DNA of 50,123 bases from Acidobacteriota bacterium (GTDB lineage: Bacteria; Acidobacteriota; Polarisedimenticolia; Gp22-AA2): the NCBI GenBank assembly GCA_018606725.1, contig JAGYID010000009.1, forward strand, positions 1-50,123, read 5' to 3'. Below, in pieces: positions 1 through 50,123 of this stretch; the stretch's first letter is position 1; each line of letters begins with the position of its first letter. The notes under the pieces are model-generated. The model did no database searches and was not told the DNA's origin. It worked only from the letters and a program-made list of their open reading frames with translations. The position numbers and the translations under genes are program-made.

Positions 1-115
1 GAGCGCTTTGTAGCCGAGCCCGCCGTGCGGAGCGCGAGCGAGCACCGCCCGTCGGCGTTCTCCAGCCGATCCGGGCGGCGCGCAGCGTGCCCCGCGAGGT
101 GCAGGCCGCCGCCCC
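1..115 (+). repeat. Partial copy of a dispersed GC-rich repeat
   Basis: The first ~112 bases match 19546-19657 in the same orientation with only about six mismatches (for example at 35, 62, 83, 100 and 104). The second copy is the right part of a larger set of inverted repeats at 19236-19660, so this is probably the end of a similar element whose left part lies outside the window. An open reading frame runs through it into the permease gene, but the repeat is better explained as non-coding; this supports placing the permease start downstream at 192. Confidence 0.8.
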
Positions 116-191
116 TTGGGCGACGGGAAGATCACAGGGCGCCAGCCGCCTTGCGTGGCGTCGCGGACTTGGGCTAGGCTGCCGCCCACTT

Positions 192-1778
192 ATGGCGTCT
201 GCGCGGGCAGCCGCGGTCGAAGACAAAGCCACGGGGTTCATCCGGGGACTCGGCCTGCTCGACTCGACAATGCTGGTCGCCGGGTCGATGATCGGCTCGG
301 GCATCTTCATCGTCTCCGCCGACATCGCGCGGCAGGTCGGCTCGGCCGGCTGGCTGCTGCTGGTGTGGGTCGTCACCGGGCTGCTGACCGTCGCCGCGGC
401 GTTGTCATACGGCGAGCTGGCGGCGATGATGCCGGCGGCCGGCGGGCAGTACGTCTACCTCCGCGAGGCGTACTCGCCGCTGTGGGGCTTCCTTTACGGC
501 TGGACGCTGATCCTGGTGATCCAGAGCGGCACGATCGCCGCGGTCGGCGTCGGGTTCGCGCGCTATCTCGGCGTGCTGGTGCCGTCGATCGCCCCGACGA
601 CGTTCCTCCTCGGGCCGTGGAACCTGTCGCGCAGCTACGCCATCAGCCTGTCGGTGCAGCAGGCGGTCGCCATGGCGATGATCCTGTTCCTGACCTGGAT
701 CAACACGCGCGGCCTGCGCCTCGGGAAACTCATCCAGAACATCTTCACGTCGGCGAAGACGCTGTCGCTGTTGATGTTGATCGTCCTCGGAATCGCCGCC
801 GCCCGGAGCACCGGCGCCCTGGCCGAGAACTTCGCCGAAGCCTGGACGCCGCATGCGCCCGCCGCGATCGCGCCCGACTTCTCGTTCGCGCCGGCCGTCT
901 CGGCCGCCTCCGGGTGGCTGGGGCTCTTGATCGCCTTCTGCGTCGCCCAGGTCGGGTCGCTGTTCTCGGCCGACGCCTGGAACAACATCACCTTCACCGC
1001 CGGCGAGGTGAAGGACCCCAGACGGAATGTGCCATTGTCTCTGGCCCTCGGCACCGGGCTGGTCATCACGCTGTACGTCCTGGCCAACGTCGCCTACCTG
1101 TCGGTGCTGCCGATCGAAAAGATCCAGGGCGCACCCGACGACCGCGTCGCCACCGCGGCGCTGTCGGTGATCTTCGGCGGCGCCGGGGCGGCGATCATGG
1201 CGGCGGCGATCATCGTCTCGACGTTCGGCTGCAACAACGGCCTGATCCTGGCGGGCGCGCGCGTGGTCTACGCGATGGCGAAGGACGGCCTGTTCTTCCG
1301 GGCCACCGGCCGTCTCAACGAGAAACATGTGCCGGCCACCGCCCTGGTCGTGCAGGGGGTCTGGACGGCGCTCCTGGTGCTGCCGCGCGTCCGGCTGCGC
1401 GATGCCGCCGGAGCGCCGCTGCTCGACCCGGCGACCGGGATGGAGCGCTACGGTAACCTGTACAGCAACCTGCTTGACTACGTGGTGTTCTCGGTGCTGG
1501 TGTTCTACGTCCTGACCATCGCCGGCATCTTCGTGCTGCGCCGCACCCGTCCCGACGCCGAGCGGCCGTACCGGGCGTTCGGCTATCCCTGGATCCCGAT
1601 CGCCTACATCGCCGCCGCCGTCCTCATCATGGTCGTCCTGCTCGTCTACCGCACCCAGACGACCTGGCCGGGGATCGTGATCATCCTGACCGGCATCCCG
1701 GTCTACTTCCGGTGGCGCTGGTCGAACGGCCGTCGGGCCGCGACGCCGGCGCCCCCGTCCGCCCCGGCTTCGTTGTAA
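192..1778 (+). CDS. APC-family amino acid permease
   Basis: A 528-residue polytopic inner-membrane transporter of the APC (amino acid-polyamine-organocation) superfamily, expected to import an amino acid by proton-coupled symport or exchange. The first helix carries the family motif GSMIGSGIFIV at about residues 21-31, followed by about eleven more hydrophobic segments. The conserved AGARVVYAMAKDG stretch lies near residue 360. Length is normal for the family. I chose ATG 192 because the in-frame extension to 87 falls in a dispersed repeat and reads as arginine-rich noise. There is no clear ribosome binding site; a possible -10 (TAGGCT, 175-180) with a weak -35 (TTGCGT, 151-156, 18-bp spacer) lies just upstream, so the mRNA may be leaderless. 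The substrate cannot be told from sequence. It stands alone, with transposase debris downstream. Confidence 0.9.
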   Translation: MASARAAAVEDKATGFIRGLGLLDSTMLVAGSMIGSGIFIVSADIARQVGSAGWLLLVWVVTGLLTVAAALSYGELAAMMPAAGGQYVYLREAYSPLWGFLYGWTLILVIQSGTIAAVGVGFARYLGVLVPSIAPTTFLLGPWNLSRSYAISLSVQQAVAMAMILFLTWINTRGLRLGKLIQNIFTSAKTLSLLMLIVLGIAAARSTGALAENFAEAWTPHAPAAIAPDFSFAPAVSAASGWLGLLIAFCVAQVGSLFSADAWNNITFTAGEVKDPRRNVPLSLALGTGLVITLYVLANVAYLSVLPIEKIQGAPDDRVATAALSVIFGGAGAAIMAAAIIVSTFGCNNGLILAGARVVYAMAKDGLFFRATGRLNEKHVPATALVVQGVWTALLVLPRVRLRDAAGAPLLDPATGMERYGNLYSNLLDYVVFSVLVFYVLTIAGIFVLRRTRPDAERPYRAFGYPWIPIAYIAAAVLIMVVLLVYRTQTTWPGIVIILTGIPVYFRWRWSNGRRAATPAPPSAPASL

Positions 1779-1897
1779 ATCCTTAGAAACCCCGGATTTC
1801 CAATTTGAACTCTACCGACTAAACCTTCGGATGTGCGCCGTCATCTCTGTTTATGCGCGTTTTACTGCGATGAGATCGCTCTGGAGGTGCACATCCC

Positions 1898-2112
1898 GTG
1901 GGTCAGAAACAAAATCAGCCCTTTCAGCTCTGTTCAATGCTTCCTTAAGAAGGTTGACTCCCAGGCGTCGCGAGTGACTACCGATGGCGGCCTGATTCTA
2001 GTTCGTGAGTTGGATGAGCGACTGGGTCTGGAGAAGCTCATCGAGGAACACTTGAGCGACTCACGACAAGGCTTGAACAAGCAATTCACGCTGGCCGATC
2101 TGCTGCGGCAGT
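1898..2112 (+). pseudogene. IS1380-family transposase remnant (N-terminal piece)
   Basis: A GTG at 1898 with a GGAGG-like site at 1882 begins the N terminus of an IS1380-type transposase. The reading frame breaks near 1935-1950 and resumes in another frame at about 1955 with SRVTTDGGLILVRELDERLG, then continues through LADLLRQS near 2112. This is only the first ~70 residues of a protein that is normally over 400 residues, so it is dead. The AT-richer stretch 1781-1830 just upstream may be the old left end of the insertion sequence (inference). At about 2113 the sequence switches abruptly to a different transposase family. Confidence 0.75.
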
Positions 2113-2118
2113 CGGGAA

Positions 2119-2295
2119 GAGGTACTCGACGTGCATCTCTTCGACAGCCTGAACCGGGTCCGCGAGCTGACCTATGGGTGGCTGCACATCTACAACGAAA
2201 CCCGGCCCCGCGATGTCCTGGGTCGGGTCCCTCCGGCCGTCTTCCGCAGACGGCTCGAGGATCTGAGAAACTCTACATTCGAGTTGTCTGCTTGA
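2119..2295 (+). pseudogene. IS3-family transposase (integrase) C-terminal remnant
   Basis: In a different frame from the preceding fragment, 2119-2295 encodes about 58 residues ending in a TGA: EVLDVHLFDSLNRVRELTYG, then WLHIYNETRPRDVLGRVPP, then AVFRRRLEDL. This is the typical C-terminal tail of IS3-group OrfB integrases, where the YNEERPHxxLG motif closes the rve catalytic domain. The catalytic DDE residues are absent, so only the last quarter of the gene survives. It abuts the IS1380 remnant directly, which implies one insertion or deletion event across two elements. Confidence 0.72.
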
Positions 2296-2391
2296 CGGGG
2301 AAGCTTATGGATCGAGCGGAATTAGCCGCGTGAGAGGACATCAAGCGGCCTTGCCGACAACCTCCGCACAGACCGTGGTCGACTTCCCGGC

Positions 2392-5013
2392 TTACTCTCG
2401 AACGGCCGGGCCAAAGACCGTCGAGAGCCCGTTCTTGTGGAGGATCTCGATGTAGACGTTGCGGCCGCTCTTGTGCTTCGGGATGAAATACGCATAACTA
2501 GCCCCCAAGCCGGTGATGCATTCCTCGCACGGGATGCGCACATGGTTCAACAGTGTCCGGGCTCCCTGCGCATTGAGAGTGAACAGGTTGAACCCGATGA
2601 GGTTGAACTCGGACGCGGTGGTCCAGGTTGCCGTCCCTGACCCACGGCTCAGTTGCGACCCGAATGAAGTCGTGAATGCGACGATCTCGGGAGTGTTGTC
2701 ACAGACATCGCCCAAGAGGTCGCCATCAATGTTCTCCTGACCCGGGTTGGGAACCGTCGGACAGTTGTCGCTCGCGTCGCACACACCGTCGCCGTCAGCA
2801 TCCGCGTTTCCAGGACAGCTTTGATTGACAAGCACCACAATCGTGCTGGCGCTCCCCAGAGAGCTCGCGACCAGGAGGTCGGGGCGCCCGTCCTTGGTGA
2901 CATCCTCCGCGATCAGACCCACGGGATCCGGCCACGCGGCGAAGTGCTGCGCAGGCGTGAGTCTGGACCCATCGTTCAGGAAGATCGCAACGCTACCGGT
3001 TCTGAGGTACGCGACGCCCAGATCCATCCGGCCGTCCACGTTGAAGTCCTTCGCGACGACCGGGGAGGGCCCATCGACGGCAGCGAGGACGATGGGAGCG
3101 CCGAAGGTCCCGTCCCCTGCGCCGAGGAGGAGAGACACGCCGTCGGGAAACAGGGCGCTTGTGCCGAAGGGGAGATCGTTGGACACCGCCAGATCTTCCA
3201 TCCCGTCGGCATTGAAATCACCGATCGCCACGGAGGTCGGATAGCTACCGGCGCCGAAGGTGACCTGCGGCTGGAAGGTCCCATCGCCCCTGCCGATCAA
3301 GATGGATACATCGTGCGAGTTGAAATTTGCGACGACCAGATCGGTTCGACCGTCGGTATCGAGATCCCCGACGGAGATGAATCTCGGACTTGTGCCCACC
3401 GGCAGGAAGGATGCGCTCGCGAAGGAGCCATCGCCGTTCCCCAACAGAACGGAGAGAGCATTGGATCCTTCATCGGCGATCGCAACGTCGGCTCGCTGGT
3501 CGCCGTTGAAGTCGCCGACCACCACATGGACAGGGGCCGTACCTACAGGAACCCGGGTCGGTGATGAAAAAGTTCCGTCACCCGACCCGAGAAGAACGAG
3601 AGCATCGTAAATCGTCGTGAAAGGTCGCGGACTGTGATCGACCGCGATCAGGTCCTGTCGGCCGTCGCGATTGAAATCCCCGACGGCGACTGACCGGACA
3701 TCGCCTCGGGCGGGGAATGAAGTCTCGGCGCCGAAGAGGCCACCACCGGTCCCCAGGACCACTGAGACCGAGGCCCCACTTCCCCAGGCAAGGTCGATTT
3801 CACCATCCGAGTTGAAATCGCCGGCCACCGTGGTAGGCGTGGCCGAGGCGAATGAGCGTGGCGGCACGATGAAAGTCCCATCCCCTTTGCCGATGTAGAC
3901 GGTGTTGGTGTGTCCGACGGCAACGTCGAGGTGCCCATCGGCGTTGAAGTCGGCCGCTGCGGTCGGGCTGCCGCCTCCCCTCCCGCTGTACAAGGTTTGC
4001 GGCAGTGAGCGAAAGGTTCCGTCACCGTTGCCGAGAAACATCGCCAGCCCCTCGGCGACGTCGGGCCATCCATCGCCGTCAAAATCTCCTGTCGCGGGAG
4101 TCGAGACGCAGCAGGATGGAAGGCTCCCTGCCGGGGTGATCGTCCCGCTCGCGCTTCCCAGATAGATCGTGCCCCCGACCGGCAGGACGAGGTCGAAGAT
4201 TCCATCCCTGTTGAAATCGGCCACGGCGGGCTTGAAGCTGCAAAAGGGGACAGAGAAGAAAGGGCCCGCCGTAAAGTTTCCGTCACCCCTATTGAAAAAG
4301 AACGCCAGATAGGTGTTCGGAGGATCGAAGCTCTGCCCTCCCGTGATCGCCAGGTCCACCTTCTGATCGCCGTTGAAATCACCGACCGCGACCGCCTGTG
4401 GGTTGGGTCCGACCAGTAGCGTCCGGGCCGTGAAGGTGCCGTCACCGTTGCTGATGAGGACGGCAGCGCTGCCGTCACTGCTGAAGGAGTTCGGGACGAT
4501 GATGTCGTCCATCCCGTCTCCGTTCAGGTCGGCCGCCGCAAGTGCGCGAGGGCCATACCCGATTGGAAAGCGCACCGGCGGCGCGAAGGTTCCGTCGCCG
4601 CCCCCCATCAGGATCGAGATATCGCTGGGGTACGGAAAGCTTCCTCCGGAATCGAAATTGGAGACCGCGATATCGAATGCTCTATCCCCGTTGAAATCAC
4701 CCACCGCGATATAGACGGAGAAACCTGCCGGACCGTTCCCGACGGGAAGGCGGACCCCGGTCGCGAAAGCGCCGCCACCAAGACCGAGGAACACGGATAC
4801 GTAGCCTGTGCCTGGAGTCGGGAGCGCCAGGTCGGCTTTGCCGTCGTGATCGAAGTCGGCGACTTCGATCTGGTAGTACGTCGTTGGGTCTACGACGAAC
4901 TGCGGGTTGGGGAAGAGCGGTGCCGCCACGATCGGGCCCACAACAACGATGGCCAGCGCCGGCAATAAGATGCCGATATGCTTCACGCGGGTACCGAGAG
5001 TGCGCTTCGTCAT
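2392..5013 (-). CDS. Large secreted VCBS/FG-GAP repeat protein with thrombospondin type 3 repeat
   Basis: An 873-residue exported protein. A signal peptide (KHIGILLPALAIVVVGPIVA, about residues 10-29) is followed by some 13 FG-GAP/VCBS-type repeats of the form DFNGDGxxDLA...LLGxGDGTF that fill residues ~45-740. Such repeats bind calcium in Asp loops and build beta-propellers. Then come a Cys/Asp-rich thrombospondin type 3 segment (DADGDGVCDASDNCP) and a C-terminal beta-sandwich-like region (TATWTTASEFNLIGFN) common at the end of exported proteins in Acidobacteriota-like genomes. An AGGAGG site sits directly before tandem ATGs at 5016 and 5013; spacing favours 5013, and the longer in-frame start at 5130 has no such site. 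The gene is visibly less GC-rich than the genes around it and lies next to transposase debris. Role unknown; surface adhesion or structure is plausible. Confidence 0.85.
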   Translation of the reverse strand: MTKRTLGTRVKHIGILLPALAIVVVGPIVAAPLFPNPQFVVDPTTYYQIEVADFDHDGKADLALPTPGTGYVSVFLGLGGGAFATGVRLPVGNGPAGFSVYIAVGDFNGDRAFDIAVSNFDSGGSFPYPSDISILMGGGDGTFAPPVRFPIGYGPRALAAADLNGDGMDDIIVPNSFSSDGSAAVLISNGDGTFTARTLLVGPNPQAVAVGDFNGDQKVDLAITGGQSFDPPNTYLAFFFNRGDGNFTAGPFFSVPFCSFKPAVADFNRDGIFDLVLPVGGTIYLGSASGTITPAGSLPSCCVSTPATGDFDGDGWPDVAEGLAMFLGNGDGTFRSLPQTLYSGRGGGSPTAAADFNADGHLDVAVGHTNTVYIGKGDGTFIVPPRSFASATPTTVAGDFNSDGEIDLAWGSGASVSVVLGTGGGLFGAETSFPARGDVRSVAVGDFNRDGRQDLIAVDHSPRPFTTIYDALVLLGSGDGTFSSPTRVPVGTAPVHVVVGDFNGDQRADVAIADEGSNALSVLLGNGDGSFASASFLPVGTSPRFISVGDLDTDGRTDLVVANFNSHDVSILIGRGDGTFQPQVTFGAGSYPTSVAIGDFNADGMEDLAVSNDLPFGTSALFPDGVSLLLGAGDGTFGAPIVLAAVDGPSPVVAKDFNVDGRMDLGVAYLRTGSVAIFLNDGSRLTPAQHFAAWPDPVGLIAEDVTKDGRPDLLVASSLGSASTIVVLVNQSCPGNADADGDGVCDASDNCPTVPNPGQENIDGDLLGDVCDNTPEIVAFTTSFGSQLSRGSGTATWTTASEFNLIGFNLFTLNAQGARTLLNHVRIPCEECITGLGASYAYFIPKHKSGRNVYIEILHKNGLSTVFGPAVRE

Positions 5014-5016
5014 CAT

Positions 5017-5755
5017 GACCTCCTCCCTTCCCTTGCGGAACAGGATTCGAGAGAAAAGTATGAAAGGTCGTGACCGGATAGCTGAGTCAACCGGTAGTGT
5101 ACCGTGAAGCGACAGGCGATGCGAAGTCAATCCGGTTGTTGCCCCGTGAACTTCGGTTCAGCAGCGTCCGCGGCGCAAGCTGCAGACGGTTCTCTGCTGA
5201 TCGAAGCGGTCTCGGGATCGATGACCTCGTAAGAGAGATTCACTGCCAGGGTCGCATTTGCCGCGAGGGGGGCTCGGGGTTCTCTGGTCAACGGGTTGAA
5301 CGAGGGCGTGGAGGCCACCCTCAAGAGAGGCCGGAACCGGGACGCTGTCTGGAAGAATGGAAGGAGCCCCGGCCGCTGTCTCGACAGGGGGCCCTTGCTG
5401 GCGACCCGAGCGACTCGGATCTTATGATGTCTGGATCCCCAAGCGACAGTTTCTTCGGGCCCGCGGTTACCTATCAGATTACTCGGCTCAGCTCTTTTTC
5501 CAGCAATAGGCCAAGCCCAGAGGACCAAGTGCCGTTCTACGGAACAGGGGAGGGTCAGCTTCGCGCAGGATGAGAGCGCCGACATCCTTAAATATGACCG
5601 TGTCCCAGTTTTCTAATGGCAGAGCGCGAACGGGCGCTGCTGAGGCCAAGCATACGGCGCGACAGCACGGCGTGTCGTAGCCAGCTTCCATCGGTTTCAG
5701 CGATCCCGGATGCCCCCACATCTCACACCGCGTCGCTGATCCCCTTCGTCCCGTC
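5017..5755. other. Non-coding or decayed stretch, no recognisable gene
   Basis: About 740 bases upstream of the VCBS gene. Short open frames exist on both strands (for example 5127-5585 minus), but they have no ribosome binding site, no recognisable motif and mutually overlapping frames. Base composition is lower in GC than the core genes, as in the rest of the 1.8-6.0 kb island. I see no tRNA, terminator or clear promoter here. It probably holds decayed foreign DNA together with the ABC fragment that follows. Confidence 0.5.
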
Positions 5756-5757
5756 AG

Positions 5758-6010
5758 CCAACCGGGCTGTTGCGGTGGAACGCCGGGTGTGATCGGATCA
5801 GATCCGAATCTCCTTCGAGGAGCGCCCGGTCTCGCGCCACAGTACGATCCGATCCGCCAGGGCGAACGGTTCCTCTCGGTCGTGCGTCACGTAAAGCAAC
5901 GAGAATCCAAACTCCCCCCGGAGGTGGAGAATTTCGCCACGCAGCCTGGGATTGAGTTCCTCGTCGAGCGTAAAAGCCCGGCCCGCGGCCCCCTCTCACG
6001 CTCGCCGCCG
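5758..6010 (-). pseudogene. Decayed ABC transporter ATP-binding subunit fragment
   Basis: On the minus strand, 5968-5831 reads without interruption as LDEELNPRLRGEILHLRGE, then FGFSLLYVTHDREEPFALAD, then RIVLWRE. This is the Walker B/D-loop (LLDEPLSNLDPRLR in intact proteins) through the H-loop (YVTHDxEEAxxLADRI) of a ModC/PotA-like importer ATPase. The upstream part, where the LSGGQ signature should be, survives only as out-of-frame hints (GGERERGPR), and the downstream part continues in another frame as LLEGDSDLIRSHPAFH. No Walker A region is present. At least two frameshifts and loss of most of the gene make it a pseudogene. No partner permease or binding protein lies nearby. Confidence 0.7.
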
Positions 6011-6058
6011 GCTGCCTTGAAGGACTTGCGCGGCGAGCCGTACTAGAATGTCCGGCCT

Positions 6059-9000
6059 ATGTCACTGATGCGCCTGCCGCTGGCGATCGCAACCATCGCG
6101 CTGCTTCTCGCGGCGTCCCCGCCGCCCGCCTCCGCGGCGACCAACCATCTCGCCGGCCAGACCAGCCCGTATCTCCTGGAGCACCTGGGCAATCCGGTCG
6201 ACTGGTACCCGTGGGGCGACGAGGCGCTGCGGCGCGCCAGGGTGGAGGACCGGCCGATCTTCCTGTCGATCGGCTACTCGGCCTGCCACTGGTGCCACGT
6301 CATGGAGCGGGAGTCGTTCGAGGACGCGGGGATCGCCGCCGTCCTCAACGCCCGCTTCGTGCCGATCAAAGTCGATCGCGAGGAGCGCCCGGATCTCGAT
6401 CGGATCTACATGGCCGCGGTCGTGGCGCTGACCGGCGGCGGCGGGTGGCCGATGTCGGTGTTCCTGGCCCCGAACCTGCAGCCGTTCTTCGGCGCCACCT
6501 ACCTGCCGCGCGACCGCTTTCTGGAGATCCTGAATGGCGTCGCCCGGACCTGGGCCGAGCGGCGCGACCAGGTGATCGCGACCGCCGCGAAGGTGCAGGC
6601 GATGGTCGAGCAGGAGCTGGCCGCCGGACCGGCGGCCGAGGCCCCGGTGCCGGCGCCGGAGTTGCGGGCGGCGGCGATCGACAGCCTGCGCGCCGGTTTC
6701 GATCGACGGGATGGCGGCTTCGGGGCGGCGCCCAAGTTCCCGCCGTACGGAGCGCTGGCCATCCTGCTGCGGTCGCACGCCGCGACCGGCGACGCGGAGG
6801 CGCTCGACATGGCGGTCCGGACCCTGGATGCCATGGCGCGCGGCGGCCTGCACGACCAGATCGGCGGCGGCTTCCACCGCTACTCCACCGACGCCCGCTG
6901 GTTCGCGCCCCACTTCGAGAAGATGCTGTACGACAACGCCCTGCTCGCGCCGCTGTACCTGGAGGCCTGGAAGCAAACCGGCCGGGTCGATTTCCGCCGG
7001 GTGGCGGAGGGGGCGCTCGCCTGGGCCGGGCGCGAGATGACCGATCCGGCCGGCGCCTTCTATGCCACGCTCGACGCCGACAGTGAGGGTGAGGAAGGGC
7101 GTTTCTATCTCTGGACGACGGCCGAGGTGCGCCGGGTCCTGGGCGATGACGAAGCGCGCCTGGTCATCGACTATTACGGCATGACGGAAGCCGGCAATTT
7201 CCGGGCCGGGCAGAACATCCTGTACGTGCCGGTGCCGGTGCCGCTGCCGGATTTCGCCCGCCGGAAGCAGCTGGACGGCACCGGCCTGCGCGCCAGGCTC
7301 GACGCGGACCGCGCCATCCTGCTCGCCGTCCGGGATCGCCGGCCGCGGCCGCACCGCGACGGGAAGATCCTGACGGCCTGGAACGGCCTGATGATCTCGA
7401 CCCTGGCGCGCGCCGCGCAGATCACCGGCGATGATGCGTGGCGGGCGTCCGCCGAGCGCGCCGCGACGGCCATCGCCGCCCGGGTCCAGTCGGGCGACGG
7501 CCGGCTGCGGGCGTCGTGGACTTCCGGACGTGCCGGACCGCCCGGCTATCTGGACGATTATGCGTTTCTGGCGCGCGCCTACCTCGACCTGCACGCAACG
7601 ACCGGCCGGCGGAGCTGGCTCGACCGGGCGGCGTCGACCGTCAGGGCCGCCGCGCCGTTCCGCGACCCGGGCGGCGGCTTCTTCTTCACGTCGGAGGAGC
7701 ATCGCGACCTGATCGCGCGCGCCATGGACTTTCAAGATACGTCGCTGCCGTCGGGCAACGCGATCATGGCGGAGTGCCTGGTCCGGCTGGCCGACGCCCT
7801 CGGCGAGACCGGCTGGCGCGACGAGGCGGCGCGCACCATCCGCCGCGCGGCGCCCGGCATGCGCCGGTCGCCGGTCGCCTATGCGTCGATGATCCTGGCG
7901 GCCGAATCGCTCGAGAGTCCACCGGCGCCGGCGGTGGAACCGGCCGCCGCCGGCCCGGGAGCCGCCGCGGGCGAACCGGCTGCCGGCGTCGCGGCCGGAG
8001 GCGTGGCGCGCGGCACGGTCGTGGGCCGCGCCAATGCCGAGCGGGTGGTCGAGGGGACGATCGCCACCCCGGCGCTGACCATCCGCCCCGGCCAGGCGGT
8101 GACCCTGTCGCTCGAGCTGTCGATCAAGGACGGCTGGCACGTCAATTCGCACGCTCCGACGCTCGAGTACCTGATCCCGACCAAGGTGACGCTGCCGTCA
8201 CCCGGGCAGGCGATGGTCGACTCGATCGACTATCCGGCGGGCAAGCTGGTCACGCTCGAGTTCGCCAAGGAGAAGCTGTCGGTCTACGAGGGCAGGACGA
8301 CGATCCGCGTCAATCTCCGCCCGTCGCCGGATGGGCCGGATGGCCCGCAGGGGGCGCGCGCCATCGTCCTGCGGGTCGGCTACCAGGCGTGCAGCCACAA
8401 GGTCTGCCTGGCGCCGGAGACGCTGGAGTTCTCGGTGCTGCTGACGGTCGAGGGGGAGCCGGTGGCCCTGTCGCCGGCGCCGGCGGACGCGGCCGGCGCC
8501 GTTCCCGGCGACGCGCCGGGCGCGACCGACGGCGCCGGCGGGATGGGGGCGGTCCTCGCCGAGCGCGGCCTGCTGGGGTTCCTCGTGCTGATCTTCCTGG
8601 CCGGCCTGGCCCTCGACCTGACGCCGTGCGTCTACCCGCTGGTGCCGGTGACGATCTCCTTTTTCGCCGGCCAGGCGTCCGGTTCCTGGGGCCGGCGCAT
8701 CGCCCTGCCATCGCTGTATGTCCTCGGGATGGCGCTGACCTATTCGCTGCTCGGGGTGGCGGCCGGCCTGTCGGGAGGCCTGTTCGGCGCCACCCTGCAG
8801 AACCCCTGGATCGTCGGCGTCCTGGTGCTGCTGTTCGTCGGGATGGCCCTGTCGATGTTCGGCCTCTTCGAGTTCCGGCTGCCGGGGTTCCTGACGCGCT
8901 TCGGGGGCGGCCGGCGGGGGCCGATCGGGGCGCTGATCATGGGACTGACGATGGGGATCGTCGCGGCACCCTGCATCGGTCCGTTCGTGGTCGGTCTGCT

Positions 9001-9742
9001 GGCGTTCGTCGGGGCGTCCGGCAAGCCGATCCTCGGCTTCTGGTTGTTCTTCGTCATGGCCCTCGGCATGGGGCTGCCGTTCCTGGTCCTGGGGGTGTTC
9101 TCCGGCGCGCTCGCCAACCTGCCGCGCTCGGGCGGCTGGCTGATCTACGCCAAGAAGGTCATGGGGATCGGTCTCCTGGCGGTGGCTCTGTATTTTCTGC
9201 AGCCGTTCCTGAGCGACCGGGTGCTTGGCTGGGCGGCGCTCGGCTTCGGCGTCGGCGCCGGGCTCTATCTTGCGTTCCTGGAGCGCACCCGCATGGCGGC
9301 GCGCTCGTTCCCGGTCGTCAAGTCGGCGATCGGCGCCGCCGTGGTGGTGGTGACGTTGTGGCTGGCGCTGCCGCTGGTGCAGACCCGGCCCGGTCCCGCC
9401 TGGCGGCCATACAGCCACGAGGCCTATGCAGCGGCGCTCTCCTCGGGCCAGCCGGTGATCATCGACTTCTTCGCCGACTGGTGCCTGCCGTGCAAGGAGC
9501 TCGACCGCTTCACGTTCTCGAATCCGCTGGTCCTCGATGAAACCCGCCGCTTCGTCCTCCTGAAGGCCGATCTGACGCAGTTCGAGTCGAGTCAGGTCCG
9601 CGACATCCGCGATCGATTCGCGGTCATCGGCGTGCCGACCATCGTGTTCGTCGACAGCCGCGGACAGGAGCCGAAGGACCTGCGCCTGTATGGATTCGAG
9701 GAAGTCCCCGCCTTCGTGGCGCGCCTGCAGAAGGTGCGCTAG
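6059..9742 (+). CDS. YyaL/DUF255 thioredoxin-like protein fused to DsbD-type thiol:disulfide reductase
   Basis: A 1227-residue fusion. A signal peptide (to about residue 26) leads into a complete YyaL/SSP411-like protein: a Trx-like domain with CHWC (C76, C79) and DREERPDLDR, then an alpha/alpha-barrel glycosidase-like region (GGLHDQIGGGFHRYS, HFEKMLYDNALL, LTAWNGLM) to about residue 620. After an Ala/Pro-rich linker comes a DsbD: a DsbD-alpha-like domain (about 660-800) with Cys in VGYQACSHKVCL, a CcdA-like membrane core with TPCVYP (C857) and APCIGP (C972), and a C-terminal thioredoxin with WCLPCK (C1142, C1145). DsbD passes electrons from cytoplasmic thioredoxin to periplasmic partners, so the first half is probably a periplasmic client. 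A TAGAAT -10-like box ends nine bases before the ATG, with no ribosome binding site, suggesting a leaderless start. The TAG stop lies in the inverted repeat of the next element. Confidence 0.9.
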   Translation: MSLMRLPLAIATIALLLAASPPPASAATNHLAGQTSPYLLEHLGNPVDWYPWGDEALRRARVEDRPIFLSIGYSACHWCHVMERESFEDAGIAAVLNARFVPIKVDREERPDLDRIYMAAVVALTGGGGWPMSVFLAPNLQPFFGATYLPRDRFLEILNGVARTWAERRDQVIATAAKVQAMVEQELAAGPAAEAPVPAPELRAAAIDSLRAGFDRRDGGFGAAPKFPPYGALAILLRSHAATGDAEALDMAVRTLDAMARGGLHDQIGGGFHRYSTDARWFAPHFEKMLYDNALLAPLYLEAWKQTGRVDFRRVAEGALAWAGREMTDPAGAFYATLDADSEGEEGRFYLWTTAEVRRVLGDDEARLVIDYYGMTEAGNFRAGQNILYVPVPVPLPDFARRKQLDGTGLRARLDADRAILLAVRDRRPRPHRDGKILTAWNGLMISTLARAAQITGDDAWRASAERAATAIAARVQSGDGRLRASWTSGRAGPPGYLDDYAFLARAYLDLHATTGRRSWLDRAASTVRAAAPFRDPGGGFFFTSEEHRDLIARAMDFQDTSLPSGNAIMAECLVRLADALGETGWRDEAARTIRRAAPGMRRSPVAYASMILAAESLESPPAPAVEPAAAGPGAAAGEPAAGVAAGGVARGTVVGRANAERVVEGTIATPALTIRPGQAVTLSLELSIKDGWHVNSHAPTLEYLIPTKVTLPSPGQAMVDSIDYPAGKLVTLEFAKEKLSVYEGRTTIRVNLRPSPDGPDGPQGARAIVLRVGYQACSHKVCLAPETLEFSVLLTVEGEPVALSPAPADAAGAVPGDAPGATDGAGGMGAVLAERGLLGFLVLIFLAGLALDLTPCVYPLVPVTISFFAGQASGSWGRRIALPSLYVLGMALTYSLLGVAAGLSGGLFGATLQNPWIVGVLVLLFVGMALSMFGLFEFRLPGFLTRFGGGRRGPIGALIMGLTMGIVAAPCIGPFVVGLLAFVGASGKPILGFWLFFVMALGMGLPFLVLGVFSGALANLPRSGGWLIYAKKVMGIGLLAVALYFLQPFLSDRVLGWAALGFGVGAGLYLAFLERTRMAARSFPVVKSAIGAAVVVVTLWLALPLVQTRPGPAWRPYSHEAYAAALSSGQPVIIDFFADWCLPCKELDRFTFSNPLVLDETRRFVLLKADLTQFESSQVRDIRDRFAVIGVPTIVFVDSRGQEPKDLRLYGFEEVPAFVARLQKVR

Positions 9743-9886
9743 GAGCCTGTCCGGGTATTCGGCCGGGCCGCGCGCATGGGGCTTGCGCGTCGCAGACAAG
9801 GAGCGAGGAGGACAATGACCCTGGTCGGTCATCGACGACGAGCGACGCGGAACGCGGTCCAGCCCAATACTCGGACAGGCTCCTAG
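9739..9886. mobile_element. 148-bp MITE/REP-like element with terminal inverted repeats
   Basis: The ends are near-perfect inverted repeats: 9739-9762 (ctaggagcctgtccgggtat...) and the complement of 9863-9886 match at 22 of 24 positions. The interior has no coding capacity but contains a small hairpin around 9813-9830 (atgacc/ggtcat). The left repeat supplies the TAG stop of the upstream fusion gene and the right repeat supplies an in-frame TAG six bases before the TTG start of threonine synthase. A 29-bp copy of one end recurs at 30559-30587 with two mismatches. No transposase is nearby, so it would need to be moved in trans. Confidence 0.75.
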
Positions 9887-9889
9887 ACC

Positions 9890-11104
9890 TTGCCGGCCGC
9901 GGCCAGCGCCTTCGATCGGCTCGAGTGCCCGCGCTGCGGCGGTCGTCGTCCCGCGACGGGGCCGCCGGCGTCGCGGTGCGATTGCGGCGGGCCGCTGCTG
10001 GCCCGCTACCGTCTCGACGAAGCGCGCGCCAGCTTGAGGCTCGACCGCCTCGCCGATCGGCCGCGAACGTCCTGGCGCTACGCGGAAGTCCTGCCGGGCG
10101 TCGAGCCGATCACCCTCGGGGAGGGGGGCACACCGCTCCTTCCGGCCGAGCGGCTTGGAGGCGATCTCGGCCTGCCCCGGCTGCACATCAAGGATGAGGC
10201 GATCAATCCGACCGGCTCGTTCAAGGCCCGCGGCATGGCGGTGGCGGTGTCGGTCCTGGCGGCGGCGGGCGTGCGGCGCGTCGCCGCTCCGTCGGCCGGC
10301 AACGCCGGTTCGGCTCTGGCGGCGTACGGGGCGCGCGCCGGCATGGCGGTCCATCTGTTCCTGCCCGCCGCCACACCGGAGCCGTTCGTCCTGGAGGCGC
10401 GGCGGCTCGGTGCGCGCGTCACCCTGGTGCCGGGCTCAATCGCCGACGCCGGCTCGGAGATGCGTCGTGTCATGGGGCCGCCCGGTGACAGCCGCCGCGA
10501 CGGCTGGTTCGACGTCTCGACCCTGCGCGAGCCGTTCCGCGTCGAGGGGAAAAAGCTCATGGCCTACGAGATCGTCGAGCAGCTGGGTGGCATCCCGGAT
10601 GCGATCGTCTATCCTGCCGGCGGCGGCACCGGGCTGATCGGCATGTGGAAGGCGTTTGACGAGATGGAGGAGCTCGGCTGGATCGGCCCGGCCCGGCCGC
10701 GGCTGATCGCGGTCCAGGCCTCGGGGTGCGCGCCGATCGTCCGCGCCTTCGAAGCGGGGGAGGAGGCGGCCGCGCCGTGGGCCGGCCCCCGGACCATCGC
10801 CGCGGGTCTGCGGGTGCCGGCCAGCCTGGGGGACTTTCTCATGCTGCGCGCCCTGCGCGCCTCCCGGGGCACCGCGGTGGCCGTCGAGGATCATGAGATG
10901 ATCGCCGGGGCACGCGCCCTCGCGAGCCGCGAGGGGGTCGATGCCTGTCCGGAAGGGGGTGCGGCGCTGGCGGCCATCGTCCGGCTGCGGCGCGCCGGTC
11001 ACATCCGGCCGGATGAATGCGTCGTGTTGTTCAACACCGGGACCGGGCTCAAGTACGCCGGCTCCGGACTTCAATGCGAATCGCAGGTGGAAGGAGGTCT
11101 GTGA
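9890..11104 (+). CDS. thrC: Threonine synthase (PLP-dependent)
   Basis: A 404-residue fold-type II PLP enzyme that converts O-phosphohomoserine to threonine and phosphate. An N-terminal zinc-ribbon-like segment (CPRCGG...CDCGG) is followed by LGEGGTPLLPAERL and the PLP lysine in NPTGSFKARGM (K112). PSAGNAGSALAAYG and the phosphate-binding glycine loop YPAGGGTGLIG are present, and the length is typical. The only possible start is the TTG at 9890: the flanking repeat element places an in-frame stop at 9884-9886. No good ribosome binding site precedes it, so the element may have replaced the original 5' region. Its stop overlaps the next start as TGATG. Other family members (for example cysteate synthase) look similar, but the NPTGSFK context favours threonine synthase. 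Confidence 0.88.
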   Translation: MPAAASAFDRLECPRCGGRRPATGPPASRCDCGGPLLARYRLDEARASLRLDRLADRPRTSWRYAEVLPGVEPITLGEGGTPLLPAERLGGDLGLPRLHIKDEAINPTGSFKARGMAVAVSVLAAAGVRRVAAPSAGNAGSALAAYGARAGMAVHLFLPAATPEPFVLEARRLGARVTLVPGSIADAGSEMRRVMGPPGDSRRDGWFDVSTLREPFRVEGKKLMAYEIVEQLGGIPDAIVYPAGGGTGLIGMWKAFDEMEELGWIGPARPRLIAVQASGCAPIVRAFEAGEEAAAPWAGPRTIAAGLRVPASLGDFLMLRALRASRGTAVAVEDHEMIAGARALASREGVDACPEGGAALAAIVRLRRAGHIRPDECVVLFNTGTGLKYAGSGLQCESQVEGGL

Positions 11105-11448
11105 TGCATCCCGCGCGCAGTCGAACCGCCGTCGCCGTCCTGCTGCTAGTCGGAGCCGGCCTCGCCGCCGGACTCGTGGCGCGCGCCGCCACCGAGGCGC
11201 CGCCCGCGGCACCGGCCGCATCCCCCGGCGCGACGCCGGCCGCGTCCCCGAGCCCGACGCCGGAGCTGCCGCGCATCGTCCGGACGGTCTGCACCGACCA
11301 CATCTGCGGCGGCTGCGACGGCAAATGCTCGCGCAACGGCGGACACGTCGCGGTCGACAAGCGGGGACACTGCGCCTGCACGCCGACCGAGGGCAGCCCG
11401 CTCGATCGCGCCACCCGCCAGGCCTATGAGAAGAAGCAGCCGCAGTAG
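11104..11448 (+). CDS. Small secreted cysteine-rich protein
   Basis: A 114-residue protein of unknown function. It has a short basic N terminus, a hydrophobic segment (VAVLLLVGAGLAAGLVA, about residues 10-26), an Ala/Pro/Ser-rich linker and then a compact Cys cluster: VCTDHICGGCDGKC...HCAC, six cysteines in about 35 residues. The spacing suggests a metal-binding or disulfide-stabilised knuckle outside the cytoplasm. The ATG overlaps the thrC stop by one base and has a perfect AGGAGGT five bases upstream. Its 3' end overlaps folE by 23 bases, so all three genes are probably translated from one message. I do not recognise the family. Confidence 0.75.
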   Translation: MHPARSRTAVAVLLLVGAGLAAGLVARAATEAPPAAPAASPGATPAASPSPTPELPRIVRTVCTDHICGGCDGKCSRNGGHVAVDKRGHCACTPTEGSPLDRATRQAYEKKQPQ

Positions 11449-12067
11449 CGCGGCGGCGCGCCCCGACCGGCGCCGCCTGCTGGCCGCGGCGCGGCTGTTC
11501 CTGGAGGCGATCGGCGAGACCGGGCTGCGCCCCGACACCCGCCGGACGCCGGAACGGGTCGCCGATGCCTGGAGCCGCGAGTTGCTCGCCGGCTACGGCG
11601 CCGACCCGGACGCGCTGCTGGCGACGACGTTTGCCGGCGCGCCCCGCGACATGGTGATCCTGCGCGATCTCCCGTTCACCTCGGTCTGCGCCCACCACCT
11701 GCTGCCGTTTCACGGCACCGCGCACGTCGCCTACCTGCCTGCCGGGCGGCTCGTCGGCCTGTCGAAGATCGCCCGCGCGCTCGATGCGCTGGGGCGTCGG
11801 CTGCAGCTTCAGGAGAGACTGACGCGGCAGGTGGTGACCGCGCTCGACCGGGCGCTGCGGCCGCGGGGCTCCGCCTGCTGGATGGAGGCCGAGCACCTGT
11901 GCATGACGGTGCGCGGCGCCGGCGCGCGTGGCAGCCGCGTCGTGACCGCCGCGTACAGCGGCCAATTCGAGCGGAATGCAGCGCTGCGTTCCGAGTTCTT
12001 GCGCGCCGCCGGCGTCGGCCGGACGACCGGGCGACGCGTCCCCTCCGGGCGCCGACGGCGGCGCTGA
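11426..12067 (+). CDS. folE: GTP cyclohydrolase I
   Basis: A 213-residue cytoplasmic enzyme that makes 7,8-dihydroneopterin triphosphate from GTP, the first step of tetrahydrofolate synthesis. The zinc ligands are visible: C88 and H91 in SVCAHHLLPFHG and C159 in EAEHLCMTVRG. The signature VGLSKIARALDALGRRLQLQ is followed by ERLTRQ, all typical of the FolE I class. An arginine-rich C-terminal tail (GRRVPSGRRRRR) is unusual. The start at 11426 overlaps the preceding Cys-rich gene by 23 bases; a later start is possible because the first ~15 residues are not conserved. The folate it makes would serve the formate-THF ligase encoded at 41448. Confidence 0.92.
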   Translation: MRRSSRSSAAARPDRRRLLAAARLFLEAIGETGLRPDTRRTPERVADAWSRELLAGYGADPDALLATTFAGAPRDMVILRDLPFTSVCAHHLLPFHGTAHVAYLPAGRLVGLSKIARALDALGRRLQLQERLTRQVVTALDRALRPRGSACWMEAEHLCMTVRGAGARGSRVVTAAYSGQFERNAALRSEFLRAAGVGRTTGRRVPSGRRRRR

Positions 12068-12093
12068 ACGTCCGTGATAGACTGCCCGCCCGC

Positions 12094-14367
12094 ATGGTGA
12101 TCCCGATCCGCACTCACGTCGCCATCGTTGCGCTCGTCCTCCTGTCGGGGGGCCACGGCAACGCCGCCGGGCCGCAGACCGCCGCGCCGACACCGGCGCC
12201 CGCGCCAACCGCGGCCGCGTCCTCCGGTCCGACGCTGCAGGCGCCGCCGGCGCGCAAGGTGCGGATCGGCCTGACCAACGATCCGCTCAAGGTGCGGATC
12301 TCGGCCGACGGCGGCATCGTCGTGCGCGAGTCCGGCCGCCGGCAGACCATCTGGCGGCCGCGCTTCGACAGCCTCACCCTGGTGAGCGACGTGTCGGGTG
12401 GCGCCGAGAGCGGCCTGGTGTACCGGGTCCAGGTCGCCACCTTCGCGGCGCAGGACCAGGCGGAGGCGAAGAAACGCGAGCTCGAGACGCTGCTGCCGGG
12501 CCAGAAGGTCGTGGTGACCTATCACCCCGACCGGCGCGCCTGGCGCGTGCGGGTGGGCGAGTTCCTCACCCGCGATGACGCGGCGCTGCTGGTGCAGCGG
12601 CTCAACGAGGAGGGCTACAACGAGCTGTGGATCGCCGAGGAGGGACGCGCCGTCGGCGGCCGGCGCCGCATCCGCCTGGTCGACGACCGCTGGCGGGATT
12701 TCCTGACCGGCTTCGATCGGGTCCGCATCGAGCCGGCGCGCCCCGGCCAGCCGCTGCGCGTCGACCAGAGCGCCTACCGCGGCACGCTCGAGGCCCGCGT
12801 CGACCGCGCCGGCAATCTTCAAATGATTAACGAAGTGGACATGGAGGAGTACCTGCGCGGCGTGGTGCCGAACGAGATGGGGCCCGGCGTCTACCCGGAG
12901 TTGCAGGCCCTCATGGCCCAGGCGGTCGCCGCCCGCACCTACATCGTCGCCAACCTGGGGCAGTTCTCCGAGGACGGTTACGACGTCTGCGACAGCCCGC
13001 AATGCCAGGTCTACCGCGGCTTCGGCTCGGAGCATCCGCTCACCGACCAGGCGGTCGAGGAGACCCGCGGGCTGGTGCTGACCTTCGCCGGCAAGCCGAT
13101 CAACGCTCTGTACACCTCGACATGCGGCGGGCACACGGAGGACGGCAACCTGATCTTCACCGAGGAGAAGATGCCGTACCTGAAGGGGGTGCCGTGCTAC
13201 CCCGAGGCGGAGGCGGAGAGCCGCGCCATCACCGGCCGCGCCTCGGTGGATGCGCTGGTGCTCGAGGACGGCGCGCCGGCGAACGAGGAGCTCGCCCTGA
13301 TGAAGCGGCTGGGCATTGCGCCTTCCGAAGCGATGCAGCGCGCCTGGCTCGCCGGGCAGGCCAGCGCCGAGGAGGTCGAGCGCTGGGCGGCGTTCGCCCT
13401 GGGGATGGTCGGAAAGACTCCCGCGCCGGACGGGTTGCCCGAAGCCCCGCAGATGCACGACCTGGCGTCCTACTACAGCCGCTCGCTCGGCTGGTCCGAG
13501 AAACAGAAGCTGGCGCTGCACGACAAGGATCTCCCGTACCTGCTGGCGTTCCGGGATCGCGACGCCATCCCGAAGGAGGCGCAGCGGTCGTACGCCGTCC
13601 TGATCCTCGAGGGGATCCTGACACCGTTCCCCGACAACACCCTGCGCCCGCACCTCCGCCCGTCGCGGGGCCTGGTGCTGCGCTCGCTGTACCGGATCCT
13701 CGACTACTACGGCGCGCTCGGCCTGGTCCGCGGCACCTACCGCGGCAGCGACGGCGAGGCGGTGCTGGTGGAGGAGAAGAAGGATCTGCGGACGCTGTCG
13801 CTTCAGGACGATATCGCGCTGTTCCGATCGTTCCGCGATGTGTCGTACCCGAGCCAGAGCATCCCGCTGGTGCTGGGCGACCGGGTCGTCTACCACCTCG
13901 CGGTCGACGGCAAGGTCGACTATCTCAAAGTCATCGCCAACCAGCGCGGCGTGTCGGACGACCGTTACTCGTCCGCCTATCGCTGGGAGCAGCGCTACAC
14001 CCGCGCCGAGCTGGAGGCCCTGATCGCCAAGCGCCTGGACGCCGGCCGGCTGACCGACATCGAGCCGACCCGGCGCGGCGTCTCGGGACGCGTCGTCGAG
14101 ATCAAGATCACCGGCAGCCGGGGGACCTTCTACATCCGCGGCTTCAAGATCCGCACCGCCCTCGGGATCCGCGAGAACCTGTTCACGGTCGATCGGACGT
14201 TCGGGGCGGGCGGCGAGGTCGAGTCGTTCATCTTCAGCGGCAAAGGATGGGGGCACGGCGTCGGACTGTGCCAGGTGGGCGCCTACGGCATGGCGATCCG
14301 CGGCAAGACCTACGAGGAGATCCTGCGTCATTACTATTCGGGAGTCGACCTCGTCCGCCAGCGTTGA
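12094..14367 (+). CDS. SpoIID/LytB-domain protein with SPOR domain and SLH-like insert
   Basis: A 757-residue exported protein likely to act on or organise peptidoglycan. After a signal peptide (about residues 1-25) and a Pro/Ala linker, residues ~108-182 form a SPOR-like domain (VYRVQVATFAAQDQAEAKKR ... YNELWIAEE), which binds denuded glycan strands. The SpoIID domain starts near residue 228 (VDMEEYLRGVVPNEM, AVAARTYIVAN, YTSTCGGHTEDG) and ends with GKGWGHGVGLCQVGAYGMA near 716-736. Between the halves lies a ~300-residue insert with an SLH-like piece (ILTPFPDNTLRPHLRPSRG, about 505-525). SpoIID proteins are lytic transglycosylases or amidase enhancers. The start is ATG 12094, with a TAGACT -10-like box (12078-12083) ten bases upstream and no ribosome binding site. 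The 65-residue in-frame extension upstream overlaps folE and is rejected. Confidence 0.87.
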   Translation: MVIPIRTHVAIVALVLLSGGHGNAAGPQTAAPTPAPAPTAAASSGPTLQAPPARKVRIGLTNDPLKVRISADGGIVVRESGRRQTIWRPRFDSLTLVSDVSGGAESGLVYRVQVATFAAQDQAEAKKRELETLLPGQKVVVTYHPDRRAWRVRVGEFLTRDDAALLVQRLNEEGYNELWIAEEGRAVGGRRRIRLVDDRWRDFLTGFDRVRIEPARPGQPLRVDQSAYRGTLEARVDRAGNLQMINEVDMEEYLRGVVPNEMGPGVYPELQALMAQAVAARTYIVANLGQFSEDGYDVCDSPQCQVYRGFGSEHPLTDQAVEETRGLVLTFAGKPINALYTSTCGGHTEDGNLIFTEEKMPYLKGVPCYPEAEAESRAITGRASVDALVLEDGAPANEELALMKRLGIAPSEAMQRAWLAGQASAEEVERWAAFALGMVGKTPAPDGLPEAPQMHDLASYYSRSLGWSEKQKLALHDKDLPYLLAFRDRDAIPKEAQRSYAVLILEGILTPFPDNTLRPHLRPSRGLVLRSLYRILDYYGALGLVRGTYRGSDGEAVLVEEKKDLRTLSLQDDIALFRSFRDVSYPSQSIPLVLGDRVVYHLAVDGKVDYLKVIANQRGVSDDRYSSAYRWEQRYTRAELEALIAKRLDAGRLTDIEPTRRGVSGRVVEIKITGSRGTFYIRGFKIRTALGIRENLFTVDRTFGAGGEVESFIFSGKGWGHGVGLCQVGAYGMAIRGKTYEEILRHYYSGVDLVRQR

Positions 14368-14392
14368 CACCCGCCGGACGTGGAACGATAAT
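14364..14392 (+). promoter_or_regulatory. Sigma-70 promoter for the DUF4388 gene
   Basis: TTGACA (14364-14369) and GATAAT (14387-14392) are separated by exactly 17 bases. The -35 box overlaps the stop codon of the SpoIID gene. Transcription would begin near 14399-14402, immediately before the ATG of a mini-ORF at 14403. Confidence 0.75.
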
Positions 14393-14402
14393 CGCGCCGG
14401 CG

Positions 14403-14429
14403 ATGCGCACCCGGGCACCTCTCCCATGA
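14403..14429 (+). CDS. Eight-codon leader mini-ORF (MRTRAPLP)
   Basis: ATG at 14403 lies about 10 bases after the -10 box, so it could be read as a leaderless start. It encodes MRTRAPLP and ends in TGA at 14427-14429, which overlaps the ATG of the next gene as ATGA. The downstream gene has no ribosome binding site of its own, so coupling to this mini-ORF is a natural explanation for its translation. The alternative is that the mini-ORF is accidental and the DUF4388 gene starts at ATG 14435. Confidence 0.4.
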   Translation: MRTRAPLP

Positions 14430-15529
14430 CGCTGATGAGCTTTCACGGCCGGCTGCGCGCCCTGAGCCTCGTTGACATCCTGGAGTTCCTGCGCGTTCTC
14501 AACCGGCCCGGCCTGCTGTCGGTGACCACCGGCGGCGCCGCCGTCGGCCTCTATCTGCGGGACGCGGCCCTGGTCGGATCGACCTCGACGCGGCCGGGCG
14601 ACCGCCTCGTCGATCGGCTGCTGGGTTGGGGGCGGATCACCCCGGAGCAGCACGAGGCCCTGCTGCTGCGCGTGGCGGGGGGCGAGCCGATGTTCAAGGC
14701 GCTGCAGGCGGCTTCGGGACTGGCGCCGCGCGAGCTCATCGAGGCCCGCGCCCGGCGCGCCAGGGAGATCGCCCTCGAGACATTCGAATGGAATACCGGT
14801 TCGTTCGCGTTCATCGAGGGAGAAGCGCCCGCGGAGGAGGCGGCCGGAGTCAGCCTGCCGCTCCTCGACCTGATCACCGACGGCATCCGGCGGATCGCCA
14901 ACGTGGCGCTGTTCGGCGAGCGGATCGCCTCGCCGGACTGGATCTTCGAGGCGCTTCCGGAGGACGACGGACGCGCCCGGTCGCGGCTCGAGCCGCACGA
15001 GGACTATGTGCGCGGGCTGGTCGACGGCGTCCGCACGGTGGGCGCGATCGTCCGCCTGTCGGAGTTCACCGAGCCGGAGACGCTGCGGACCCTGTTCCTG
15101 CTCCAGTCCACCGGCTGGCTGGTGGTGAAGCCCGGTCCGGCCCCGGAGGACGACGCGGAGGCGGATCTCGAAGGCATCATCGCGCGCTACAACGGCATGT
15201 TCGGCCGCGTCCACGCCGTCATGATGCGGGAGGTGGGGCCGATCTCCGAGCCGTTGCTGGAGAAGGCGTTGCGCTCGCTGCAGCCGGCCCACCCGGAACT
15301 GTTCGCCGCCGCGGCCCTCGGCGGCGACGGGACGATCGACCCGGACCTGCTGCATCGCAGCCTGCGCGGACCCGTCGCGCAGCGGCGCGCCGATCTCGTG
15401 CAGGGGCTCAACGAGCTGCTCTACGCCGAGCTCCTGGTGCTGCGCCGCACCCTCGGACCGGAGCACGAGACCCGGCTGCTCCGGGAGATGCGCCTCGACC
15501 CGGCGCGCGGCTTGGCGACGGAACGCTGA
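14426..15529 (+). CDS. DUF4388 (PATAN-like) domain protein
   Basis: A 367-residue cytoplasmic protein. The N terminus (MSFHGRLRALSLVDILEFLR ... GLLSVTTGGAAVGLYLRD ... GDRLVDRLLGWGRITPEQ) is the DUF4388/PATAN domain, an adaptor found in proteins linked to motility, response regulation and surface behaviour in Acidobacteriota, Myxococcota and cyanobacteria. The second half continues with a DUF4388-like pattern (helical and charged, DYVRGLVDGVRTVGAIVRLS) without a recognisable catalytic motif. It has its own promoter at 14364. Its stop overlaps the next ATG as TGATG, so it heads an operon with the small zinc-ribbon protein, miaA and pgsA. The start may be 14426 or 14435. Confidence 0.8.
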   Translation: MTLMSFHGRLRALSLVDILEFLRVLNRPGLLSVTTGGAAVGLYLRDAALVGSTSTRPGDRLVDRLLGWGRITPEQHEALLLRVAGGEPMFKALQAASGLAPRELIEARARRAREIALETFEWNTGSFAFIEGEAPAEEAAGVSLPLLDLITDGIRRIANVALFGERIASPDWIFEALPEDDGRARSRLEPHEDYVRGLVDGVRTVGAIVRLSEFTEPETLRTLFLLQSTGWLVVKPGPAPEDDAEADLEGIIARYNGMFGRVHAVMMREVGPISEPLLEKALRSLQPAHPELFAAAALGGDGTIDPDLLHRSLRGPVAQRRADLVQGLNELLYAELLVLRRTLGPEHETRLLREMRLDPARGLATER

Positions 15530-15834
15530 TGGCCAGGCTGCTGGTCCGTCTCGGCGGCCTGCTGCTGTTGGCCTCGGTGCTCTACCTGGCGATCGCCCAG
15601 TGGGCTTTCGGCGCCGTCGACAATGCGCTGTTCCTCAAGATTCTCCTCGGCGGGGGGGTCTCCGTGGCGGCCGGCGTCGTCCTGTGGATCCTCGGTCGGG
15701 GCGCCGCCGGGCTCGCGGCCCGCTCCTGCCGGCGCTGCGGGCGGCGGGTGAAGCCGGGGCGGACCTACTGCGAGGATCACCTCAAGGAGGCGATCGACGA
15801 GTACCGGGACCAGCAGCGGGAGCAGAAGAGGTGA
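15529..15834 (+). CDS. Small membrane protein with C-terminal zinc ribbon
   Basis: A 101-residue protein with two predicted transmembrane segments (GGLLLLASVLYLAIAQWAF, about residues 9-27, and ILLGGGVSVAAGVVLWILG, about 38-56) followed by a cytoplasmic or exposed CRRCGRRVKPGRTYCEDH motif (about 67-84) that looks like a one-zinc ribbon using Cys/Cys/Cys/His. The tail is charged. It overlaps the DUF4388 stop as TGATG and miaA follows four bases after its stop, so it is embedded in the operon. No named family is recognised. Confidence 0.75.
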   Translation: MARLLVRLGGLLLLASVLYLAIAQWAFGAVDNALFLKILLGGGVSVAAGVVLWILGRGAAGLAARSCRRCGRRVKPGRTYCEDHLKEAIDEYRDQQREQKR

Positions 15835-15838
15835 GTCG

Positions 15839-16810
15839 GTGGGGCCGCCGGGTGGGCCGGCAGCCGGGCCCGGACGGGGACCGGACCTGGTCGCCATCCT
15901 CGGCCCCACCGCGGTCGGCAAGAGCGACCTGGCGCTGCTGGCCTGCGAGCGCTTCGGCGGCGAGATCGTCAGCGTCGATTCCATGCAGGTCTATCGCGGC
16001 CTCGACGTCGCCACCAGCAAGCCGGGCCTCGAAGAGCGGCGGCGCGTGCCGCACCACGGCATCGATCTCGTCGAGCCGGGGGAGGATTTCTCGGCGGGCG
16101 ATTTCGTCCGCCATGCGGCGCCGACCGTCGAGGCGATCCGCCGGCGCGGCAGGCTGCCGATCCTGGTCGGCGGCACGGGGCTGTACTTGAGGGCGCTTCT
16201 CAAGGGACTCGTCGACGCGCCGCGCCGCGACGAGGCGTTGCGCGCCCGGCTGCGCGCCATCGGCGAGAGACGCGGAGCGGTCTTCCTGCACGGGATGCTC
16301 CGGCGCGTCGATCCGAAGGCGGCGGAGCCGCTGCGGCCGGGCGATCGTCAGCGGATCGTGCGGGCGCTGGAAGTGTCGTTCTCGGGGCCCCGGTCCCTGT
16401 CGGAGCGGATCCGGTCGGCGCCGTTCGGGCCCGACCGCTACCGCGCGCTCAAGATCGGCCTGAGCATGGACCGCGCGGCGCTGTACCGTCGGATCGACGA
16501 GCGGGTGGTGCGCTTCTTCGCGGCCGGGTTGCTCGACGAGGTGCGCGGGCTGCTGGCGCGCGGCGTGCCACGCTCCGCCAACGCCCTCAAGGCGATCGGC
16601 TACCGCGAGGCGCTCGCCTGCCTGGACGGCGCGATCGACCCCGGGGAGGCGACGGCGCTGGCGCAACGCGGCACGCGACGCTACGCCAAGCGCCAATGGA
16701 CCTGGTTCCGTCGCGAGGAAGGCGTCGTCTGGTTCGACATCGACCCGGATCGACCGGATCGGTTCGAGCCTCCGCTGGCCCACATCGGCCGCGCCCTCGG
16801 GCGGCAGTGA
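15839..16810 (+). CDS. miaA: tRNA dimethylallyltransferase
   Basis: A 323-residue enzyme that transfers a dimethylallyl group from DMAPP to the N6 of A37 in tRNAs reading codons that start with U. The P-loop GPTAVGKS (residues 22-29) is followed by VSVDSMQVYRGLDVATSKP and the conserved LVGGTGLYLRALLKGL. The C-terminal AIGYREALACLDG and TRRYAKRQWTWFR motifs are intact. It starts at GTG 15839, four bases after the preceding stop; the first 15 residues are Gly/Pro-rich and not conserved. DMAPP supply relates it to the dxr gene at 25814. pgsA follows after 13 bases. Confidence 0.95.
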   Translation: MGPPGGPAAGPGRGPDLVAILGPTAVGKSDLALLACERFGGEIVSVDSMQVYRGLDVATSKPGLEERRRVPHHGIDLVEPGEDFSAGDFVRHAAPTVEAIRRRGRLPILVGGTGLYLRALLKGLVDAPRRDEALRARLRAIGERRGAVFLHGMLRRVDPKAAEPLRPGDRQRIVRALEVSFSGPRSLSERIRSAPFGPDRYRALKIGLSMDRAALYRRIDERVVRFFAAGLLDEVRGLLARGVPRSANALKAIGYREALACLDGAIDPGEATALAQRGTRRYAKRQWTWFRREEGVVWFDIDPDRPDRFEPPLAHIGRALGRQ

Positions 16811-16823
16811 GCGGGAGAGACTC

Positions 16824-17426
16824 ATGCTGACAGTGGCGAACCAGATCACCATGGCGCGGCTGGCGCTGATCCCGCTGCTGATCACGCTCGTGCTCTCGAA
16901 TCAGCACGGCTGGGCGTTCGTCGTCTTCCTGGTGGCCGGAATCAGCGACGCGCTCGACGGGCTGATCGCCCGCGCCTGGGACCAGAGCAGCCGGCTCGGC
17001 GCCTTCCTCGACCCGATGGCCGACAAACTCCTGATGACCGCCTGCTTCATCGTCCTGTCCCTTCCCGATCATCCGAGGTCGGTGCCGGAGTTCCAGCTCA
17101 CCAATCACATCCCGCTGTTCGTGACCGTGGTGACCGTCAGCCGGGACGTGTTCATCGTCCTGGTGGCCCTGATGATCCACCTGGCGGTGGGGTTCACCCG
17201 CTTCGCCCCGACACTGCTCGGCAAGCTGACGACCGGGACGCAGCTGATCACCATCGGCACGGTGCTGATGCTGAATTACCGGCACCAGGAGGCGACGATC
17301 GTGGTGCTGGCGCTGTGCTGGCTGACGCTCGCCGTCACCCTGGCGTCGGGGCTGCACTACATCTATCACGTCGCCTTCATCGCCGGCCGGCCGAGCCGCG
17401 GGCGCGATAAGGGGCGGCAAGCCTAG
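16824..17426 (+). CDS. pgsA: CDP-diacylglycerol--glycerol-3-phosphate 3-phosphatidyltransferase
   Basis: A 200-residue inner-membrane enzyme of the CDP-alcohol phosphatidyltransferase family. It is likely to make phosphatidylglycerophosphate from CDP-diacylglycerol, the product of cdsA at 26980. The full catalytic motif is present: D42-x2-D45-G46-x2-A49-R50-x8-G59-x3-D63-x3-D67, preceded by NQITMARLALIPLLI. Five or six hydrophobic helices are visible. The ATG follows a GGGAGAGA site. A related enzyme such as phosphatidylserine or cardiolipin synthase of the same family cannot be fully excluded. Its stop overlaps the 3' end of a convergent small gene by four bases. Confidence 0.87.
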   Translation: MLTVANQITMARLALIPLLITLVLSNQHGWAFVVFLVAGISDALDGLIARAWDQSSRLGAFLDPMADKLLMTACFIVLSLPDHPRSVPEFQLTNHIPLFVTVVTVSRDVFIVLVALMIHLAVGFTRFAPTLLGKLTTGTQLITIGTVLMLNYRHQEATIVVLALCWLTLAVTLASGLHYIYHVAFIAGRPSRGRDKGRQA

Positions 17427-17542
17427 AGCTTGCCGGATTTCAGGAGGCGGTAGAAGCACCAGCCGGTGACGGCGGCGATCCCGCCCCAGGCCACCAGCAG
17501 GAAGACCCAGCCGGAGCCGTGGAGCCCGACCGCGCCGCTCAC
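17423..17542 (-). CDS. MetS-like small subunit of the NSS symporter
   Basis: A 39-residue single-span membrane peptide: VSGAVGLHGSG, then the hydrophobic WVFLLVAWGGIAAVTGWCFY, then RLLKSGKL. Its GTG start overlaps the stop of the NSS transporter gene as GTGA, and a GGAGG site lies about six bases upstream inside the transporter's last codons, so translation is coupled. Tiny one-helix proteins in this position are known as the small subunit (MetS) of MetP-type NSS methionine/alanine importers in Actinobacteria; size, topology and position all match. The sequence similarity itself is too short to judge by eye. Confidence 0.72.
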   Translation of the reverse strand: MSGAVGLHGSGWVFLLVAWGGIAAVTGWCFYRLLKSGKL

Positions 17543-19122
17543 GCGTCCCTCCGCGAGCGGGCGGCCCTGGCGCGCCCGGCGGCGACAATGAGCAGCAGGA
17601 AGAGCAGCAGGATTACACCCATCATGACGCGGGCCCAGAGGGTGGCGGGCCGGTCATCCGGAGCGACGTTCTTCATGAGCAGGGTCGGCACCCCCTGCTG
17701 CCACGTCCAGGCGATGAACAGGATGCCCAGGTAGACGGGCGTGACCCAGCGGATGATGTGGTAGAAGAGTCGCGGCAGCCGGATGTCGGCGCCCCGCGTG
17801 ATCTCCTCCCAGGCGTTGTCCATCCCGAACACCCAGGCGAACAGGATCACCTCGATGAAGGCGAACAGGCTCAGCCCCAGGGTGCCGGACCAGAAATCCA
17901 TCTCGCCGAGGAACGGCCGGAAGAAAACGACCGGCTGGATGACCAGGAACACGACACCGGCGAGAAGCAGGGCGGCGCGCTGGCGGGCGATGCCGAACTC
18001 CTCCTGAAGCCAGGCCATGATCGGCTGGCCCATGGCGACCGACGAGGTGATGCCGGCGAAGAACAGCAGGCCGAACCACAGGCAGCCGAACAGGTGTCCG
18101 AACGGGATCTTCTGGAAGATGATCGGCATCGCCTGGAAGCCGAGGTCGAAGGGGGAGGACGACGCGATCGCCTGGGTTTCGGTCAGCCCGAAGAATGCGA
18201 CCGCGATCGGGATGGCGATGCTGCCCCCGAGGATGACCTCCGCGAACTCGTTGGTCATCGCGGTGGTGAGCCCGGTGAGCGCCAGATCGTCGTTCTTCTT
18301 CACATAGCTGGCGTAGCACTGGATCGAGCCCATGCCGAGGCTGAGGGTGAAGAAGATCTGACCGGCGGCCGCCAGCCAGGTGCCGCTGTTGCCCAGCTTG
18401 GAGAAGTCGGGGTTCCACAGGAACCCGAGCCCGGCGCCGACGCTCCACTCCGGGTGGGCCGGGTCGGGCGCTCCCAGCGTCAGCACGCGGGCCGACAGGA
18501 CGATGGCGAACAGGAACAGCAGCGGCATGGCGATCTTGGCCAGCCGCTCGATGCCGCCGGCGATGCCGCGATGCAGGATCCAGATGTTGAGCCCGAGCGT
18601 GATCAGCATGAAGACGTAGGCGGTCTCCAGACCGCCGCCGAAGTACGGGCTCGCCGCCTGTCCCTGGAAGGCGTTCAGGAAGGCGCCCATCTCTCCGCGG
18701 CTGGTGATCCCGAAGTACTTGCCGGTGGCCGAGAAGAAGCTGTACGCCAGGGTCCACGACTCGATGTAGGTGTAATAGACCAGGACGATGAGCGGGTTGA
18801 ACAGGCCGAGCACGCCGAGGTACTTGACCCAGCGCCGCCGCCCGAGCGCCTGGAACATCCCCGGCGTCGAGCCGTGCCCGTGCTGGCTGCCGCCGTGCCG
18901 GCCGATCGCCCATTCCACCCACATGAGAGGGATGCCGAGGAGGAGCAGCGCCACGAAGTACGGGATCAGAAAAGCGCCGCCGCCGTTGCGGGCGGCCTGC
19001 ACCGGAAAGCGGAGAAAATTCCCCAGGCCGATGGCGTTGCCGGCCATGGCCAGGATGAGCCCGAGGCGCGACGCCCACGCCTCGCGCGGCAATCCCAGCG
19101 GATCCGATCCGGGTTTCGCCAT
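17539..19122 (-). CDS. Sodium-dependent transporter, NSS (SNF) family
   Basis: A 527-residue, roughly 12-helix Na+-coupled symporter of the neurotransmitter:sodium symporter family. The TM1 motif (GLILAMAGNAIGLGNFLRFP) carries the unwound GNAIGLGN stretch that binds sodium and substrate in LeuT. The FLIPYFVALLLLGIPLMWVE motif and the TM6-7 region (FTLSLGMGSIQCYASY) are also intact. The substrate is probably an amino acid. No ribosome binding site precedes ATG 19122, but a TAAGAT box sits six bases upstream on the coding strand, which fits a leaderless message. A small membrane peptide follows with a GTGA overlap and is probably its accessory subunit. Confidence 0.93.
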   Translation of the reverse strand: MAKPGSDPLGLPREAWASRLGLILAMAGNAIGLGNFLRFPVQAARNGGGAFLIPYFVALLLLGIPLMWVEWAIGRHGGSQHGHGSTPGMFQALGRRRWVKYLGVLGLFNPLIVLVYYTYIESWTLAYSFFSATGKYFGITSRGEMGAFLNAFQGQAASPYFGGGLETAYVFMLITLGLNIWILHRGIAGGIERLAKIAMPLLFLFAIVLSARVLTLGAPDPAHPEWSVGAGLGFLWNPDFSKLGNSGTWLAAAGQIFFTLSLGMGSIQCYASYVKKNDDLALTGLTTAMTNEFAEVILGGSIAIPIAVAFFGLTETQAIASSSPFDLGFQAMPIIFQKIPFGHLFGCLWFGLLFFAGITSSVAMGQPIMAWLQEEFGIARQRAALLLAGVVFLVIQPVVFFRPFLGEMDFWSGTLGLSLFAFIEVILFAWVFGMDNAWEEITRGADIRLPRLFYHIIRWVTPVYLGILFIAWTWQQGVPTLLMKNVAPDDRPATLWARVMMGVILLLFLLLIVAAGRARAARSRRDA

Positions 19123-19235
19123 GCACCAATCTTAATGATGAGTGAGAGAAACGGCAGCGGTTCGACCGCCAAGTCCGGCGCATTATCGGCACCGCCCCCA
19201 GACCTGTCAAGGCCGCACGTCACGGATGGCGCGCT

Positions 19236-19660
19236 GAGAACTCCCCGGTCGTGCGGGGGCGGCCCGGAGTGGGGTTGGCGGGGACGCGCGGTCGCCGCGC
19301 CCGGATCGGCTGAAGAACGCCGACAGGCGCGGCGCCGCTCGTCGCTCCCGCGCCCGGCCGCCGAAGAGCGGCGGCTTGCGGGCGCGGTCCGCGATCGCCC
19401 CGCCAACCCTACTCCGGGCCGCCCGTCACCCCCGAGAACTCCAAGAGCGCCATCCCGCGATCGAGGCGGTGACGGGTGCGGAAGGGCGCGATGGTGACGG
19501 GTCGGCGGCGTGCCCTCGCGGGGCCGTCGCGGAGCACGGCGGAGCGAGCGCTTTGTAGCCGAGCCCGCCGTGCGGAGCGGGAGCGAGCACCGCCCGTCGG
19601 CGTTCTTCAGCCGATCCGGGCGGCGCGGAGCGTGCCCCGCGAGGCGCACGCCGCCGACCC
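19236..19660. repeat. Interleaved inverted-repeat element in the 19.1-19.7 kb intergenic region
   Basis: The 630-base gap between the NSS and HAD genes holds at least three sets of inverted repeats: 19257-19283 against 19398-19424 (26 of 27 positions pair), 19300-19327 against about 19590-19617 (core ggatcggctgaagaacgccg), and 19501-19523 against about 19637-19658 (core gtcggcggcgtgc). The pairs are nested or interleaved rather than one simple stem. The right portion from 19546 recurs at window position 1 with about 95% identity. Frames on both strands are arginine-rich noise, so I read it as a non-coding repetitive or structured element. Confidence 0.75.
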
Positions 19661-19704
19661 AGCACCTCAGATGCTTACGCGACTGACGCGGGGCCGCGAC
19701 GACC

Positions 19705-19734
19705 TTGATTGGGCGGCGGGCGAGATGCTAGGAT
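19705..19734 (+). promoter_or_regulatory. Promoter for the HAD phosphatase gene
   Basis: TTGATT (19705-19710) and TAGGAT (19729-19734) have an 18-base spacer. The start would fall near 19741, followed by the ribosome binding site AGAGGAG (19744-19750) and the TTG start at 19756. It lies just outside the repeat element. Confidence 0.6.
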
Positions 19735-19755
19735 GACCGTCACAGAGGAGCACCG

Positions 19756-20409
19756 TTGGTCCGCGGCATCATCTTTGACTTCGACGGCACTCTGATCGAC
19801 TCCTACGAGGCCATCGCGGAGAGCCTCAACCACGTCCGGACGTCCTTCTCGCTGCCAAACCTGCGCATGGACGACGTCAGGGGGATGGTCGGGCACGGCC
19901 TGGAGCACCTGATCAGCGAGGCGGTCGGGGGGCAGCACGTCGACGAGGGCGTCCGCCTGTTCCGTCAGTCGTACGCCACCCTGTGCGAGAAGAAGACCCG
20001 CATCCTGCCCGAGGTCAAGGAGACCCTCGACCAGCTCGATGGCCGCGGCTACACGATGGCGATCGCCAGCAACAAGCCGTCGTATTTCGCGCGCGATATT
20101 CTGAAGGCCCTGGAGATGGAGCACCTGTTCGCCGAGGTGCTCGGCCCGAACGACGTCGACAAGCCGAAGCCCGACCCGGAGATGCTGGAGATCATCATGA
20201 TGCGAATCGGGCTGTCCCCGGATGAAGTGGTCTACGTGGGCGACATGTTGCTCGACATCGAAGTGGCCCGGCGCGCCGGCGTCGCGGTGTACGCCATCCC
20301 GACCGGCTCCGCCACCCGCGAGTCCCTGCTGGATGGGCGGCCCGACCGCCTGCTGCACCGCTTCGCGGAGCTCCTGACGGTCATGCCGGTGGTCTCGGCG
20401 GGACGCTGA
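19756..20409 (+). CDS. gph: HAD-family phosphatase, phosphoglycolate phosphatase-like
   Basis: A 217-residue cytoplasmic HAD hydrolase. The nucleophile motif is FDFDGTLIDS (D8, D10), motif II is AIASNKP, the lysine is in DKPKPDP and motif IV is YVGDMLLDIEVARRAG. A helical cap lies between residues 15 and 80, as in phosphoglycolate phosphatase (Gph) and pyrophosphatase PpaX. These subfamilies cannot be told apart reliably by eye, so the substrate is an inference. The start is TTG 19756, with a good AGAGGAG site five bases upstream and the conserved FDFDGT only six residues in; no ATG fits. Confidence 0.85.
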   Translation: MVRGIIFDFDGTLIDSYEAIAESLNHVRTSFSLPNLRMDDVRGMVGHGLEHLISEAVGGQHVDEGVRLFRQSYATLCEKKTRILPEVKETLDQLDGRGYTMAIASNKPSYFARDILKALEMEHLFAEVLGPNDVDKPKPDPEMLEIIMMRIGLSPDEVVYVGDMLLDIEVARRAGVAVYAIPTGSATRESLLDGRPDRLLHRFAELLTVMPVVSAGR

Positions 20410-20410
20410 G

Positions 20411-20453
20411 CCCCCTCCCCCGCCGTCGCCCCCCCGCGCCGCTCGCCCCCCGG
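20411..20453 (-). other. G-run tract between convergent genes (possible G-quadruplex)
   Basis: The 45-base gap between the convergent HAD and pseudopilin genes is almost pure C/G, with four C-runs of 5, 5, 7 and 6 on the plus strand (G-runs on the minus strand). Four long G-runs are compatible with a G-quadruplex in the minus-strand DNA or RNA. No ordinary hairpin-plus-T terminator is seen here. Confidence 0.35.
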
Positions 20454-20454
20454 G

Positions 20455-21057
20455 TCATCGCCGCCAGCACCAGCAGTCCCGATCGAACGCCAGCATCCGG
20501 ATCCGGCCCGTCCCGCCGAACACCACCACCGCGACCACGGCGCTGCGCCCGTCGCTCACGTAGATCGTGCCGGGTGTGGCGGTGCCCCGCGGCGTGAAGC
20601 TGACGGTGTCGGAGCGTCCGAAGCGGACCGGGTCGGCGTGGGGCGCCAGCGCGCCGCCACCCGGTGGCACCTCCGGGATGGCGGCATCGAGCAGCCCGAA
20701 GTCGACGCCCTCGTAACGGGATGGCAGATCGCGTGGACCGCCGGTGAGCGGATCGCGTCCGGCGGCGATGTCGTCGGCGCGAATCCCGTCGCCGTCGCCG
20801 TCGGCGTAGAAGGCGAAGGAGTATCCCCCGCCCGACCATGCCAGGCGCAGCGCCTGGGTCCGGCGGGTGGCCACGGCCACCGCCCGCAGCCGCGCCATCT
20901 CCTGCTCGAGCTCGCGCGCCGCGGCCGCCACGCGGGCGCGCGACAGCGCAGCGAACAGTGCCGGCGTCGAAACGGCCAGCATCATGCCGAGAAGGGCGAG
21001 CACGAGGGCGGCTTCCGTGAGGGAGAAGCCGCCCCCGGCCGGATGGTGCGCAGCCAC
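20455..21057 (-). CDS. GspH/FimT-like type II secretion or type IV pseudopilin
   Basis: A 200-residue prepilin-like protein. A short basic leader (VAAHHPAGGG) precedes the prepilin peptidase site G|FSLTEAALVLALLGMMLAVS, with F at +1 and E at +5 followed by the long hydrophobic helix typical of class III leaders. The rest is a globular domain (AAARELEQEMARLRAVAVAT ... GTIYVSDGRSAVVAVVVF) like GspH/FimT minor pseudopilins. The GTG at 21057 gives a leader of the right length; a better ribosome binding site is not visible and a longer start cannot be excluded. It follows the ComEA-like gene by 29 bases, suggesting a DNA-uptake or pilus-related pair. Confidence 0.8.
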   Translation of the reverse strand: MAAHHPAGGGFSLTEAALVLALLGMMLAVSTPALFAALSRARVAAAARELEQEMARLRAVAVATRRTQALRLAWSGGGYSFAFYADGDGDGIRADDIAAGRDPLTGGPRDLPSRYEGVDFGLLDAAIPEVPPGGGALAPHADPVRFGRSDTVSFTPRGTATPGTIYVSDGRSAVVAVVVFGGTGRIRMLAFDRDCWCWRR

Positions 21058-21086
21058 GGAGCTGTCCGGAGGCTGCGGCGCAATTC

Positions 21087-21407
21087 CTACGACTTGCTGC
21101 CGACCGTCACCCGCTCGCGGATCCTCTCGAAGGTCTTCTCGCCGATGCCGCGGACATTGAGCAGGTCCTCCGGCTTCTTGAACGGGCCGTTCTTGGTGCG
21201 GTACTCGACGATCCGCTCGGCGTAGGCACGGCCGATCCCCGGCAGGGCGACCAGCTCGTCGACCCCGGCGGTATTGATGTTGATCCTCTCGGCCGCGGCG
21301 GGCGCCGCGGCGGTGGCGGCCGCCTTGGTCGGCGAGGGCGTGACCGCCAGCATCGCCAGCGCCAGCAGGGTCGCCGTCATGAAGACACGACGTGTGGCTC
21401 GGTTCAT
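21087..21407 (-). CDS. ComEA-like helix-hairpin-helix DNA-binding protein
   Basis: A 106-residue exported protein. A signal peptide (TATLLALAMLAVTPSPTKA) is followed by an Ala-rich spacer and one HhH module: ERININTAGVDELVALPGIG, then RAYAERIVEYR and LLNVRGIGEKTFERIR. This is the layout of ComEA/ComEA-like competence proteins that hold incoming DNA in the periplasm. The ATG at 21407 has an AAAGGAGGAG site. It sits upstream of a pseudopilin gene on the same strand, which fits a role in transformation pili, but no other com gene is in the window. Confidence 0.85.
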   Translation of the reverse strand: MNRATRRVFMTATLLALAMLAVTPSPTKAAATAAAPAAAERININTAGVDELVALPGIGRAYAERIVEYRTKNGPFKKPEDLLNVRGIGEKTFERIRERVTVGSKS

Positions 21408-21434
21408 GGCTCCTCCTTTCAATGAAACGGGAAA

Positions 21435-21578
21435 GCGGCGGAAGGAGGATGCCGGGAGAGGGGGGATCGTCGGATCCCCCATCCGCGTCGTAAAACGGAA
21501 CGGGCCTTCTGTCTGGAGAGCCGATCGGTTGTTGTGAGCCCATCCCGCCTCTCCCCCGGCATCGCATCCTTCCGCCGC
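21435..21578. repeat. Long inverted repeat between serA and the ComEA-like gene
   Basis: 21435-21461 (gcggcggaaggaggatgccg...) pairs with 21548-21578 (reverse complement gcggcggaaggatgcgatgccg...) apart from a three-base bulge and single mismatches, enclosing about 85 bases. An inner palindrome gggggatcgtcggatccccc occurs at 21461-21480. It lies downstream of the serA stop and just upstream of the ComEA-like start, so it could terminate or process the serA transcript or act as a leader for the competence genes. No T-run follows either arm. The rest of the gap, 21579-21805, has nothing I can identify. Confidence 0.6.
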
Positions 21579-21805
21579 GCCGGGACGTAGTGCAGCCGGC
21601 GTGCCGGACCCCGCGTCGCGGCCGCAGGCTTCGGCGCAGCGACCCGGAAAGACGGACGGGACTGGAGATAGGCGGCGCCGGCGGGAGCGGGAGGCGACGG
21701 GGCGCGGCGAGGTTCGGCCCGCCGTGCCGACCGCGCGCGGGCGGGACGCGTTCGCGATCGTAACGGGACGGGTCGAGTTCCGATCAGACCCCTGTCAGGA
21801 GTTGC

Positions 21806-23383
21806 TCAGAGGGTGACGCGCTCGACCCAGAGGACGCCATCGATGGCGCCGATCCGGCGCAGCAGATCATCGCTGACGGCGGAGTCGAGATTGAAGATGG
21901 CGATCGCCCGGCCACCCGAGCGATCGCGACCGAGGGACATGTAGGCGATGTTGACGGCGGCCTCGCCGAGCACCGTGCCCATCCGGCCCACCATGCCGGG
22001 CCGATCATCGTTGCTGACGATCAGCATCGAACCGGATGGAAGGGCGTCGAGGTGAAATTCGTCGAGGCGGACCAGGCGGGGCTCGCGGGTGCCGAACAGC
22101 GCGCCGCACGCCGAGCGTGAGAAATCCTTGCCGCGCAGCGTGGCCGACACGAGCGCGGCGAAGTCCTGAGCCGTGGCGGCGCCGCTCTCGGTGACGCGGA
22201 TGCCGGCGTCCCGGGCCAGCAGCAGCGCGTTGACGGCGTTGACCGGGTCGGACAGCCGTCCCTGCAGGAAACCTTTCAGGAACGACGCGGTCAGCGGCCT
22301 GGACGGGAACTCCAGGACCGTGCCGCTGTACTCCAGCGCGATGTCGGTGACCTTCCCCTTGCCGAGCGCCGCCAGCAACCGGCCGAGCCGCTCGCACAGA
22401 TCGCGGTAGGGCTGCAGGGCCGGCAGCATCTTGGGGTCGATGCCGTCCATATTGACCGCATTGACCACCAGCCCGTCCTTCAGGTAGCCGGCAATCTGCT
22501 CGGCGATGCGCACCGCCACCTTCTCTTGCGCCTCCTGGGTCGACGCCCCCAGGTGCGGCGTCAGGACGACGTTGTCGAGCGCCAGGAGGGGGCTGCCGGC
22601 CGGCGGCTCGGTCTCGAACACATCGAGCGCCGCCCCCGCCACCTGGCCGGACTGCAGCCCCTCGACCAGCGCCGCCTCCTCGATGATGCCGCCGCGCGCC
22701 ACGTTGATCAGCCGCACGCCCCTGCGGCAGCGGGCGATCTGGGCGCGGCCGATCAGATGACGCGTCTCCGCGGTCAACGGCAGGTGCAGGGTGATCACGT
22801 CGGCCCGCTCGTAGATGGCATCGATGCCGACCAGCGCCACGCCCAGACGATTGGCGACCTCCTCCGACAGGACCGGGTCGAAGGCGATGACCTGCATGCC
22901 GAACGCCCGCGCCCGGGCCGCCACTTCCCGGCCGACCTTGCCGAGCCCGACCACGCCGAGCGTCTTGCCGTACAGCTCGACGCCCATGAGCTTGCCGCGC
23001 TCCCACTTGCCCTCGTGCATCGACCGGTCGGCGCGCGGGATCTGCCGCGCCAGCGACAGCATCATCGACAGGGTGTGCTCGGCCGCGGAGATGGTGTTCT
23101 CCCCCGGCGCGTTCATGACCACGATGCCCCGCCGGGTGGCGGCCTCGACATCGATGTTGTCGACCCCGGCCCCCGCCCGGCCGACGACCCGCAGCTTCGG
23201 CGCCGCCTGCATGACCGTCTCGGTGATGCGCGTGTCGGAGCGCACGACGATCGCGTCGACCTCCGCCACCGCGTTGCGCAGCTGATCCGGGGTGAGCCCC
23301 GGCTTCGATTCGACGTCGAACCCGGCGCGCCGCAGCGTCTCGGCGCACACCGGCGCGATCTTGTCGGCGACCAGAACCTTCAT
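21806..23383 (-). CDS. serA: D-3-phosphoglycerate dehydrogenase
   Basis: A 525-residue cytoplasmic NAD-dependent dehydrogenase that oxidises 3-phosphoglycerate to 3-phosphohydroxypyruvate, the first step of serine synthesis. The substrate domain opens with MKVLVADKIAPV; the Rossmann motif GLGKVG is at 146-151; the catalytic Arg, Glu and His lie in INVARGGIIEEAAL and TPHLGASTQEAQEK. A long intervening domain (about 320-450) and a C-terminal ACT domain (MLIVSNDDRPGMVGRMGTVL) make it the long, potentially serine-regulated form. It overlaps the upstream aminotransferase gene by four bases (ATGA). Confidence 0.96.
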   Translation of the reverse strand: MKVLVADKIAPVCAETLRRAGFDVESKPGLTPDQLRNAVAEVDAIVVRSDTRITETVMQAAPKLRVVGRAGAGVDNIDVEAATRRGIVVMNAPGENTISAAEHTLSMMLSLARQIPRADRSMHEGKWERGKLMGVELYGKTLGVVGLGKVGREVAARARAFGMQVIAFDPVLSEEVANRLGVALVGIDAIYERADVITLHLPLTAETRHLIGRAQIARCRRGVRLINVARGGIIEEAALVEGLQSGQVAGAALDVFETEPPAGSPLLALDNVVLTPHLGASTQEAQEKVAVRIAEQIAGYLKDGLVVNAVNMDGIDPKMLPALQPYRDLCERLGRLLAALGKGKVTDIALEYSGTVLEFPSRPLTASFLKGFLQGRLSDPVNAVNALLLARDAGIRVTESGAATAQDFAALVSATLRGKDFSRSACGALFGTREPRLVRLDEFHLDALPSGSMLIVSNDDRPGMVGRMGTVLGEAAVNIAYMSLGRDRSGGRAIAIFNLDSAVSDDLLRRIGAIDGVLWVERVTL

Positions 23384-24471
23384 GACGACTCCTTCAGCGC
23401 CTCATCCATGACACGCAGCAGCCCCCGGATGCCGTCGACCGTGTGGTCGCCCATGTGCCCGATCCGGAAGGTCGCCTCCTTCAATTTGCCGTAGCCGTTG
23501 CTGACGCCGAGCCCCCTCGCCGCCACCGCGCCGACGAACTGCGCCACCTTGATGCGGCGGCTGTTGGCCACGCAGGTCACGGTCTCGGAGCGCGCGCCCT
23601 CGGCGGCGAACAGCGCGAAGCGCTCCTGCGCCCAGGCGCGGGTCAGGTCGGCCATCGCCCGGTGCCGGGCGTAGCGCGCCTCGAGGGTCTCCGTCTCCAT
23701 CCTCCTGAGCTGCGCCTGGAGGGCGAACATGTGGCTGACGGACGGCGTGGCCATCGGCGTCTGCTTGTCGAAGCAGGCCTTCAGCCGGACGAAGTCGAAA
23801 TAATATCCCTTGCCCGTCCGCCGGCTCGAGCGCTCCATGGCCCGCGGCGACACGGCACAGACCGAGGAGCCTGGCGGCAGGGCCAGGCACTTCTGCACCG
23901 AGGCCAGGCAGACATCGATGCCGTGCCGATCGACCTCCACCGGCATGCCGCCGAGCGACGATACCGCGTCGACCAGCAGCAGGACGTCCGGGTGACGCGC
24001 CACCGCCTCGGCGATCGCCCCCAGCGGGTTGACCACGCCGGTCGAGGTCTCGTTGTGCACCAGCGCGACCGCGTCGTACCGGCCGGTCGCCAGCATGTCG
24101 GCCACCGCCTGGGCCGCCACCGGGCGCCCCGGCTCGACATGCAGCGGGTCGGCCTCGGCGCCGCAGGCCACGGCGACCTCGTAGAAACGCTCCGAGAAGG
24201 CGCCGCAGATTGGCACCAGGACGCGGCGGGCGACGCAGTTGCGGATCGCCGCCTCCCACAGCCCGGTGGCCGAGCAGCAGGTCAGAAAGACGTCGTGCGC
24301 GCGGCTGCCGAACAGCCAGCGCAGGCGCGGCACCAGGTCGCGGATCAGCTCCTGCATCTCGGCACCGCGGTGCCCGATGACCGGGCGCGACATCTCGCGC
24401 AGGATCTCCGGCGCCACCTCGGTGGGGCCGGGGGTGAACAGGACCTTGTGGTCCGTGCGGGGTGAAGACAC
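23380..24471 (-). CDS. Class V aminotransferase, phosphoserine/serine-pyruvate aminotransferase type
   Basis: A 363-residue PLP enzyme of fold type I. LFTPGPTEVAPEIL near the N terminus, LVHNETSTGVVNPL (about 138-150), the PLP-stacking aspartate in LLVDAVSSLGG (D168) and the Schiff-base lysine in SVQKCLALPPG (K194) are all present. The family includes serine-glyoxylate/pyruvate transaminases and an alternative SerC. The four-base ATGA overlap with serA strongly suggests it serves as phosphoserine aminotransferase here (inference from context). A separate phosphoserine phosphatase is not in the window. It follows rseP by 14 bases. Confidence 0.88.
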   Translation of the reverse strand: MSSPRTDHKVLFTPGPTEVAPEILREMSRPVIGHRGAEMQELIRDLVPRLRWLFGSRAHDVFLTCCSATGLWEAAIRNCVARRVLVPICGAFSERFYEVAVACGAEADPLHVEPGRPVAAQAVADMLATGRYDAVALVHNETSTGVVNPLGAIAEAVARHPDVLLLVDAVSSLGGMPVEVDRHGIDVCLASVQKCLALPPGSSVCAVSPRAMERSSRRTGKGYYFDFVRLKACFDKQTPMATPSVSHMFALQAQLRRMETETLEARYARHRAMADLTRAWAQERFALFAAEGARSETVTCVANSRRIKVAQFVGAVAARGLGVSNGYGKLKEATFRIGHMGDHTVDGIRGLLRVMDEALKESS

Positions 24472-24485
24472 GCGTCTCTCCTGTG

Positions 24486-25817
24486 TCAGCGCTGGAACAG
24501 CTTGCTGATGTCGAGGTAGATCACCGTCCCCATGAACATGAGGAGGAGGATGAGGCCCGCCTGCATGACGCGCTCCTTGACCCGTATCGACAGGTCGCGG
24601 CGGATGATCCCCTCAATGGTGATCGTGAAGATATGGCCCCCATCGAGCGGCGGCAGCGGCAGGAGATTGATGATGCCGAGCTGCAGGCTGACGAAGGCGA
24701 TGAATTTCAGGAAATAGGACAGTCCCTCGGCGGCGACCGCCCCGGAGGCCAGGTACAGGCCGATCGGCCCCGACACGGTGCGCAGGGACAGCTCGCGGGT
24801 CACCAGCATCCGCAGGGTGGTGAACGCCTGGCCGGCGTCCTCGACGTTCTTCCAGAACGCCCGGACCAGCGCCTCCCCCAGCGGATATGCCCGCACCACG
24901 GTCGGATAGGTCGGCACGAACCCGATGATGCCCCGCTCGCCGTCCTTCACCGGCGTGATCACCTTCTCGATGGTGGCGCCGTCGCGCTCGATGACGAAGG
25001 TGAGCGGCACCCCGGCGGATCCCTGGATGGCGCGGAACACCCGGGCCAGCGTGGTGATCGGCGTCCCGCCGATCGAGACGATGCGGTCGCCCCGCTGCAG
25101 GCCTGCCTCCGCCGCCGGCCGTCCCGGCTGCACCTCCCCCACCAGGACCCCGGTGGCGGGTCCGATCGTTGCCACCCCGACGCCATGGCGCCGGTCGGTG
25201 CCGATGGCGAGGGAGGTGACGATGCGCTGGCCGCCGCGATCGAGGATCACCTCTTTCGTCTGCCCGGGGCTGACCAGGATCAGGAATTCGAGGTCCTTCC
25301 AGGTCGCCACCTCCTTGCCCCCGAAGCTGACGATTCGATCTCCCGCCTGGATGCCGGCGGTCATCGCCTGGGACTCGGCCTCGACCTCGCCGACGACCGG
25401 CGGCTGCATCGGGTAGGCCGGCTCCTCGACGCCGGTCAGCATGATGGCGGCGATGATGACGTACGCGGTCACGAGGTTGAAGACCGCGCCCATGACGAAC
25501 ACCAGGAACCGCTGCCAGCGCGGCCGCGCCAGGAGATCCCCCGGGTCCAGCGGCGTCGACTCCTCGGCCGTCTCTCCTTTCAGCTTGACGTAGCCGCCGA
25601 GCGGCACCCACGAGACGCGGTAATCGGTCCCGCCGCGCCGCACCCCCCAGATGCGCGGCCCGAAGCCGACCGAGAACACCTCGACCGTGATGCCGAACAG
25701 CTTGGCCGTGATGTAGTGACCGAATTCATGGAACAGCACGACCACCCCCAGAACGACGACGAACGCCCCCCCGGAGAAAATCCACGGCCAGATCGCCTCG
25801 AGCCAGCTCACCCTCAC
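24486..25817 (-). CDS. rseP: RseP-like site-2 zinc metalloprotease
   Basis: A 443-residue inner-membrane intramembrane protease. The zinc motif HEFGH (H30, E31, H34) lies in the first helix, followed by the cytoplasmic FSVGFGPRIWG and GGYVKLKGE motifs. Two PDZ domains follow: VVGEVEAESQAMTAGIQAGD and VLVGEVQPGRPAAEAGLQRG. The C-terminal LLPLPPLDGGHI supplies the third metal ligand. In E. coli RseP cleaves the anti-sigma factor RseA and leftover signal peptides. It overlaps dxr by four bases (ATGA), the usual cdsA-dxr-rseP order in many bacteria. Confidence 0.95.
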   Translation of the reverse strand: MRVSWLEAIWPWIFSGGAFVVVLGVVVLFHEFGHYITAKLFGITVEVFSVGFGPRIWGVRRGGTDYRVSWVPLGGYVKLKGETAEESTPLDPGDLLARPRWQRFLVFVMGAVFNLVTAYVIIAAIMLTGVEEPAYPMQPPVVGEVEAESQAMTAGIQAGDRIVSFGGKEVATWKDLEFLILVSPGQTKEVILDRGGQRIVTSLAIGTDRRHGVGVATIGPATGVLVGEVQPGRPAAEAGLQRGDRIVSIGGTPITTLARVFRAIQGSAGVPLTFVIERDGATIEKVITPVKDGERGIIGFVPTYPTVVRAYPLGEALVRAFWKNVEDAGQAFTTLRMLVTRELSLRTVSGPIGLYLASGAVAAEGLSYFLKFIAFVSLQLGIINLLPLPPLDGGHIFTITIEGIIRRDLSIRVKERVMQAGLILLLMFMGTVIYLDISKLFQR

Positions 25818-26980
25818 CCTCCCTGCGCCAGAAGTTCCCCGGCCGCGCGGCGCGCCCAGCGGTCGGCATCCATGACTTCATCCATCGTCTCGGCCGGCCC
25901 CGGCCGGTGGCGTCCGAGCGCCCCGGCGACCACGCGGGCGATGCCGGTGAACGGCAGCCGCCTGTCGAGGAACGCCTCGACGGCGATTTCGTTGGCGGCG
26001 TTGAGGACCGCCGGCGCCGTGCCGCCGACCGCCAGGGCATCGTAGGCGATCGACAGGCAGGGAAACCTGTCCCGATCGACCGGGAAGAATTCCAGGGTGC
26101 CGATCGCCGGCAGGTCGGGCGCCGGAACCGGTCCCGGAAAACGGTCCGGGAACGCCAGCGCGTACTGGATCGGCCCGCGCATGTCCGGCACCCCCATCTG
26201 GCTGATCACCGAGCCGTCCACCATCTCGACCATCGAGTGCACCGTGCTCTGCGGATGCAGGACCACATCGACGCGGTTTCCGGGGAGTCCGAACAGCCAG
26301 TGCGCCTCGATCACTTCCAGCCCCTTGTTCATCAGCGTGGCGCTGTCGACGCTGATCTTCGGACCCATGTCCCACACCGGGTGCCGCACCGCCTCCTCGG
26401 GCGTCACCTTCTCCAGGCGCTCCCGCGGCGTCGTCCGGAACGGCCCGCCCGAAGCCGTGAGGATGAGCCTCCTGACATGGTCCATCGACGCGCCGCGCAG
26501 GCACTGGTGCAGGGCCGAATGCTCGCTGTCCACCGGGATCAGCGTCCCGCCCGAGCGCGCCGCGGCCTGCTGCATGAGGGCCCCGGCCATCACCAGGCTC
26601 TCCTTGTTGGCGAGCGCGACGGTCCGTCCGGCGCGCAGCGCCTCGTACGTCGGCAGGAGCCCGGCGGCGCCGACGATGCCGGCGAGCACGACGTCGGCGC
26701 GCGGATGCGTCGCCACCGCCAGCAATCCCTCGAGGCCCGTCACCAACTCGCTGCCGGCCTCGCCCGCCGCCGCCGCGAGGGCGTCGCGCCGCCGGCTGTC
26801 GCCGATGGCCACCAGGGCCGGCCGATGCAACAGGACCTGCTGCGCCAGCAGATCGGCGTTCCGCCCGGCCGCCAGGGCGACGACTTCGAACCGCTCCGGG
26901 AAGCGCGCCAGCAGGTCGAGCGTCTGCACCCCGATCGACCCGGTCGAGCCGAGGACCGCCACACCACGCCGCGGCCCCAT
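25814..26980 (-). CDS. dxr: 1-deoxy-D-xylulose 5-phosphate reductoisomerase
   Basis: A 388-residue cytoplasmic enzyme of the MEP isoprenoid pathway that converts DXP to 2-C-methyl-D-erythritol 4-phosphate with NADPH and a divalent metal. The NADPH motif is GSTGSIG (residues 11-17). The metal and substrate motifs are VDSEHSALHQCL, LTASGGPFR, VWDMGPKISVDSATLMNKGL and EVIEAHWLF. ATG 26980 is chosen because GVAVLGSTGSIG follows directly and because it overlaps the cdsA stop as TGATG; the longer frame to 27211 runs inside cdsA. The products feed uppS (27818) and miaA (15839). Confidence 0.96.
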   Translation of the reverse strand: MGPRRGVAVLGSTGSIGVQTLDLLARFPERFEVVALAAGRNADLLAQQVLLHRPALVAIGDSRRRDALAAAAGEAGSELVTGLEGLLAVATHPRADVVLAGIVGAAGLLPTYEALRAGRTVALANKESLVMAGALMQQAAARSGGTLIPVDSEHSALHQCLRGASMDHVRRLILTASGGPFRTTPRERLEKVTPEEAVRHPVWDMGPKISVDSATLMNKGLEVIEAHWLFGLPGNRVDVVLHPQSTVHSMVEMVDGSVISQMGVPDMRGPIQYALAFPDRFPGPVPAPDLPAIGTLEFFPVDRDRFPCLSIAYDALAVGGTAPAVLNAANEIAVEAFLDRRLPFTGIARVVAGALGRHRPGPAETMDEVMDADRWARRAAGELLAQGG

Positions 26981-27798
26981 CAGCGGATCCTCATCGCGAA
27001 CATGTAATAGTAGTAGAGGACCGGAGCGGCGTACAGCAGCGAATCGACGCGGTCGAGGATGCCACCGTGCCCGGGCACGATCGAGGCGCTGTCCTTGAGC
27101 CCGGCGCCCCGTTTCAGCATCGACTCGACCAGGTCCCCGAGGATCCCCACGATCCCCAGGACCAACCCCACGAACAGACAGTCGCGGACGGTGAGCCGGG
27201 TCATGAACCACTGGCGGGCGATGAACGCCGCGACCAGCGCACCGAGCACACCGGCGACCGCCCCCTCGATGGTCTTCTTCGGGCTGACGCGCGGCGCCAG
27301 GGGATGGCGGCCGAACGACGAGCCGACGTAATAGGCCGCCGTGTCGCTGCCCCAGACGACCAGGAACAGCAGGAACACCAGGTCGGCGCCGGTCTCCAGT
27401 CCCTTCGGCGGCTCGTCGATGACGCGCAGCTCGATCAGATAGCCGAACAGCACGCCGACGAAAGCGGCGATGAAGAAGGTCGCGGCGATGTCGCCGAAGG
27501 CCAGGCTCCAGTCACCGCCCCGCCGCAGCGCGGCGAGCGGGATGATCGTCAGGCCGAGCAGCAGCGGCAGGTGCGGGTCGACTCCCGGCAGCACGAAGGT
27601 GGCGATGATCAGCACCGCGAGCGCGGCGCCGAGAAGGCGATGACAGCGTTGCCCGCGCGCTTCAGCCAGTCGATACAGCTCGCGCAGCGCCAGCAGCGCC
27701 GTCGCCAGGATGAGCACCTGGTAGAGCCCCGGCTGGAATTTCTTGACGATGACCCAGAAGACCGGAAGAAAAACGATCGCCGAGAGGACGCGCTTCAT
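26980..27798 (-). CDS. cdsA: Phosphatidate cytidylyltransferase
   Basis: A 272-residue polytopic membrane enzyme that makes CDP-diacylglycerol from phosphatidic acid and CTP. The family signature near the C terminus is intact: SPKKTIEGAVAGVLGA and GDLVESMLKRGAGLKDSASI with PGHGGILDRVDSL. About eight hydrophobic helices are visible. Start ATG 27798 follows directly on the basic-hydrophobic MKRVLSAIVF; the in-frame extension runs into uppS and is rejected. Its product is the substrate of pgsA (16824). Confidence 0.95.
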   Translation of the reverse strand: MKRVLSAIVFLPVFWVIVKKFQPGLYQVLILATALLALRELYRLAEARGQRCHRLLGAALAVLIIATFVLPGVDPHLPLLLGLTIIPLAALRRGGDWSLAFGDIAATFFIAAFVGVLFGYLIELRVIDEPPKGLETGADLVFLLFLVVWGSDTAAYYVGSSFGRHPLAPRVSPKKTIEGAVAGVLGALVAAFIARQWFMTRLTVRDCLFVGLVLGIVGILGDLVESMLKRGAGLKDSASIVPGHGGILDRVDSLLYAAPVLYYYYMFAMRIR

Positions 27799-27817
27799 GC
27801 CGGCTCCGGAAGTCCGC

Positions 27818-28651
27818 TCAGGCGGTGACCTTGTCGCTCGAGACGCCGACGGCTTCGGGCTCCGTCCCCACCAGCCGCCCGTAACGGCGCTCACGCTTCT
27901 GATAATCGACGATCGCCTGGAGGAATTCCCGCTTGCGGAAGTCCGGCCACAATGTATCGGTCACCCAGATCTCGGCATAGGCGATCTGCCACAGCAGGAA
28001 GTTGCTGATCCGCAGCTCCCCCGATGTGCGGATGAGCAGGTCCGGATCCGGCTGACCGGCGGTGTACAGGTAGCGGGCGAACAGGGCCTCGTCGACCGGC
28101 GCGGCCGGCGCGCCCGAATCGTGGAGCCGGTCGTGGAGAATGCGGTTGCAGGCGTCGACGATCTCCGCCCTGCCGCCGTACGACAGGGCGATGTTGAACA
28201 GCAGACCGCTGTTGCCGCGCGTCGCCTCCATCCCCTCCGTCAGCTCGCGCCGGATCGCCGCGCTGAGCTCCTCCACCCGGCCGATGACGTTGAAGGCGAT
28301 GTTGTTGCGTTGCAGGGTCATGAGCTCCTTGCGCAGGTACTCGCGCAGCAGTCCCATCAGCGTGTCGACCTCGCGGCGCGGGCGCTTCCAGTTCTCCACT
28401 GAAAAGGCATACAGGGTCAGCACCGAAAGACCGAGTCGCGCCGAAGTCTCGACGACGTCGCGGACGGCCTGGATGCCGGCGCGGTGTCCGGCGGCTCGCG
28501 GCAGGTTGCGGGTATTCGCCCAGCGGCCGTTGCCGTCCATGATGATCGCGACGTGACGCGGCAATCGCGCGAAGTCGATTTGGACGAGCAGGCGCTCTTC
28601 GGGCGAGCCCTTGGCGATGAACCCTTCCAGATCTCTTGCCGGGCGCTGCAT
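27818..28651 (-). CDS. uppS: Undecaprenyl diphosphate synthase (cis-prenyltransferase)
   Basis: A cytoplasmic enzyme of 277 residues (293 if the upstream ATG at 28699 is used). It elongates farnesyl diphosphate with IPP to C55 undecaprenyl diphosphate, the lipid carrier for peptidoglycan and other wall polymers. MDGNGRWANTR carries the catalytic Asp (D39 with the shorter start). LTLYAFSVENWKRP, LLFNIALSYGGRAEI and PDLLIRTSGELRISNFLLWQ are all conserved. Neither start has a convincing ribosome binding site, and the N-terminal ~25 residues are not conserved. cdsA follows after 19 bases; galE ends 93 bases upstream. Confidence 0.94.
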   Translation of the reverse strand: MQRPARDLEGFIAKGSPEERLLVQIDFARLPRHVAIIMDGNGRWANTRNLPRAAGHRAGIQAVRDVVETSARLGLSVLTLYAFSVENWKRPRREVDTLMGLLREYLRKELMTLQRNNIAFNVIGRVEELSAAIRRELTEGMEATRGNSGLLFNIALSYGGRAEIVDACNRILHDRLHDSGAPAAPVDEALFARYLYTAGQPDPDLLIRTSGELRISNFLLWQIAYAEIWVTDTLWPDFRKREFLQAIVDYQKRERRYGRLVGTEPEAVGVSSDKVTA

Positions 28652-28744
28652 GGCGGGGATGTGCGCTCCCACGCGGGAGAAGACCCGGCATCCTAACATA
28701 GCCCTCCGAGGCCGGGCAAGAATTGCGGCGCGCCGCGCGGCGCC

Positions 28745-29728
28745 TCAATCCTCGAAGCCGCGCGGGTGCGTCCGGGCGAACCTCCAGGCGGTTTCGATGA
28801 TGGCGTCCAGGTCCGTGGTGCGGGGGGCCCAGCCGAGCTCGCGCCCGGCCAGGGCGGACGACGCCACCAGGGTCTCCGGGTCGCCGGGCCGGCGCGGCAT
28901 CGGACGGGTCGGAAGGTCGCGCCCGGTGACCCGGCGGGCCGCCTCGATCACCTGGAGCACCGAGAAGCCGGCGCCGTTGCCGAGATTCACGGTCAGGGCG
29001 CCGCCGCGGCGACTGAGGCGTTCAACAGCGAGGACGTGCGCTTCGGCGATGTCCTCGACGTGGATGTAGTCGCGCACCGCCGTGCCGTCCGGCGTCGCGT
29101 AGTCGGTGCCGTAGATCGGCACCGGCGACCCGCCGGCGGCGGCCTTCAGGACGTTCGGCACCAGGTGGGTCTCCGGGTCATGCACCTCCCCGAGCGCGCC
29201 GTCGGCGCTGGCGCCGGCGGCGTTGAAGTAGCGGAGCGCCACGAAGTCCATGCCGCGCGCAGCGTGCATCCACCGCAGCGCGCGCTCCAGCGCCAGCTTG
29301 GTCTCCCCGTAAGGATTGGTCGGCTGGGTCGGATGGTCCTCCTGAATCGGCAGAGCCACCGGCTCGCCGTAGACCGCCGCGGTCGAGGAGAGGACCAGAC
29401 GCGCCACGCCGGCCTCGCGCATCTCGCCGAGCAGGGCCAGGGAGCGCTCGAGGTTGTTGCGATAATACTTCGCCGGATCCGCGACCGATTCGGATACCAG
29501 CGCCGAGGCGGCCAGGTGGATGACCCCCTCGATGCGCTTCTCCTTCATCAGCGCGCCGACGAGGCGCCGGTCGCCGCAGTCGCCCACCACCAGTTCGAAG
29601 CCCGAAGCCGCCGCGCGATGGCCGGTGCTGAGATCGTCGATCAGCAGGATGGCGTGCCCCTCGTCGCGCAGTCGCCGCGCCACGACGGCGCCGATGTAGC
29701 CGGCCCCGCCGGTCACCAGGAGTTTCAT
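28745..29728 (-). CDS. galE: UDP-glucose 4-epimerase
   Basis: A 327-residue short-chain dehydrogenase-type enzyme interconverting UDP-glucose and UDP-galactose. The NAD motif GGAGYIG (7-13), the SSTAAVYGEP stretch with the catalytic Ser/Thr near 115-116, and the catalytic pair Y140/K144 in NPYGETK are present, as are ALRYFNAAGA and TAVRDYIHVEDIAEAH. Start ATG 29728 precedes MKLLVTGGAGYIG; the longer frame lies within truA and is rejected. It starts four bases after the truA stop, so they are co-transcribed. Epimerases for related sugars are similar, but the motifs are those of GalE. The sugar probably goes to surface polysaccharide (inference). Confidence 0.92.
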   Translation of the reverse strand: MKLLVTGGAGYIGAVVARRLRDEGHAILLIDDLSTGHRAAASGFELVVGDCGDRRLVGALMKEKRIEGVIHLAASALVSESVADPAKYYRNNLERSLALLGEMREAGVARLVLSSTAAVYGEPVALPIQEDHPTQPTNPYGETKLALERALRWMHAARGMDFVALRYFNAAGASADGALGEVHDPETHLVPNVLKAAAGGSPVPIYGTDYATPDGTAVRDYIHVEDIAEAHVLAVERLSRRGGALTVNLGNGAGFSVLQVIEAARRVTGRDLPTRPMPRRPGDPETLVASSALAGRELGWAPRTTDLDAIIETAWRFARTHPRGFED

Positions 29729-29732
29729 CGGT

Positions 29733-30506
29733 TCACCCCGCTCCCCCCGCGTCCCCGGTCGCGGGCGGGACGTCGTACGAGACGCGCTCCAGGACGAGGC
29801 CGCGGGCCGGCGCCACCGGGCCGGCCGCCCGACGATCGCGGGCCGCCAGGATCGACTCAATCGACGCCGGCTCGACGAGCCCGCGGCCGACGGCGATCAG
29901 CGTCCCGACCAGGGTCCGGACCATGTGCCGCAGGAAGCCGTCGGCCCGCACCCGGTATTCGAGCACCGGCCCCTCCTCGAGCACCTCCGACATCATGATG
30001 GTGCGCACCTTGTCCTCGATCTCCGACTGCGCCGGGCAGAACGACGTGAAATCGCGCCGCCCGCACAGACGCGCCGCGGCGTCGCGCATCGCCTCCGCGT
30101 CGAGGGGCCCGTGCACGACCACGGTGAACGGCGCCTCGAAGGGCGTGCCTCCTTCGCCGCTCCGCAGTCGGTAGCGATACTCCTTCCAGCGGGCGTCGGC
30201 GCGCGCATGGAACGTCTCCGACGCCTCCTCCACCGCCACGACATTGATCTCCTCGGGAAGACGCGCATTCAGGCCGCGCCGCAGCCCGATGCCGGGAATA
30301 GGCGCGGCGGTCAGGAAGTTGGCGACCTGGCCGCGGGCGTGCACTCCGGCATCGGTCCGGCCGGCGCCCGCCAGCCGGACCTTCTCGCCCAGCATCCCCG
30401 ACAGCCGGTCCTCGAGGATTCCCTGGATCGTTTCCCGTCCGGGCTGCACCTGCCAGCCCGCGAAGCGCGTGCCGACGTACGCCAGGGTCAGCTTGAGATT
30501 GCGCAT
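29733..30506 (-). CDS. truA: tRNA pseudouridine(38-40) synthase
   Basis: A 257-residue cytoplasmic enzyme that isomerises uridines 38-40 in tRNA anticodon arms. The catalytic aspartate is D52 in AGAGRTDAGVHARGQV. LTLAYVGTRFAGWQVQPG at the N terminus, RWKEYRYRL, GRRDFTSFCP and RADGFLRHMVRTLVGTLI follow in the order expected of TruA. Length is normal. It is the first gene of the eight-gene minus-strand run that ends with serA. No strong promoter was found upstream; 30507-30621 contains a repeat end. Confidence 0.96.
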   Translation of the reverse strand: MRNLKLTLAYVGTRFAGWQVQPGRETIQGILEDRLSGMLGEKVRLAGAGRTDAGVHARGQVANFLTAAPIPGIGLRRGLNARLPEEINVVAVEEASETFHARADARWKEYRYRLRSGEGGTPFEAPFTVVVHGPLDAEAMRDAAARLCGRRDFTSFCPAQSEIEDKVRTIMMSEVLEEGPVLEYRVRADGFLRHMVRTLVGTLIAVGRGLVEPASIESILAARDRRAAGPVAPARGLVLERVSYDVPPATGDAGGAG

Positions 30507-30558
30507 TGCCGGGGCACCGCGGCCGTCGTCCGTCGCATCGCGCCGGTCATTCTATGCC

Positions 30559-30587
30559 AGGAGCCGGTCCGAGTATTCGGCCGGGCC
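30559..30587 (+). repeat. Solo end of the 148-bp inverted-repeat element
   Basis: Bases 30559-30587 match 9741-9769, the left end of the element at 9739-9886, at 27 of 29 positions. No matching inverted arm is seen within about 150 bases on either side, so this is a solo or decayed end. It lies between the divergent truA and GWxTD genes. Confidence 0.65.
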
Positions 30588-30621
30588 GTCAGAGGCCGCG
30601 CGCCGGCAGGCCGCCGGTCGT

Positions 30622-30650
30622 TTGACCGGCCCCGGGTCGGTCGCTATAAT
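30622..30650 (+). promoter_or_regulatory. Strong consensus promoter for the GWxTD gene
   Basis: TTGACC (30622-30627) and a perfect TATAAT (30645-30650) are spaced by 17 bases. The start would fall near 30657, only about five bases before an in-frame ATG at 30662 and 32 bases before the preferred start at 30689. The -35 lies in a small palindrome (ccggtcgtttgaccgg, 30615-30630), which could be an operator. Confidence 0.8.
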
Positions 30651-30688
30651 CTCGCCCCCTCATGCACCGATCTGAGGAGAGGATGATC

Positions 30689-32176
30689 ATGCGACGTCTT
30701 TCCGTTGCGCTGGCGCTGCTCACCTGTTCCGCCGCCGCCGGCTTCGCCGCCACGGTCGATTACAGGACGCCCGGCAAGGACTGGCCGAAGGGGCCGGTCC
30801 GCTGGCTGATGTCGGACGAAGAAGAGAAGGCCTTCAAGCAGCTGAAGACCGACGACGATCGCGCCGCCTTCGCCAAGTCGTTCTGGGAGAAGCGTGACCC
30901 GACGCCCGGCACGCCGGCCAACGAGTTCGAGGAGATTTTCTGGAAGAAGGTCGACGCCGCCGAGAAAGGGTACAGAGGGGTCGCGACCGCAGGCTCCCTC
31001 AGCGACATGGGCCGCACCTTCCTGCTGCTCGGGCCGGCCACTAAGACCGACCAGGATCCGCGCGGTCGCAGCATCTGGACCTACGAGCCTGACCCGGTGA
31101 CCGGCATCACCCAGAAGCTCACCCTGATGTTCGCGCCGGGGACTTCCGCCCCGCTGTTGCTCGACAAGAAGACCCTCGACCAGTACGTCAGCGCCCACCC
31201 GGAGACGCGCGGCATCGGCTGGAAGCTGCCGGTCGCCGCCGCCGCCCAGGTCGAGGAAGGGGTGCCGACGGCCGCGGCCGCGACGAAGACCGAGGAGGAC
31301 CGGTCGCCGGAGAGTCAGCGTCAGGTCCCGATCCTCACGGCGCTGCTGAGCCAGGGAAAAGGGCCCGCCGACGTGCCGTTCAACGTGACGCTCGACTTCT
31401 ACGCCGCGGTGGATGGGACGACGCTGACGGCGGTGAACGTCGAGGCGGCGCGCGAGCCGGCGCGGGGCGACAGCGATCTGGATTTCTTTCCTTTTGCCAG
31501 GCTCGTTCCCGATGCGCCGGATGGCAAGCCGGTGAACCTGACCGGGGCCCTGCCGTTCGTTCCGGCACCGAAGGAGAACGAGCCGGCGGGCGGCTTCGTC
31601 TACCAGGCCCGGCACAACCTCGCCCCCGGGACGTACACGATGGCGCTGATTGTCGAGTACAAGAAATCGGCGGGAACGATGGGGACCCTCATCCGGAAGG
31701 TCGACGTGCCGGATTACCGGGCCAAGGAGCTCAGCCTGAGCAGCGTGTCGCTCCTGGCCGGCTTCACTCAGCTCGGCCCTCCCGGTCCGGACGAGATGGA
31801 GCGAGGCGCCGGCGCCTATGGCGTCGGCTCGTTCCGGCTGGTGCCGCGCGGCAACCCGACGCTCACCATGACCGAGGCCTTCACTTTCTATTACCAGGTC
31901 TACAACCCGACCCCCGACCCGGCCACCGGCAAGCCCGGGCTGGAAGCGACCTGCACGTTTTACGTGAAGGACGCGGCCACAGGGTGGAAGCGCTATCGGC
32001 CGCCCCTGACGCGCGCTCTGAACGGCCAGGTCGATCTCTTCTCCATCGACATGAAGGACCTGATCTCGAAGACACAGGTATTGCCGGCCGACTTCAAGAT
32101 GGAGCTGAAGCTCGTCGACAAGCCTGGCGGCAAGACGGTGTCACGCGACATCCCCTTCACCGTCAGGGGTTCCTGA
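30689..32176 (+). CDS. Exported GWxTD-domain protein
   Basis: A 495-residue exported protein. A signal peptide (MRRLSVALALLTCSAAAGFA) is followed by a GWxTD-type domain: WLMSDEEEKAFKQLKTDDDR, FAKSFWEKRDPTPGTPANEF and SDMGRTFLLLGPATK are its hallmark features. GWxTD proteins are widespread in Acidobacteriota and related phyla but have no established biochemical role. The second half is beta-rich, with repeated sandwich-like segments. ATG 30689 has GAGGAGAGG nine bases upstream; ATG 30683 and a near-leaderless ATG at 30662 are in the same frame and would add two or nine residues. It is expressed from a strong promoter and is monocistronic. Confidence 0.82.
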   Translation: MRRLSVALALLTCSAAAGFAATVDYRTPGKDWPKGPVRWLMSDEEEKAFKQLKTDDDRAAFAKSFWEKRDPTPGTPANEFEEIFWKKVDAAEKGYRGVATAGSLSDMGRTFLLLGPATKTDQDPRGRSIWTYEPDPVTGITQKLTLMFAPGTSAPLLLDKKTLDQYVSAHPETRGIGWKLPVAAAAQVEEGVPTAAAATKTEEDRSPESQRQVPILTALLSQGKGPADVPFNVTLDFYAAVDGTTLTAVNVEAAREPARGDSDLDFFPFARLVPDAPDGKPVNLTGALPFVPAPKENEPAGGFVYQARHNLAPGTYTMALIVEYKKSAGTMGTLIRKVDVPDYRAKELSLSSVSLLAGFTQLGPPGPDEMERGAGAYGVGSFRLVPRGNPTLTMTEAFTFYYQVYNPTPDPATGKPGLEATCTFYVKDAATGWKRYRPPLTRALNGQVDLFSIDMKDLISKTQVLPADFKMELKLVDKPGGKTVSRDIPFTVRGS

Positions 32177-32227
32177 AAATGGACCGGCCGGCCGCCAGTC
32201 GCAGGCGGAAACGAGGCGCGCGCCGGC

Positions 32228-33139
32228 TCAGCGCGAGGCGATCGACAGGCGCCCGGCGCGCGTGTCCAGATCGGCCCGGCGCCCCAGTGGCAGGGTGACC
32301 TTTCCGGGCGCGTGCCCGGCCGGAAAGTCGAACACGACCGGGTAGTCGGTGCCCTCCAAATGCCGGGCGAGGATGTCGGGGAGCGGCGCGTCGTCTTCCG
32401 GCTCGCGCGCCTCGCCTCCGACCAGCCGGGCGACGATCATCCCCCGCAGCCCGGCGAACGCCCCGGCCATCCGCAGCTGGCCGAGCATCCGGTCGATCCG
32501 GTACGGCGGCTCGTTGACGTCTTCCAGGAACAGGACGCAGCCATCGGTCTTCAACGCGTACGGCGTCCCGAGGAGGCTGAGCAAGACCGCCAAGCAGCCG
32601 CCCAGGAGCGGCCCCTCCCCCGCCCCTTGCCGCCAGACGGTCGCGCCGACGAGATGTCGGTCGAGCGACAGCTCGCCCCCGTCGAGCGCCCGCCATAGCG
32701 ACGGGGCGTCATACGCCTCGGGATCGCCGAGCTCGCCGACCAGCGGGCCGTGGATGGTCGACAATCGCGCCGCTTTCCAGGCGGCGGCGTGCAGGACGGT
32801 GATGTCGCTGTAGCCAATCAGGGCCTTCGGATCAGTCTTCAGCAGCCTCAGGTCGGCCCCCTCGACGATCCGCGCCGAACCGTAGCCGCCGCGCGCGAAC
32901 CAGATGGCGCGCACCGCCGGGTCCCGCAGGAAGCGGTTGAGGTCGTCGAGCCGCTCGGCGTCGGTGCCGGCGAGATAACCGGTCCGCCGACGCAGGCTGG
33001 CGCCCGTCACCACTTCGAAGCCGCGCGCCGTCAGATGCTCGAGACCGCGTTCCAGCCCCGGCTGCCGGACCGGCCCGGCCGGCGCAGCGACGCCGAGGCA
33101 GTCACCCGGCTTCAACGGCGGGGGCAGCAGGACCTTCAT
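32228..33139 (-). CDS. ldcA: Muramoyltetrapeptide (LD-) carboxypeptidase, S66 family
   Basis: A 303-residue cytoplasmic serine peptidase that removes the terminal D-Ala from murein tetrapeptides during cell-wall recycling. The N terminus LKPGDCLGVAAPAGPV, the AIWFARGGYGSARIVE stretch, the nucleophile S111 in LIGYSDITVLH and IHGPLVGEL are typical of the S66 family. The Glu of FLEDVNEPPYRIDRML and the His of GHAPGKVTLPLG complete the Ser-Glu-His triad. Its start overlaps the M20 hydrolase stop as ATGA. Some S66 members act on microcin C instead, but the context suggests wall turnover. Confidence 0.92.
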   Translation of the reverse strand: MKVLLPPPLKPGDCLGVAAPAGPVRQPGLERGLEHLTARGFEVVTGASLRRRTGYLAGTDAERLDDLNRFLRDPAVRAIWFARGGYGSARIVEGADLRLLKTDPKALIGYSDITVLHAAAWKAARLSTIHGPLVGELGDPEAYDAPSLWRALDGGELSLDRHLVGATVWRQGAGEGPLLGGCLAVLLSLLGTPYALKTDGCVLFLEDVNEPPYRIDRMLGQLRMAGAFAGLRGMIVARLVGGEAREPEDDAPLPDILARHLEGTDYPVVFDFPAGHAPGKVTLPLGRRADLDTRAGRLSIASR

Positions 33140-34452
33140 CGCTCCCCGCGGATGCGGCGCAGCGCGCCGCGGCCGCGCCGCCGTCCGGCCGCGTCCCGCC
33201 CGACGATCAGGCGCCCGTGCCGGCCTAGGAATTCGTCGGTGACGCGCCGCAGCAGCCCGTCCTGCGTCAACAGCTCCAGGCCGCACAGCGCCATCGCCCG
33301 CGCCGCCACGCGAAGCCCCGCCCGACCTTTCGGTCCACCGGCGCAGCGCGCGAACGCCGCCGAGTGCAACGGCGCCGAGGGCGGCGCGATGGCGACGTAC
33401 GGGTGGATCGACGGCACCAGCTGGCTGACGTTCCCCATGTCGAGCGAGCCCATCCGCTTGCGGGCGGTGTCGACGGTCCGGCGACCGAGGCGCCGCAGCT
33501 CGGCCTTGAAGACCTCGGCCATGGTGCGATTGGTCCGCATTTCGGCGTACGGATGATCGAGCGAGCGGATGGCGGTGCGCGCCCCCGTCTCCCGCCCGGC
33601 ACGGCGCGCCGCCTTCCGGAACGCCTTCTCCACCCGGTCCAGCTCCGCGAGATCCCTCGCCCGCAGCGTGAAGCGCCCGACGGCGCGGTCGGGCACGATA
33701 TTGGCCCGGCGTCCTCCTTCGACGATGACCCCCGGCATCCGCACGTGCTCCGGCAGCCGGTGCTTCAGTTCCTGGATCCTCATGAACAGCCGGATGAGGG
33801 CGTCGAGGGCGTTGATCCCTTTCTCGGGGGCGGCGACGGCGTGCGCCGCGCGGCCGCTGTAGGTCACCTCGAGCGAGTGGCAGGCGAGCGAGGTGGTGTT
33901 GACGCGGTTCTCGATCGACGGGTGGAACATCAACGCCGCGTCGACGCCGCGGAACACGCCGCGCGCCGCCATCACCACCTTGCCTCCGATCGTCTCCTCG
34001 GCGGGCGTGCCGATCACCAGCACCCGACCCGGCGTCCGGTCGAGGACTCGGCCGAGCGCCGCTCCGGCACCCGCCGACGCCGCGCCGATCAGATTGTGAC
34101 CGCAGGCGTGGCCGATCCCCGGCAGGGCGTCGTATTCGGCGAGGAAGGCGATGCGCGGCCCGCGATGTCCCTTGCGGGCGATGAACGAGGTCGGCAGCCC
34201 GGCGATGCCTTTCCGGATGCGGAACCCCTCGGCCTCGAGGAAGCGGCGCAGCAGCGCCGAGGAGTGGCGTTCCTCCAGGCTCAGCTCCGGCTGGCGGTGC
34301 AGGCTGCGGCTGAGACGGTCAATCGCCGGCATCAGGCGCGATGCGACCCGCTCGACCTCGGCGCGCAGCCGATGCCTGTCCGCGCGGCCGGCAGGTGCCG
34401 CCGGCGCGTGAGCCGCGGCGCTACGGGATCGCGGGCGTCGGGAAAGCGGCAT
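33136..34452 (-). CDS. M20-family metallohydrolase (amidohydrolase/aminoacylase type)
   Basis: A protein of up to 438 residues, from the M20 peptidase family that cleaves amide or peptide bonds with a dinuclear zinc centre. LHRQPELSLEERHSS, FLAEYDALPGIGHACGHNLI (metal His) and VIGTPAEETIGGKV (Glu base and ligand) match the AbgB/aminoacylase subgroup. A lid domain follows (SGRAAHAVAAPEKGINALDA) and then a late histidine-containing segment. The first ~20 residues are Ala/Arg-rich and no ribosome binding site precedes ATG 34452, so the true start may be later (for example near residue 41). It lies 18 bases after the rnpB 3' end and overlaps ldcA by four bases. A role in recycling N-acyl amino acids or wall peptides is inference. 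Confidence 0.85.
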   Translation of the reverse strand: MPLSRRPRSRSAAAHAPAAPAGRADRHRLRAEVERVASRLMPAIDRLSRSLHRQPELSLEERHSSALLRRFLEAEGFRIRKGIAGLPTSFIARKGHRGPRIAFLAEYDALPGIGHACGHNLIGAASAGAGAALGRVLDRTPGRVLVIGTPAEETIGGKVVMAARGVFRGVDAALMFHPSIENRVNTTSLACHSLEVTYSGRAAHAVAAPEKGINALDALIRLFMRIQELKHRLPEHVRMPGVIVEGGRRANIVPDRAVGRFTLRARDLAELDRVEKAFRKAARRAGRETGARTAIRSLDHPYAEMRTNRTMAEVFKAELRRLGRRTVDTARKRMGSLDMGNVSQLVPSIHPYVAIAPPSAPLHSAAFARCAGGPKGRAGLRVAARAMALCGLELLTQDGLLRRVTDEFLGRHGRLIVGRDAAGRRRGRGALRRIRGER

Positions 34453-34470
34453 CAGGGTGAAAGTGCGGGT

Positions 34471-34900
34471 CGAAGTGATCCGTAAGCCGAATCCTGTTGC
34501 CGCGCTCGCGCGCGGCCGATGGTCATTCCTCTACCGCCGCGGTTTCCCGCGGCGGCGACCCCCCGCCGAAATCGGCTGCGCCCGAAGGCGAGCCGGCCGA
34601 CCGGGAGCCAAGCGACCGACCCGGGAGCTGTGGGCGGGCCACCCAGTGCGCTCCCCTATTTGGCCTTGCTCCTTGCGGGGTTTGCCAGCTGCCCCGGTCA
34701 CCCGGGGCACTGGTGGGCTCTTACCCCACCGTTTCACCCTTGCCGGACCGGGAGCGAGCCCCCGGCCTTGGGCGGTTTGTTTTCTGTGGCACTTTCCTTC
34801 CGGTCACCCGGACCGGGCGTTACCCGGCGCAATACCCTGTGGAGTTCGGACTTTCCTCTCCCCGGGTCTCCCCGGGCAGCGACCATCCGTCTCACTCCGA
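34471..34900 (-). ncRNA. rnpB: RNase P RNA, bacterial type A
   Basis: The catalytic RNA of RNase P, which trims 5' leaders from tRNA precursors. Read on the minus strand, all core conserved blocks occur in order: GAGGAAAGTC at 34858-34849, GCCACAGAAA at 34790-34781, AGGGTGAAACGGTGGGGTAA starting at 34740, GGAATGACCATCGG near 34530 and ACAGGATTCGGCTTAC at 34496-34481. The two ends can pair to form helix P1 (about 34898-34892 with 34472-34478), which sets the ends to within a few bases. The total length is about 430 nt. It has its own promoter, and no terminator separates it from the M20 gene. Confidence 0.95.
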
Positions 34901-34909
34901 CCCGGCGTG

Positions 34910-34939
34910 ATGGTAACAGACGCTTTCGCGGCGATGCAA
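34910..34939 (-). promoter_or_regulatory. Promoter of rnpB
   Basis: On the minus strand TTGCAT (34939-34934) and TACCAT (34915-34910) are spaced by 18 bases. The -10 box ends about ten bases before the inferred RNA 5' end at ~34900. Position and spacing fit a constitutive rnpB promoter. Confidence 0.6.
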
Positions 34940-35145
34940 GCAACCCATGGGTAGTGGCCGGGGGCCTGGGCGCCCGGGCGGGACAGCGCCATTATGGACC
35001 GGTGAGCGGAAAAGAGGTTTACCCGGGGCGCATCTCAACGTACATGAATGGAAATCACCCCCGTTGCCGAGCACGGACCCGGGGACATCGCGTTTGAGCA
35101 TGCGGGCCGCGGGTCACCCCCCCGCCCTGCAGGAGGTAGACTCCG

Positions 35146-36630
35146 ATGGACCAGCTCTCCCGTCGTTTGCTTCGAGGTAATCGGCGCGCCCTCGCGCGCC
35201 GCGCCCCGCGCGTCGCATTACCGGCTCTCCTCCTGTTCCTCGCGCCGATCCTGGTCCCAGGCGCGCGCGGGGGATGTTCCAATGACCCGCTGTTCGGACC
35301 CGAGACCACCTTGCGGGGGGTCGAGGACCCCAACAACAGCATCGACGAAAACGAGACGGCGATCGCCGCAAACCCGCTCGATCCGCTCAACCTCGTGGCC
35401 GGCTTCAAGACCGAAACATTCGCTACCGGCGGTCTGTCCTGTTACGCGACCTTCACGATTGACGGCGGAACGACATGGGCGCCGGGGGGCCGGCTGCCGA
35501 TCCAGCAGGACGACTTCAGCAAATGCGTCGACCCGTCGCTCGTCGCCGACCGGGCCGGGCGGTTCGCATACGCCTACCTGAATCTCTACGGTCACGTCCA
35601 GAACGGCATTGTCGTGAACTACACCGCCGATGTCCTGGTCGCACGCTCCACCGACGGGGGACGCACCTTCCCCGGCTTCACGGTCGCAGCGCGGGGCGAG
35701 CGCGACGTCAGCAACGCCGACAAGCCTTACTTGGCGGTGGACTCCTGGCCACAGAGCGCCCATGCCGGCACCCTCTACCTCGCGTATACGTTCTGGTCGA
35801 ATCCGAACCTGGAATGGAGCGTCCGGGTGGTGGTTTCGAGGGACGCCGGCGCCACCTGGTCAGCGCCGGCGGTTCTGGCCCGCTCGTCGACCCTGGAAGT
35901 CTTCGGCGGCCTGCCGGTCGTCGCGCCCGACGGCGCTGCTTACATCTTCTATTCGGAGTACGGCCGCGGCGCCCCGACGACGCTCGCAATCCGGTTCTCG
36001 AAATCGAAGGACGGCGGCCGGACCTGGAGCGCCCCGGCGACGATCGCGGCGAACCTGCCCAGCCCGGGGATCTTCAAGCTGAGAAACGGCTCCAGCCGGT
36101 TCGACTCCGACTACCATTCCGGCTTCTGGGCGAACTCCTGGCCGACGGCGGCGGCCGCCCCGGACGGGACTCTCTATGTCGCCTGGGTCGACTTCCCGGC
36201 CGGCACCTGCTTCAGCGTGTCGGGGTTTAGTCATTGCGAGAACGCCGATGTCCGCCTCGCGGTCTCCCGCAGCGCCGGCAAGAGGTGGAGCGCGCCGGTC
36301 AGGGTCGGCGACGACCCGACGCACGCCGACCAGTTCTTTCCCTGGATCGCCACCCACCCGGACGGACGCCTGAGCGTCCTGATGATGGACAAGAGGCTCG
36401 ACCCGGCGAACGAGATGTACGACGCCTTCTACACCAGCACGTGCGACGGGGCCGCGTTCCGGCCACCGACGCGGCTGTCGGGCACCTCCTACCTCGTGGG
36501 CCAGCAGGAATTCATCGGCGACTACACCGCCATCGCCGCCACCGCGACCGGTGTCTTCCCGGTCTGGACCGCGGGGCCCAACAACAACAAGACCGACGTC
36601 GTCACGGCGCGCGGCGCCCGCCAGCCCTAG
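35146..36630 (+). CDS. Secreted sialidase-like Asp-box (BNR) repeat protein
   Basis: A 494-residue exported protein. A long, basic signal sequence (RRLLRGNRRALARRAPRVA followed by LPALLLFLAPILVPGARG) precedes a beta-propeller marked by four Asp boxes (SxDxGxTW type): STDGGRTFPG, SRDAGATWSAP, SKDGGRTWSAP and SRSAGKRWSAP. Such folds occur in sialidases, but I do not see the arginine triad of active sialidases clearly, so catalytic function is open. Cysteines (GGCSND, CYATF, KCVDP, SHCENAD, STCDGA) suggest disulfides outside the cytoplasm. The ATG follows GCAGGAGGTAGACTCCG. Its TAG stop overlaps a sequence resembling the end of the 9739 element (ctaggagccggcccg). Confidence 0.83.
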   Translation: MDQLSRRLLRGNRRALARRAPRVALPALLLFLAPILVPGARGGCSNDPLFGPETTLRGVEDPNNSIDENETAIAANPLDPLNLVAGFKTETFATGGLSCYATFTIDGGTTWAPGGRLPIQQDDFSKCVDPSLVADRAGRFAYAYLNLYGHVQNGIVVNYTADVLVARSTDGGRTFPGFTVAARGERDVSNADKPYLAVDSWPQSAHAGTLYLAYTFWSNPNLEWSVRVVVSRDAGATWSAPAVLARSSTLEVFGGLPVVAPDGAAYIFYSEYGRGAPTTLAIRFSKSKDGGRTWSAPATIAANLPSPGIFKLRNGSSRFDSDYHSGFWANSWPTAAAAPDGTLYVAWVDFPAGTCFSVSGFSHCENADVRLAVSRSAGKRWSAPVRVGDDPTHADQFFPWIATHPDGRLSVLMMDKRLDPANEMYDAFYTSTCDGAAFRPPTRLSGTSYLVGQQEFIGDYTAIAATATGVFPVWTAGPNNNKTDVVTARGARQP

Positions 36631-36710
36631 GAGCCGGCCCGGATCCGAGACGCCCGCGTCCCGAAAATGCCTGTGCTAAGATCGCCGCCTGCCGCGTCGC
36701 CGGAGATCCG

Positions 36711-38054
36711 ATGGCCACCGACGTCACCCTCGACAAGAACGTGCCGCACAGCATCGATGCCGAGCGCTCGGTCCTCGGCGCCATCCTGATCGAGAACGCC
36801 GCCCTCAACCGCGCCCAGGAGATCCTCAAGGAAGGCGACTTCTACCGCGAGCCGCATCGCAAGATCTTCAAGGTCATGAACGACCTGTCGGAACGGACCG
36901 CCGCCATCGACATGGTCACGGTCAAGGAGGAACTGACGCGCGCCGGCGACCTCGACGCGGTCGGCGGCCCGGCTTACATCGCCTCGCTGGTAGACGGGGT
37001 GCCGCGCTCGGCCAACATCGAGCACTACGCCCGCATCGTCAAGGAAAAGGCGATCCTGCGAAATCTCATCGAGGCCGGCAACCAGATCGTCACCACCGCC
37101 TTCCAGGCCGCCGAGGAGGTCGACGACATCCTCGACCATTCGGAGAGGCTCATCTTCCAGATCGCCCAGGACCGGATGCGCGCCGGGTTCCTGCCGCTCA
37201 AGACGATCGCCGATCAGAGCCTCAAGACGATCGAGAGGCTCGCCGAGCACCGCGAGCTGATCACCGGGCTGCCGACGGGGTTCGGCAGCCTCAACGAGTA
37301 CACCTCCGGGCTGCAGCCGTCGGACCTGATCGTCGTGGCCGGACGGCCCGGCATGGGCAAGACGGCGCTCGCCCTCAATATCGCCCAGCACGCCGCCATG
37401 AAGGAAAACCGCCGCGTCGGCGTCTTCTCGCTGGAGATGTCCCGCGAGCAGCTCTTCCTGAGATTGCTGACCGGCCTGGCGCGCATCGACGCCCACCGGC
37501 TGCGGACCGGCCGTCTCAACAAGGAGGAATGGACCCGCCTGACGCTGGCGTTCGGCGAGCTGGCAAATGCGCCGATCTACATCGACGACACCGCCGGATC
37601 GACGGTGCTGGAGATGCGCGCCAAGAGCCGCCGGCTGAAGCTCGAGCAGGGGCTCGACCTCATCGTCGTGGACTACCTCCAGCTGATGCGCAGCCGCGGA
37701 CGCTACGAGAACCGCAACCAGGAGATCTCCGACATCTCCCGCTCGCTGAAGGAGCTGGCCAAGGAGCTGAACGTCCCGGTCATCGCCATCTCGCAATTGT
37801 CGCGGGCTCCCGAGCAGCGCGGCGGGGATCGCAAGCCGCAGCTCTCCGATCTGCGCGAGTCGGGGGCCATCGAGCAGGACGCCGACCTGGTCCTGTTCAT
37901 CTACCGCGAGGAGGTCTACAAGCAGACCGAGGAAAACCGCGGCAAGGCGCAGCTGATCATCGCCAAGCAGCGCAACGGGCCGATCGGCACCCTCGACGTC
38001 GCCTTCATCCGCGAGTACACCAAGTTCGAGGAGTTGGAGTGGCAGCAGGCGTGA
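36711..38054 (+). CDS. dnaB: Replicative DNA helicase
   Basis: A 447-residue hexameric helicase that unwinds DNA at the replication fork. The N-terminal domain (VPHSIDAERSVLGAILIENA, EGDFYREPHRKIF) is followed by the RecA-like motor: Walker A GRPGMGKT (K217), VGVFSLEMSREQL, Walker B DLIVVDYLQLM, VIAISQLSRAPEQR and the arginine-finger region KQRNGPIGT. No intein is present. ATG 36711 is preceded by CCGGAG. A TAAGAT -10-like box is at 36677-36682, without a clear -35. Its stop overlaps the alr start as GTGA. Confidence 0.97.
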   Translation: MATDVTLDKNVPHSIDAERSVLGAILIENAALNRAQEILKEGDFYREPHRKIFKVMNDLSERTAAIDMVTVKEELTRAGDLDAVGGPAYIASLVDGVPRSANIEHYARIVKEKAILRNLIEAGNQIVTTAFQAAEEVDDILDHSERLIFQIAQDRMRAGFLPLKTIADQSLKTIERLAEHRELITGLPTGFGSLNEYTSGLQPSDLIVVAGRPGMGKTALALNIAQHAAMKENRRVGVFSLEMSREQLFLRLLTGLARIDAHRLRTGRLNKEEWTRLTLAFGELANAPIYIDDTAGSTVLEMRAKSRRLKLEQGLDLIVVDYLQLMRSRGRYENRNQEISDISRSLKELAKELNVPVIAISQLSRAPEQRGGDRKPQLSDLRESGAIEQDADLVLFIYREEVYKQTEENRGKAQLIIAKQRNGPIGTLDVAFIREYTKFEELEWQQA

Positions 38055-39226
38055 GCGGCCCGCTCGAGCCGTACCGGCCCACCTGGGCCGAGATCGATCT
38101 CGATCGCCTCGCCGCCAACCTCGCCGCCATCCGCCGCCGGCTGGGCTCCGTGCCGCTGCTGGCGGTCGTCAAGGCCAACGGCTACGGTCACGGCGCCGTC
38201 GAAGTGGCCCGCCTGCTGGAATCGGAACGGGCCGACATGTTCGGCGTGGCGCTCCCCGAGGAGGGGGTGGAGCTGCGGCGCGCCGGCATCCGCGCGCCGA
38301 TCCTCCTGCTGGGCGGTTTCACGCCGGAGCAGGCCGATCTCGTCCTGGCTCACGGCCTGACGCCGGCGGTGTACCGGCCGGACCAGGTGGCGGCGCTCGT
38401 GGCCGCGGCCGCGCAACGCGGCGTCACCGCCGCCGTCCATCTCAAGATCGACACCGGCATGGGCCGGCTCGGCGTGCCGGCGGCGGAGGCCGGGGCGTTC
38501 GCGCAGGTCCTTGCCGAGGCGGCCCCCCGTCTGACGCTCGAAGGCTGCTTCAGCCATTTCGCGGTCGCCGACGATCCCGCCGACCCGTTCACCGACGTCC
38601 AGGTCGAGCACTTCCTGGCCGCGGTCGACGCGGTCAGCGCCCGCGGCCTGCAGCCGAGGCTCCTGCATCTGGCCAACAGCGCCGCCGTCATCGACCGCCC
38701 CCCGACCTGGCTGACCCTCGCCCGGCCCGGCATCATCCTGTACGGCTACCGGCCCTCCGAGGCGATGCAGCCGCTGGACGTGCAACCGGTCCTGACCTTT
38801 CGCAGCCGCATCATCTATATAAAGGATGTCGCACCGGGAACGTCCCTCGGCTACGGGCGGACCTTCCTCGCCCCCCGCCCGGCGCGGATCGCCTCCCTGG
38901 CCCTCGGTTACGATGACGGGCTGCCGCGCCTGCTCAGCAACCGCGGCCATGTCCTGGTCCGCGGCCGGCGCGCCCCGATCGTCGGGCGGATCAGCATGGA
39001 CCTGACGACGATCGACGTGACCGACGTTCCCGGCGCGGCTCTCGGTGACGAGGCGGTGGTCATCGGCCGTTCCGGCGACGAGTCGCTCGGGGCCGAGGCG
39101 CTCGCGGCGTGGGCCGAGACGATCACCTGGGACATCCTCTGCGGCATCGGTCCGCGGGTGCCCCGCCTCTACCACCGCGCCGGCCGGACCACCGTCACCT
39201 CCCGGTTCGCCGACGCCCTGGCCTGA
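38051..39226 (+). CDS. alr: Alanine racemase
   Basis: A 391-residue PLP enzyme that makes D-alanine for peptidoglycan. WAEIDLDRLAANLAAIRR leads to the PLP lysine K41 in AVVKANGYGHGA. HLKIDTGMGRLG, the PLP-contacting region LARPGIILYGY, the catalytic tyrosine Y268 in SLGYGRTF and VGRISMDLTTIDVTDV are all conserved. The GTG start at 38051 overlaps the dnaB stop by four bases, so the two are translationally coupled; dnaB-alr adjacency is common in bacteria. Length is typical. Confidence 0.96.
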   Translation: MSGPLEPYRPTWAEIDLDRLAANLAAIRRRLGSVPLLAVVKANGYGHGAVEVARLLESERADMFGVALPEEGVELRRAGIRAPILLLGGFTPEQADLVLAHGLTPAVYRPDQVAALVAAAAQRGVTAAVHLKIDTGMGRLGVPAAEAGAFAQVLAEAAPRLTLEGCFSHFAVADDPADPFTDVQVEHFLAAVDAVSARGLQPRLLHLANSAAVIDRPPTWLTLARPGIILYGYRPSEAMQPLDVQPVLTFRSRIIYIKDVAPGTSLGYGRTFLAPRPARIASLALGYDDGLPRLLSNRGHVLVRGRRAPIVGRISMDLTTIDVTDVPGAALGDEAVVIGRSGDESLGAEALAAWAETITWDILCGIGPRVPRLYHRAGRTTVTSRFADALA

Positions 39227-39268
39227 AACGCCGCCCGCGAACCGGCTGTTTCGCTCGCTGCGAAACAC

Positions 39269-39298
39269 TTGGCAGAGGCCGCAACGCGGGGCTAAAAT
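39269..39298 (+). promoter_or_regulatory. Promoter for the PIN/TRAM-TPR-fhs operon
   Basis: TTGGCA (39269-39274) and TAAAAT (39293-39298) are separated by 18 bases. Transcription would start near 39305, giving a leader of about 90 bases before the TTG at 39395. The leader is GC-rich and has no recognised riboswitch. Confidence 0.7.
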
Positions 39299-39394
39299 GA
39301 CCGCTGTCGTCGTGCGCTCGCGGGGGCGCCTTCATTCGGGTGATTCCTGTCCTCGCCCGGGCCGTGGCACGGGCCTTTCTTCGAGGTCACACCT

Positions 39395-40432
39395 TTGGGT
39401 ACATGGATCCTCAGGATCGTCCTGGTCGCACTCTCCATCATGTTCGGGGCGCAGGTCCGCCCGATTACGCTCGAGCCTCTGGATCTCACCGGTCTGTTCA
39501 TCGGCATCGCCGCCGCGGCGCTGATCGTCGGGGTGGAGTTCTTCCTCCGGACCCTCGAGATGAGCGTCATTCTGGGCGGGCTGTCCGGCCTGCTCGTCGG
39601 TGGCGCCGCGGCCGGTCTCCTCGTCGCCCTGCTGCCGCTCGGATCGGCGGGTGAGGGTGCTTCGCCCCTCGCTCTGCGCGGTTTCATCGTCGTGCTGTTC
39701 GCCTACACCGGGATGGCCATCGGCGCATCGTTCGGCGAGCGCCTCACGCTCGCCAATCTGCGCGCCGCCTGGTTCGAAGGCGGACAGCGGCACAACTACA
39801 AGATCCTCGACACCAGCGTCATCATCGACGGCCGCATCGCCGACGTGTGCGAGACCGGGTTCCTCGACGGCACGCTGATCGTTCCACAGTTCGTCCTGCG
39901 CGAGCTGCAGTACATCGCGGATTCGCAGGATCCGCTGAAGCGCAACCGCGGCCGCAAGGGGCTGGACATCCTGCAACGGATCAAGAAGGGCCCGGAGGTC
40001 CGGGTGGTGATCTCCGAAACCGATTTCCCTGACGTCAAGGACGTCGACATGAAGCTGATCGAGCTCGCCAAGCAGCTGAACGGCAAGATCATCACCAACG
40101 ATTTCAACCTCAACAAGGTCGCCGAGCTGCGCGGCGTGCAGGTTCTCAACATCAACGTTCTGGCGAACTCCCTGAAGCCGGTGGTGTTGCCCGGCGAGGC
40201 GATGAAGGTGTTCATCCTCAAGGAGGGGAAGGAGCCGAACCAGGGGGTCGGCTACCTCGATGACGGCACCATGGTCGTGGTCGACAACGCCAAGCGACAC
40301 CTCGGAAAGAACATCGACATCACGGTGACCTCGGTCCTGCAGACCACCGCCGGCAAGATGTTTTTCGGCAAGTCCGAGATCGGCGACGAGTCGGCCGGCC
40401 TCGAGCAGCGTCCCCGGAGGACCGGCCCTTGA
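39395..40432 (+). CDS. YacL-like membrane PIN/TRAM-domain protein
   Basis: A 345-residue protein with about four N-terminal membrane helices (residues ~5-110). A cytoplasmic PIN nuclease-like domain follows: [20 protein letters not shown], then [14 protein letters not shown], then [16 protein letters not shown], carrying the acidic residues of PIN active sites. A C-terminal TRAM domain ([31 protein letters not shown]) probably binds RNA. This is the YacL/PilT-N architecture found in most Gram-positive and many other bacteria; its target is unknown. TTG 39395 is preceded by GAGGT; the next gene starts with a TTGA overlap. Confidence 0.88.
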
Positions 40433-41451
40433 TCGGCGGCGCGGCCCGCCTGGGCGCGACCATCCTCCTTGCCGCCGCGGCGACGCCGGTGGCGGGCGCG
40501 CCCGCGCCGCTGCCGATCGCCGGGCGCACTTATCTCATCCTGCCATTCGAGAACACCGGCGAGGACCCGTCGCTCGCCTGGATGCAGACCGGCCTGGCGA
40601 GGGCCCTCGGCGAAGACTTGCTCGGGCGCGGCGCCACCGTCGTCGACGACGAGGAGCGCTCCGTGTTCCTGGAGGGAAGCGGCCTGCCGGCGGATTCCTT
40701 CCCAGCGCTGGCCAGCGCCCTCGAGGTCGGCCGCCGCATGCGCGCCCGGGCCGGCGGCATCCGGCCCGATCGCCTCCTGCTCGGCCGTTTCAACCTGACG
40801 GACGGGGGCATCGTCCTGGCGGCCCGGGCCATCGATCTCCATACCGAGAAGGCCCGCCCCTGGGTGTCGCGCCAGGGACGCGTCGCGGCCCTGCTCGCCG
40901 TCGAGCAGGACTTGACCCGCGCCCTGGCCCAGGATGAGGCGCTGCCTGAGCCGCGAGGGCGCTCCGCCGACGTGCCGCTCCTGGCGTTCGAAACCTACTG
41001 CCGGGCGATGGCCGAGCCCGATCTGAAGGGGCGCCTGCAACTCCTGCAGCGCGCCGTTCACGAGTACCCCGCCTATGCGCGCGCTGCCTACCAGGGTGCC
41101 GCGCTCCTGGCGCGGGAGGAGCGCTGGGGCGAGGCCGCCGACCTGCTCAAGAAGGCGGCGCCCGAGCCGTATCCGTACGAAGCCGAATTCCATCTCATCT
41201 CGGCTGCCGTGGCGCTGGCGCGCAACGATCCGCCGACGGCGGCGGCGCAGGCCCGCCGGGCCCTGCAATTCGCCGAAACATCCCGCGCCCACCTGCTTCT
41301 TGGACGTGCCTTGCTCGCGTCCGGGGATCGCCCCCAGGCGCTCGCCGAGCTCGAGAAGGCCCAATCGGTCGACCCCGCCGACCCCGACGTGGAGGAGCTC
41401 CGTCGGGCGCTCGGCGGCGAGGCGACCAGCACGACACGGAGGAGTCCTTGA
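40429..41451 (+). CDS. Exported TPR protein with TolB-like N-terminal domain
   Basis: A 340-residue protein. Residues ~1-23 look like a signal peptide ([15 protein letters not shown]). Next, [20 protein letters not shown] followed by [14 protein letters not shown] resembles the TolB-like or CsgG-like domain that often precedes TPRs. From about residue 200 there are TPR-type helical pairs ([49 protein letters not shown]). The role is unknown; a scaffold is likely. It starts at TTG 40429, overlapping the previous stop as TTGA, with CGGAGG 10 bases upstream. The next gene, fhs, begins with the same type of overlap. Confidence 0.75.
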
Positions 41452-43142
41452 TCACCATCCTGTCCGACATCGAAATCGCCCGCAAAGCGCGGCTGCTCCG
41501 GATCGACGCCCTGGCCGAGTCGATCGGGCTCACGCCAGAGGAAATTGAACCGTACGGCCGGTACAAGGCGAAGGTCGCCCTGTCGGCGCTCGAGCGCCTG
41601 GGCTCCCGCCCTGACGGGAAGTACATCTGCGTCACGGGGATCAATCCGACCAAGCTCGGAGAAGGCAAGACCGTCGTCACCATCGGACTGGCCCAGGCGC
41701 TCCGCAAGATCGGCCGCCGCGCCATCAGCACCCTGCGACAGCCCTCCATGGGCCCCGTCTTCGGCATCAAGGGGGGCGCGACCGGCGGCGGCTACTCGCA
41801 AGTCGTGCCGATGGAGGATATCAATCTCCACTTCACCGGCGACTTCCACGCTGTCGCGGCGGCCCACAACCTGCTCGCGGCGCTTCTCGACAATCACCTG
41901 TTCCAGGGCAACACGCTGGGCCTCGACCCGGATCGGATCCTGTTCCGCCGCACGCTCGACCTCAACGATCGGGCCCTGCGTCGCGTCCGGATCGGGATCG
42001 GTGGCGGGAACAACGGCGTCGAGCGGGAGACCGGCTTCGACATCACCGCCGCGTCCGAAGTGATGGCCATCCTGTCACTGGCCCGGAGCCCGCGCGACCT
42101 GAAGGAGCGGCTGTCGCGCATCCTGGTCGGTGTCAACCGCGAGGGACGTGCCGTCTTCGCGGGCGCCCTCGACGCCCAGGGGGCGATGGCCGCGACGCTG
42201 CGCGACGCCCTCAAGCCGAACCTGGTGCAGAATCTCGAAGGCGGCGCGGCATTCATCCATTGCGGACCCTTCGCCAACGTGGCGCACGGCAACAATTCCA
42301 TCCTGGCCGACCGGATGGCGCTGAAGCTGGCGGATTACGTGGTGACCGAGAGCGGCTTCGGCTCGGAGTGCGGCGCCGAGAAGCTGTTCGACATCAAGTG
42401 CCGCGTCGCGGGTCTCACCCCCTCCGCGGCGGTCATCGTCGCCTCGGTCCGGGCGCTGAAGCTTCACGGCGGCGTGTCGATGGCGGGGGGCGATCAGTCC
42501 GCCTGGCGGCGGCCGGACGTCGCGGCCGTCGAGCGCGGTTGCACCAACCTGGCGAAGCACATCGAGAACATCCGGCACTTCGGCCTGCCGGCGCTCGTTG
42601 CGATCAATCGCTTCGACAGCGACACCCAGGCTGAGATCGACGCGGTGGTGCATCAGGCGCGCGCTGCCGGCGCGTTCGCCGCGGTGCCGGTGCAGGTGCA
42701 CGCCAGGGGCGGCGACGGCGGGACCGAGCTGGCCGAGGCGTTGATCCGCGCCACCGAGACCCCTTCGGCCTTCCGGCCACTCTACCCTCTCGAATGGCCG
42801 ATCGAGCGGAAGATTGAGACGATCGCCACCAAGATCTACGGAGCGGCCGGCGTCAGCTATAGCGACGAGGCCCGTTCCAAGATCGAGTTTTTCCGTCGCG
42901 AGGGCTTCGAGGATCTCCCGATCTGCATGGCCAAGACCCCGCTGTCGCTGTCGCACGACCCCAATGTAAAAGGGCGGCCGGAGGGCTTCACTCTGCCGAT
43001 CACCGACGTGCGGGCCAGCACCGGGGCGGGGTTCATCTATCCCCTGGCCGGGAACATCATGACCATGCCGGGGCTGCCATCGGTCCCGGCCGCCAACCGG
43101 ATCGACCTCGATGACCAGGGGCAGGTGCACGGCCTGTTCTAG
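41448..43142 (+). CDS. fhs: Formate--tetrahydrofolate ligase
   Basis: A 564-residue cytoplasmic ATP-dependent enzyme that makes 10-formyl-THF from formate and THF, feeding purine and one-carbon metabolism or acetogenic routes. The P-loop is TKLGEGKTVVTIGL, preceded by VTGINPT. RQPSMGPVFGIKGGATGGGY, INLHFTGDFHA, HCGPFANVAHGNNS and VTESGFGSECGAEK are diagnostic, and the length is typical. The TTG start at 41448 overlaps the TPR stop as TTGA, with CGGAGG upstream. No other folate-pathway C1 gene is adjacent, so its operon partners are unusual. It depends on folate made via folE (11426). Confidence 0.95.
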   Translation: MITILSDIEIARKARLLRIDALAESIGLTPEEIEPYGRYKAKVALSALERLGSRPDGKYICVTGINPTKLGEGKTVVTIGLAQALRKIGRRAISTLRQPSMGPVFGIKGGATGGGYSQVVPMEDINLHFTGDFHAVAAAHNLLAALLDNHLFQGNTLGLDPDRILFRRTLDLNDRALRRVRIGIGGGNNGVERETGFDITAASEVMAILSLARSPRDLKERLSRILVGVNREGRAVFAGALDAQGAMAATLRDALKPNLVQNLEGGAAFIHCGPFANVAHGNNSILADRMALKLADYVVTESGFGSECGAEKLFDIKCRVAGLTPSAAVIVASVRALKLHGGVSMAGGDQSAWRRPDVAAVERGCTNLAKHIENIRHFGLPALVAINRFDSDTQAEIDAVVHQARAAGAFAAVPVQVHARGGDGGTELAEALIRATETPSAFRPLYPLEWPIERKIETIATKIYGAAGVSYSDEARSKIEFFRREGFEDLPICMAKTPLSLSHDPNVKGRPEGFTLPITDVRASTGAGFIYPLAGNIMTMPGLPSVPAANRIDLDDQGQVHGLF

Positions 43143-43158
43143 AAACCACGCCAGGCTC

Positions 43159-43187
43159 TTGACGGTCACACCCGATGGTGTTATGAG
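43159..43187 (+). promoter_or_regulatory. Promoter of the small secreted protein gene
   Basis: TTGACG (43159-43164) and TATGAG (43182-43187) have a 17-base spacer. The start would be near 43194, and a GAGGAGGG site at 43220-43227 precedes the ATG at 43233. The region is locally less GC-rich than its surroundings. Confidence 0.65.
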
Positions 43188-43232
43188 AAGGTGTCAGCCG
43201 GTGCTGTCGGGTGAGTTCCTGAGGAGGGCCCC

Positions 43233-43703
43233 ATGAAGAGGCAATGGTCCACAGTGGCGGTGATCGTCGCCGCGGTCCTGGTGACGATGCTACCGGCCAC
43301 GCTCTCCGTCGCCGACGAGCAAGGCGTTGTCGTCTCGCGACCGGGGACCGTCTTCCACCGTTCGGGAGCGACCGACGTGCGCGGACGGGGGTACAGCAAG
43401 ACGCTGGAGTCGGCGCTGGCGGCCGGCTACTCGCCTTGCGCGGTCTGCTACGCCAGCGCGGCGTCGGGGCAGGTGTCGGCCTCGAGGCTCGGCGCCGGTG
43501 GCGCGGCCGCGATCGCGGAGGGCGGCCCGGGGTACGGCGTCCCGCCGAAGAGCGTCACGGAAGCGACTCAGCCGTTCGGTCTCAAGCAGCCGAGCACGCA
43601 CGGGATGGGGCTGCGCAAGGGTGCTGTGAAGAACCCGTTCGTCGATCCGGCGACCATGCGGTATCCGGGACGCGAGCAGGGGGCGTACGCGACCGTCGAT
43701 TAA
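43233..43703 (+). CDS. Small secreted protein with degenerate Ada/'GYxPCxxC' motif
   Basis: A 156-residue exported protein of unknown function. A signal peptide (STVAVIVAAVLVTMLPATLS) is followed by VFHRSGATDVRGRGYSKTLE, then SALAAGYSPCAVC. This resembles the small zinc-binding module KYHRPGCRHL...EALAxGYxPCxxC seen in Ada and in some exported proteins, but the first Cys (GC) is replaced by GA here, leaving His and two Cys. The rest is Gly/Ala-rich and low in complexity (ASRLGAGGAAAIAEGGPGYG). It has its own promoter, a strong ribosome binding site and a downstream terminator, so it is monocistronic and probably well expressed. Confidence 0.75.
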   Translation: MKRQWSTVAVIVAAVLVTMLPATLSVADEQGVVVSRPGTVFHRSGATDVRGRGYSKTLESALAAGYSPCAVCYASAASGQVSASRLGAGGAAAIAEGGPGYGVPPKSVTEATQPFGLKQPSTHGMGLRKGAVKNPFVDPATMRYPGREQGAYATVD

Positions 43704-43744
43704 GGCGAATACCCGGTGTCAGTCACCGGGACGAACGATCGAAG

Positions 43745-43777
43745 AGCCCGGGAGGTGACCCCTCCCGGGCTTTTGTT
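43745..43777. terminator. Bidirectional Rho-independent terminator
   Basis: An 11-bp perfect stem (agcccgggagg, 43745-43755, with cctcccgggct, 43761-43771) and a five-base loop are followed by tttgttgtc on the plus strand. It lies between convergent genes, so it ends the small secreted protein transcript. It may also serve the membrane-protein gene from the other side, where the T-run is weaker. Confidence 0.85.
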
Positions 43778-43781
43778 GTCT

Positions 43782-44582
43782 TCAGCCTCGCGACCGGCGG
43801 CTGTACCGGGCGACCACGACCGCATCGTAGGCGCTCAACAGCCAGAGGAGCAGCGTCGCGTTGACGATCGCCACGCCGGCTCGAATCGAGTTGTTGAGCA
43901 GCATCTGCTTCGGATCGAGGATGTCGAGCTCCGACACGATCCGGTAGAAGGGCGACAGCAGGTAAACGGCCAGGACATACATCTGGAGCATGAAGGCGAA
44001 CAGGAAGAACATCGCCTTCCCGAGCTGCCCGTTCAGGAGCTGGCCCCAGCCCGGCACCAGGAGCGACGCCACACCCGCCAGCAGCGGCTGCCGCAGGCCG
44101 TGGAACTGCCCGCCTTGCGCCTCGGCCGTGCGGTAGGCCTGCGCCACGTTGTAGATCATCAGGAAGATGACGCACAAGTCGATGGAGGAAGCGTACAGCA
44201 TCATCTCCCATTCGCTGACGAAGAACAGGTGCACGAAGTTACGGATCCTGTCCCAGGTCATGTAGAGCATGTAATGGAAGGCGAGGATCAGGGCCTCGCA
44301 CATGACGAACAGGATCGCCAGCTTGGTGTCGCCGTTGTACAGCTGTCCCAGGCCCCACATCAGCAGCGACAGCGACGACGCGGCGGCCGGGTTGGAGCGG
44401 CCGCCTCGGGAGGCGCGCCCCGCCGGCCGGTCGGCCATGGTTTCCTCGAACAGATCCGCCTTGTCCTTCGGCGCCTTGGCGACAGCGACCGGCCCGGGAC
44501 CCTTCCCCTTGGCGCGGGCCTTGTCGCCCGGCTTGAGGATGTCGTCCTCCGTGATGACGAAGACTTCGTCCTGGTTGATCAT
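43782..44582 (-). CDS. Membrane protein with two TM2-like repeats
   Basis: A 266-residue protein. The first ~75 residues are charged and cytoplasmic (DEVFVITEDDILKPGDKARA, many Lys/Ala). Six or so membrane helices follow. Two segments repeat the same pattern: SLLMWGLGQLYNGDTKLAIL near residue 70 and SLLVPGWGQLLNGQLGKAMF near residue 175. GLGQLYNG-type motifs mark TM2-like and DUF5683-like membrane proteins, so the gene may have arisen by internal duplication. ATG 44582 has GGAGGGAGGA upstream; the longer frame to 44720 has no such site. Function unknown. Confidence 0.78.
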   Translation of the reverse strand: MINQDEVFVITEDDILKPGDKARAKGKGPGPVAVAKAPKDKADLFEETMADRPAGRASRGGRSNPAAASSLSLLMWGLGQLYNGDTKLAILFVMCEALILAFHYMLYMTWDRIRNFVHLFFVSEWEMMLYASSIDLCVIFLMIYNVAQAYRTAEAQGGQFHGLRQPLLAGVASLLVPGWGQLLNGQLGKAMFFLFAFMLQMYVLAVYLLSPFYRIVSELDILDPKQMLLNNSIRAGVAIVNATLLLWLLSAYDAVVVARYSRRSRG

Positions 44583-44909
44583 GTCCTCCCTCCGTCCTCC
44601 TGTCGTGCCCGGCCGCGCCTGCGCGCCGAGGCAGGCGTGGACCGTCCTTGCACCGGACTCCTCGAAAGCCAGGAGCCTGAACAGCAAGGGGCGTGCCCGA
44701 AGCGGTACAGCCGTGTGCATTTTCCGCTGCGCCGCGAAGTGACCGCATCAGAAGCACTTGCGGATGGTCTCCGGCTGCGCTGACCGGCGGCGCGGCACAC
44801 CGGCCCGGCTGTCAAGGGAGAAAACGGTAAGGTGGATTACGAAACCGGAATGAACGCTGGCGACCCGGCCGCCCGGGAACCGCTCCGGGCACTCAGCCGG
44901 CCCCCTGGC
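44583..44909. other. Intergenic stretch without recognisable features
   Basis: About 330 bases between two minus-strand genes. I see no RNA gene, terminator hairpin or consistent coding frame. A minus-strand TTGACA (44812-44807) has no convincing -10 at the right distance. It probably contains the promoter of the membrane-protein gene and the 3' end of the aroF transcript. Confidence 0.4.
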
Positions 44910-45926
44910 TCAACCGTGGCTGCGGCCGACGAGCGCCGCCACTGCGGCGACCTCGCGGGCCAGGGTCTCGAACATCTCCGGCAGGATCGCCTGGGGCCCG
45001 TCCGACAGCGCCTTGGACGGGTCATGGTGCACCTCGACCATGACGCCGTCGGCGCCCACCGCGATGGCAGCCCGCGTCAGCGGCAGGACCTTGTCGCGGC
45101 GTCCGGTGCCGTGCGACGGGTCGACGAGAATCGGCAGATGGCTGAGGCTCTTCACCGCGGGCACGATCGCCAGATCGAGTGTGTTGCGGGTGTGATCGGC
45201 GAAGGTGCGTACGCCACGCTCGCACAGGAACACTTTGTAGTTCCCCTCCGAGACGATGTACTCGGCGGCCATCAGGAACTCCTCGAGGGTGGCCGACATG
45301 CCGCGCTTCAGGAAGATCGGGATCCGGGCCCTGCCGGCGCGTTTCAGAAGGGAGAAATTCTGCATGTTGCGGGCGCCGATCTGGGCCGCGTCGGCGTACT
45401 CCTCGACCTGGGCCATTGACTCCTCGTCGACCGCCTCGGTGACCACCGGCAGCCCGAAGCGCTCGCGCACCTTCGCGAGGATCTTGAGGGCCGGCAGCCC
45501 GAGCCCCTGGAAGGCGTACGGCGAGGTGCGGGGCTTGAACGCCCCGCCGCGAAAGAGATCAGCGCCGGCCGCGGCGACCTTCTCGGCAATCGCCATGGCC
45601 TGCGCCTCACTCTCGACGGCGCACGGCCCGGCGATCAGGACGATCCGGCGGCCGCCGATCGGCACACCGCCGACTTCGATCACCGAATCACCGGCCTTGA
45701 CCTCGCGGCTCACCAGCTTGTAGGGACGGGTGACCCGGATCGCCTCCTGGACCCCCGGCAGCAGGTCGAATTCGGCCGGATCGATCGGGGCGTGATTGCC
45801 GGTGATCCCGATGGCCAGGCGCTCGGCCCCCGGGATCGGGTGGGGGCGGAAGCCGAGGAGGCGGATGCGCTCGGTGACCGCCTTCACCTGATCGTCGGTG
45901 GCCCCTTTTTCCATCACGATGAGCAT
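44910..45926 (-). CDS. aroF: 3-deoxy-7-phosphoheptulonate (DAHP) synthase
   Basis: A 338-residue enzyme that condenses PEP and erythrose 4-phosphate in the first step of the shikimate pathway. The N-terminal ~75 residues (MLIVMEKGATDDQVKAVTER, LGFRPHPIPG) form the ferredoxin-like regulatory domain of Thermotoga-type (I-beta) DAHP synthases, which is linked to tyrosine feedback inhibition. The barrel carries IAGPCAVESEAQA, RGGAFKPRTSPYAFQGLG, IGARNMQNFSLL, FLKRGMSATLEEF and LVDPSHGTGRRDKVLPL. ATG 45926 starts the conserved domain; the longer in-frame start at 45983 has only arginine-rich sequence. A KDO8P synthase would lack the N-terminal domain. Confidence 0.94.
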   Translation of the reverse strand: MLIVMEKGATDDQVKAVTERIRLLGFRPHPIPGAERLAIGITGNHAPIDPAEFDLLPGVQEAIRVTRPYKLVSREVKAGDSVIEVGGVPIGGRRIVLIAGPCAVESEAQAMAIAEKVAAAGADLFRGGAFKPRTSPYAFQGLGLPALKILAKVRERFGLPVVTEAVDEESMAQVEEYADAAQIGARNMQNFSLLKRAGRARIPIFLKRGMSATLEEFLMAAEYIVSEGNYKVFLCERGVRTFADHTRNTLDLAIVPAVKSLSHLPILVDPSHGTGRRDKVLPLTRAAIAVGADGVMVEVHHDPSKALSDGPQAILPEMFETLAREVAAVAALVGRSHG

Positions 45927-46045
45927 GTCGCAGTCTCCCCGCCGCCCGGAGGCACGCCCGCAGCGGCGCACGCCAACCCGCACCGGAAGCGGCGTTCATG
46001 ATACGCGCCGGCGATGCGGCCCGCAACGGGAAGTCTCCTGTTCAG

Positions 46046-46075
46046 TTGACAATAGCGCACGCCGCCCCGTATACT
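46046..46075 (+). promoter_or_regulatory. Promoter of the tRNA-Val/thrS operon
   Basis: A perfect TTGACA (46046-46051) and TATACT (46070-46075) are separated by 18 bases. Transcription would begin near 46082, about 55 bases before the tRNA. No other promoter is evident before thrS, so the tRNA and the translation operon are probably transcribed together. Confidence 0.8.
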
Positions 46076-46137
46076 TCCGCGTTCGCGGGGCAGCCGGAAT
46101 GCGGCGCGTGTCGCGCCGTTCGTCTTGGATCAGGTGC

Positions 46138-46212
46138 AGGCGCGTAGCTCAGGGGGAGAGCGCTACCTTGACACGGTAGAAGTCAGCGGTTCAAATCCGC
46201 TCGCGCCTACCA
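46138..46212 (+). tRNA. tRNA-Val (anticodon GAC)
   Basis: The acceptor arms AGGCGCG (46138-46144) and CGCGCCT (46202-46208) pair fully and a discriminator A precedes an encoded CCA (46210-46212). The D arm (GCTCAGGGGGAGAGC), the anticodon arm CTACC-TTGACAC-GGTAG with GAC at positions 34-36, and the T arm AGCGG-TTCAAAT-CCGCT are all intact. It decodes GUC/GUU. It sits between its promoter and thrS, which begins 76 bases after the CCA. Confidence 0.97.
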
Positions 46213-46288
46213 TCCCCTCCTCCTGCCATCCCCTTCCCGTTCCCCGACGCAGGGGTGAGACGGGGCACCCGAATCATTGAGGGCCGAC

Positions 46289-48226
46289 GTGTTGGATGCC
46301 ATCCGAGTCACTTTGCCCGACGGCAGCGTGCGGGAATTCCCGCGCGGCGTTGAGTTGCGGGCGGTCGCAGAGGCCTTCAATGGCGACCTGGGCCGGCGGG
46401 CGATCGCCGCGCTGGTGAACGGGGCCGGAAAGGACATCTACCTGCCTCTGCAGGCGGACGCCACGATCGAGTTCGTCACACCGGAGTCGCCACGGGCGCT
46501 GGAGATCTACCGGCACACCACCTCGCACCTCCTGGCCCACGCCGTCAAGGAGCTGTTCCCGGAGGTCAAGATCGGCGTCGGTCCCGCAACCGACGAGGGA
46601 TTCTTTTACGACTTCGAGCGGCCGACCCCGTTCACGCCCGAGGATCTCGAGACGATCGAAGCGAGGATGCGCGACATCAAGGCGCGCGACCTGCCGATCA
46701 GGCGGATCGAGCAGCCGAAGAGCCAGGCGCTCGGCTACTTCCGGGGCCTGGGCGACAACCTCAAGGTCGAGCTGGTGGCTGAGAAGGGCGGCGAGGTCGT
46801 GTCCTGTTACCGCCAGGACAATTTCATGGATTTCTGCACCGGCCCGCACCTGCCATCGACCGGGCGGATCGGCGCCTTCAAGCTGCTGTCGCTCGCCGGG
46901 GCTTATTGGAAGGGCTCCGAGCAGAACCAGCAGATGCAGCGGATCTACGGCACCGCGTTCGCGACCGAGGAGCAGCTCGCGGCGCACCTGGCGATGCTCG
47001 AGGAGGCCAAGAAGCGCGACCACCGCCGGCTGGGGCCGGCGCTCGATCTGTTCAGCGTCGAGGAGACCGCCGGCCCGGGGCTCATCTTCTGGCACCCGAA
47101 TGGCACGGTGGTACGCCAGATCCTGGAGGACTTCTGGAAGGACGAGCACCGCCGCCGTGGCTACCAACTGGTGACCACCCCGCACATCGCGCGCGACGAG
47201 CTGTGGCGCCTGTCCGGCCACCTCGACTACTACAAGGACAACATGTACACCTTCGAGATCGAGGAGGCCGGCTACGTCATCAAGCCGATGAACTGCCCCG
47301 GTCACTCCCTGATTTACAAGTCGCGCCTGCGCTCCTACCGCGAGCTGCCGGTGCGTTACGCCGAGCTGGGGACGGTGTACCGTTACGAGCGTTCCGGCGT
47401 GCTGCACGGCATGATGCGGGTGCGCGGCTTCACGCAGGACGACGCGCACATCTACTGCACCCCCGAGCAGGTGCTGTCCGAGATCGAGGGGGTCCTCGAC
47501 CTCTGCCTGGCGTTCCTCCGCACATTTGGATACGAGCGCTACGAGGTCGACCTGTCGGTCTGGGATCCGGCGCACCCGGAGAAGTACGCCGGTGACGCGG
47601 CCGGCTGGCAGATGGCCGAGGACGCCCTGACCCGGGCCCTCCGCGACCGGGCGCTGACCTACACCCGGCGGGAGGGTGAAGCGGCGTTCTACGGCCCGAA
47701 GATCGACATCAAGATGTTCGACGCCATCGGCCGGCCCTGGCAGGGGCCGACCGTGCAGTTCGACTTCAACCTGCCGCAGCGGCTCAGCATCCACTATGTC
47801 GCCTCGGACTCCTCTCAGAAGCCGGTCGTCATGGTGCACCGGGCCATCTACGGTTCGCTGGAGCGTTTCTTCGGCGGGTTGATCGAGCACTACGCGGGGG
47901 CCTTTCCGCTGTGGCTGGCGCCGGTCCAGGCGATCGTGCTGCCGATCACCGACCGGACCGCGGCCTACGCCCGCGAGATCCAGACGCTGCTGCGCGGCCA
48001 GGGGCTGCGCTGCGAGGTCGACGAACGCAACGAGAAGATCGGCGCCAAGATCCGCGAGGCGCAGCTGAAGAAGATCCCGTTCATGCTGGTCGCCGGCGAC
48101 CGCGAGGCGCAGGCGCGCACCGTGGCCGTCCGCAGCCGCAAGGAGGGCGACCTCGGCCCGATGGGGCTGGAGGCGGCCCGCGATCGCCTGACGCGCCTGG
48201 ATCGCGAGCGGGCCCTGGAGCCGTAA
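46289..48226 (+). CDS. thrS: Threonine--tRNA ligase
   Basis: A class II aminoacyl-tRNA synthetase of about 645 residues. It has the full bacterial layout: an N-terminal TGS domain (VTLPDGSVREFPRGV), an editing domain with HTTSH (H76, H80) and CTGPH (C183, H187), and a catalytic core with MNCPGHSLIYKS (zinc Cys about 336), HGMMRVRGFTQDDAHIYC and VMVHRAIYGSLERF. A C-terminal anticodon domain ends it. I prefer GTG 46289 because GAGGG lies five bases upstream; TTG 46277 and TTG 46292 are alternatives. No T-box leader is visible between tRNA-Val and thrS. Confidence 0.96.
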   Translation: MLDAIRVTLPDGSVREFPRGVELRAVAEAFNGDLGRRAIAALVNGAGKDIYLPLQADATIEFVTPESPRALEIYRHTTSHLLAHAVKELFPEVKIGVGPATDEGFFYDFERPTPFTPEDLETIEARMRDIKARDLPIRRIEQPKSQALGYFRGLGDNLKVELVAEKGGEVVSCYRQDNFMDFCTGPHLPSTGRIGAFKLLSLAGAYWKGSEQNQQMQRIYGTAFATEEQLAAHLAMLEEAKKRDHRRLGPALDLFSVEETAGPGLIFWHPNGTVVRQILEDFWKDEHRRRGYQLVTTPHIARDELWRLSGHLDYYKDNMYTFEIEEAGYVIKPMNCPGHSLIYKSRLRSYRELPVRYAELGTVYRYERSGVLHGMMRVRGFTQDDAHIYCTPEQVLSEIEGVLDLCLAFLRTFGYERYEVDLSVWDPAHPEKYAGDAAGWQMAEDALTRALRDRALTYTRREGEAAFYGPKIDIKMFDAIGRPWQGPTVQFDFNLPQRLSIHYVASDSSQKPVVMVHRAIYGSLERFFGGLIEHYAGAFPLWLAPVQAIVLPITDRTAAYAREIQTLLRGQGLRCEVDERNEKIGAKIREAQLKKIPFMLVAGDREAQARTVAVRSRKEGDLGPMGLEAARDRLTRLDRERALEP

Positions 48227-48274
48227 CACACACACTATCGACCCCTCGTGGACGGGGGCGGGAGGGATGGGACC

Positions 48275-48856
48275 ATCGAACGAAAACTGAGAGTCAACGA
48301 CAAGATCCGCGCCCGGGAAATCCGGGTCATCGGCTCGGACGGAGCGCAGCTCGGCATCATGCCGCCCGAGCAGGCGCTGCGCCTGGCGCAGGAGATGTTC
48401 CTGGACCTCGTCGAGGTTTCGCCGGAGGCGGTGCCGCCGGTGTGCCGGATCCTCGACTACGGCAAGTACCGGTACCAGCTGAACAAGAAGGCCCAGGAGG
48501 CCAAGAAGAAGCAGAAGACGATCCAGGTCAAGGAGGTCAAGTTCCGCCCGAAGACCGACGAGCACGATTACGAATTCAAGCGCAACAACATCGTGCGTTT
48601 TCTCGGCAAGGGCAAGAAGGTGAAAGCCACGGTGATCTTCCGGGGCCGGGAGAACATGCACCGCGACATCGGCTATCGCATCCTCCGTCGGCTGCGGGAC
48701 GAGGTGGCGGATCACGGCGCCGTGGAAGCCGAGCCGCGCCAGGAGGGGCCATTCCTGGAGATGATTCTGGCGCCGAAGAAGGGCACCGGGGGCGCGACCG
48801 CTCCGGCGGCGTCCGTCTCCACCGACGCGGGGAGCGGTACGCGGCGGCGGAGCTGA
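48275..48856 (+). CDS. infC: Translation initiation factor IF-3, probable AUC start
   Basis: IF-3 binds the 30S subunit, blocks premature 50S joining and checks start codons. The protein opens [20 protein letters not shown], followed by [55 protein letters not shown] and the C-terminal domain ([32 protein letters not shown]). The best ribosome binding site (GGGAGGG, 48260-48266) lies eight bases before an ATC at 48275. A GTG at 48248 is in frame but has no site before it and would add nine Gly/Asp-rich residues. Rare AUU/AUC starts are a known infC feature, giving autoregulation because IF-3 disfavours them. The tail is Ala/Ser/Thr-rich. Confidence 0.93.
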
Positions 48857-48878
48857 TCGGAGCGCGAGGAGAACGATC

Positions 48879-49082
48879 ATGCCAAAGATGAAGACGAAGA
48901 AGACCGCCGCCAAGCGCTTCCGCCTGACGGCGCGCAACAAGGTCAAGCGTAGCAAGGCCTTCAAGCGGCACATCCTGACATCCAAGTCGACCAAGCGGAA
49001 ACGCCACCTCGACATGGAGACGCTGGTCAGCAAGGCCGACCGGCGCAGTATTCGCGAGATGTTGCCGTACGGCCGTCCCTAG
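48879..49082 (+). CDS. rpmI: Large ribosomal subunit protein bL35
   Basis: A 67-residue basic ribosomal protein. [20 protein letters not shown] followed by [20 protein letters not shown] matches bL35, and the C terminus [12 protein letters not shown] is typical. The ATG follows GCGAGGAGAAC. It lies between infC and rplT, as in the conserved bacterial infC-rpmI-rplT order. Confidence 0.97.
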
Positions 49083-49091
49083 GAGAGCACC

Positions 49092-49463
49092 GTGCCGAGA
49101 GTCAAGAGAGGAACCAAGAGACGTCATCGCAGGAAAAAGATCCTCGGTCTTGCCAAGGGCTATTACATCGGCAAGAGCAAGCTGTACCGGATCGCCAAGC
49201 AGGCCGTCGAGAAATCGCTCGGCTACGCCTACCGCGACCGGCGCGCCCGCAAGCGCGACTTCCGCACCCTGTGGATCGTCCGCATCAGCGCGGCTGCGCG
49301 CCAGAACGATCTGTCCTACAGCCGAATGATGAATGGTCTGCAGAAGGCCGGGGTCGCGCTCGATCGCAAGGTCCTGGCCGAGCTCGCCGTCAGCGATCCC
49401 GCCGGCTTCTCCGCCCTGGCCAAGGCCGCGAAGACCGCCCTCGCCCCGGCCGGACGGGCCTGA
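49092..49463 (+). CDS. rplT: Large ribosomal subunit protein bL20
   Basis: A 123-residue, very basic protein needed early in 50S assembly. [60 protein letters not shown] and [20 protein letters not shown] are all typical of bL20. In E. coli L20 represses its own operon; no matching pseudoknot can be shown here. It starts at GTG 49092 with TAGGAGAG just upstream, nine bases after the rpmI stop. Confidence 0.97.
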
Positions 49464-49487
49464 TACCGGAGCCGGAGCCGATCCGGA

Positions 49488-49509
49488 CCCGACGGGCCGC
49501 TCCGTCGGG
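49488..49509 (+). promoter_or_regulatory. Hairpin between rplT and pheS
   Basis: cccgacgg (49488-49495) and ccgtcggg (49502-49509) form an eight-bp GC-rich stem with a six-base loop, placed 21 bases before the pheS start. No T-run follows, so it is not an obvious terminator; it might tune expression of pheS relative to the ribosomal protein genes. Confidence 0.4.
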
Positions 49510-49530
49510 ATCCGATCAAGGGGGATCGAC

Positions 49531-50123
49531 GTGGTGAGCCGCGTCGCTGAAGTCCGCCGTCAGTTCGATCGCGACCTGGCCGCGGCCCCGGACGCCGCGG
49601 CGGTCGCCGAGGTGCGGCTGCGTTACCTCGGCCGTAAGGCCGGCCTGGTCACGGCGTTGCTGCGCGACCTCCGCGACCTCGGGCCGGCCGAACGCGCCCG
49701 CGCCGGCCAGGCGATCAACGACCTCAAGACCCACGTCGAGACGGCCCTCGAGGCGGCGGCCGCCGCGCGACCGACCCACGGCCGCGGCCGCCCGGACGGA
49801 CTCGACCTCACTCTTCCCGGCCGCGCGCAGCGCGCCGGCTGTCCCCATCCGATCGCCCAGATCCGCGGGCTGATCGAATCGACCTTCCTCGAGATGGGGT
49901 ACGTCCTCGAATCGGGGCCCGAGGTCGAGGACGACTATTACAACTTCGAGGCGCTCAACATCCCACCGCACCACCCGGCGCGCGATGCGCAGGACACCTT
50001 CTACGTGCGCGGCGGCCTGCTGCTGCGCACCCACACCTCGCCGGTGCAGATCCGCACCATGGAGAAGCGCCGGCCGCCGATCAAGATGGTGGCGCTCGGC
50101 CGGGTGTTCCGCCGCGATGCGCC
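49531..50123 (+). CDS. pheS: Phenylalanine--tRNA ligase alpha subunit (3' end outside window)
   Basis: The first 197 residues of the catalytic alpha subunit. An N-terminal coiled-coil arm (VSRVAEVRRQFDRDLAAAPD, VRLRYLGRKAGLVTALLRDL) is followed by the class II core: DLTLPGRAQRAGCPHPIAQI (motif-like LPGR...HPI), FLEMGYVLESGPEVEDDYYN with FEALNIPPHHPARDAQDTFY, RTHTSPVQIRTM, and motif 2 beginning GRVFRRDA at the edge. The start is GTG 49531 or 49534, after AAGGGGG. It is the last gene of the thrS-infC-rpmI-rplT-pheS run; pheT is expected just outside. Confidence 0.96.
   Translation, partial: MVSRVAEVRRQFDRDLAAAPDAAAVAEVRLRYLGRKAGLVTALLRDLRDLGPAERARAGQAINDLKTHVETALEAAAAARPTHGRGRPDGLDLTLPGRAQRAGCPHPIAQIRGLIESTFLEMGYVLESGPEVEDDYYNFEALNIPPHHPARDAQDTFYVRGGLLLRTHTSPVQIRTMEKRRPPIKMVALGRVFRRDA

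Follow-up and report, generated by a model that had tools for sequence, protein, structure and literature searches.

Between two divergently oriented genes of an Acidobacteriota draft genome, three pairs of inverted repeats overlap in a single intergenic region, part of which recurs at the very start of the same contig; what kind of sequence is this? The window, i.e., the whole 50,123-nucleotide stretch of DNA analyzed, is the complete contig C138 (G000:C138:1-50123) of the G000 draft, which comprises 3,735,650 bases in 235 contigs. A sequence-only reading had suggested, in place of a simple MITE, either alternative folds or a composite made up of palindromic units. We conclude that the region holds a member of a family of miniature transposons that had not been filed before; they are small, carry no genes, and have cloverleaf ends, and their status as mobile DNA is well supported. 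The best explanation, which we regard as probable, is a non-autonomous foldback MITE that has spread within one Acidobacteriota family and for which we infer an IS4/IS10-like mobilization.

Two inverted cloverleaf units form the element

The element in the window is about 437 bp long. Its parts, and the features around it, are as follows.

1–115, minus strand: unit of the right type, truncated where the contig ends; 95% identity with 19546–19660
17539–19122, minus strand: left neighbor, sodium-dependent transporter family gene (NF037979 above cut-off)
19182–19210, minus strand: sigma70-type promoter pointing outward on the left side; −35 TTGACA (19205–19210), 17 nt, −10 GATAAT (19182–19187); score 14.5; serves the divergent transporter gene
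19234–19670 (both ends approximate), no strand assigned: whole element, made of left unit, ~60-bp spacer, and inverted right unit; outer ends set at CTGA-like tips
19234–19246, plus strand: left tip CTGAGAACTCCCC, matching CTGA-N3-(A/C)TCCCC (Tn10-like end); score 15
19255–19430, plus strand: left cloverleaf unit with three-way junction and GTCACC at its end; R1 model 155.6 bits; fold z −9.7
19257–19283, plus strand: 5′ arm of the left-unit outer stem P1 (partner 19398–19424)
19293–19334, plus strand: left-unit hairpin P2, with a conserved GATCGGC..GCCGAC core
19348–19387, plus strand: left-unit hairpin P3, from the fold and the unit alignment
19398–19424, plus strand: 3′ arm of the left-unit outer stem P1 (partner 19257–19283)
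19431–19489, no strand assigned: spacer, loosely conserved among copies
19490–19666, minus strand: right cloverleaf unit, the inverted homologue of the left unit by alignment; R1 107.8 bits; fold z −8.0
19501–19523/19637–19658 (P1), about 19591–19627 (P2), and about 19534–19573 (P3), minus strand: right-unit stems
19705–19734, plus strand: sigma70-type promoter pointing outward on the right side; −35 TTGATT (19705–19710), 18 nt, −10 TAGGAT (19729–19734); score 9.8; serves the HAD phosphatase gene
19756–20409, plus strand: right neighbor, HAD hydrolase gene, phosphoglycolate phosphatase-like

Every unit is ~175 nt long and consists of an outer stem (P1) and two hairpins (P2 and P3) around a three-way junction. 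The left and right units are oriented so that their GTCACC 3′ feet face one another, with about 60 bp between them. A transposase gene of the element's own was sought by gene prediction and in the ORF list, and no credible gene was found inside it.

The three inverted pairs that had been noted were all recovered. The first (19257–19283/19398–19424; 96%) and the third (19501–19523/19637–19658, the right-unit stem) are the outer stems of separate units, whereas the second (19293–19329/19591–19627; 92%) looks long-range because the units are inverted homologues; its P2 core pairs locally in each of them. Competing folds through the interleaved arms were thus ruled out, and the whole-element minimum-energy fold retains both local cloverleaves, contrary to the proposal that arms unable to pair together would impose alternative folds. 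The other proposal, that palindromic units are combined here into something other than a simple MITE, was borne out, since the element is built of two ~175-nt inverted homologous foldback units that are multicopy and carry many compensatory changes. As for the second copy reported at the window start, the repeat is real (94.8% identity between 1–115 and 19546–19660, over 115 nt), but it is not a partial element: the contig's first base cuts through a full unit. Gene starts lie downstream of both copies, as had been described.

The window also holds an unrelated inverted-repeat element of ~148 bp at 9739–9886, with arms CTAGGAGCCTGTCCGGGTATT... and the second arm at about 9870–9886 (plus strand), which is another MITE family; its CTAGGAGCCTGTCCGGGTATT tip gave 47 matches, some of them overlapping, with up to 1 mismatch in G000 and in some of the G002 loci examined. 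Separately, a gene region at about 3100–4870 is rich in direct repeats (45- and 26-nt families) and appears FG-GAP/VCBS-like by eye.

Paired changes preserve the cloverleaf fold

Folded as ssDNA, the whole element reached a z score of −10.5, and 0 dinucleotide shuffles were as good as the element or as either of its units, the scores of which are given above. Across 57 units from G000, G002, and G007, the covariation score was 0.318, compared with 0.076 for shuffled and 0.036 to 0.080 for slid controls. Changes on both sides occurred in 33 of the 50 pairs, and standard pairs filled 96% of the pair cells; cells changed on both sides numbered 369 in these units, versus 124 in shuffled and 62 to 98 in slid controls. 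The signal was also present in the 37 units from G002, G007, and G003 alone (0.234 versus 0.065). Further genomic copies and compensatory changes, the absence of which had been named as grounds against the sequence-only reading, are therefore both present, with about 60 units in G000 and the covariation just given.

Departures from standard pairing were balanced, with 31 G·T and 34 A·C mismatches. A functional RNA made from one strand would be expected to accept G·U but to reject A·C, and the fold is therefore kept either as DNA or by arm-to-arm repair. Template switching between arms is another way in which pairing can be restored, and it would mimic selection; the compensatory changes are not claimed here as proof of function. 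Some copies, such as one left unit (G000:C189:28326-28500), have 5′ and 3′ arms of P1 that are of differing sequence types, which suggests exchange or recombination between copies.

Amplification within one family and filled and empty sites

Searches with the whole element, with each half, and with a covariance model detected about 60 units in G000. Contig ends inside the repeat, counted from the listed coordinates, numbered about 33 besides the window's own; the elements break short-read assemblies, with about 34 contig ends of the G000 draft falling within one. An extra 0.4 Mb of G000 contigs, picked by number, yielded only one already-known fragment. Three relatives, all within a single GTDB family, gave matches to the covariance model: G002 (29 units, or 24 at a stricter cut), G007 (5), and G003 (1). 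The model search of genomes found none in G001, in G004 to G006, or in the rest of the class. This patchy, lineage-specific amplification counts as support for a mobile element. In G000 and G002 alike, the elements pair two differentiated kinds of unit in inverted orientation; solo and broken units are common, and the promoter-facing unit differs among copies. A public-genome scan with a unit 20-mer returned 44 matches, nearly all apparent chance GC-rich matches, and one clear element, in JACQNT010000095.1 ('Acidobacteria bacterium isolate NC_groundwater_1262'), to which one G002 stretch is identical. No copy was found in viral contigs searched with the exact core pattern, nor in plasmids.

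One orthologous locus was traced through seven genomes. The element is present in both G007 (C121) and G003 (C96), between flanks that are 81 to 86% identical, and each retains a different unit of a putative ancestral inverted pair. The site is empty in G004, G005, and G006, which belong to the same genus: 4 to about 120 nt separate the upstream stop codon from the promoter, with no element between them. A TTGACA-17-TATAGT promoter is conserved at the empty-site locus. Filled and empty orthologous sites thus coexist within one genus, which identifies the element as mobile DNA.

At the same locus, a short ORF ending in CCCPICP / CCCCPICR was observed downstream of the TTGACA-17-TATAGT promoter in G000 (C37) and G001 (C50). 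This ORF resembles a cysteine-sensing leader peptide; the Rfam search returned no match for it.

Tips and target duplications in G002 resemble those of IS10

Within the IS4 family, CTGA tips and a 9-bp target duplication go together in the IS10/IS50 group. The outer ends of the elements of G002, the best-preserved relative, have CTGAG.YATCCCC..TT in common on both sides, and CTGA-N3-ATCCCC is common to these tips and the Tn10 outside end, which begins CTGATGAATCCCC (oligonucleotide, PMC2705183). The 9-mers flanking six G002 elements matched at 34 of 54 positions in the expected register, versus 7 to 21 of 54 in 16 others (binomial p of about 1e-7, or 1e-4 without element C34). This six-element signal is dominated by C34, which has a perfect CCCAGAAAT duplication; the remaining target duplications in G002 have decayed. 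No target duplication was seen in G000, whether the ends were taken from the outer stem or from CTGA-like tips; 22 of 90 positions matched at register 0, no register was prominent, and the right tip is weak and hard to place. Because of this unseen duplication and uncertain right tip, the window copy was not filed as a member of the IS4/IS10-type MITEs, and for G000 the IS4 assignment is therefore carried over from its relative G002.

The search for Y1_Tnp (PF01797) gave nothing above cut-off in 12 draft genomes of the family and order, with positive controls. A scan for the IS4 YREK motif, which covered about 1.3 Mb of loci (overlaps included), gave no match, in drafts of a kind from which repeats drop out. 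An autonomous copy was also sought by comparing ten genes from small contigs that carry the element with Pfam; all were ordinary host genes.

In the mechanism that we propose, an IS4/IS10 (Tn10-like) DDE transposase would act in trans, recognizing the CTGA-N3-ATCCCC tips and making a 9-bp staggered cut. The cloverleaves would work as DNA, either by forming a hairpin or cruciform that serves synapsis or protection, or through a paired state kept by arm-to-arm repair, and insertion may be directed to, or only tolerated at, the upstream edge of promoters.

Many copies adjoin outward promoters

In G000, every copy that was inspected falls between genes. An outward sigma70-type promoter (score above 6) was found in 31 of the 57 outward flanks, compared with 2 inward flanks and 6% of random genomic stretches. 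When only flanks facing gene starts were considered, about 31 of 46 carried a promoter, compared with a baseline of 64 of 172 (37%) for ordinary G000 regions upstream of genes, 60 nt or more in length (p = 0.0004). The genes that neighbor the copies have no common function.

Promoter-locked placement is striking in G002 and loose in G000. The −35 box is located exactly 29 nt from the unit in 12 of the 18 promoter-facing ends of G002, and in 15 of the 18 it lies exactly 12 nt from the tip, in the arrangement GTCAA-N12-CTGAG (N12 read by eye). On the far side of the G002 elements, the distance to the neighboring stop codon is not fixed. No fixed spacing was found in G000, where unit and −35 box are mostly 19 to 52 nt apart and tip and box roughly 16 to 35 nt. 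Spacing this precise points to a mechanism, at least in G002, whether through choice of target or through functional phasing. We tentatively suggest that the element might address the sigma70 promoter or promoter-bound RNA polymerase and join near −48, which is 12 bp upstream of the −35 box. The open-access literature yielded no precedent for promoter-locked insertion by a bacterial element.

Alternative explanations

The first candidate was a giant REPIN, in which a Y1 tyrosine transposase (RAYT or Acidobacteria 'TIRYT') would move two inverted REP-like hairpins as ssDNA. Inverted doublets with 55- to 125-nt spacers, heterodimers, and DNA-level pairing correspond to the REPIN layout (PMC3116915, PMC3733652), Acidobacteria have been reported to have Y1 proteins that are TIR-flanked or of class 3, with atypical secondary structures, and G000 is without visible target duplication. 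However, this candidate was downgraded after the Y1_Tnp searches in the 12 genomes of the family and order came up empty with positive controls, and we consider it unlikely: its units would be 175-nt three-way junctions instead of 20 to 40 nt, the GTAG foot is missing, the CGTC tag is not conserved in G002, the foot differs between G000 and G002, and the 9-bp duplications of G002 also speak against it. The very strong covariation and the intergenic location might instead belong to a structured RNA, non-coding or a leader, that was either copied or inherited and works through its fold once transcribed. An RNA function was rejected on wobble symmetry, G·U departures being as frequent as A·C ones, and on position, the units lying upstream of and outside the transcripts from the flanking promoters. 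The unit is, moreover, present on both strands of the inverted pair, and the Rfam search identified no family, all of which makes this explanation very improbable.

Two further explanations concern what keeps the copies where they are. Formerly mobile DNA could have been domesticated as a cis-regulatory or insulating sequence, kept 12 nt above the −35 box for transcription (cruciform buffering, or a site for an activator or architectural protein). A helical-phase requirement would yield the exact G002 spacing, and a decayed copy is retained at one orthologous locus in two species; yet the promoter-facing unit varies, solo and broken units are common, the flanking genes lack a common function, and the same promoter is kept in the empty-site relatives, so that we give domestication little credence. 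Alternatively, insertion could be random, with purifying selection sparing the copies that fall in the gap between the −35 box and a stop codon or second promoter. This passive location is a possibility to be taken seriously, though short of probable, and it covers placement alone and is compatible with a non-autonomous foldback MITE. Gaps from stop codon to −35 box at empty sites are as short as 4 to 40 nt, upstream regions of G000 score as promoters at the 37% baseline regardless, and the G000 spacing is loose. Set against this are the fixed distances in G002, 29 nt from the unit in 12/18 and N12 from the tip in 15/18, and the far side of the element, which has no fixed distance.

Comparison with known systems

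The foldback MITE described here resembles IS4-family MITEs (IS10/Tn10-like ends) in being non-coding and under 600 bp, in its CTGA-N3-ATCCCC inverted tips, in its many intergenic copies, and in the 9-bp duplications seen in G002. Unlike those MITEs, it has inverted ends of ~190 bp, each folding into a cloverleaf, and a promoter-side location, and its autonomous partner was not found. DNA ends that fold into hairpins within an outer stem are also known from attC sites and from AAV-type T-shaped terminal repeats, a likeness by description for which no sequence similarity is claimed. With REPINs/BIMEs and their RAYT (PMC3116915, PMC3733652), the element shares the foldback inverted doublet, heterodimers, within-genome amplification, and structure at the DNA level, whereas its unit is 5 to 8 times longer and has a three-way junction, with no Y1 gene and no GTAG tag. 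REPs lie, according to the literature, mostly downstream of coding regions; the element lies upstream of genes. The TIRYT TIR families of Acidobacteria (PMC3733652) likewise have long inverted repeats in dimers and belong to the same phylum, and the GGGGTGAC stretch beside the left unit fits the TIRYT motif GGGGWSAS (PMC3733652), but the TIRYT gene is absent from the searched genomes of the element's family. The element adds a family of large miniature transposons that fold into cloverleaves, with direct filled- and empty-site evidence of movement, to a phylum known mainly from metagenomes. If the 12-bp spacing reflects targeting, this would be a promoter-addressed bacterial element, with a bearing on how mobile DNA enters compact genomes without breaking genes, and, were promoter targeting true, a bacterial counterpart to the promoter-targeting retroelements of eukaryotes.
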